Shown: one piece after another, positions 1-25,875 of the stretch
How positions within the stretch are numbered: position 1 is the stretch's first letter
Layout of the letters: each line of letters begins with the position of its first letter
Virus record (IMG/VR): IMGVR_UViG_3300041418_000150
Coordinates: 1-25,875 of that record
Source of the DNA: a virus
Reading direction: 5' to 3' (one strand)
DNA: 25,875 nucleotides
Made by a program: the position numbers and the translations under genes
The notes under the pieces: model-generated
Databases searched by the model: none
Seen by the model: only the letters and a program-made list of their open reading frames with translations
Told to the model about the DNA's origin: nothing

Positions 1-84
1 GCGGTGAAGCGCCGCCAGAAACACGCACCGGTGGTGGAGAAACCCCAGGCGCAAGGCCGGGTGGATGGACAAACGATCATGTGA
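1..84 (+). CDS. 3' end of an upstream + strand gene (partial)
   Basis: Frame 1 is open from the window edge to a TGA at 82-84 and encodes 27 residues, basic at first (AVKRRQKHAP) and ending GRVDGQTIM. Most third codon positions are G or C, which favours this frame. Frame 3 is also open, from base 3 to a TAA at 111-113 (ending FQSLIHQ), and cannot be excluded. No function can be assigned from so short a tail. The next gene starts at 119 without an obvious Shine-Dalgarno sequence. Confidence 0.4.
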   Translation, partial: AVKRRQKHAPVVEKPQAQGRVDGQTIM

Positions 85-118
85 ATAAGTTTCAATCGCT
101 TATTCATCAATAAAATGA

Positions 119-3100
119 ATGGCCGATACAGATTACAATCCGTTTGCCGGGATAGAGCCTGCCAGGCCGCGTCAAGTTCAGGTCGAACCTCGTAATATTC
201 CACAGCGTTACAACAACCCTGGCAACCTGCGCGACCCCGTGACAAAGCAGTTCAAATACTTCAACACCACACAAGAAGGTTGGCGCGCACTTCGTGAAGA
301 TTTATCAGCAAAGATGACCGGTAAGACCAAAACCGGCCTGACGCCGAATAGCACACTCTATGAATTCGCCCAAATCTATGCACCTGACAAGGATAGGAAT
401 GACCCGAAAGCTTACGCAGAATTCATCGCTGGCGAATTGAAAGTCAAGACCGATACTCCGATCGGCCGCCTCGGTGACAAGGTGGACCAGTTTGCCAAAG
501 TAGTTGCAACCAAAGAGGGCTTTTTTGATCGCCCAAGGACGGCGGCAAGGCCGGCGAAGGTAGCGGCTAAGCCAAGCGCAGAATACAATCCATTCGACGA
601 ATCTTCGGTACCACAGCAAGAAGAAGCCAAGCCCGAGAAACCACGCGAACCGCAAAACTTCTGGACGACTTCGGTATTCCGACCGGTTGGCAGTGAATCA
701 TTCAAAGAAACCTCGGACAAGTATCTGACGGCCCTGAGAGAACAACTGCCGGAATCATTGCGCGGCAACTACGCCGTGGGCCTCGCAGAAGAAGCTGCCA
801 AGCTGCCGGCCGAGATGTTCGAATTCATCACGTCGCCAGCCGGGATTGCTCTAGCCGCAATCAACGGGAGCCGGTACACGGCGATTGGAAAATACACGGC
901 ACCAGTGGCGGCTGCAGTAGATGTTGGCTTCGGTCTGCAACAAGGAGCACAAGCGATAACGGGCGGCGTGCAGATTGCCATGGGGGATCACTCTCCCGCA
1001 CGTGTCGTAGAAACAATTTCGGCTGCCGCGTTTGGCGCCGCTGGTGTTACTGCGGGCAAGAAAGTCTGGGGAAAAACCTCAACTTATGGTCCCGACCTCA
1101 CGGAACGCACCGAGAGGAAACAGCAGATCATCGCCGAGACGGATCTAAGCAAAATCAAGGACGATCCCAACCGAGCTATTTCTAAGTTCCTGACCATGGC
1201 TCCGGAAACTCGCGGCGAAAAGATTCGTGCTTGGATCTATCAAAATGGGCCGCGCAGCGTGGCGGCAATGGCTAATATCCGAAGGACACAACTCGGCGAA
1301 ATCGCCATGGATGTGCAACGTGATCGCCTGGAGTATCTCAAGGTAGCAGAGCAAAACCGAAATTACACGGCAGCCCAGCTCCGTCGAATCGTTCCGGCAG
1401 ATGAATTAAAGATCGATAAGATGGGCTATGCCATCCAGGGCAGTATTTCAGAGAGCGAGCTCTCGCCGGCGGCTAGGAAGGGTTTAGGCATACATCGCGA
1501 ATTCCAGCGCAATGAAGTCGCGAGACTTAAGGAAGCGCACGGGGAAGAAATCGAGCTCCAGGATGCTGATGCCTACATCAACCAAGCTTGGGACATGGAT
1601 GATTTGGCAAGGCAAGTTGCTGGGCGAAAAGGCCGTCCCGTAGATCAGGACTGGGTGACAAGATCGGCCACGAGGGGCATTCTGCGTGATCGCAACCTGA
1701 CCAGGCGTGTCATCCCGGACTATAGAACCGGCATGGAAGAAGGCATCGAGATCGATGGCGAGAACTACAAGTTGAAACCGCGTTATGACAACATCGTTGA
1801 CGTCATGAAAGCGCGGGATGAAGTACTTTCGAATGCGATCGCCAACAAACGTCTCGCCGATGTAGTGCGCTCGATGGCTGGCATTTTGAGCGAGGATGAA
1901 GCAGAGCAGTTGGGTGTTCGGTCGTTCTACAAGAAAGCGCCAGAAGCAACCGCGTTATACAAAGCAACCTACGCCGGAACGACCAAGGCTGGAGAGGTTA
2001 TCAGGGAACGCCGTCCCATTTACGTGCACCCCGATTTAGAGATGCTTGTGAAGGCGGTTTTTGACAAGCCTTATACCACGGGTAAACCATGGTTAATTCG
2101 ACTGGAACGTGCCCGCAGCGGGCAGAAACGGATGGCATTCAATCTCTCATTCTTTCACCCAGGTGCTATCAGTGAGCAGGCTCAGGCAGCAAACGTATTT
2201 GCACAGAGCCCATTGAAGACTATCGGGCAATTCTGGTTTCTGAACCCGGAGTATCGTAAGGGCTGGGCGAACTCACTGTGGCGAGTCGCGCATAAGGAAG
2301 GAGTGCCACCATACGATCCGCCGGCGCTGCGACCGGACATGCAAGGTCCATTTTTAGAGATGGTCGAACATGGTGTGCAGCTCATGACTCGTGGCCAGAG
2401 AGAAGCTGTGCTCGGATGGATCAAAGACAAAAGTCCAGAAATGGCACATGGGTCGCTACAGAAAGCTGCGCAGATCGCACACATTACCGAAGAGCCCCTG
2501 TGGGATTTCTATAATCAATCCGTACAAGTGGCAACCTGGAATAATTTGGTTGACGCTGAATTGAAGGCACTTGAGAAGCGAAATCCGAATCCGACAGCCC
2601 TGCAAATCAAAGAAGTCAAGCGCACCGTGGCTGACTTCATAAACAATGCCTATGGTTCCATCAACATGGAGGCACTCCTCATGGACCCGCGGGCGCGATA
2701 CTGGACGCAGATGTTGGTCTTGGCGCCATCTTGGACAATGTCCAACCTTCGCACGCCGTTGATGATTTTTGAGAATGCCACAGGCACTCGTCTGGCGAGC
2801 AGGTGGGCTATGGGTGCAGCCTTCACTTGGTTTTTGACGTTGCAAACCATGAACTATGCCATGACGAAATGGTACAACGCCCCCGATAAGAATGGAAAGA
2901 CGGGCGGACATTTCACATGGGACAACCCAGGGCCGCCGATGACTTCCCTCGGGCAGGTCGGTATGCGTGCGGTCCCGAACGTGAATGCCCTCCGGATTTA
3001 TGTTGGCAAAAACGCAGAGAGTGGCGCTGAAGAGTACATCACGCTGGGGAAGAATTTCGTTGAACCGGCCAAGTTATTCATCGATCCAGCACGTTATTTG

Positions 3101-3625
3101 GGGTCGAAGTCCGGCAGTATTATTGAGCAGGCCGCTGTGCAGGCTACCGGCTATGCTCCTGGAACCGGCTACAAAGAGATCGACACCAGCCATGGCTCCT
3201 GGAATAGAAAGTCGCTAGTGCAGCGTATTGCTGCGCTCACGGGCATCTACATCCCAATTTCGCTGCGGCCGGTGCTGCAATCCGGTGAACACGCGCTGGC
3301 GCCAGGAATCTTTCCGAAGCCAAACCTGTCGGCGAGCCCGCTTGGTTACCCGATTGGACATGGAGCGACAAAACCCCAGCTTGTTGCCGCACTTAAACTT
3401 GCTATGGAGGCTGGTGACCAAGAAGTGATTCAGCAATTGGCCGTGGTCGCGCGCATGAACAACATCCCATTCAAGGGTGCAAACTCGGTTTGGCAGCAAT
3501 ATCGACGGGAAGAAACGGCAGAACGTAAACAAATTGGTGGGCATCACGTTACGTCTGGCGCATTTGGCGGTAATCTTGGTGGTGAAGAGCCGCCAGCCGC
3601 CAGAGAGGTAAACCCGTTCGAGTAA
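119..3625 (+). CDS. Large virion/ejection-type protein with N-terminal NNPGNLR domain
   Basis: This 1168-aa protein is most likely an internal virion or DNA-ejection protein. Residues about 25-140 carry the RYNNPGNLR motif followed by the pattern F-x(n)-G-x-R-A-L, YAP and DTPIG. That arrangement is typical of a domain found at the ends of phage structural proteins and often annotated as lysozyme- or transglycosylase-like; no catalytic glutamate can be assigned by eye. Residues about 230-340 are Ala/Gly-rich and may associate with membrane. The middle and C-terminal parts are mostly helical, with one hydrophobic stretch (MGAAFTWFLTLQTMNYAM). Short NPF motifs occur at residues 7-9, 157-159 and 1165-1167, the last almost at the C-terminus. 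The start ATG at 119 has no good ribosome-binding site. The next gene begins 10 nt after the stop, so the two are probably co-expressed. Size and layout resemble 'polyvalent' proteins co-injected by phages. The family assignment is inference. Confidence 0.75.
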   Translation: MADTDYNPFAGIEPARPRQVQVEPRNIPQRYNNPGNLRDPVTKQFKYFNTTQEGWRALREDLSAKMTGKTKTGLTPNSTLYEFAQIYAPDKDRNDPKAYAEFIAGELKVKTDTPIGRLGDKVDQFAKVVATKEGFFDRPRTAARPAKVAAKPSAEYNPFDESSVPQQEEAKPEKPREPQNFWTTSVFRPVGSESFKETSDKYLTALREQLPESLRGNYAVGLAEEAAKLPAEMFEFITSPAGIALAAINGSRYTAIGKYTAPVAAAVDVGFGLQQGAQAITGGVQIAMGDHSPARVVETISAAAFGAAGVTAGKKVWGKTSTYGPDLTERTERKQQIIAETDLSKIKDDPNRAISKFLTMAPETRGEKIRAWIYQNGPRSVAAMANIRRTQLGEIAMDVQRDRLEYLKVAEQNRNYTAAQLRRIVPADELKIDKMGYAIQGSISESELSPAARKGLGIHREFQRNEVARLKEAHGEEIELQDADAYINQAWDMDDLARQVAGRKGRPVDQDWVTRSATRGILRDRNLTRRVIPDYRTGMEEGIEIDGENYKLKPRYDNIVDVMKARDEVLSNAIANKRLADVVRSMAGILSEDEAEQLGVRSFYKKAPEATALYKATYAGTTKAGEVIRERRPIYVHPDLEMLVKAVFDKPYTTGKPWLIRLERARSGQKRMAFNLSFFHPGAISEQAQAANVFAQSPLKTIGQFWFLNPEYRKGWANSLWRVAHKEGVPPYDPPALRPDMQGPFLEMVEHGVQLMTRGQREAVLGWIKDKSPEMAHGSLQKAAQIAHITEEPLWDFYNQSVQVATWNNLVDAELKALEKRNPNPTALQIKEVKRTVADFINNAYGSINMEALLMDPRARYWTQMLVLAPSWTMSNLRTPLMIFENATGTRLASRWAMGAAFTWFLTLQTMNYAMTKWYNAPDKNGKTGGHFTWDNPGPPMTSLGQVGMRAVPNVNALRIYVGKNAESGAEEYITLGKNFVEPAKLFIDPARYLGSKSGSIIEQAAVQATGYAPGTGYKEIDTSHGSWNRKSLVQRIAALTGIYIPISLRPVLQSGEHALAPGIFPKPNLSASPLGYPIGHGATKPQLVAALKLAMEAGDQEVIQQLAVVARMNNIPFKGANSVWQQYRREETAERKQIGGHHVTSGAFGGNLGGEEPPAAREVNPFE

Positions 3626-3635
3626 GGTGATCTTT

Positions 3636-6431
3636 ATGCCCGATATGACGGTCAGCAAATACGTTAAAGCGTTCACTTCGGTGCTCGCGGATCCAGATCC
3701 AAAGTTCGACAAATACCGTGAGTTTGCTACGCAAATTGAAAATGACCCCAAATACAAGAACGGCATCAGTGCCAATGATTTCGCACTGATGCTCCAAGCG
3801 CAGTTCCCGAAATCTGATGTCCATATCACCGATTTGAAAGTCCCCAGCGCCCCCAGCGCCGGCGGTGGCGATTATTTGTCGGCATTGAAGCGCGGTTTTC
3901 ATGAAGGCTCACAGGCCCTGGACGTGGCATACGCCAACCTTGCCGGCCTCGGTTCTGCCGGGCTGGAAGGCATCTCCAGATTGCCAGTTCCTGGGATGCA
4001 AAGAGTCGCCCCGGAGCAGGACCCGCTGCGGACGGGTGAAAAATATCTCCGCGGCTTGGCACAGCGTGAAGGCGCACGCGCACAGGCTATTCCGGAATCT
4101 CGCGGTGTTGGACCAAATATTGCCGAGGCGATTCCAGAAACAGCCGGGTCTCTTGTCCCGGCTTTAATTGGGGCTGAAGCCGGCGGGCTACCAGGCATGG
4201 CCACGGCGGCCGGTGTGCAATCGGCGGAGCAGGGGCCACTGCCCGCCGGAGCGGCGATGCTGGCGACCGAGATGGTGGGTAAAACCGTGCCGGGGGTGGA
4301 ACGGCGGGCAGCTAAAATCATTGGTGAACCAGCCGCGCGTTGGGCGGTCCCGGCGGCTTATGGCGCCGCGGCCGGTGGTGGAAGCTATCTCCGCGGCGCC
4401 TCACCAGAAAAAGCTCTAGCGCAGGGCCTTGTCACCGGCGGTATGGCCGCTACGCAAACTAGCCGTGGCGAACCAAAAGCTAAGACGACCGAAACTGCTG
4501 CGCCGAAAGGTGAATCTCCACCGGCGGCCCGCGAGCCAGGCCAGATTGATCGTACCGATTGGCCGGCTGATGTTCGTTCACTGCCAAAAGAACAACTCGA
4601 GGGTGCCTATCGGGCGGCTTACCACAAAACGCAGGAACTCCAGCCAAGGATGGATTTGGCGGATACCGCCTTAAGTGAGGCTCGTGCACGGCTGAAGAGC
4701 TATGAGGCCGAAAAGGACAAGCTGGATTTCAGTCCAACTCCGACATCAACCAAGGAATCCACAAGGATCGATAAGGATATTGCCGAGCAGAAAGATCACA
4801 TCAAAAAACTTGAAGAACGGCACCGCGTACTAAGCGCGGAGTATCGTAGATGGTCCAGCGCTTTCGGGGAGGCTCGCGATCGTGCCCAATTTGAAAAGGC
4901 ACCATGGTATTACGCGCAACCGCCGGCCGTCAGGGAAGAAGTTGGAGCGCCACAACAAAAGGCACTCGTGCGACAACAACCAACCGAAGTCGCTAAACAG
5001 CAACCGCCGATAAACGTACCACCGCAATACGGGGCAGAGCAATCTGGGCCTATCCGACAGCCGGGCACAGTGCTCGCCGGAGAACTCGCCGCTGCGCCAG
5101 TGGCTCGTGCGCCGTACCGGCAGCCAGGCCAGCCGCAAGCCCGTGTCGGCGCCGGGCAGGAGCCGGCCCAACTGCCGCCGGGCACTCAACCATTTGAGAT
5201 GATGGGCGCTCAGCCGCCAATGCCACGTGGTCGCAGAATCGAAGCTGGCGAACCAACAAGCGTGCGTGAGGCGATTGCAGAAAAACCGAAGGCGTCTGTC
5301 GAAAAACGTGAGGCGTCCGTAGGCAAACTAGCACCTAAAAAGGCCGCGGAGCCGCCAAAAGCCAGAGTCGCCAAGACAGCAGAACCACCGAAGGCGCGCC
5401 GTGAAGCCAAAGCCGCCACGAAGGCCGCGGAGCCGCGCAGTTTGACTGCTGGTACGCACTACGTGGTCAAGGACACCAACCCGGATCTCGGCCTGTACAA
5501 GGGCGAAACCGTGATCTACCGCGGCCCATACGGCGGCAAGTACGGTTTCGACGTCATCGACCCGGACACCGGCCAAAAGAGTCTGATGCAGATTGAAGCT
5601 TCGACGCCCATGAAGGACATCCTGGACAATCTCGAAGAGCCAGGCGAAAAAAAAAAGAGACCAGGTGACAAACACCTCGGAGACTCCCCGCAGGCGGTAA
5701 AGGCGAAGGCTGAAGAACAGCCCAGTATTCTGGGCGAGATTAAAAACAAGATCGGCGAATGGCTTGGGCCGAACGTACCACGCGAGGAAGCAACCGGCGA
5801 GAAAGTGCCCCAAGGTGAAGGCGATTACAGCGTGGCGTATTCGCGTGCCACACGTCGGCCGATTATCATGGCCCATTCCAAAGAGGAAATGGACAAGCTC
5901 GCGGGAGGCGACTACGGCGCCACGTTCCTGAAACCTGGCGACGTCGGGGTAGGCGGTGGGCCGCTCGCTCAGGTGGTCCGCAAATCGCTCCGTGAAGGCC
6001 CGGTCTCTGTAGTCGGTCCGGATGTGGCAGCGCCAATGGAGCCGGCAACACCCGGCAAAATGCAAGGCACGGTGCAGCACGAGGTCATCCACCAGATGCT
6101 CGGTGAAACCAAGGTGCCCACGGAAAAGTTCCTGTCAGCGCTGCCGCCGGATATCGCGGAGCCCATGCGCGCGCATCTGACCAAGAATTTTCCGAAGTCG
6201 AAGTGGGGCGAGGAAATCCCCGCGCACCTCGGCGCTTCGGGCGTGGTGGCGCCAGGCTCGGATCCGCGTGTCAACCAGGCGGAAACGATCGGCCTCTCGC
6301 CGGAACAGGCGCAAAAGGCATGGAAGGTCTATTTGTCACTATTAGCCAAGCAGGATCCCAAGAAAGCGGCTAAACTGAAAGCGCACATGGGTGCGGACAC
6401 GGATGCGACGCCGCCGGCGTCAAGGAAATAA
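3636..6431 (+). CDS. Large Pro/Ala-rich virion-type protein with C-terminal zinc metallopeptidase motif
   Basis: The 931-aa protein starts at ATG 3636, which has AAGGTGA five bases upstream; a GTG at 3627 lies inside that ribosome-binding site. After about 70 N-terminal residues come an Ala/Gly-rich part, a charged coiled-coil-like region (about 330-430) and a long Pro/Ala/Gln-rich linker (about 440-610). A small folded segment near 615-675 contains KYGFDVIDPDTGQKSL. Near the C-terminus the motif HEVIHQ (first His about residue 815) is followed about 45 residues later by WGEEIPAH, which fits HExxH...E zinc coordination in gluzincin-like or 'polyvalent protein' metallopeptidases. It lies 10 nt downstream of the 1168-aa gene. 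Probable role: a virion protein that is co-injected, or that processes virion or host proteins. A run of ten A at 5647-5656 is a possible slippage site just before the peptidase part. Confidence 0.75.
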   Translation: MPDMTVSKYVKAFTSVLADPDPKFDKYREFATQIENDPKYKNGISANDFALMLQAQFPKSDVHITDLKVPSAPSAGGGDYLSALKRGFHEGSQALDVAYANLAGLGSAGLEGISRLPVPGMQRVAPEQDPLRTGEKYLRGLAQREGARAQAIPESRGVGPNIAEAIPETAGSLVPALIGAEAGGLPGMATAAGVQSAEQGPLPAGAAMLATEMVGKTVPGVERRAAKIIGEPAARWAVPAAYGAAAGGGSYLRGASPEKALAQGLVTGGMAATQTSRGEPKAKTTETAAPKGESPPAAREPGQIDRTDWPADVRSLPKEQLEGAYRAAYHKTQELQPRMDLADTALSEARARLKSYEAEKDKLDFSPTPTSTKESTRIDKDIAEQKDHIKKLEERHRVLSAEYRRWSSAFGEARDRAQFEKAPWYYAQPPAVREEVGAPQQKALVRQQPTEVAKQQPPINVPPQYGAEQSGPIRQPGTVLAGELAAAPVARAPYRQPGQPQARVGAGQEPAQLPPGTQPFEMMGAQPPMPRGRRIEAGEPTSVREAIAEKPKASVEKREASVGKLAPKKAAEPPKARVAKTAEPPKARREAKAATKAAEPRSLTAGTHYVVKDTNPDLGLYKGETVIYRGPYGGKYGFDVIDPDTGQKSLMQIEASTPMKDILDNLEEPGEKKKRPGDKHLGDSPQAVKAKAEEQPSILGEIKNKIGEWLGPNVPREEATGEKVPQGEGDYSVAYSRATRRPIIMAHSKEEMDKLAGGDYGATFLKPGDVGVGGGPLAQVVRKSLREGPVSVVGPDVAAPMEPATPGKMQGTVQHEVIHQMLGETKVPTEKFLSALPPDIAEPMRAHLTKNFPKSKWGEEIPAHLGASGVVAPGSDPRVNQAETIGLSPEQAQKAWKVYLSLLAKQDPKKAAKLKAHMGADTDATPPASRK

Positions 6432-6435
6432 AAGT

Positions 6436-6451
6436 ACTCCTATATAGGAGT
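6436..6451 (+). promoter_or_regulatory. Recurring 16-bp palindrome, copy 1 (perfect)
   Basis: ACTCCTATATAGGAGT is a perfect palindrome lying between the stop of the metallopeptidase-like gene (6429-6431) and the secreted-protein gene. The match to the copies at 18011 and 21728 extends outward to AAAAGT before and GA after, 24 nt in all (6430-6453). In this copy the gene uses a second Shine-Dalgarno sequence (AAAGGAG, 6456-6462) for the ATG at 6468, so the palindrome is 16 nt upstream of the start codon. Role: operator or translational hairpin, inferred. Confidence 0.7.
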
Positions 6452-6467
6452 GAAAAAGGAGAAAGCG

Positions 6468-7268
6468 ATGAAATCACTGGTGCTTCTTGTACTCATTGCC
6501 GGCTTGGCTGCGGCGCAAACGGCTACCGTTACCGGCACGGCCACGATTAACGGTTCGCCGGAATCCGCCAATGTCACACTGACGATTCTGCCGAAGTCCA
6601 CCGTCTCGATTGCATTACCCACGAGCGCAACGAATACGACGGCGGGCTCAACGGTGAACCTGGTGATCGTGATGACGACCACCAGAATGCAGCCTGCGGC
6701 TCTGCAGTTCTCGGTGAGCGGACCATCGACAACCTTCAGCAGTTTGACCGTCACGGCAGGCGCCGGAGCCACAGCGGCCGGCAAAAGCATCACGTGCGCC
6801 GCGCCGACCACGCCGGTAGCTGGGACCGTCCAGCAAAACTGTGTTCTGGCTGGAGTTAACACTACGACGATTCCGACCGGAGCCCAGATCGCGACCGTAG
6901 CCGCAGTGGTGTTGGCAACGGCGCCGGCGGGCACCGTCAGTGTGACACTTTCCGCCTTGACCGTGTCAAATGTCTTCGGGTACGGTATGGTCTCAACCAT
7001 CTCCACTGCCACCGCCTCGGTGGTAGTCTCGCCAACCATGGCCTTGAACTGCGCGCCGGATACCAACTCTGTGCCGAATGCGCTGGCAAACCAACTTGAA
7101 CCTGGGGAGCAGTTGACCTGCAGCGTAACGCTTAGCGCGCCAGTGACGGCCGCAACGACCGTTACATTGAGCTCGAGCGCGACGCTCGATCCTGGCGCCA
7201 CGGTGCCGGCTTCGGTGTCGATCGCCAGCGGTGCTACCAGCCAGACCTTCACAGCAACGGGAATTTAA
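6468..7268 (+). CDS. Secreted low-complexity protein, cohesin/Ig-like
   Basis: The start is ATG 6468, preceded by AAAGGAG with a 6-nt gap; the GTG at 6450 is inside the palindrome and less likely. The 266-aa product begins with a signal peptide (MKSLVLLVLIAGLAAAQ, cleavage probably after AAA). It continues as a Thr/Ala/Val/Ser-rich chain with two parts. The first is cohesin-like, with LQFSVSG, then TAAGKSITC, then QQNCVLAG and a cysteine pair. The second is Ig-like, with LEPGEQLTCSVTLSAP and VPASVSIASGATSQTFTATG. These phrases resemble abundant secreted proteins of Acidobacteria (recalled, not searched). In a phage it could be a host-derived moron or an exported surface protein. The antisense frame is also open across the gene, a by-product of high GC3. 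Confidence 0.8.
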   Translation: MKSLVLLVLIAGLAAAQTATVTGTATINGSPESANVTLTILPKSTVSIALPTSATNTTAGSTVNLVIVMTTTRMQPAALQFSVSGPSTTFSSLTVTAGAGATAAGKSITCAAPTTPVAGTVQQNCVLAGVNTTTIPTGAQIATVAAVVLATAPAGTVSVTLSALTVSNVFGYGMVSTISTATASVVVSPTMALNCAPDTNSVPNALANQLEPGEQLTCSVTLSAPVTAATTVTLSSSATLDPGATVPASVSIASGATSQTFTATGI

Positions 7269-7279
7269 GGAGGTACAAG

Positions 7280-7462
7280 ATGCCTTCCAGCCAAGTGATG
7301 CACGAGTGGAAAGCGGGTCGGCTTCACAGTGGCCGTGGCAAGAAGACGGCCAGTGGCCGCAGGAAAAAAGGTCCGATCGTCAAGAAGCGGAATCAGGCTA
7401 TTGCGATCAAGATGTCGATGGAGCGCAAGGAAAAGAAAGCCCGCAAAAAGACCCGCCGGTGA
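7280..7462 (+). CDS. DUF6496-like small basic protein
   Basis: This 60-aa protein has a strong AAGGAGG ribosome-binding site seven bases before its ATG and begins 11 nt after the stop of the secreted-protein gene. The pattern MPSSQVMHEWKAGRLHSG, then GPIVKKRNQAIAI, then a Lys/Arg-rich tail matches the DUF6496 family of short phage and bacterial proteins (MPSxxVMxxFKxGxLHSG...xVxxxKQAIAI). Its function is not known. The strong positive charge suggests nucleic-acid binding. It is the last + strand gene before the convergent junction. A longer reading frame (7231-7689) overlaps it but has no ribosome-binding site and no recognisable content. Confidence 0.85.
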   Translation: MPSSQVMHEWKAGRLHSGRGKKTASGRRKKGPIVKKRNQAIAIKMSMERKEKKARKKTRR

Positions 7463-7498
7463 TATACTGGCCGCAAGTAGTACCCAATCTGTTAGGGA

Positions 7499-7532
7499 GT
7501 GGGCAGGCAGGTCGTGAGATATTCCTGCCCAC
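7499..7532 (+). repeat. Hairpin with 9-bp GC-rich stem
   Basis: GTGGGCAGG (7499-7507) pairs perfectly with CCTGCCCAC (7524-7532) around a 16-nt loop. It lies 37 nt after the stop of the DUF6496-like gene and immediately before the first copy of the 24-bp inverted repeat. There is no T-tract after it. It may be a 3' stabiliser, a rho-dependent stop or part of a recombination site. Confidence 0.5.
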
Positions 7533-7538
7533 GTGCCG

Positions 7539-7562
7539 GGTAGTGGCTACTGATGCGTTGGT
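7539..7562 (+). repeat. 24-bp inverted repeat, left copy
   Basis: The 24 bases beginning GGTAGTGGCTAC and ending TGATGCGTTGGT recur exactly, inverted, at 8575-8598. A CACGTG hexamer precedes both copies at slightly different spacing (7530-7535 here). The copy contains ATG CGT TGG, as does the other copy, where that ATG starts a real gene; here the frame closes after ten codons. Confidence 0.85.
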
Positions 7563-7815
7563 TAAATATGCACTTGGCCGCGTGACTGCTCCGACCGAAC
7601 CTCTGGACTTCCGCATAAAGATTCACGTACAATTGCATCGTAGCAAATTTGGCAACGAAATTTTCATCGAGTGGTTTCATCGCTCGTAATTTGTTGCAAG
7701 CAAATACAATGAGTACGTTGTTATTGCAATTTCACTTGCGTTTTCTGTACCATCAGTTTGTACGTGCTGCGTTTTTCGGTAAGCCGTAAAAACGGCGACC
7801 ATTTTGGCGACATTG

Positions 7816-7842
7816 AAAAAGGCCCTCACCAGTTTTGAGGCC
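7816..7842 (-). terminator. Rho-independent terminator of the leftward operon
   Basis: Read on the - strand, GGCCTC (7842-7837), a 9-nt loop and GAGGGCC form a stem with one bulged G, followed directly by five T (7820-7816). It points leftward and lies at the far end of the long - strand gene run, before the + strand genes. It overlaps the last codons of the 33-aa ORF. Confidence 0.65.
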
Positions 7843-7927
7843 AGTGGGGGCAGGGTGTTATCCAGACCAGAACCACAGCAGCTACGCCGGGCCTGATCTG
7901 GATAATCAGGAGGGCAACGAGTTGCAT
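7826..7927 (-). CDS. Possible 33-aa hydrophobic peptide
   Basis: ATG at 7927 is preceded by GGAGAAG with about five bases between. The peptide begins MQLVALLIIQIRPGVAAVVL and ends with a Pro/Trp/Cys-containing tail (TPCPHWPQNW). The hydrophobic first 20 residues could insert in a membrane. It would be the last gene of the leftward operon, and its stop codon falls inside the terminator stem. It may also be chance; conservation in related phages would decide. Confidence 0.4.
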   Translation of the reverse strand: MQLVALLIIQIRPGVAAVVLVWITPCPHWPQNW

Positions 7928-7994
7928 CGTTGCTTCTCCATTCTCCGAGGGTATATTTCAGGGCTGCAACCCTGAGTCACCTCGGGAATTGGTG

Positions 7995-8082
7995 CGGTGG
8001 GGGTGGGAGTTGCACCCACAAATCCCCCCTTAGGAGATTACGGTTTAAAAGACCGTTCGGCTAGCTGATTGCCATCCCCACC
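7995..8082 (-). tRNA. Atypical tRNA-like cloverleaf, UUU anticodon loop, long variable arm
   Basis: Read leftward from 8082, an 88-nt cloverleaf forms: acceptor GGTGGGG/CCCCACC, D stem GGC/GCC, anticodon stem ACGGT/ACCGT closing the loop CTTTTAA, a 20-nt variable region that folds on itself (AATCTCC/GGGGATT), and T stem GTGGG/CCCAC with loop TGCAACT. The anticodon loop is the classic tRNA-Lys(UUU) loop, yet the long variable arm belongs to Leu/Ser/Tyr-type tRNAs. The D loop lacks GG, T-loop position 55 is G instead of T, position 8 is A, and CCA is not encoded (GCACC follows). It may be a degenerate or specialised phage tRNA, or a tRNA mimic. All stems are perfect apart from G-T pairing in the variable arm. 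Confidence 0.55.
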
Positions 8083-8137
8083 GTTGCTCTAAAGATTCTC
8101 ACAAAAAACGCTAAACACGGCAATACCGCTCCCTGGG

Positions 8138-8584
8138 TCAGCTTTTTTTGCGCTCGTGCTTCCTGTGTTCAGCCCATTGCTGAATGAATACCTTGTGGTC
8201 CGGGGTGACGCATGTGCCCTTGTAGTCGTTATCAAACGCGGAAGGCATGGCCGCCCGAAGAGATGCCGTAAGATTGGGTGCCGGTTCTGTTCTGAGCAAG
8301 ACCAGATTTTCTAAGGCTTCCGCCTCAGCTTGGCCGAGAGAGTCGAGCCATCGTTTCATCTTTACTTTGTAGCGTTTGCGCTTCCACCAACCCATACACC
8401 AGGCTGTGATTCTCCCTGTAAGGTCAACGAAAATAAGGAATAGAACCAGCACCTCGATGACGAGCATCCATTCATCGACTGGTCTGGTATCAGGGCCTAG
8501 TATGTGCCGCAGGGTGTCCAGCATAATCAGCAAGACAACCAGCAGTCTAGCAAGGCTAGGCCATTTTGGGGCAGACCAACGCAT
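8138..8584 (-). CDS. Two-TM inner-membrane protein, SieB-like (or holin-like)
   Basis: This 148-aa protein has two hydrophobic segments, about residues 10-28 (LARLLVVLLIMLDTL) and 39-62 (WMLVIEVLVLFLIFVDL). A Lys/Arg-rich cytoplasmic helix (WWKRKRYKVKMKRW) follows, and then a soluble C-terminal part beginning LDSLGQAEAEALENLV. This order of two TMs, a basic helix and an LxxLxxxEAxAL helix resembles superinfection-exclusion protein B. Position downstream of the endolysin also fits a holin, but it is long for one. No Shine-Dalgarno is seen: the ATG lies inside the right copy of the 24-bp inverted repeat, which replaces the usual upstream sequence. The function is a tentative guess. Confidence 0.7.
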   Translation of the reverse strand: MRWSAPKWPSLARLLVVLLIMLDTLRHILGPDTRPVDEWMLVIEVLVLFLIFVDLTGRITAWCMGWWKRKRYKVKMKRWLDSLGQAEAEALENLVLLRTEPAPNLTASLRAAMPSAFDNDYKGTCVTPDHKVFIQQWAEHRKHERKKS

Positions 8585-8598
8585 CAGTAGCCACTACC
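8575..8598 (-). repeat. 24-bp inverted repeat, right copy
   Basis: Exact inverted copy of 7539-7562. It covers the start codon (8582-8584) and the upstream 14 bases of the two-TM protein gene. The core contains GTAGTGGCTAC, a small GTAG/CTAC hairpin just before the ATG. The two copies enclose about 1 kb that includes the terminator, the tRNA-like element and the two-TM gene. Confidence 0.85.
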
Positions 8599-8610
8599 AC
8601 GTGCCGCACG

Positions 8611-8775
8611 TCAAATTCGGTTCTCACCAAACTTCCGCTTGAGTTTATCCTCAGCCGCGCGCATCATTCGCTCACGGCGCTCTCTCTGGTTAAGCCGCTT
8701 GGCAACACGAGCTTGCTGGCGAGTCATGTAGCCTTCCACTTCAGCGTGCACCTTGTCTCGCCGCTTTTTACGCAT
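8611..8775 (-). CDS. 54-aa very basic protein
   Basis: ATG at 8775 overlaps the end of the endolysin gene by 8 nt (ATGCGTAA contains its stop), which points to translational coupling. The product, beginning MRKKRRDKVHAEVEGYMTRQ and ending KRKFGENRI, is almost entirely charged helix, with many Arg, Lys and Glu residues and no hydrophobic segment. I do not recognise the family. The charge suggests nucleic-acid binding or a structural helper. It sits between the endolysin and the two-TM protein; with no membrane or lipobox sequence it is not a spanin. Confidence 0.6.
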   Translation of the reverse strand: MRKKRRDKVHAEVEGYMTRQQARVAKRLNQRERRERMMRAAEDKLKRKFGENRI

Positions 8776-9178
8776 GGTAGAAACGGACACCGTCGAGCTG
8801 CACCGTCATCTTGTCTACAGCGAACCAGGGATCTCGAGCACGCACTGCGTCGAGCTGATCGAGCGGTTCGGATTCCCAATAGACAGCGCCGCCCGTGGTA
8901 TCGGTTGTGACCTGTGCCGGGATCTGTTCGATCTCCTGCCAGGCAGCCCAGTCTTCTGGAATCCCGTCATTAGCGAACACGGCATCGGTGCTCCCTGGAT
9001 TGAACGAGGAGACCTGTTCCGGTTGGAGAATGCAGCGCACTAGCGTGGGGCGAAAAGGAGCCATCCCAACCCGGTTGTGCAGCGCCCACCAAATGCCGAT
9101 ACGCGCGGCCTGGGATTGGCCGCGAGCTTCCCGGAAGATTGCAATCAAACACAGCCACACTTCGTAAGTGAAAGTCAT
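8768..9178 (-). CDS. Endolysin, SleB/CwlJ-type cell wall hydrolase
   Basis: This 136-aa protein shows the SleB (Hydrolase_2) signature near its N-terminus: IFREARGQSQAARIGIWWAL followed by HNRVG, with Glu17 in the position of the catalytic glutamate. LVRCILQPEQVSSFNP (matching the family's I...PxQFSxW region) and PEDWAAW follow. The family cleaves peptidoglycan glycan strands. There is no signal peptide, so release would need a holin or another route. It starts directly after the TAA of the RusA gene (TAAATG). It is the most likely lysis enzyme in this window. Confidence 0.85.
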   Translation of the reverse strand: MTFTYEVWLCLIAIFREARGQSQAARIGIWWALHNRVGMAPFRPTLVRCILQPEQVSSFNPGSTDAVFANDGIPEDWAAWQEIEQIPAQVTTDTTGGAVYWESEPLDQLDAVRARDPWFAVDKMTVQLDGVRFYHA

Positions 9179-9586
9179 TTATTGGTCCTCCAAAACAATT
9201 CTGGTTTCCCATTCGTCCACGGTGAGCATTGCGGGATAGATAGTAATCGTGTGGTTGCAACTCGAGATACTGTCGTTTTCCAACACGCCATAGCGCACGA
9301 GTAAGTCCAAGACCGTTGAGACGATATTGTCGCGGTCGACGTTGACGCGCGCGACTTTAAAATAGAACTCTATTTTCGGGTGCCTCAGCTTCAAATCGCG
9401 CATGTCGCCGGGGATCTGAAGGCCAGCCCGATCCATGGCATCCTTCACCGCAGATTTGGTGCGGATGCCCATGTACGTGGAACCAGCGACGCCTTTCTTG
9501 GTGTCTTTCTTCCGCTTGCGTAGTGTCGCCACTTTCTCATTTTTGTGGCTTGGCAGTTCGCCGAAAAGTGTGAGTTCGTATTTCAT
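9179..9586 (-). CDS. rusA: RusA-like Holliday junction resolvase
   Basis: The length (135 aa) and motif order fit RusA, a dimeric nuclease that resolves Holliday junctions during phage recombination. Residues 83-106 read VDRDNIVSTVLDLL, then GVLENDS, giving the conserved acidic residues Asp84/Asp86, Asp94 and Asp105 expected for metal binding. The N-terminal LFGELPSHKN (RusA proteins have G.PxxKxR) is also typical. The start overlaps the preceding small zinc-ribbon gene by 4 nt (ATGA). Its place in the operon with bet and an exonuclease-like gene supports a recombination/packaging role. Confidence 0.85.
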   Translation of the reverse strand: MKYELTLFGELPSHKNEKVATLRKRKKDTKKGVAGSTYMGIRTKSAVKDAMDRAGLQIPGDMRDLKLRHPKIEFYFKVARVNVDRDNIVSTVLDLLVRYGVLENDSISSCNHTITIYPAMLTVDEWETRIVLEDQ

Positions 9587-9795
9587 TTGGTTGACCTGTA
9601 TGGGATCACTCGAAGAGGCCCAGCACCATCAAAAATGCTACGGCATGTGAAGCATATGTGCAGCAAAGGCTGGGCACCCGGCCCCTGCACTGGCCCCTTC
9701 TCGAAATCTTGCGCGAAATACGTATCTGGGCCAAGGTTGTAGGTCGTCGATCCGCACTTGGCGCATGGGAAGTACTCCTGCAGCACGTACTTCAT
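9583..9795 (-). CDS. 70-aa zinc-ribbon protein
   Basis: ATG at 9795 overlaps the HNH gene stop as CTATGA, so this start (MKYVLQEYFPCAKCG) is preferred over an upstream one at 9828. Two CxxC pairs, CAKC near residue 11 and CFTC near residue 48, probably bind one zinc ion. The rest has no family signature I recognise. It lies between HNH and RusA genes and may bind nucleic acid. Confidence 0.7.
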   Translation of the reverse strand: MKYVLQEYFPCAKCGSTTYNLGPDTYFAQDFEKGPVQGPGAQPLLHICFTCRSIFDGAGPLRVIPYRSTK

Positions 9796-10154
9796 AGCCG
9801 GTTCTCGCGATGACGTTTGCGGTGGCAAGCCCCGCAGAGCCCATCGATGTTCCCGCGATCGCGCCGGCCTCGAGACCTCGGGATCACGTGATGTCCGTGC
9901 ATTGCCGCTCGCGTAACCGGCTTCCCACAGTCTTTGCAGCGGCCGCCCTGCTCAGCCCAGACACGGTCTTTCTCGATCTTGTAGCACTCTTCGATCAACA
10001 TCTTGAGCGTGACTTTCTCACCTTCGCTGCTGCCTGTGGTGACAAGTGACTTCCCCTCGTCGGTGTAGGCGCAGAATACCGAGATGGTTTCGCCGATATT
10101 GGAGAGCCGCTCAATCCGGTATCCGCAGATCTTCTCAGCTTGAGCTATCGTCAT
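9792..10154 (-). CDS. HNH endonuclease
   Basis: The C-terminal half carries a complete HNH nuclease: CKDC (Cys73/Cys76), GHHVIPRSRGRRD (His88/His89), GNIDGLC (Asn102, Cys107) and CHRKRH (Cys110, His111). The order CxxC-HHxxP-N-CxxCH is the ββα-metal fold with a structural zinc. The N-terminal 65 residues are unrelated (MTIAQAEKICGYRIE). It is a free-standing protein in the operon rather than part of an intron, since no interrupted gene is seen. It may serve packaging or recombination. It is nearly 9 kb of operon away from the Tas-like protein, so no link to that system can be claimed. Confidence 0.88.
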   Translation of the reverse strand: MTIAQAEKICGYRIERLSNIGETISVFCAYTDEGKSLVTTGSSEGEKVTLKMLIEECYKIEKDRVWAEQGGRCKDCGKPVTRAAMHGHHVIPRSRGRRDRGNIDGLCGACHRKRHRENRL

Positions 10155-10368
10155 TGTGTTTCATGGGTTGGCGAAATTTTGTCGCGTGGGGACAATCCGC
10201 GTAATGGCTCACGCCGTCTGCGGTGATGGGGTTCAGCTTGCCGGACTTCATTCGGACAAACCAGATGGTGCGGCCGCAGGCGGTGCAACTGGCCCGGTTG
10301 GTGATCATGTCCAAGAGCTTGACGATGTTTGTCCCCAGCTCGCTGGCGGTCAGCGCGCTCGCCATCAT
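10135..10368 (-). CDS. 77-aa zinc-binding phage protein
   Basis: The ATG at 10368 overlaps the stop of the ParB-like gene (GCATGATG). CTACGRTIWFVRMKSGKLNP is followed by SHYADCPHA, so two Cys plus Cys/His pairs form a likely zinc site. Proteins with CxxCGxxIxWxxxxxGKxxPxD...SHFxxCPxA are common and uncharacterised in phages. It overlaps the HNH gene start by 20 nt, consistent with coupled translation. Confidence 0.7.
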   Translation of the reverse strand: MMASALTASELGTNIVKLLDMITNRASCTACGRTIWFVRMKSGKLNPITADGVSHYADCPHATKFRQPMKHNDDSSS

Positions 10369-11420
10369 GCCACCACTTCGTCGACCACAGCCATAGGCCG
10401 CGGGCTCACCGGTCCCTTGAAGGGCACAAGCCGGCGGGTACGCTTCCCGGAGTTGATGTGATTGATCCAGTACTGGTAAAGCAATAACTGCGACTTGCCG
10501 CTCGCGGCCACGAGGTGTGCGATCCCAGCGTCAGTGATCGGGAAGTGTGCCATCTTTATCCTGACACTGCGATCGATGCTAAGTTTCGTGCCGTCCCAGA
10601 AATTCCGGTGGTCTGAAATGACCGACGCCAACACGACCAGAAACCCTTGCCGCAAAAATGGTGCCGATTCTTTGAATGCCAACGTGCGAACATGCCAGCA
10701 TTCATCGACCAAGTCGAAGAAACACTTGACATTCTCGCGCATGATATTGCGGCCGACGTTGTTCATAGTCTTCTGCATCGACGGCATGCGTGACGTCAAG
10801 TTGCCGGCCTTGCCTGGCCCGAATTGGCCGTGTAGTCTGGCGGAGACGCCAACGAACACATTCTCCGTTAGTAAGTGATGCCGTTGCATCGCTTGGCCCC
10901 ATGATACCCGGTCGTAAAGTACGAAGCTGCTGTCCATGGTCAGGTTATACAGCATCTCGAGTACGGTGTATTCGTGGCGGAAGTTGCGCAATAGGATGTT
11001 GGGCGACAGCTTTGCCGCGGTCGTGTTGAGCATCCGGAAGCGCTGCATTTCGCTTTTCTCGTCGGTGTTGAAGTGCACGATGGCGCCCAGGCGGGGGATG
11101 AATTCGCCGCCGCGCGCGAGTTCCTTCGCCGCGGTGACTCGCTGCAAGCCGTCGATAATGTAGACGTCATCATGCAAGTACACCTCGCCTTCACGCTCGG
11201 TGTAGTTGCCGCCACGCATCCCGAGATCGATATCCGGGACGGTTTTGTCCTTCACCGCAAGCATGAGGTCTTTGATTTTGACTTTCGTTAATATTTCCCG
11301 CTGATAGTCGCCAACTTTCAGCAGAAATAGCGAGTCCGGATCGATGACACCACGTAGAATGATGTCTTTCGTTTCAGTTTCATCCAGAGCCGCGTTGGTG
11401 AATTTCACCGATTCGCGCAT
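10365..11420 (-). CDS. ParB/DGQHR-like (DUF262-like) protein
   Basis: This 351-aa protein has IDGLQRVTAAKEL at residues 89-101, close to the DGQHR/DGQQR motif of DndB-type and DUF262/GmrS proteins and the ParB/sulfiredoxin fold. It also has an FNTDEKSEMQRFRMLNTTAAKLS stretch like the 'F...N....KLS' segment of those families (each part under 20 residues). Such proteins bind DNA or nucleotides, and several act in DNA modification or defence and anti-defence. The ribosome-binding site is strong (GGAGGTGA, 5 nt before the ATG). The C-terminal half contains helices without a motif I know. The exact function is unknown. Confidence 0.7.
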   Translation of the reverse strand: MRESVKFTNAALDETETKDIILRGVIDPDSLFLLKVGDYQREILTKVKIKDLMLAVKDKTVPDIDLGMRGGNYTEREGEVYLHDDVYIIDGLQRVTAAKELARGGEFIPRLGAIVHFNTDEKSEMQRFRMLNTTAAKLSPNILLRNFRHEYTVLEMLYNLTMDSSFVLYDRVSWGQAMQRHHLLTENVFVGVSARLHGQFGPGKAGNLTSRMPSMQKTMNNVGRNIMRENVKCFFDLVDECWHVRTLAFKESAPFLRQGFLVVLASVISDHRNFWDGTKLSIDRSVRIKMAHFPITDAGIAHLVAASGKSQLLLYQYWINHINSGKRTRRLVPFKGPVSPRPMAVVDEVVA

Positions 11421-11434
11421 GTTTCACCTCCGTT

Positions 11435-11776
11435 TTACTTCAATCTCAACAGCCGATCAATCTCCGCAGCGATGAGAGCACCCGCCTTCACGAGCATTCG
11501 GATCCGCTCGGCGTTCGGGCAGCGGTCTGCCGGAATTAATACGTTGCCATTGTACTCTCGTTTATCCCAGTGGTAATCCCAGGGCCAAGGGTCACCGAAA
11601 CAGATGCCACCGGGCTCGCTGTCATCCTTGTAGTAAATGTTAGCTGGCGCCGCGTAGCACACAGCAGCCCAAGCCAACTCAGCCCGAACGTGGCCATCAT
11701 CATGCTCAGCGCTCCAACCCTCTTCAGTGACTTGTCGCTCGCGTTCTTGCGCAATTAACTCCACTCCTGTCGCCAT
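11435..11776 (-). CDS. Phage 'ERQRQ-EEGW-EHDD' family protein
   Basis: The 113-aa protein has the widespread phage pattern AQERERQVTEEGWSAEHDD, then ELAWAA, WPWDYHWDK and RMLVKAGALIAAEIDRL. The acidic/His cluster and helical ends recall MazG/NTP-pyrophosphohydrolase-type folds, and homologs are sometimes labelled dATP/dGTP diphosphohydrolase N-terminal region; this is inference. The start ATG 11776 has GGGGGTAA upstream. It lies between the ParB-like gene and a putative DNA-binding gene. Confidence 0.75.
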   Translation of the reverse strand: MATGVELIAQERERQVTEEGWSAEHDDGHVRAELAWAAVCYAAPANIYYKDDSEPGGICFGDPWPWDYHWDKREYNGNVLIPADRCPNAERIRMLVKAGALIAAEIDRLLRLK

Positions 11777-11789
11777 GGGCTTACCCCCT

Positions 11790-12476
11790 TCAACTCAAAT
11801 CCACACCGTACTGGCCGGCCCACTCCTCCATCAGGTGCATCAAGATCTGGCCGGCGTCGTGCGTCTCGCAGCGTTCGATCGTGCCGGCGTCCTCTTTCAA
11901 CTTACGCCACATGTGCGCCACTTCGCGCGTGGTCGTGATCGTGATCACCACGGTGGTCGCCTCGCCTTTCGAGATGAGATTCCGCTCTTCCGCCCACGCT
12001 TCTAGATCTTTTTTGGTCATTACTTCCGCGCGGGCCAGATGCTGCTCGACGTCGGTTTTGGTTTCGTCGGTGAACTTCTGCAGCAACTTCAGATTTGCCC
12101 GGCCGATCTTGTCGTACCGTGCCGGCGTGATCGATGGGAAGCTTTGAGCGATCAGCAGCGCATCGTAGACCGAACTTGAGCTCTTCCCCAGGCGCGGCTT
12201 GACCCAGTCTTCGATGAACTGCGTGAAGCTCTTGAACCCCCACTCCCGATGGATGGTGCGCTCGCGAATCACCCAGAGCATGCGGCCGATGAGCGCATTA
12301 CTGCGCGTGTGCTGGCGGTGGGCAATCATGGCGCTCCGGCAACACAGCCCCAAGGTTTTCAAGAGCTGGTCGGCGTCGATGTTCTGCGGAATAATGACTT
12401 CGATCTCAGCGTCAGGATCGAGTAAATCGAGTAACTGCGCCTGTTCTTGTGTCGTCAATGCGAGTTCTTCAGGCAT
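11790..12476 (-). CDS. Putative DNA-binding regulator, DUF3102-like
   Basis: In this 228-aa protein residues 50-110 (LIGRMLWVIRERT, WGFKSFTQFIEDW, LGKSSSSVYDALLIAQSF) look like the DUF3102/ParB-type helix-turn-helix seen in plasmid and phage proteins, where 'F..FIE.....S..T.Y....IA' is characteristic. The C-terminal part (TTVVITITTTREVAHMW) is a β-strand plus helix. It overlaps the next upstream gene by 8 nt. No enzyme motif is visible. A role as a transcriptional or replication regulator is a guess. Confidence 0.65.
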   Translation of the reverse strand: MPEELALTTQEQAQLLDLLDPDAEIEVIIPQNIDADQLLKTLGLCCRSAMIAHRQHTRSNALIGRMLWVIRERTIHREWGFKSFTQFIEDWVKPRLGKSSSSVYDALLIAQSFPSITPARYDKIGRANLKLLQKFTDETKTDVEQHLARAEVMTKKDLEAWAEERNLISKGEATTVVITITTTREVAHMWRKLKEDAGTIERCETHDAGQILMHLMEEWAGQYGVDLS

Positions 12477-12741
12477 TGGTCAACCAAACGTAAATCCCTT
12501 TGTTGTCGATCCTAGTATGCACGCGGACTTTTGCCTTGGCCGCATGCGGCCTGAAAGCATTCATCGCGTGCGATTGAGAGGAAAATGTCCCCGCTGGAAA
12601 CAGCAGAGCTTTCCCAAGCGGCAAACGCTGCAACCTTGCAAAACTCTCCTCGTGGTTCGTCCTTGGGCGCGACGGGATGTCCACTACCGGCAATGCTGCG
12701 GGGTCGTAGATCGCCTTGTGTTGATCGTACTTATCCGGCAT
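12469..12741 (-). CDS. 90-aa hypothetical protein with palindrome-linked start
   Basis: ATG 12741 is five bases downstream of the fourth palindrome copy (12747-12762), whose AAGAGT half is in the Shine-Dalgarno position. The protein (MPDKYDQHKAIYDPAALPVV ... GIYVWLTNA) has no motif I recognise. Its C-terminal half (AKAKVRVHTRIDNKGIYVW) looks like a small β-rich domain. It overlaps both neighbours by 8-11 nt, so it fits the operon. Confidence 0.6.
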   Translation of the reverse strand: MPDKYDQHKAIYDPAALPVVDIPSRPRTNHEESFARLQRLPLGKALLFPAGTFSSQSHAMNAFRPHAAKAKVRVHTRIDNKGIYVWLTNA

Positions 12742-12946
12742 CTTTTACTCTTATATTGGAGTGAGGCACCCGCCAGACGTTCGGCCGGTTGAGATTGATA
12801 GTCTCCCCGTGCCGCAGTAACCACAGGACAGTTTTCGGAAACTTACGAATCCGCCGCTCCCATGGACTAGAAAAAAAATAACGCAAGTGATCAACATCCT
12901 CAAAGGACGTCAGTGGCTTCGATGATGTTGGTCGGTTCTCCGCCAT
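12731..12946 (-). CDS. 71-aa hypothetical protein
   Basis: The ATG at 12946 has GAGAGG five bases upstream. The protein contains WERRIRKFPKTVLWLLRHGE, which could form a helix-turn-helix-like helical pair, and a basic, Asn-rich end. It overlaps the zinc-ribbon gene upstream by 47 nt and the next gene by 11 nt, and its last codons include the 12747-12762 palindrome, which may explain why that copy is less perfect. No family is recognised. Confidence 0.55.
   Translation of the reverse strand: MAENRPTSSKPLTSFEDVDHLRYFFSSPWERRIRKFPKTVLWLLRHGETINLNRPNVWRVPHSNIRVKDAG
12747..12762 (-). promoter_or_regulatory. Recurring palindrome, copy 4 (degenerate)
   Basis: The + strand reads ACTCTTATATTGGAGT, with six of eight base pairs of the palindrome retained. 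It sits five bases upstream of the ATG at 12741. Flanking GA after GGAGT on the + strand matches the other copies, so this one lies in the opposite orientation to the gene it precedes. It falls inside the upstream gene's last codons. Confidence 0.5.
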
Positions 12947-13097
12947 TTTTCCTCTCGACGCGCATTTCGCGCCAATTATAAGTCAGCCGCGCACCGCATT
13001 CCAGGCAGGCGATGTAGACCCCGCGCCGGTCCGTATGCGGCCACGTCGTTTTGTGATGCCGGCACCTCAACAGGTATGACAATAGGCGCTGTAACAT
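12900..13097 (-). CDS. Small zinc-ribbon protein, probably from a leaderless mRNA
   Basis: The likely product starts at ATG 13097 (MLQRLLSYLLRCRHHKTTWP) and is 65 aa. A longer frame reaches 13136, but its upstream part is a consensus promoter (13105-13133), so translation probably starts at the ATG one base after the predicted transcription start. RCRHHKTTWPHTDRRGVYIA followed by CLECGARLTYNWREMRV resembles a small family I associate with Acidobacteria (CxHxxTTxPxT...CLDCGxxxxYxWxEM). One zinc site is likely. Its function is unknown. Confidence 0.65.
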   Translation of the reverse strand: MLQRLLSYLLRCRHHKTTWPHTDRRGVYIACLECGARLTYNWREMRVERKNGGEPTNIIEATDVL

Positions 13098-13104
13098 GTC
13101 CGCC

Positions 13105-13133
13105 ATTATGTAGGAGTTGCCGGTACGTGTCAA
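13105..13133 (-). promoter_or_regulatory. Sigma-70 promoter, leftward
   Basis: On the - strand TTGACA (13133-13128) is followed by a spacer of exactly 17 bases and CATAAT (13110-13105). The -35 box is perfect and the -10 differs from TATAAT by one base. Transcription should begin around 13098, next to ATG 13097. It lies just after the stop codon of the MmcB-like gene and would give an extra start for the downstream half of the operon. Confidence 0.65.
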
Positions 13134-13136
13134 CAT

Positions 13137-13694
13137 TTATATGCTAAAGTCTTCCGGGACCCCGTTCGGCTCGCCGTCTATCGCAAAGGCTGGCTTCCGG
13201 TTGATGATGGCAAAACGCAGATATCGGATCTCCCCATCTTTATCCACAAGTTCACGTTGTGGTCCATGCCGGATTACCTTGACACGGCTCAAGTTCAGCA
13301 TGTAGATAAGGCCGTGGTCAGGCGCGTGTTTGGCCACAAGCTCTTCCGTTAATACGCCTGGCTCACACATGAAATAGCGAAAGTCGCCCATACGTGGCAG
13401 CCAGATCTCTTTGTAGCCTTTAGCGTTAGCTTCTGTTTGAGTAATTCTCCATGCCGGGAACGTCCGGCCATTCTCCTGATCTTGATACACCAGATATTTC
13501 CGCTTGTCGGCATGGAAATCTGATGTCGAGGTTTTGCATTCAATGACCGTGCTGCCGCGCCAACTGTAGCAGCTAGACCATCCGATTGCGTCCGGGATTT
13601 CGGCGCAAGAGGCGATATTGGAGAACACAGGCTCGCAGTGTCGGCTCCCTGACAACCATCGGCGTGCTCGTTCGCAAAGCTGTTCATGGGTCAT
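13137..13694 (-). CDS. PD-(D/E)XK nuclease-like (MmcB/VRR-NUC-like) protein
   Basis: This 185-aa protein has EIPDAIGW near residue 33 and STVIECKTSTSDFHADKRK near residue 48. That gives the Asp...Glu-x-Lys arrangement of the PD-(D/E)XK fold and is very close to the 'EIKxSxxDFxxDxK' pattern of MmcB-type DNA-repair proteins. The C-terminal half is probably the rest of the α/β fold. It begins directly after the dnaB stop (TAGATG). A role in DNA processing during replication or recombination is likely; substrate unknown. Confidence 0.7.
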   Translation of the reverse strand: MTHEQLCERARRWLSGSRHCEPVFSNIASCAEIPDAIGWSSCYSWRGSTVIECKTSTSDFHADKRKYLVYQDQENGRTFPAWRITQTEANAKGYKEIWLPRMGDFRYFMCEPGVLTEELVAKHAPDHGLIYMLNLSRVKVIRHGPQRELVDKDGEIRYLRFAIINRKPAFAIDGEPNGVPEDFSI

Positions 13695-15053
13695 CTATTC
13701 AGCCGGAGTACCATCGTCTTCGGGCGCCTCCGTCTCTCTGAACCGGGTGAATTCACCCTCAAATCGCATGTGGATGGTGCCCAGGGCGCCATCGCGGTTC
13801 TTCGCTACCAGCAGTTCCGCGCGGCCGCGCACCTCGCGGCGCCCCGGCTCGTCCATTTCCGGCCGATAGATGAACATCACGGAATTGGCATCCTTTTCGA
13901 TACTGGACGATCCGTGCAAATCCCGCAATTTTGGGCGCAAGTCTTTCGTGGAACGCAGCGCTCGGTTGCGGCTGAGGTGGGACACTTCGATAATCGGGAT
14001 GCCAAACTGTTTGACGTACTGCACGCACTGCCTGGTCGCGAAGCTGATCGCTTCACGCTCATCGCGGAAGCGTGTGGTGCCCTTGCCCTGCCAGTCCAGG
14101 AGCTGCAACTGGTCGAGCACGGCCAGTTTGATTTTATGTTGACGAATATGTTGCTCGATTTTCTTGCCGAAACTGATGGCAGAGCAATACGGGTCATCGT
14201 CGAGATAGAGCGGCAGGTTGGCAAGTTCTTCGTGGGCAGTCTTCATGGTTTGCATCTCGACCAGATTGGCTTTGCCGCCCATGATTTTATGCAGCGCCAC
14301 ACCGGCTCTGCTCGATACCAATCGGCGAACCAGGGCCTCCTTCGACATCTCAAGCGAGCAGTAGAGCACCGGCGTCCAGGAGCTCGCTACCTGCATCGCT
14401 AACTGCAAGGCATAGCTCGACTTTCCAACACTAGTGTCGGCCCCAATTACGTAGGTTGTCGCCGGCTGGAGCCCGTAAAGCGCTTGGTCGAGTTGCGCGA
14501 ACCCAGTCGACAATCCCGGCGGCGGTGCCAGAAAGGCATCGATCCCGCCCTTGTACGCCTCCACGACACCGCCGGGCGTCGCGCTCGCGAGGGACTGCGT
14601 GAAGCTGTTCAGAGCTATGAAATCGTGCGCGGCATTCGAGAGGATCTCGCTCGCCGGTGTCTCGGCAACGAGGCACTCGTTCATCAGGTGCTGCGACCGG
14701 AAAATGGTCTGGCGAAGGACGGATTTCTCTTTGACGATCTTAGCCCATTGTGGCAGGTTCACGATCCTGGGGAGCCCGTCGTCGAGCGTCGTCAGAAAGC
14801 TCATTCCTCCGATGTTGGAGAGCTCGTTGTATCGCATGAGCTCGTTCGACAGCGTGAGCCGGTCGATGGCGTCGCCGTTCTTGTGCATCTCGAGCATGCG
14901 GCGCCAGATCCGGCGGTGTGTTTCGAGCGAGAAGTCGGCAGGTTCCAGCTCGATTTTCCCGACGTCCGCATCCTGTTTCAGAACGGATCCCAGCACAAAG
15001 CGTTCGGCATCGAGGTTGGCTGGCAAGCCCTTTTCGAGCACAAGATCACTCAC
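13695..15053 (-). CDS. dnaB: Replicative DNA helicase DnaB
   Basis: At 452 aa this is a full-length DnaB. The N-terminal domain (about 10-110) contains LDAERFVLGSVLKQD and FSLETHRRIWRRM, the primase-interacting hairpin domain. The RecA-like domain has Walker A GADTSVGKSS (about 204-213), a Walker B of LAVLDQLQLL (Asp about 314) and VSHLSRN, typical of the family. It unwinds DNA at the fork as a hexamer. The Walker B carries DQLQ where most DnaB proteins have DYLQ. The gene overlaps its upstream neighbour by 8 nt. A phage-encoded DnaB together with an O-like initiator suggests semi-autonomous theta-type replication. Confidence 0.92.
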   Translation of the reverse strand: MSDLVLEKGLPANLDAERFVLGSVLKQDADVGKIELEPADFSLETHRRIWRRMLEMHKNGDAIDRLTLSNELMRYNELSNIGGMSFLTTLDDGLPRIVNLPQWAKIVKEKSVLRQTIFRSQHLMNECLVAETPASEILSNAAHDFIALNSFTQSLASATPGGVVEAYKGGIDAFLAPPPGLSTGFAQLDQALYGLQPATTYVIGADTSVGKSSYALQLAMQVASSWTPVLYCSLEMSKEALVRRLVSSRAGVALHKIMGGKANLVEMQTMKTAHEELANLPLYLDDDPYCSAISFGKKIEQHIRQHKIKLAVLDQLQLLDWQGKGTTRFRDEREAISFATRQCVQYVKQFGIPIIEVSHLSRNRALRSTKDLRPKLRDLHGSSSIEKDANSVMFIYRPEMDEPGRREVRGRAELLVAKNRDGALGTIHMRFEGEFTRFRETEAPEDDGTPAE

Positions 15054-15264
15054 CGCTGATGCGCTCCATGGCCATGTGCAGCAACATGCCGGCTGCCTGA
15101 TGCCGGCTGACGCTCTGACTGCCGATCAGCCGGTAGGTCTCGTCGATGAGCACCGCGACCGCATAGAATTCCACGACGTTGCCGACGCGCACCTCTGCGA
15201 GCAACTTCTCCAGCGCCTCGATCGCGCTCTCCTGGCTGTCAATGAGCAGAGGTTCGTTCGCCAT
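15046..15264 (-). CDS. 72-aa small phage protein
   Basis: The protein (MANEPLLIDSQESAIEALEK, then LLAEVRVGNVVEFYAVAVLI) resembles short phage proteins with an 'I..L..LL..A..G.....A.A.V' pattern followed by a helix ending in LLxxM. The gene starts at a TGATG overlap with its upstream neighbour and overlaps dnaB by 8 nt. Function unknown. Confidence 0.65.
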   Translation of the reverse strand: MANEPLLIDSQESAIEALEKLLAEVRVGNVVEFYAVAVLIDETYRLIGSQSVSRHQAAGMLLHMAMERISGE

Positions 15265-15551
15265 CAGTTTCTATGCCCCCAGTTAAACAGATGCGTTATG
15301 AGCTCTTTGGCGGCGCCGGGCGCCAACTCAACCTCACCGACTTCGCCGGCTGCCGCCAGCTTCGCGGCGCATTCCAGGCAAATCGTCTCCGCGGTGGGGT
15401 CTCTGGCAAGCACTCCTTGGCCGGCGGGCGCAATGGTCAACTCTGCTTCGCAGTCGCGGCAGTAGTGCCCACGCTGGCTGCCGGCAATTTCGCCACCGAG
15501 AATCAAATCGGCGACTTTCCGACAAACCACAAGTGCTTTTTCATCTGGCAT
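15264..15551 (-). CDS. 95-aa zinc-ribbon protein
   Basis: HYCRDCEAEL and ETICLECAAKL supply two CxxC knuckles (about residues 31-34 and 59-62), so one zinc ion is likely. The N-terminal 25 residues are helical, and the Ala/Glu-rich end is acidic. It shares TGATG junctions with both neighbours. No known family is recognised; a nucleic-acid or protein adaptor is possible. Confidence 0.65.
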   Translation of the reverse strand: MPDEKALVVCRKVADLILGGEIAGSQRGHYCRDCEAELTIAPAGQGVLARDPTAETICLECAAKLAAAGEVGEVELAPGAAKELITHLFNWGHRN

Positions 15552-16018
15552 CAGCTCTCACTCCAATTCCACAAACCAAGTGCGCCTTTCGCCTCAACAG
15601 GTTTTTCGAAACAGGTCACCGATCCGAGAATCCACGCGAAGCGACCGATAGAGTAGTCTCCGAAATCCAGTTCTTGTGGCCGCTCGGCCAGCATTTCCGT
15701 GTATTTCCCCAGGCTGATATGGCAGCCTTCGGGGCCGAAACGGAATTCGCCCATCCGTACACAGTCGAGTAAGGTACATGTGGCAATTACGGCGCCAAGT
15801 GGATACACCGGGAACCAAGTTCCGTCGCCAAGTTTTTTGGCTACGTCGTAGCACACTGGGCTGAACGAGAAATCGCGAGCCCATCTCGGGAAGCCTTTCG
15901 CGGCATGAATCGCTAGTGGCCCGCGGTAGGCCGTACCCCAAGATCGCGTTTCGATCCGCTTTGCCCCGATCGCGACGAGTGTCGCCCATGGCTGCGTCAG
16001 TGTCAGCGCTTTCATCAT
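15551..16018 (-). CDS. ASCH (PUA-like) domain protein
   Basis: MKALTLTQPWATLVAIGAKR followed by IETRSW and YRGPLAIHAAK is the ASCH signature, a PUA-like β-barrel that binds RNA or modified nucleosides; some members deacetylate N4-acetylcytidine. The family size (about 110-160 aa) fits. The preferred start is ATG 16018, which overlaps the upstream stop (AAATGATG); a further in-frame start lies upstream. In phages the family is common and its target unknown; candidates are mRNA or modified bases. Confidence 0.82.
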   Translation of the reverse strand: MMKALTLTQPWATLVAIGAKRIETRSWGTAYRGPLAIHAAKGFPRWARDFSFSPVCYDVAKKLGDGTWFPVYPLGAVIATCTLLDCVRMGEFRFGPEGCHISLGKYTEMLAERPQELDFGDYSIGRFAWILGSVTCFEKPVEAKGALGLWNWSES

Positions 16019-16392
16019 TTGCTCCTGAACCATTCCTTGCCGTCCCGCGGCGGCAAAAACTCCTGGTAAATCTCACGCAACTCGATCGGCGCTGGGTAAT
16101 GATCGTATTTGTCTAACGCTTCACCGATGAGCCATTCCCCGTCCATTGGGTTGCCGTCGCCAGGCAAGTCTGGATGGCACTCCCCGATAATATCGACGAC
16201 ATGCCGATGCCAGACGATCCGCAGCAAGGCATCACAATGGGCCTTAAAGACCTGTGGGCTGGTTTTTGGATCCGGATAGCCCTTGTAATCCTTGAACCGC
16301 TTCAGTAAATCACCGGCCCATCTGATGTCGTCTTCACTCGGCGGTGGTGGGGTTTTAGCTCTTTCTGCCAAACAGGGCCTCCTCCACGGCAT
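16015..16392 (-). CDS. 125-aa protein next to the initiator, possible helicase-loader-like
   Basis: ATG 16392 has AAAGAGG close upstream and overlaps the initiator gene by 38 nt. The N-terminus is Pro-rich (AKTPPPPSEDD). The body has WAGDLLKRFKDYKGYPDP and ends HYPAPIELREIYQEFLPP, then DGKEW, a phrase reminiscent of small proteins beside phage replication genes in Acidobacteria-like genomes. Position between the initiator and dnaB is where lambda-type loaders lie, but no sequence motif proves this role. Confidence 0.55.
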   Translation of the reverse strand: MPWRRPCLAERAKTPPPPSEDDIRWAGDLLKRFKDYKGYPDPKTSPQVFKAHCDALLRIVWHRHVVDIIGECHPDLPGDGNPMDGEWLIGEALDKYDHYPAPIELREIYQEFLPPRDGKEWFRSK

Positions 16393-17611
16393 CGGCCTCT
16401 TTCATCTTCGGTTTCCTCGCCAGGAACCCGCGCCAGTTCGGCCTGCCGTTCTTCTTGTCCAGAATCCAATCAAGAGTCAACCAATACCCTGGGTTTTTGT
16501 CGGAATTACGGTACTCATCTTCGACACGCCGGCAAATGTCCTCCCAGACATCCAGCAACTCTGTTGTTTGAAAAGCTTCTTCGTGTCGATAAGCATCAGC
16601 ACTTTTAACCCTGGCCGAGGGTGCCAGCTCGTTCCAGCGATCGACATACCAACAATAGCCCGTTTTTTGCGTTTTAAGCCCCGTGGTTGAATTCTGGGGT
16701 ATGCCAGTACCACCCCCTCCTGTGGAAATCGAATCCTGGGCCGGATCCGTGCCACGGCGGCCAATCTCCCGTGCTGCCGCCTCTTCATCTGAGGCGCCAT
16801 CCAACGAACGATCCAAAAGCTGCCAATCCTTCAGGAAGATCTCCATGCTCCAGTTGTCAGCGGCGTAGCCGTCAGTTCGGAGATAGTAGACCAGCGCTGC
16901 ACGTATGGTAGTTTTCCCCTCTTTGGTCTCTAGGCGCTCAAACTCACGCAGTTCTTTGGGTTGGATCTTAAACGAAATTCCACGTTCACGTCGATACAAG
17001 TTTTTAGTGTAGGGCTGGGCTCCGTACTTCAAATCGCAGTCGTCTCTTGTAACCCTCACTGAAGAACTACGCCTAGCTTCGTGCTGTTGCTTCGCGCGCG
17101 CGGGGGGTGTTTCGTTTTGGTTTTGCGTTAAAACCTTTTCGGATTCCCCCGTGAGGGGCGTAGTATCATCTCTGTTTATCATCTCAGTTAACATCTCAGT
17201 ATTAATAATGCATTGTGGAGTTTCTCCGTAATGCATTGTGGAGTTTCTCCGTTTTCCATTGTGGAGTTTCTCCGTAATCCATTGCGTAAAAGCCGAAATG
17301 GAAAGCCGGTAGTGAACCGTCGGGTGACCAGCAACTTGCCGGAGGTCAGTTTCTAGGAAACCCTGTTGTTTGAAGAACGTAACCGAACCTTCAACCTGAT
17401 CCTTGCTGAGCGCGGTCTCGGTGGTCCACTGGCGGTAGCTCTTATACCACCATTCGTCTTTCGCTTTAAGGCCACCCCAGAAGAGAATTTGCTGCAAAAC
17501 GATCGCTTTGACGGCGGTGCCGGTCAATTCGATGTAGATCGGGTGCACGACAATGGCGCGCCGGTTACCGGACAGCTCGGCGACGAGATGAAACCAATCT
17601 TCGTGGGTCAA
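16355..17611 (-). CDS. O-like replication initiator (winged helix, contains origin)
   Basis: The start is most likely TTG 17611, with AAGGAGG four bases upstream; a GTG at 17641 in the same frame has no ribosome-binding site. The N-terminal part (AVKAIVLQQILFWGG, WTTETALSKDQVEGSVTFFK, QGFLETD) is a winged-helix domain like that of phage replisome organisers and lambda O. A low-complexity linker follows, whose codons hold the iterons and AT-rich repeats (17165-17286). The C-terminal region (WYVDRWNELAP ... DWILDKKNGRPNWRGFLARK) ends in a motif common in DnaD/O-type initiators. Its likely job is to bind the origin and recruit DnaB, whose gene lies three genes further downstream. Confidence 0.72.
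   Translation of the reverse strand: MTHEDWFHLVAELSGNRRAIVVHPIYIELTGTAVKAIVLQQILFWGGLKAKDEWWYKSYRQWTTETALSKDQVEGSVTFFKQQGFLETDLRQVAGHPTVHYRLSISAFTQWITEKLHNGKRRNSTMHYGETPQCIINTEMLTEMINRDDTTPLTGESEKVLTQNQNETPPARAKQQHEARRSSSVRVTRDDCDLKYGAQPYTKNLYRRERGISFKIQPKELREFERLETKEGKTTIRAALVYYLRTDGYAADNWSMEIFLKDWQLLDRSLDGASDEEAAAREIGRRGTDPAQDSISTGGGGTGIPQNSTTGLKTQKTGYCWYVDRWNELAPSARVKSADAYRHEEAFQTTELLDVWEDICRRVEDEYRNSDKNPGYWLTLDWILDKKNGRPNWRGFLARKPKMKEADAVEEALFGRKS
17165..17286. other. Putative replication origin: AT-rich 13-mers plus iterons
   Basis: Three exact copies of CATTGTGGAGTTTCTCCGT start at 17211, 17234 and 17257, and a fourth partial copy (CATTGCG) starts at 17280; the period is 23 bp throughout. 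Each unit contains the dyad GGAGTTTCTCC. Because 23 is not a multiple of three, the repeats are conserved at DNA, not protein, level. Beside them, 17165-17203 holds three AT-rich near-repeats (ATCATCTCTGTTT, ATCATCTCAGTTA, ACATCTCAGTATT) like the 13-mers of unwinding elements. Lambda has the same layout inside gene O. Confidence 0.75.
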
Positions 17612-17764
17612 AAAGCCTCCTTGCAGATCGGGTGGCGGCACGGCAACGGAGGTGAAATCCGCGCCGCCGGAGCGGCCGATCTGTCCTACGGGCTGGTGGC
17701 GATCCAGCTCAGCGGCTAGTATTCCTCCAAAGCTAGGTCGGATGCAAGGAAAATCTTTAGATTG

Positions 17765-18001
17765 CTAGGCACGCCCTGTGGAAAACTTGTGGATGTCAAC
17801 TTTTATCGTTCCTACAAATCCCGAAAGTACTAGGGCCTGCAGATCTTCACAGGATTTTTGGGTTGTATTGCGCCTGGCGGACGCCGTACACTGAAACCCT
17901 GGATGGTGCGGGTCAACCCCTAAACAAGGCACCGGCCTCCCCGGCTTCTCGGGGACAGCTCCGTCGGCAATATCCCCGCGGGGACTGCTGGTCGCGGCCA
18001 T
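17765..18001 (-). CDS. Possible 78-aa protein downstream of palindrome
   Basis: ATG 18001 has AGGAGT, the right half of the palindrome at 18011-18026, nine bases upstream, as for the gene at 21719. The product (MAATSSPRGDIADGAVPEKP ... DIHKFSTGRA) is Pro/Gly-rich, with no domain or predicted secondary structure I recognise. Its last codons include DnaA-box-like sequences. It may be a real small protein, or only DNA between tas-linked genes and the initiator. Codon use gives no clear support. Confidence 0.35.
   Translation of the reverse strand: MAATSSPRGDIADGAVPEKPGRPVPCLGVDPHHPGFQCTASARRNTTQKSCEDLQALVLSGFVGTIKVDIHKFSTGRA
17777..17796. other. Two DnaA-box-like sites
   Basis: On the - strand TTTTCCACA (17785-17777) differs from the DnaA box TTATCCACA by one base, and ACATCCACA (17796-17788) by two. 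The spacing is 11 bp, one helical turn. They lie about 500 bp from the iterons and upstream of the initiator gene. Whether host DnaA contributes to phage replication cannot be seen from sequence alone. Confidence 0.35.
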
Positions 18002-18010
18002 CCAGAAATC

Positions 18011-18026
18011 ACTCCTATATGGGAGT
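18011..18026 (-). promoter_or_regulatory. Recurring palindrome, copy 2
   Basis: On the - strand ACTCCCATATAGGAGT (one mismatched pair) follows the stop of the 53-aa zinc protein and precedes ATG 18001 by nine bases. The flanking AAAAGT and GA are identical to the 21728 copy and to copy 1 at 6436, so 24 nt match (18009-18032). AGGAGT is the apparent ribosome-binding site, and folding would pair it with ACTCC. Confidence 0.7.
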
Positions 18027-18031
18027 ACTTT

Positions 18032-18193
18032 TCAGGTTTTCCAGTGCCGGCCGACGTGCCAACCGTGACAGCGCGGGCAGAAGTATACCTCCCCGGAATA
18101 GCCAGATATCCTCTTGAGAATCGAGCGAAGTTGGCTTTCCGCAGCGCCGCGTGACAAGTGAGAATGCTTCTTCGTCGTGCGGCAATGTTTCAT
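18032..18193 (-). CDS. 53-aa zinc-ribbon protein coupled to tas
   Basis: ATG at 18193 overlaps the stop of the Tas-like gene (CAATGA), so the two are translationally coupled. The product starts MKHCRTTKKHSHLSRGAAES and ends with VYFCPRCHGWHVGRHWKT. The latter matches the end of a widespread group of tiny zinc proteins with 'VYxCxxCxGWHLT'. The metal site would be CPRC plus nearby His and perhaps the N-terminal His/Cys. It has a basic, helical first half. No catalytic motif is seen. The position directly after tas makes it a candidate accessory factor, but such proteins are also common alone in phages. Confidence 0.7.
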   Translation of the reverse strand: MKHCRTTKKHSHLSRGAAESQLRSILKRISGYSGEVYFCPRCHGWHVGRHWKT

Positions 18194-19008
18194 TGCGGCC
18201 AGTTGGGGACCTCGATCATATGGACATGGCCTAAGTGCTCAAGCGAGTACGGCTTCGGCGGCGCCTTCTTGTACTCGATCATGTAGGCGACGTGGTGCCA
18301 ATGTGCCAAAAATATTTTGACTGCCCAGCGCTTCGCGCGGGCGTGGATGTGCGCCGGCGGCAGCTTCCCGGCCAAGTAGCACTGCTTGGCGACCGTGTCC
18401 TTCCGGTAGTTTTTCCGGGCGAGAGCGACCTTGGCCTGGTCCGCGAACTCGCCCGCGTCATTCCGCGCGGTCTCCAACTCTTTGCGTTGGACGTAGAACT
18501 TGCCGTAAACGTCGTTCTCGTTAGTCGATACCTTGACAAAGCTCTCGCCGATTTTCCAGCACAGAGTTTTGAGGTCGGCATTCCACGGCCGCTTCTGATT
18601 GGCTTCCCAGGTGACCGTGGGGTCGAGGCCGGCGAAGCGCCAAATGTGGCCGACGGTTGGGCACTTTGTGATGTCGATGTGCGCGGCGAGGCCGGCCGAG
18701 ATGATGGGGCCGATCCCGGTGATCGACTTCGCCCACAAGCAAATCTCGCTGGTCTCGGTCCATTGGTCAAGTGCACGGTGGATCTGTGACTCAATGATTT
18801 CGCCTTGCCGCACCAGCCAGCCGATCAGATCGTTCGGCTGTTTCGACTTCTCCAGGGCGCGGTACTGATTAGCCGATACCTTGCGATACTCCTGCAGGGC
18901 GTAGTAGCCGTTGACGATGTAACCTACTTCGTCAAGGGATAAGTCTTTGGCTGCCATCGCCAGGTCTCGTTTGAGACGCTGGACAGGCTCTAAGGCGTCG
19001 TAGTTCAT
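18190..19008 (-). CDS. Tas-like protein (TasA type), Transposase_20/Nop-like core, no nuclease
   Basis: This 272-aa protein has a long charged helical N-terminal part (about 1-90, coiled-coil-like). The core SITGIGPIISAGLAAHIDI (about 95-113), then VGHIWRFAGLDP (about 119-130), is the helix-hairpin-helix signature shared by the C-terminal domain of IS110/IS116/IS902 transposases and Nop-type RNA-binding proteins. The basic C-terminal region contains HIHARAKRW and YMIEYKKAPP. No DEDD/RuvC catalytic motif or HNH motif is visible, so it would bind but not cut DNA by itself. The 36-bp-period array immediately upstream identifies it as a TIGR-associated (Tas) protein, TasA-like in the TIGR-Tas scheme, rather than a transposase. 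No transposon ends are seen. The start ATG 19008 has AAGGAG, formed by the last spacer and repeat of the array. Confidence 0.85.
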   Translation of the reverse strand: MNYDALEPVQRLKRDLAMAAKDLSLDEVGYIVNGYYALQEYRKVSANQYRALEKSKQPNDLIGWLVRQGEIIESQIHRALDQWTETSEICLWAKSITGIGPIISAGLAAHIDITKCPTVGHIWRFAGLDPTVTWEANQKRPWNADLKTLCWKIGESFVKVSTNENDVYGKFYVQRKELETARNDAGEFADQAKVALARKNYRKDTVAKQCYLAGKLPPAHIHARAKRWAVKIFLAHWHHVAYMIEYKKAPPKPYSLEHLGHVHMIEVPNWPQ

Positions 19009-19009
19009 G

Positions 19010-19740
19010 TGTGTCGCTCCTTGTACGTGGTGCTCTCAGGTTTATTGGCTCGCTCCGACTATCTGGTACTCTCAAGCGGTATGGCTCGCTCCTTGTCCAT
19101 GGTACTCTCCGGCAGTTTGGCTTATTCACACTGTTTGGTGCTCTCCGGCTTAATGGCTCGCTCGGCATCGATGGTACTCTCTCGCGGAGTGGCTCGCTCA
19201 GGAAATTTGGTACTCCCTGAGAATATGGCTCGCTCCCAGTTTATGGTGCCCTCAGGCATGATGGCTCGCTCCGGTAGTGTTGGTGCTCTCATTCGACTTG
19301 GCTCGCTCTGGGCATATGGTAGTCTCATCGTCTGGTGGCTCGCTCAGAGAGAATGGTACTCTCGCTTCAGTTGGCTCGCTCAGATTTGATGGTGCTCTCC
19401 GATTGATTAGCTCGCTCAAGATAAGTGGTGCTTTCCTCGCATTTGGCTCGCTCACATTCTGTGGTGCTCTTGAACAAGATGGCTCGCTCAGGCTATATGG
19501 CCCTCTCACCTCACATGGCTCGCTCGGATGATATGGTGCTCTCATAATGGTTGGCTCGCTCGCGGAATTTGGTGCTCTCCCGAAACTGGCTCGCTCGACT
19601 GTCCTGGTGCCCTCGATTCAAATGGCTCGCTTCCAGCGTCTGGTACTCTCAATCCGGATGGCTCGCTCCTCTACTTTGGTACTCTCCGGTCTAATGGCTC
19701 GCTCCCGTATAGTGGTACTCTCAGATTCAATGGCTCAAGG
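19010..19740 (-). repeat. TIGR-like array: 41 alternating 10-nt repeats, 40 spacers
   Basis: Two repeat types alternate strictly. In - strand (tas sense) they are A = GAGCGAGCCA and B = GAGAGTACCA or GAGAGCACCA. There are 21 A copies (16 identical) and 20 B copies (7 with TAC, 6 with GCA-type centre, 7 single or double variants). The 40 spacers are all different; 37 are 8 nt, two are 9 nt (19272-19280, 19327-19335) and one is 7 nt (19580-19586). The unit is 18 bp and the A+B period is 36 bp. Degenerate A copies end the array at 19010 and 19731, and one internal A copy (19118) is damaged. As recalled for TIGR-Tas, such arrays are cut into about 36-nt guide RNAs with two short spacers, each pairing with one DNA strand. 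Direction of transcription is inferred from the flanking genes. Confidence 0.9.
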
Positions 19741-21471
19741 TTTTACCGCCTTAGCGACTGCCAAGGCATTCAGCCGGTCGGAAATCCCTCCCTTCGACCA
19801 CTCCGTGTTGCCGGCGGCATACTGCTTCATAGCAAACTGGTAAAGCTGAATCCCATCAAAGTGTTTGCGGCGCAAGTGCCCGTCACGATAATAGAGTGCC
19901 CAGCACTGCTTCTGATTTGGTGGCTCGCTCTTCCACTTGGCTGAGGCGAGTACGAGGCCGATCTGTTCGCGCGGCACCGCGGCGTCACCGGCTGTGAAAG
20001 CGTCTTCCTTCTTGCCGGCAAACAAAATCCTGGCGTGTCCTTCCGTGTTCTCTTGGAGCTCCCACTGGCCGAGCACGTCCTGATTGATGTAGAACGTTCG
20101 ATCGGCCAGGCTCAGCCGGTAGCCGGCGATGCCGTCCTTGACCCAACCGAATTTGCTCATGCGCTGGACCTCGGCCGGGATCTTGATAGGCCCGAGCAAG
20201 TCGACTTTTCTGACGAGCGCCTCGATCTGGCGCAGGCTGGTGTAGCCCTCGATGTCCAGGCCCGGCGTCTGTCTCAGGAGACCCTCAAGCTGCTTGGCGG
20301 TCCGGGTGGCGCTCTTTCCGGCGAGGTCGAAGTCGGCCCGTAGCCCGAACAGCGTCGGTAGGGTCACAATGGAGTGCCTGCCGGTGTTGTCGCAGAAGTC
20401 TACCCAGATGGCGAATTGCTTGATGAAATCCCCGGTGTAGGTGGCGGCATCCTCAGGCGCCGGGTATGGCCGAAGCTGCCGGCCGAGCTGCTGAATGAAT
20501 AATCCAGGCGACTTTGTCGGTCTGGTACCGAGTCCAACGGTGCACCGCGGATTGTCCCAACCTTCGGAGAGTACGCCGCACGAGGCCAGGCCCAAGAGGT
20601 CACCACATTCGTGCCGGCGGTAGAGGACTTCACGCTCGTTATCCGGGGTCTCGCTGCTGATTGCCTCGCAGGAGATTCCATAGTGCCAGAAGACGTCCGC
20701 TAAGTCCTTCGAATGCTGGATGGTCACCGTAAACGCCGCAAACGTCAGGCCAGCAGCCAGCTTCTGGTACTCCTGAACGACCAAGCGGTTGCGTTCGAAT
20801 GTATTCACAGCGTCCGACAGCTCGCCCTCTTTGAAATCGCCGCTCCGCGTACCAACATCACTGATGTCGGTCATGGTGCTGACGTGATAGCCGGTGGGTT
20901 CCACCAGCCAGTTCGCCTCGACCATCTCGCGGATCGAGCGCGCGAACACGATCTTGTCGAAGACCTTTTCGAGACCGATCTTGTCGCCGCGCTTCGGGGT
21001 CGCTGTGAAGCCAACGAGCAGCTTGCCAGGAACGCGGTTCTCGGCGCCCTTGTAGACCTGGAAATACTCAAGAACGCCGAGGTATGACGGGCTGATTACG
21101 TGGTGCGCTTCGTCAACGATAACGACTTTCACGATCGCCGGGTTGAAGCGTTCGCGTCGCTTGGCGTGTTGCAGTGTCTGGATCGAACCAACAATGACAT
21201 CAGCAAATGGGTGAGCGCGCCGGCTGCCCGCTTCGATTTCTATCGCCAAGGACGGATTGTATTTCGCCAGCTTCTCCGCATTCTGCTCGATCAACTTATC
21301 GCGATGTACCAGCACCAGCATCTGCTGGGGCAATCTCAAGTTCAGGACTTCAGGCAGGTGTGAAAAGATCAGAGTTTTGCCGGTTCCCGTAGGAAGTGCC
21401 ACGAGCTGATTCTCGATGCCGGCGCTGCGGATCTCTTCCAGACACTCTTGCTGGTAGTCGCGTAGGCTCAT
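19735..21471 (-). CDS. SF2 DEAH helicase, XPB/UvsW-like
   Basis: This 578-aa protein carries the SF2 helicase motifs in order: RDYQQECLEEI (Q-like), LPTGTGKT (28-33), VDEAHH (DEAH at 120-123), FTATPKRGD (about 155-163), GVLSEGWDNP (motif V) and QQLGRQLRPY (motif VI). It is a DNA translocase of the type found in many phages for fork remodelling or recombination-dependent replication. It is translated from ATG 21471, which overlaps the upstream gene stop. Its stop codon TGA (19735-19737) is inside the first repeat of the TIGR-like array, so helicase, array and tas are probably on one transcript. An exact A repeat also occurs in its coding sequence at 19921-19930. Confidence 0.9.
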   Translation of the reverse strand: MSLRDYQQECLEEIRSAGIENQLVALPTGTGKTLIFSHLPEVLNLRLPQQMLVLVHRDKLIEQNAEKLAKYNPSLAIEIEAGSRRAHPFADVIVGSIQTLQHAKRRERFNPAIVKVVIVDEAHHVISPSYLGVLEYFQVYKGAENRVPGKLLVGFTATPKRGDKIGLEKVFDKIVFARSIREMVEANWLVEPTGYHVSTMTDISDVGTRSGDFKEGELSDAVNTFERNRLVVQEYQKLAAGLTFAAFTVTIQHSKDLADVFWHYGISCEAISSETPDNEREVLYRRHECGDLLGLASCGVLSEGWDNPRCTVGLGTRPTKSPGLFIQQLGRQLRPYPAPEDAATYTGDFIKQFAIWVDFCDNTGRHSIVTLPTLFGLRADFDLAGKSATRTAKQLEGLLRQTPGLDIEGYTSLRQIEALVRKVDLLGPIKIPAEVQRMSKFGWVKDGIAGYRLSLADRTFYINQDVLGQWELQENTEGHARILFAGKKEDAFTAGDAAVPREQIGLVLASAKWKSEPPNQKQCWALYYRDGHLRRKHFDGIQLYQFAMKQYAAGNTEWSKGGISDRLNALAVAKAVKP

Positions 21472-21719
21472 TGCTTCTTCCCGTGAGTGGCTTTCCAGAG
21501 TTGATACTCTGCCTCTGTCTTTCCGCTGTGGTAGTGGATCGTGTAATCGAGAAGGAAATTCAGGAAGTCGAGCATATCCATCGATTCCTCACCTTCCATG
21601 TACGGTTTATCCGCGGCGATCCCGTACGGCCGAAGATGACCGCATTCCTGGCAGGTCCCCCACACGACGCGCATGTGCCGCTCCGGCAATCCCATAGCCG
21701 ATCTGACATCAGTACTCAC
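21468..21719 (-). CDS. 83-aa protein with CxxC motif
   Basis: The start is GTG 21719, eight bases after AGGAGT, the right half of the palindrome at 21728-21743; an internal ATG (MGLPERHM) is less likely. The product contains RVVWGTCQECGHLRPYG, a partial zinc knuckle with only one CxxC, and a helical C-terminal half (MDMLDFLNFLLDYTIHYHSG). Its stop overlaps the helicase start (ATGA type). Family not recognised. Confidence 0.65.
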   Translation of the reverse strand: MSTDVRSAMGLPERHMRVVWGTCQECGHLRPYGIAADKPYMEGEESMDMLDFLNFLLDYTIHYHSGKTEAEYQLWKATHGKKQ

Positions 21720-21727
21720 AGATTGTC

Positions 21728-21743
21728 ACTCCTATATGGGAGT
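21728..21743 (-). promoter_or_regulatory. Recurring palindrome, copy 3
   Basis: On the - strand ACTCCCATATAGGAGT is identical to copy 2, and 24 nt match including flanks (21726-21749). AGGAGT serves as ribosome-binding site for GTG 21719. The stop codon TAG of the preceding 31-aa ORF lies within it. It could act as a repressor operator, or as an mRNA hairpin hiding the Shine-Dalgarno sequence. Confidence 0.7.
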
Positions 21744-21827
21744 ACTTTTCTTGAGGTACAGTCGGTGGCCTTCTCGAACCTTGGTGATTTTCTTCATGTA
21801 CGGCAAGGCCGCTGGCGCAGGCTTCAT
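21732..21827 (-). CDS. Possible 31-aa basic peptide
   Basis: ATG 21827 overlaps the upstream stop (CTATGA), a coupling typical of this operon. The peptide MKPAPAALPYMKKITKVREG ends in HRLYLKKSTPI and is basic. Its stop lies inside the palindrome, so the conserved flank AAAAGTACTCCC is coding here. No family is known, and the size makes the call uncertain. Confidence 0.45.
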   Translation of the reverse strand: MKPAPAALPYMKKITKVREGHRLYLKKSTPI

Positions 21828-22024
21828 AGTACTGTGATCCTTAGGATTTGCCCAATTGGGATGAAGACAGGGCTGTATTCATCAGGCGTGGAGAGACCGC
21901 CGGCTGCAACGACGTCGCTACAGAACTGTGAAAAACTGACGGTTGTTGTGCATTCCCAAATCTCTTGTGTTTCCCCAAAAGCGACCCAAACCCGCGCTGT
22001 CCACGTGTCATTCACGATGCTCAC
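21824..22024 (-). CDS. 66-aa hypothetical protein
   Basis: The start GTG 22024 overlaps the upstream stop (GTGA) and has an ideal AGGAGG five bases before it. The sequence (MSIVNDTWTARVWVAFGETQ ... IPIGQILRITVL) looks like a small β-rich domain with Trp and Thr repeats. I do not recognise the family. Confidence 0.65.
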   Translation of the reverse strand: MSIVNDTWTARVWVAFGETQEIWECTTTVSFSQFCSDVVAAGGLSTPDEYSPVFIPIGQILRITVL

Positions 22025-22812
22025 GATGCCCTCCTAGAGAAGCTGATGTCATCCTCCACAGTGGTGCCGGGGTAGGTGATGTTTTGCTTGGCTTGTTCCT
22101 GCAGGAACGTGATGTTCCATTCCTTGACCACGGCGATCGGCGTGCCGGCGGCGATGCTGTTGCCGAGCTCTTGCGGGTCAGTCACGGTCACGACCTTCTT
22201 CGGCCGTGTGCTCAGCCCAGCCATGACCACGGGCTCCGTGGGCAGCACCGGAGTTTGGATCGACTTCGCCTGTTGGGTGAGCACGGCCGCGGCGGTCATA
22301 TTCCCTTCGAGCATGCGCGTGCGCGCCTCGGCTTCAGTCTTTTTTCGCCTCGCCTCGGCCGCATCAGCGAGGAGCTGCTGTCGCTTTTCCTCCTCACGCT
22401 TCAACTCTTGTAGATAGGGCTTCATGGCCGATTGGACTTGCTCAATGGCGTCATCGAAGCGCTTCTCGCCGGCGGCCTGCGAACGGCACAATAACTGCCA
22501 GACCGCATGGAAGACCTTCTTGAGATTGATGTTGCTGTTCCAGAAGGCGGAGTACCTCGTTTTGCCATCCTTGAGTGCGACGAGGTACTGGCGGGCATTG
22601 TCCAGCTCCTGAAGATTGGTGACCTCCAAGCTCCCCAGGGTGAATTCCAGTCGCCCGAGATCCGAACGCCGCAACAATTCCTCGGACTGCAGGATGGTGG
22701 TATTGATAGCGGCTTCGAGCTCCGTGATGCTGGACTGCTGCACCAGAGCGATGGCTTCGGCTTTAATGACTTCGGTCGAGACCTCGGGCGTGGTGGTTTT
22801 CTGGCGCGGCAT
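22021..22812 (-). CDS. Coiled-coil phage protein of recombination region
   Basis: This 263-aa protein has a central Glu/Arg/Lys-rich coiled coil (about 120-185, with KREEEKRQQLLADAAEARRK). It is followed by a Pro/Val linker and the end motif VVMAGLSTRPKK ... NITYPGTTVEDDISF. The same order (helical N-terminus, coiled coil, 'GxSTRxxW', then 'PGVxVxEE') is found in a common uncharacterised phage family lying near recT/bet-type genes (recalled). It probably supports recombination, for example as a nuclease modulator, but this is inference. The ribosome-binding site AAGGAG lies 10 bases from ATG 22812. Confidence 0.72.
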   Translation of the reverse strand: MPRQKTTTPEVSTEVIKAEAIALVQQSSITELEAAINTTILQSEELLRRSDLGRLEFTLGSLEVTNLQELDNARQYLVALKDGKTRYSAFWNSNINLKKVFHAVWQLLCRSQAAGEKRFDDAIEQVQSAMKPYLQELKREEEKRQQLLADAAEARRKKTEAEARTRMLEGNMTAAAVLTQQAKSIQTPVLPTEPVVMAGLSTRPKKVVTVTDPQELGNSIAAGTPIAVVKEWNITFLQEQAKQNITYPGTTVEDDISFSRRAS

Positions 22813-22818
22813 TGATCG

Positions 22819-23289
22819 TTACTCCTTTGTTTTCTCGACACCGGCTTCGCGGAAGCGAACCCAGCGTGCTTTTTGGGCCAAAGCCATCTTTTTGCGAGTG
22901 GCGAATGACACATGCCGTTTTTTCTTCACGTCGGCACTGGTGCCACCGTTGCCACGATCGGCTGCACGCTTTTTGTGTTTCTTTGGGTAAGGGCCAGCGG
23001 CTTGCTGGTCACGCTGTTTCTGCCAGCGTGCTTTCTGAGCGCGGGAGATCCGTCTGCGCGCCGCAGCCGACATGTGACTACTTTTGGTCGGGACCTCCAG
23101 CGCCGGCGGTGGTGCGTGAGTTGGTTCAGGGCACTCTGGCTCGAGCGTGGTCCGTCGCAACAGGTCGAGTGTGGTACTAATATCCGCACGCGCTTCGTCT
23201 ATAAGCTCCAAATCTTCTTCAAGATCCTCGATCAGCAGTTTACGCAAAGCATGGCTGACCGGTATCGATATCTCCGTTGTTTTACTCAT
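22819..23289 (-). CDS. Basic protein with two ARR-IS-AQKARW repeats
   Basis: The preferred start is ATG 23289 (MSKTTEISIP), with AAGGAG upstream, giving 156 aa and an 8-nt overlap with the previous gene. After an acidic helical N-terminus (LIEDLEEDLELIDEARADI) it holds two related segments: MSAAARRRISRAQKARWQKQ and, 40 residues later, VSFATRKKMALAQKARWVRF. These small helix-turn-helix-like DNA-binding repeats resemble NUMOD3-type and histone-H1-like segments of phages and bacteria. It may bind DNA non-specifically or modulate transcription. Confidence 0.7.
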   Translation of the reverse strand: MSKTTEISIPVSHALRKLLIEDLEEDLELIDEARADISTTLDLLRRTTLEPECPEPTHAPPPALEVPTKSSHMSAAARRRISRAQKARWQKQRDQQAAGPYPKKHKKRAADRGNGGTSADVKKKRHVSFATRKKMALAQKARWVRFREAGVEKTKE

Positions 23290-23494
23290 CTTTCTCTTCT
23301 CCTTGGGTTGGTAAGCAATCACACTTCTTGCCTTTGTCCAGAAGCTTTTGGTGCTCCACGGCGTCGCGCGTAGTGAACGCTCCGTGCAAATTAGGCTGAT
23401 GGTCTGGATGGTCCCAGTAGTGGGGTTGCATCTTGTTCGCTTTCGGGTTGAGCCGGCGCCAATTCTTACTGGCCAAATATTCGTCCGCGGTCAT
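23282..23494 (-). CDS. 70-aa hypothetical protein
   Basis: The protein (MTADEYLASKNWRRLNPKAN, KMQPHYWDHPDHQPNLHGAF, then TTRDAVEHQKLLDKG, CDCLP) is polar and rich in His and Asp. No motif is recognised. Its start overlaps the exonuclease-like gene stop (TTATGA), and its end overlaps the next gene by 8 nt. It is a typical small operon gene. Confidence 0.6.
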   Translation of the reverse strand: MTADEYLASKNWRRLNPKANKMQPHYWDHPDHQPNLHGAFTTRDAVEHQKLLDKGKKCDCLPTQGEEKDE

Positions 23495-24120
23495 AACAGT
23501 CCCTTATTCTTCTTCCAATGATAGATCCAGACAGCGCCCAGGCCCACCGAAAGCGACGCTGGGTGGTTGCACTGCTGAATTCGAAAGCTTCCGTCATCGC
23601 GCAGCCAGACAGCCCAGCGTTCAGAAAATGTCGCATCCAACATTAACATGGCCGCACGTTCGTAGAGTGCCAATTGCACTTCGACACCTGGTGGCGGGTC
23701 CCCAGACTTCCAATCCACCAGCACGGCCTTACCGGCGTGCTCCATGCGCGTGACTATTCCGCCGACGTCGAATCGGCCGGCATACCGATTGTCCACATCC
23801 CAGACCACTTGCTCGCCGTATTGCCGCACAAAGCCAAATGCTTCGACGAAGTTGGCCGCGGCTTGAATGCGCCCGCGCACCTCGGGATGCGTGGTCTCCG
23901 GATCCCACTGGCCCAGTGTGACTAGATCGGCACCAATGTGCACGGCTTTACCGCGCTTTTGGTAACGCTCTTGCTCAGCAAAGGGGTTGACTTGGTAGAT
24001 GCCGGCGGCGCGCAAGATGCGCGTGACGCTGGGGTATTCTACGGGGCCGTCCCAGTAAGTGTGATCTTCACTTCGATGAGTGACTGGCATACCATTTCCG
24101 CGAGAAAATCGTTCTCCCAT
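23491..24120 (-). CDS. PD-(D/E)XK exonuclease-like protein (RecB/Cas4 type)
   Basis: This protein of up to 209 aa shows YPSVTRILRAAG, GKAVHIGADL, YAGRFDVGGIV, VLVDWKSGDPPP and QLALYE. The order His, Asp, Asp-x-Lys (DWK) and QLxxY is that of RecB-family PD-(D/E)XK nucleases such as phage exonucleases and Cas4. It probably resects DNA ends for the Bet annealase encoded two genes upstream of it. The start could be ATG 24120 or ATG 24090 (MPVTHRSED); both overlap the preceding gene. Confidence 0.82.
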   Translation of the reverse strand: MGERFSRGNGMPVTHRSEDHTYWDGPVEYPSVTRILRAAGIYQVNPFAEQERYQKRGKAVHIGADLVTLGQWDPETTHPEVRGRIQAAANFVEAFGFVRQYGEQVVWDVDNRYAGRFDVGGIVTRMEHAGKAVLVDWKSGDPPPGVEVQLALYERAAMLMLDATFSERWAVWLRDDGSFRIQQCNHPASLSVGLGAVWIYHWKKNKGLL

Positions 24121-24523
24121 TCCACGGGCAATCAGCCAGACACTGGCTCTTGTGAAGACGTCTTGCCGCCATTATCAATTTCGCGCTTGCACGATCAAGG
24201 CGGTCTCGTGCCCTTAGCAGTGCACAGTACTCATCAGTCATGTGAGTTTCGTAGGCATCGCGAGCGTCCTGGACCGACTTTAGGAGTGCTGCTGGCAATT
24301 TCTTCATCTTGACGGGCCGGAATAGGCGTAGTCGCAATGGCTGTTCTGCCCTGGCTTTTGATGAGAGAATGTAGTCAATACGCCGGTTCGCATCCCCATC
24401 CGCATACCGTAAGGTTTCGACCAGGATCTCATGATGACAGTGCCATACCAGAGCACCTGATTTAACATTCCTGAATGCCTTCCGGCAAGCTTCGGCTTCG
24501 ACTTCAGGTGAACGTAGTCTCAT
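24068..24523 (-). CDS. 151-aa hypothetical protein
   Basis: The protein contains VKSGALVWHCHHEILVETLR, then DGDANRRIDYILSSKARAEQ, with a His/Cys-rich WHCHHE motif that might bind metal; the C-terminal half is helical and charged (SVQDARDAYETHMTDEYCAL). Family not recognised. It starts at an ATGA overlap with the upstream gene and lies between bet-linked genes and the exonuclease-like gene. Confidence 0.6.
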   Translation of the reverse strand: MRLRSPEVEAEACRKAFRNVKSGALVWHCHHEILVETLRYADGDANRRIDYILSSKARAEQPLRLRLFRPVKMKKLPAALLKSVQDARDAYETHMTDEYCALLRARDRLDRASAKLIMAARRLHKSQCLADCPWNGRTIFSRKWYASHSSK

Positions 24524-24882
24524 TTCCCCTCCATGGCGGTTGCGACTTCCTGCTCATCTTCCGGCGACAGGAAAGGTTCGCAATCCCACTTCACGGTTCT
24601 GCGGCAAACCTTGTTTCGGTAGATGTGCAGAAACAACGGTGGAAGCGTGGTCGATTCCAGGCGAATCGTGCCAAATTCATTGTTGTTGTCTGCCGGCATG
24701 CGTTTGGTCCACTTCCCGCCAATGGCCCTGATCGCCGCGACTAGCTCTTCTTTGGTGTCGCAGAAAATCCCGATCATCGGCTGCCTCAGCGGCCGTTCCA
24801 TCCCATTAGCCACAAGCATTTCGTTCGCGCGTAGAATAGCCGCGAATTTCTCTAAACTGTCTGCGCATTCGTTGTTTGTCAT
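24520..24882 (-). CDS. 120-aa hypothetical protein
   Basis: The protein (MTNNECADSLEKFAAILRAN, then MIGIFCDTKEELVAAIRAIG and GKWTKRMPADNN) appears to be a small α/β fold with a helix-strand start. No catalytic motif is recognised. It overlaps the end of bet and the next gene start by 4 nt each, so it is probably translated with them. Confidence 0.6.
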   Translation of the reverse strand: MTNNECADSLEKFAAILRANEMLVANGMERPLRQPMIGIFCDTKEELVAAIRAIGGKWTKRMPADNNNEFGTIRLESTTLPPLFLHIYRNKVCRRTVKWDCEPFLSPEDEQEVATAMEGK

Positions 24883-25875
24883 TGTTTTGGTCCCAACCCT
24901 TGGATGGCCGCGGCAACGTCGTCCGGCTTAGCGGCTTTCAGCCCTGCGAATCCGCCAAACTGATCAATGAGGCAAGTCACAGCCTCAGTAATGGCTTTAA
25001 TATTTGGCAACTGTAATAGCATGTACGCTTTGCTCGTACAGGTTGCCAGTAGCAGGAATGCCGATACATCTTCGGAAGAAAGCTTGTCGGCGCCCGTCAT
25101 GTTGATCCAGGTGATGAAATCGGCGTAAGTCATCGCCTTGGCGCGGATAAAGTCCTTCGCTATGGCGCACGACTCCACGGTCCACTTCCAGGTATCGAAT
25201 GCCTTCTCGAGCGGTTCACGCGCTTTTTTACCGGCGGCCGTCGGATCTTTAATTAGCTCTTCGACGCCAGCCGGAGTCAATGCCTCGAGTACAGCGAGCG
25301 GCGCTTGATAACTCTCCGGATCTTTCGGCAGGGTGGTGACGCCGAAGAAGTTGCGCAAAAACATACTGAGAACTTTTTCAGTGGTCGGGGCATCGAATTT
25401 GCCGACCTCCCGGATGATATGCCGGATGTCGGCCATGCGCTTATTGGTTGTGGTCTCGAGTTCACTAGGCATAGTGACGGTCTGAGTTGGTAGCGGCGCC
25501 GGCGGTGTCTCGCGTTTCGCTGGCGGAGCTTCTGCTTTGGCTGGTGGTGGAGTCTCGGCAGTCTTCTGCCCGACCGCGAAGTCTTCGACGGGTGGAGCTG
25601 CAGCCGGCATATCGTTACGGTCGAACTCTTCCTCGATGTAGATCCCCCCCAATGCAGCGGGGAATCCTTTGCGAAATGACAGCATCTCCGCGACCTTGGC
25701 GAGCATGACATGCGGCTTGCTGCTCCATAATCCACCGCCCCTGAATTCATTCAGAAAGCAGGTCGACCCAAAGGGATGAGCACAATCTTTACGATAGACC
25801 CGGACAGTGGCAGAAACCAGCTCGCCTTTCGCGTTGTTTTCAAAGACTGGGTCATCTTGGCCGTCGTATTGCTGA
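24879..25875 (-). CDS. bet: Phage recombination protein Bet/RecT (5' end beyond window)
   Basis: The reading frame is open to the window edge, so the N-terminus is missing; 331 residues are visible. DGQDDPVFENNAKGELVSAT, VYRKDCAHPFGSTCFLNEF, KPHVMLAKVAEMLSFRKGFP and LGGIYIEEEF are the core motifs of Bet/RecT single-strand annealing proteins. After a Pro/Ala/Lys-rich linker (PPPAKAEAPPAKRETPPAP) comes an extra domain of about 185 residues (ADIRHIIREVGKF ... AIQGLGPKQ), which normal Bet proteins (about 260-280 aa) lack. It anneals phage DNA strands for homologous recombination together with the nearby exonuclease-like protein. Confidence 0.88.
   Translation of the reverse strand, partial: QQYDGQDDPVFENNAKGELVSATVRVYRKDCAHPFGSTCFLNEFRGGGLWSSKPHVMLAKVAEMLSFRKGFPAALGGIYIEEEFDRNDMPAAAPPVEDFAVGQKTAETPPPAKAEAPPAKRETPPAPLPTQTVTMPSELETTTNKRMADIRHIIREVGKFDAPTTEKVLSMFLRNFFGVTTLPKDPESYQAPLAVLEALTPAGVEELIKDPTAAGKKAREPLEKAFDTWKWTVESCAIAKDFIRAKAMTYADFITWINMTGADKLSSEDVSAFLLLATCTSKAYMLLQLPNIKAITEAVTCLIDQFGGFAGLKAAKPDDVAAAIQGLGPKQ

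What the first reader, a model, noticed from the sequence alone, without database searches (positions are those of the whole stretch)
18190..19008. Stand-alone Tas-like protein without a nuclease domain
The protein has only a helical part, a GIGP/Transposase_20 core and a basic C-terminus. Known Tas types include stand-alone TasA and fusions with RuvC (TasR) or HNH (TasH); this one is the nuclease-less form. It may repress transcription by binding, or recruit another enzyme. In a virus it could silence host defence or competitor phages.
Basis: partly seen in the sequence, partly recalled or inferred. Interest (0 to 1): 0.85.

Follow-up and report, generated by a model that had tools for sequence, protein, structure and literature searches.

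The report
Phage RNA-guided DNA binder without scissors
This soil-phage gene makes TasA, the nuclease-free member of the recently described TIGR-Tas family, and it sits beside its own array of 20 two-part guide RNAs; in a related lysogen three of six such guides match the early genes of another integrated mobile element, which hints at what these systems are for.

Summary
Confirmed, and it belongs to a known kind. The 272-aa protein at 18190-19008 (-) is a TIGR-Tas TasA: it matches NCBIfam's TIGR-Tas model (1e-54), and its predicted fold (pLDDT 90) matches TasH and TasR only over their Nop part. No RuvC, HNH or DEDD domain is present. Of 235 relative loci (redundant), 210 carry such an array on the tas strand; 1 does on the other strand. 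New here: (1) a phage otherwise identical over 21 kb differs only by one swapped spacer. (2) In the Acidobacteriaceae isolate KBS 96, whose prophage carries this system, 3 of 6 guides match (0, 2, 3 mismatches, no gap) within 0.9 kb of the excisionase/replication genes of a separate ~10-kb integrated, capsid-bearing element; no such cluster appeared in shuffles, control geometries or other KBS 96 DNA read. Best explanation: RNA-guided silencing of rival mobile elements. Identity is near certain; the function rests on one lysogen and no experiment. Targets of the window's own array remain unknown.

The parts
18190..19008 (-). tasA, 272 aa: coiled-coil / Nop-domain protein, no nuclease domain
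19014..19736 (-). TIGR dual-repeat array: 20 units, period 36 (edge GAGCGAGCCA, spacer A 8 nt, loop GAGAGYACCA, spacer B 8 nt); two spacers of 9 nt and one of 7 nt
19731..19736 (-). 5'-truncated edge repeat (GAGCCA) opening the array; overlaps the TGA stop (19735-19737) of the upstream helicase gene
   Evidence: sequence; units
19014..19022 (-). 3'-truncated last edge repeat (GAGCGA) with the end of spacer B20; forms the Shine-Dalgarno AAGGAG (19017-19022) of tasA
   Evidence: sequence; recurrence in other loci
19669..19676 (-). spacer B of unit 2, AAGTAGAG; replaced by TGGACACG in an otherwise identical phage (IMGVR_UViG_3300043776_000184)
19735..21471 (-). superfamily 2 (ResIII/DEAD) DNA helicase gene, upstream and probably co-transcribed with the array and tasA
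18032..18193 (-). 53-aa ORF with a CPRCHGWH motif; start codon overlaps the tasA stop (ATGA)
   Evidence: not recurrent next to tasA

Best explanation
The gene is tasA of a phage TIGR-Tas system. Shown by sequence and model: a nuclease-free Nop protein next to a dual-repeat guide array on the same strand. Inferred from the TIGR-Tas paper: the array transcript is processed into 36-nt tigRNAs; a TasA dimer holds one tigRNA; spacer A pairs with one DNA strand and spacer B with the other, opening and bending a 16-bp site (form: spacer A followed by the reverse complement of spacer B) without cutting. Inferred from the KBS 96 lysogen: the bound complexes act like a roadblock on the early (excisionase and replication) genes of rival mobile elements in the same host, several guides per rival. 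Because guides are exchanged, lost and replaced, the phage could keep pace with changing rivals. The last edge repeat doubling as tasA's ribosome-binding site would let guide processing damp TasA synthesis (inference).
For: Identity: NCBIfam 1e-54; PDB TasR and TasH by profile and by fold, Z about 19-20 against 13.7 for IS621, over their Nop parts only; array anatomy; 210 of 235 loci with an array of at least 12 repeats on the tas strand against 1 of 235 on the other strand. Function: KBS 96 unit 2 has a 16/16 match, predicted geometry, gap 0, in an excisionase-like gene of a separate element at 6.33 Mb; units 5 and 6 match the neighbouring replication gene with 2 and 3 mismatches, the two of unit 5 at the spacer edge. 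It is the only 3-unit cluster in 1.40 Mb of KBS 96; none in 40 shuffles of that DNA, none in five control geometries, 0 of 400 regional shuffles reach its score. The element has an integrase, XRE repressor, capsid, head protease and tRNA-Glu direct repeats 10.15 kb apart. Spacer turnover with an unchanged genome.
Against: Only one lysogen shows the target cluster. Partial tests in Halomonas NO4 (2 units) and Propionivibrio (1 unit) found nothing beyond chance. 1780 spacer pairs against 1.29 Mb of TasA-phage DNA, and 1802 loop-centred units against 1.58 Mb, showed no excess. The first KBS 96 hit was found by searching (prior chance about 0.02-0.06 for six units, hand estimate). The window's own targets are unknown. 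No expression, binding or silencing data.
Confidence: 0.55

Rival explanations
1. TasA with its array is a phage-internal or host gene regulator: fixed guides bind promoters of the phage's own or the host's genes, as a programmable repressor or activator.
For: The system lies in the early replication/recombination module of the phage; a non-cutting DNA binder suits regulation.
Against: No guide of the window hits its own contig at 2 or fewer mismatches, and spacer pairs show no excess in 1.29 Mb of related phage DNA. Spacers are exchanged even where the rest of the genome is unchanged, unlike fixed regulatory sites. In KBS 96 the only full match found is in a mobile element.
Confidence: 0.17
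2. TasA bends target DNA to help recombination (an RNA-guided aid to integration, excision or replication of the phage), as speculated by Faure et al.
For: TasR bends target DNA by about 180 degrees (PMC12045711); the neighbouring phage genes include RecT, helicases and a replication initiator; the KBS 96 target lies in an excisionase-like gene.
Against: Twenty diverse guides are more than a fixed att site needs. The KBS 96 matches lie inside coding sequence, not at the tRNA att repeats. No integrase family recurs next to tasA.
Confidence: 0.08
3. TasA recruits a separate nuclease or partner (for example a ParB-like protein) to guided sites.
For: Faure et al. report tasA-tasParB operons; one relative here is a TasA N-part fused to a ParB-like part (L130); the window has a ParB-like gene 7 kb away and an HNH gene.
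Against: No gene family besides tasA recurs widely in 80 neighbourhoods; the window's ParB-like gene was found only in near-identical phages.
Confidence: 0.12
4. It is a domesticated or degraded IS110-family transposase, and the repeats are incidental.
For: Pfam Transposase_20 match; PHROGs calls the family 'transposase'; IS621 is a distant fold match.
Against: No DEDD domain; the IS110 NCBIfam model scores 22 bits against a cut-off of 140 while the TIGR-Tas model scores 186 against 100; no transposon ends; an array beside the gene in nearly all relatives.
Confidence: 0.01

Closest known systems
TIGR-TasA with dual-repeat array (Faure et al. 2025, PMC12045711; e.g. Flavonifractor plautii FpTasA)
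   Same: Solo Nop-domain protein; 36-nt units; edge and loop repeats both ending in CCA (box C); truncated edge repeats at both array ends; array next to the gene; in a phage.
   Different: Spacers mostly 8 nt rather than 9; both repeats start with GA instead of UG; the array lies upstream and runs into tasA without a terminator, its last edge repeat serving as ribosome-binding site; 20 units against the usual 5-15.
TasH of Salicola phage CGphi29 (PDB 9vzx, 21kl, 9w04)
   Same: Closest solved fold (Z about 20 over model residues 22-272); the only phage hit by tblastn among 50,697 phage records.
   Different: TasH carries an N-terminal HNH nuclease before residue 64; absent here. About 20% identity.
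TasR of Thermoproteota (PDB 9mty)
   Same: Nop part, residues 111-322, aligns (Z 18.8, 25% identity).
   Different: N-terminal RuvC nuclease (before residue 111) absent here.
IS110 / IS621 bridge-RNA recombinases (PDB 8wt6)
   Same: Distant shared RNA-binding fold (Z 13.7).
   Different: No DEDD domain, no recombinase function expected, no transposon ends.
Type IV / V-M CRISPR systems and dCas9-like silencing
   Same: Works like: RNA-guided binding without cleavage against rival mobile elements (analogy drawn by Faure et al.).
   Different: Unrelated protein, two short split spacers on opposite strands, no spacer-acquisition genes.

Membership tests
TIGR-Tas | Tas Nop-domain protein | tested here: met
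   NCBIfam NF052498 1e-54, above cut-off; PDB TasR 1.3e-23, TasH 4.9e-14; fold Z 19-20
TIGR-Tas | Array of two alternating 8-12-nt repeats with short spacers, unit 36 nt, next to the gene | tested here: met
   20 units at 19014-19736, 10-nt repeats, 8-nt spacers; 210 of 235 relative loci
TIGR-Tas | Box C (CCA) at the end of both repeats and a shared box D at the start | tested here: met
   CCA ends nearly all copies of both repeats; both start with GA, diverged from UG but alike in edge and loop
TIGR-Tas | Truncated edge repeats at both array ends | tested here: met
   GAGCCA at 19731-19736 and GAGCGA at 19014-19019
TIGR-Tas | Rho-independent terminator after the array (typical, not universal) | tested here: not met
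   the array runs into tasA; no convincing terminator between them
TIGR-Tas | 36-nt processed tigRNAs and tandem-spacer DNA binding | not testable with these tools
   needs RNA-seq and binding assays
TasA subtype | No RuvC or HNH nuclease domain | tested here: met
   only Nop-part matches; TasR aligned from residue 111, TasH from residue 65; no nuclease family in Pfam or PHROGs
TasParB variant | parB-like gene in an operon with tasA | tested here: not met
   ParB-like gene is 7 kb away at 10365-11420 and not shared by diverged relatives
IS110 transposase | N-terminal DEDD domain plus full transposase match | tested here: not met
   NCBIfam IS110 22 bits against cut-off 140; match limited to residues 70-135
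Box C/D snoRNP Nop5 | Nop5 fold with inactive RuvC-like N-domain and fibrillarin partner | tested here: inconclusive
   not among the listed fold matches, which does not exclude it

The most novel reading that the evidence does not exclude
Phage TIGR-TasA arrays are replaceable guide libraries that silence the early operons of rival mobile elements (satellites, prophages) in the same host, and the KBS 96 match is a natural target of a TIGR system, something its discoverers could not assign.
Probability: 0.5. Interest if true: 0.85.

Novelty: new member of a known kind. Interest (0 to 1): 0.6.

Why it matters
TasA is the commonest Tas protein, yet its function, natural targets and the way its arrays change were stated as open in the discovery paper. 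A cultured lysogen (Acidobacteriaceae bacterium KBS 96) with three guides matching one co-resident element makes these questions directly testable. Near-identical phages that differ by a single spacer or a single unit show array change in action without any linked adaptation gene.

Tried and rejected
Self or sibling targeting: no guide hits the window itself at 2 or fewer mismatches, and no excess of targets appears in related phage DNA in any geometry. Shared guides between unrelated phages: 51 against 36 expected, largely from loci that look related. Retroelement-style mutation of spacers: paralogous units differ mainly by ordinary transitions, no adenine bias. An apparent 40% spacer divergence between L244 and L247 was my alignment artefact; they differ by one tandem unit duplication. 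IMG/VR scans for the unit 2 target of the window (11 and 1 stretches) gave a tentative candidate, a 101-kb phage with unit 2 exact and unit 18 at 2 mismatches 670 bp apart; not significant enough to claim. Conserved partner gene: none widespread. Relatives of the KBS 96 element's replication protein in IMG/VR: none. KBS 96 unit 1 in 237 family genomes: 1 hit against 4 control hits. Exact unit 2 target of KBS 96 in IMG/VR: 94 stretches, about what chance gives for an A-rich pattern in so large a collection, not followed. Rfam: no match. PADLOC: no match for TasA.

Full report
What is there. The frame at 18190-19008 (-) encodes 272 aa. Pfam gives a marginal Transposase_20 match at residues 94-133. 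phmmer against the PDB finds TasR (9mty, 2.8e-12) and TasH (21kl, 3.8e-8). A profile of 68 relatives gives 1.3e-23 and 4.9e-14, then IS621 at 1.4e-4. NCBIfam has a model for the family, NF052498 'TIGR-Tas', hit at 1e-54 and 185.8 bits against a cut-off of 100. The AlphaFold2 model (mean pLDDT 89.6, submitted) aligns with TasH from its residue 65 (Z 20.1) and TasR from its residue 111 (Z 18.8), so only with their Nop parts; IS621 follows at 13.7 and unrelated helical proteins at 8.6 and below. The protein is therefore TasA; neither nuclease domain is present.

The array. On the - strand, 19736 down to 19014, two 10-nt repeats alternate: GAGCGAGCCA and GAGAGYACCA, separated by 8-nt spacers (two of 9, one of 7), period 36, 20 full units. 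GAGCGAGCCA is the edge repeat because it is the one truncated at both ends (GAGCCA at the start, GAGCGA at the end), as described for TIGR arrays. Both repeats end with CCA, the box C of the TasR structure paper, which fixes the direction: the same strand as tasA and most neighbouring genes. The array is packed between genes: it opens within the TGA stop of the helicase gene, and its last edge repeat with the end of the last spacer makes AAGGAG, the Shine-Dalgarno of tasA. In 6 of 27 loci with an upstream array a strict GAGCG/GAGTG last edge serves this way, and by eye three more do with GAGG. Faure et al. report that processing cuts within edge repeats and needs Tas, so feedback on TasA synthesis is a reasonable inference, not shown.

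How general. Profile scans of IMG/VR gave 395, 309 and 409 stretches encoding relatives (overlapping sets) and 10 in GTDB genomes, including five Acidobacteria records, Halomonas NO4, Propionivibrio and a Gemmatimonadetes MAG. Of 235 loci read (some contigs more than once) 210 have a chain of at least 12 such repeats on the tas strand, against 1 on the other strand. Arrays lie downstream, upstream or on both sides (45, 11, 17 of 80; 7 none). Apart from tasA no gene family recurs widely in 80 neighbourhoods: no sign of a partner nuclease. In this virus tasA sits in the replication and recombination module (O-like initiator, DnaB, RecT, helicase).

Array change. Three contigs (G001-G003) are nearly identical to the window. 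G003 matches it over 21,066 bp with one difference: spacer B of unit 2, AAGTAGAG here, is TGGACACG there, repeats untouched. The new spacer is one letter from spacer B of unit 18 (TGGACAAG). Elsewhere, L244 and L247 differ only by a tandem duplication of one 36-nt unit, and related phages share ordered runs of identical spacers broken by inserted, lost or replaced blocks. Paralogous units drift by ordinary transitions. Spacer G+C follows genome G+C (r = 0.73). So arrays turn over by duplication, block exchange and, at least once, single-spacer replacement, without a visible adaptation gene.

Targets. From the cleavage rule in the paper (3' overhangs; cut 5' of the nucleotide paired with spacer base 5) I derived the target form: spacer A followed by the reverse complement of spacer B, gap 0-2. 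Spacer pairs show no excess in related phage DNA or in the window itself. The window's host is unknown, so I turned to a cultured lysogen, Acidobacteriaceae bacterium KBS 96 (L126), whose prophage at 0.136 Mb carries tasA and a six-unit array. Unit 1 was searched in 237 genomes of the family, KBS 96 included (one hit, not in KBS 96), units 2-6 in KBS 96 alone. One exact match appeared: unit 2, gap 0, at 6,329,962.

The site lies in an 86-aa HTH_17 excisionase-like gene (codons about 9-14), in the leftward early operon of an integrated element: XRE repressor (divergent), excisionase-like genes, an O-like replication protein, HK97-type capsid, head protease and a tyrosine integrase. Direct repeats of 26-27 bp at 6332103, 6321951 and 6319361, the first in the 3' end of a tRNA-Glu gene, bound a ~10.15-kb element; no terminase gene was recognised, and only one tail-like protein, so it is either a satellite or a reduced prophage. 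Reading 120 kb around it, unit 5 matches the replication gene with two mismatches (both at spacer A positions 1-2) and unit 6 with three; all three matches are gap 0 and lie within 925 bp. In 1.40 Mb of KBS 96 DNA this is the only 3-unit cluster; five other geometries and gaps give none, 40 shuffles give none, and 0 of 400 shuffles of the region reach its score. By hand estimate the exact hit alone had a prior chance of 0.02-0.06 and two further units within 1 kb about 0.003. This is good but single-case evidence; two other lysogens, tested with one or two units each, were negative.

Mechanism. Without a nuclease, the simplest reading is a roadblock: TasA with a tigRNA opens and bends DNA (nearly 180 degrees in TasR; Faure et al. 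suggest the same for TasA) in the first genes of a rival element and blocks transcription or replication, several guides per rival, with arrays renewed as rivals change. Steps shown here: family membership, array anatomy, spacer replacement, guide-target cluster. Steps inferred: expression, processing, binding, silencing.

Novelty. The protein and array are a new member of a known kind (Faure et al. 2025, PMC12045711, who call solo TasA the commonest effector and leave its targets and array dynamics open). I found no paper in the held library assigning natural targets, but subscription papers behind the 2026 TasH structures are not held.

Noticed in passing
L130:5974-7395 (JAKOTR010000047.1, Acidobacteriota MAG): A TasA N-part (phrog_4285, residues 53-162) fused to a ParB-like part (residues 200-374), lacking the Nop C-terminus; a fusion counterpart of the reported tasA-tasParB operons.
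   Followed up: partly
G017:C1 6319361-6332131 (KBS 96): Tandem att-like repeats at 6319361, 6321951 and 6332103 in a tRNA-Glu: a ~10.15-kb capsid-bearing integrated element plus a 2.6-kb remnant.
   Followed up: partly
L124 5019-5352 and 6175-6420: The same complete unit (TCTCCAGC / GCGAGAAT) occurs in the arrays on both sides of tasA, so whole units can move between arrays.
   Followed up: no
L127 5750-5977 (Propionivibrio aalborgensis): Two units differ by one base (GAAATAAC/GAAGTAAC with CACTGGTA), as if covering two variants of one target; no target found in its genome.
   Followed up: partly
L277 8219 and G013 75134-75819 (IMGVR_UViG_3300028801_000008): Tentative target of the window's array: unit 2 exact and unit 18 with two mismatches 670 bp apart in a 101-kb phage; about 0.02 by chance given the first hit (hand estimate).
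   Followed up: partly
window 10365-11420 and 9792-10154: ParB-like gene and an HNH-domain gene in the same phage, not linked to tasA.
   Followed up: no
database names: PHROG 4285 is called 'transposase' and NCBIfam NF052498 'RNA-guided endonuclease', though this member lacks a nuclease domain.
   Followed up: no
L055/L057, L222/L240, L182/L185, L050/L052: Arrays identical or nearly so while flanks or the tasA N-terminus differ by several percent, suggesting arrays move as modules by recombination.
   Followed up: no

What the first reader, a model, noticed from the sequence alone, without database searches (positions are those of the whole stretch)
19010..19740. TIGR-like array of alternating 10-nt repeats and 8-nt spacers
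Forty-one repeats of two kinds alternate strictly with 40 different spacers, with a 36-bp period overall. The A repeats (GAGCGAGCCA on the - strand) are nearly invariant, the B repeats less so. The 7- and 9-nt spacers shift the reading frame three times, so selection acts on nucleic acid rather than on protein. The organisation matches TIGR arrays, whose tigRNAs carry two short spacers (established for TIGR-Tas, recalled), and it adjoins a matching protein. This would be a phage-borne RNA-guided DNA-targeting system.
Basis: partly seen in the sequence, partly recalled or inferred. Interest (0 to 1): 0.95.

Follow-up and report, generated by a model that had tools for sequence, protein, structure and literature searches.

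The report
Phage RNA-guide array with TasA protein
A phage genome carries a genuine TIGR array, a string of paired 8-letter RNA guides next to a nuclease-free partner protein (TasA); in related phages I found what such guides match, namely the same spot in sibling phages' genomes, which suggests phages use them against each other.

Summary
The array is real: 41 repeats of 10 nt, edge GAGCGAGCCA alternating with loop GAGAGYACCA, and 40 different spacers (37 of 8 nt), on the - strand at 19740-19010, abutting a 272-aa gene. That protein is TIGR-Tas by NCBIfam (185.8 bits, cut-off 100); by sequence and fold it matches TasR/TasH minus the nuclease, so it is TasA.

Three things go further. (1) A near-identical phage differs from the window over 12,874 bp at only six bases, all inside one spacer: one guide half was replaced en bloc. 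(2) Across relatives, spacers stay linked within edge-A-loop-B units (108/133, against 63/137 across units). (3) In one cluster of sibling phages, 4 of 81 spacer pairs match siblings exactly in the geometry known for TasR (A then reverse-complement of B, no gap); 31 other geometries gave one exact match in all. These targets lie near the starts of the two genes flanking the TIGR locus, and the targeting phages' own copies differ.

Limits: no target was found for the window's own spacers, a second cluster gave no exact target, and nothing was tested experimentally.

The parts
19010..19740 (-). TIGR dual-repeat array: 41 repeats of 10 nt (edge GAGCGAGCCA / loop GAGAGYACCA), 40 different spacers of 8 nt (7-9); 20 edge-A-loop-B units
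19731..19736 (-). 5'-truncated first edge repeat (GAGCCA), upstream end of the array
   Evidence: truncated terminal edges are typical of TIGR arrays (PMC12045711)
19014..19019 (-). 3'-truncated last edge repeat (GAGCGA), 5 nt before the tasA start codon
18190..19008 (-). tasA: 272-aa Nop-domain protein without a nuclease domain; presumed to bind tigRNA and guide-matched DNA
   Evidence: NCBIfam NF052498 1e-54; TasR/TasH by sequence and fold; Pfam Transposase_20 and PHROG 4285
19669..19676 (-). Spacer B of unit 2 (AAGTAGAG); replaced by TGGACACG in the otherwise identical contig L004, the only difference over 12,874 bp

Best explanation
The locus is a TIGR-TasA system of a tailed phage. The array is transcribed on the - strand together with, or into, the tasA gene that it abuts, and is cut within each edge repeat into about 36-nt tigRNAs (inferred from tested TIGR systems). 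A TasA dimer holds one tigRNA by the conserved repeat ends (GA...CCA, the box D/box C equivalents). Spacer A pairs with one DNA strand and spacer B with the other, so each unit recognises a 16-bp site that reads A followed by the reverse complement of B (shown for TasR and TasH in the literature; supported for this TasA clade by the natural targets found here). With no nuclease, TasA most likely acts as a roadblock on bound DNA. The likeliest use is competition between phages: guides match alleles of rival or sibling phages near gene starts, spare the carrier's own allele, and are retargeted by swapping whole spacers. Shown: array, protein identity, unit linkage, one en bloc spacer swap, and natural targets in one cluster of relatives. 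Inferred: processing, binding, repression, benefit in competition, and that the window's own guides (targets unknown) serve the same purpose.
For: Family: NCBIfam equivalog above cut-off, TasR/TasH by sequence and fold, arrays at nearly all relatives. Repeat chemistry: the last base of the edge and loop consensus covaries over 119 dereplicated arrays, A/A 78, G/G 25, no A/G, as expected for two repeats binding one symmetric dimer. Unit: shared edge-side spacers keep the within-unit partner in 108/133 comparisons and the across-unit neighbour in 63/137, p = 1.8e-9, comparisons not independent. Targets: in the G013 cluster 4 of 81 unit pairs match sibling phages exactly as A.rc(B) with no gap; mispaired spacers 1 of 500, random expectation 0.03; of 32 register, orientation and gap combinations only the predicted one has 4 exact hits, the other 31 have 1 together. 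Target position: near the starts of the two genes flanking the TIGR locus. Own alleles diverge. Retargeting: the L004 spacer swap.
Against: None of the window's 20 spacer pairs, nor the L004 variant, matches anything exactly in 3.5 Mb of related phage DNA. An independent freshwater cluster gave no exact target among 109 pairs. A predicted unsampled target allele (CGACTCACGCCGTTTC) was found in three viral contigs, none with DNA similarity to the siblings. Cluster-wide, pairs with one mismatch are not enriched. No terminator was found just after the array. Heterologous TasR did not block phage plating (PMC12045711).
Confidence: 0.6

Rival explanations
1. TIGR as a homing or allelic-drive device: TasA bound to the homologous locus of a sibling phage bends and opens that DNA and promotes recombination, so that the TIGR module or its alleles spread into siblings.
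For: The exact targets flank the place where the TIGR module sits: in TIGR-free sibling G051 the VRR-NUC-like gene and geneX are about 120 bp apart, while in TIGR-bearing G013 tasA and the array lie between them. One target (CGGGGCGT/AAACGAGA) is exact in TIGR-free siblings. The protein is related to IS110 RNA-guided recombinases.
Against: TasA has no nuclease or recombinase domain; two of the four exact targets were found at TIGR-bearing siblings; most spacers have no known target; recombination was not tested.
Confidence: 0.15
2. Host takeover or regulation: the guides silence host genes or the phage's own genes rather than rival phages.
For: A nuclease-free RNA-guided binder is suited to regulation, and the authors of the first description raise regulation (PMC12045711). 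The window's guides have no known target and no host genome was searched with them.
Against: Guides turn over quickly between near relatives, unlike guides for conserved host genes; near-matches in the carrier's own genome (up to 2 mismatches, no gap) are, if anything, fewer than expected, 8 against 18.9; the targets that were found are in sibling phages.
Confidence: 0.15
3. Chance or shared-ancestry explanation of the sibling matches: the four exact 16-mers are coincidences or copies of flanking sequence, and the array has some unrelated role.
For: Only four exact hits; one-mismatch hits are not enriched overall; no exact hit in a second cluster.
Against: All four fall in the one geometry predicted from TasR, against 1 exact hit in 31 other geometries; B matches as its reverse complement, which a simple local copy would not give; three pairs hit one short segment in siblings.
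Confidence: 0.08
4. An ordinary repeat array or IS110 remnant without guide function.
For: Older libraries call the protein a transposase (Pfam Transposase_20, PHROG 4285).
Against: The IS110 equivalog model scores 22.1 bits against a cut-off of 140 while TIGR-Tas scores 185.8 against 100; the protein has no room for a DEDD domain; nearly all relatives carry the array; repeats are conserved and covary while spacers vary.
Confidence: 0.02

Closest known systems
TIGR-TasA, dual-repeat type (Faure et al. 2025, PMC12045711; e.g. Flavonifractor plautii FpTIGR)
   Same: Solo Nop-domain protein beside an array of alternating edge and loop repeats, 36-nt unit, truncated terminal edges, phage location.
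   Different: Spacers are 8 nt (FpTIGR has 18 nt of spacer in total, so 9 nt each); repeats begin GA instead of the UG of TasR arrays; 20 units, more than the usual 5-15; the array directly precedes tasA and no terminator was found.
TIGR-TasH of Salicola phage CGphi29 (SpTIGR; the only record matched in the annotated phage collection)
   Same: Nop domain related by sequence (26% over 64% of the query) and fold; two spacers of 16 nt in total, as here.
   Different: TasH carries an HNH nuclease; the window's protein does not.
TIGR-TasR (PDB 9mty)
   Same: Window residues 34-271 align with TasR 116-322; repeat ends CCA shared; natural targets in relatives obey the TasR tandem-spacer geometry.
   Different: No N-terminal RuvC domain.
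IS110/IS621 bridge-RNA recombinases
   Same: Related RNA-binding domain; next best folds after Tas proteins.
   Different: No DEDD catalytic domain, and an array of many guides instead of one bridge RNA.

Membership tests
TIGR-Tas | Tas protein with a Nop domain encoded next to the array | tested here: met
   NCBIfam NF052498 185.8 bits, cut-off 100; Foldseek ranks 1-11 are TasH/TasR; array ends 5 nt before the start codon
TIGR-Tas | Two distinct alternating repeats of 8-12 nt separated by short spacers (mostly 9 nt, some exceptions) | tested here: met
   10-nt edge and loop repeats; 37 of 40 spacers are 8 nt; 8-nt spacers (16 nt in total) are published for SpTIGR
TIGR-Tas | 36-nt unit with 5'-truncated first and 3'-truncated last edge repeat | tested here: met
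TIGR-Tas | Box C/box D motifs at repeat ends that covary between edge and loop | tested here: met
   last base A/A in 78 and G/G in 25 of 119 arrays, never A against G; window repeats both start GA and end CCA
TIGR-Tas | Rho-independent terminator after the array (typical) | tested here: not met
   the array runs into tasA; no - strand terminator-like site just after 19010; a typical, not obligatory, trait
TIGR-Tas | Array processed into 36-nt tigRNAs bound by Tas | not testable with these tools
   needs small-RNA sequencing
TIGR-Tas | tigRNA directs binding to DNA reading A then reverse complement of B | tested here: inconclusive
   supported for a related cluster by natural targets; no target found for the window's own pairs
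TasA subtype | Nop domain alone, no HNH or RuvC nuclease | tested here: met
   272 aa; residues 34-271 cover the TasR region 116-322; all-helical model except the C-terminus
IS110 transposase | Scores as IS110 and carries an N-terminal DEDD catalytic domain | tested here: not met
   22.1 bits against a cut-off of 140; only the C-terminal Transposase_20 stretch matches
CRISPR array | One direct repeat type of about 25-36 nt | tested here: not met
   two alternating 10-nt repeats

The most novel reading that the evidence does not exclude
TIGR-TasA arrays are an allele-specific weapon or drive between sibling phages: guides recognise the homologous TIGR-flanking locus of siblings, spare the carrier's own allele, and evolve by en bloc replacement of single spacers, of which the window phage and L004 are a live example.
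Probability: 0.35. Interest if true: 0.88.

Novelty: new member of a known kind. Interest (0 to 1): 0.66.

Why it matters
The 2025 description of TIGR-Tas left two questions open: what natural arrays target, and how arrays change. The window phage and a near-identical relative differ by one replaced spacer, so turnover can be studied by resequencing. Relatives supply natural targets in the geometry known from TasR, which turns 'what is nuclease-free TasA for' into a direct test: does the guide silence or exclude the sibling phage that carries the match?

Tried and rejected
Targets of the window's own units in its own phage and all fetched loci, 3.5 Mb, gap 0-2, up to 1 mismatch: no exact match, a few one-mismatch hits of chance type. 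Targets across all loci: no overall enrichment. Replication in the freshwater cluster L059-L068 with terminase-based siblings: none exact. Prediction of an unsampled target allele, CGACTCACGCCGTTTC: three viral contigs contain it, none with DNA similarity to the siblings. Own-genome depletion of near-matches: 8 against 18.9, p = 0.004, but a similar dip appears at gap 3, so it is only suggestive. Siblings of the window phage by helicase and terminase: only (near-)identical copies. Rfam: no match. PADLOC: no match for TasA. IS110, CRISPR and coding-repeat readings were rejected. The library holds only open-licence papers; the TasH structures released in March 2026 imply newer work that I could not read, so the natural targets may already be reported elsewhere.

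Full report
What is there. On the - strand of the window, 19740 to 19010, 41 repeats of 10 nt alternate with 40 different spacers. The edge repeat is GAGCGAGCCA, the loop repeat GAGAGYACCA; 37 spacers have 8 nt, two 9 and one 7. The first edge lacks its 5' part, the last its 3' part, and 5 nt later the 272-aa gene 19008-18190 begins. The chain scores 521, against at most 9.9 in shuffles.

What the gene is. NCBIfam's TIGR-Tas equivalog model matches at 1e-54, 185.8 bits with a cut-off of 100; the IS110 equivalog scores 22.1 bits with a cut-off of 140. Among solved structures the relatives by sequence are TasR 9mty and TasH 21kl. An AlphaFold model (pLDDT 81) finds TasH and TasR at ranks 1-11 (E 2e-7 to 1e-4), then IS110 recombinases. 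Window residues 34-271 align with TasR 116-322, leaving no room for a nuclease domain: this is TasA.

Phage and host. The window is a 25,875-bp IMG/VR record. A 75-kb contig (G025) from the same metagenome as L004 begins in the same helicase gene, carries terminase, portal and head proteins, and is probably the rest of this phage. Its terminase occurs identically in four further metagenomes. The closest cellular-genome hits to the protein are in Acidobacteriota MAGs at 59-62% identity, so an acidobacterial host is likely but not shown.

The clade. A Tas alignment found 395 relatives in viral contigs (80 fetched) and 10 in genomes. Nearly all fetched loci have an array with 8-nt spacers and near-identical repeat consensus. 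Over 119 dereplicated arrays the last base of the edge and loop consensus is A/A in 78, G/G in 25 and never A against G, as expected if both repeats bind the same site of a symmetric dimer (PMC12045711).

How arrays change. L004 is identical to the window over 12,874 bp except for six substitutions, all in one 8-nt spacer (19669-19676, AAGTAGAG to TGGACACG). Six independent mutations would not cluster so (about 1e-15). The new spacer is one base from another B spacer of the same array (TGGACAAG), which hints at copying within the array but does not show it; an assembly artefact is possible though it would more likely copy exactly. In other near relatives whole units come and go. Where two arrays share an edge-side spacer they also share the within-unit partner in 108 of 133 comparisons, but the neighbour across the unit border in 63 of 137 (p = 1.8e-9, comparisons not independent). 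The evolving unit is therefore edge-A-loop-B, the tigRNA.

What guides match. From the published cut geometry (8-nt 3' overhangs, PMC12045711) I derived that a target reads A followed by the reverse complement of B. In all loci together there is no enrichment. In one cluster of about 41-kb phages with 85-99% identical Tas (G013-G019, G024) and their TIGR-free siblings found by terminase, 4 of 81 unit pairs match exactly with no gap: CGGGGCGT/AAACGAGA, CGACGCGC/CGGCCCAT, CGACTCAA/AGAAACGA and TTGCCGAG/AAACGAGT. Pairs read across unit borders give 0 of 87, mispaired spacers 1 of 500, random expectation 0.03 (Fisher p = 0.0016; Poisson 2.5e-5 on the control rate, 4e-8 on random expectation). Of 32 combinations of register, orientation and gap, the predicted one has 4 exact hits and the other 31 together one. 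The cluster was chosen after seeing a first hit, so the p-values are optimistic; the geometry control does not depend on that choice.

Where the targets are. Three pairs hit the same short segment near the 5' end of 'geneX', directly downstream of the array in TIGR-bearing siblings. The fourth lies near the start of a VRR-NUC-like gene (name given by eye). The TIGR module sits between these two genes; in the TIGR-free sibling G051 they are about 120 bp apart. The targeting phage's own copy differs in each case: CGGGGCTCGTCTCGTTT for CGGGGCGTTCTCGTTT, a 3-nt deletion, AGACTCAATCGCTCAC, and TTGCCAGACTCAATCG. Own-genome near-matches are somewhat depleted (8 against 18.9 expected), which is weak evidence.

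What failed. No target was found for the window's own 20 pairs or the L004 variant; no divergent siblings of this phage are in the viral collection. A freshwater cluster with 109 pairs had no exact target. A predicted target allele appeared in three unrelated viral contigs only.

Verdict. The best-supported function is RNA-guided binding to, and probably silencing of, rival or sibling phage DNA, with self-avoidance and en bloc retargeting. Family membership is near certain (0.97), the DNA-recognition rule likely (0.85), the competition role plausible (about 0.5). Processing, binding and effect remain untested.

Noticed in passing
window 19921-19930 (-): An exact edge repeat GAGCGAGCCA lies inside the helicase gene, about 190 bp upstream of the array; it is the only copy in the window outside the array. 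Chance, relic or functional is unknown.
   Followed up: partly
window 10365-11420 (-): A ParB/Srx-like protein (PHROG 1033, 1.4e-5) is encoded about 7 kb from tasA; parB-like genes are reported in operons with some tasA genes, but here it is not adjacent.
   Followed up: no
G025 (L180-L183) and window 20940-21066: A 75-kb contig from the same metagenome as L004 overlaps it by about 127 bp in the helicase gene; the phage genome is probably about 100 kb in all.
   Followed up: partly
L010 (G009), about 11600-12250: A related locus has a 35-nt period with 9-nt edge repeats (GAGCAGCCA), a variant unit length.
   Followed up: no
L238 5272-5922 (G046): A TIGR-free sibling carries a gene that looks like a cytosine methyltransferase (MRPLAIDLYAGLGG..., by eye) where siblings carry the TIGR module, suggesting an exchangeable accessory site.
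   Followed up: no
L012/L013 (G011, G012) tas gene: This Tas has an insertion of about 30 residues before the conserved LPPAHIH motif.
   Followed up: no
L054-L057, L187-L191: Peat-type siblings share array blocks whose breakpoints fall in both edge and loop repeats, with single pairs (ggagtatc/agcacgcg) present up to three times in one array.
   Followed up: partly
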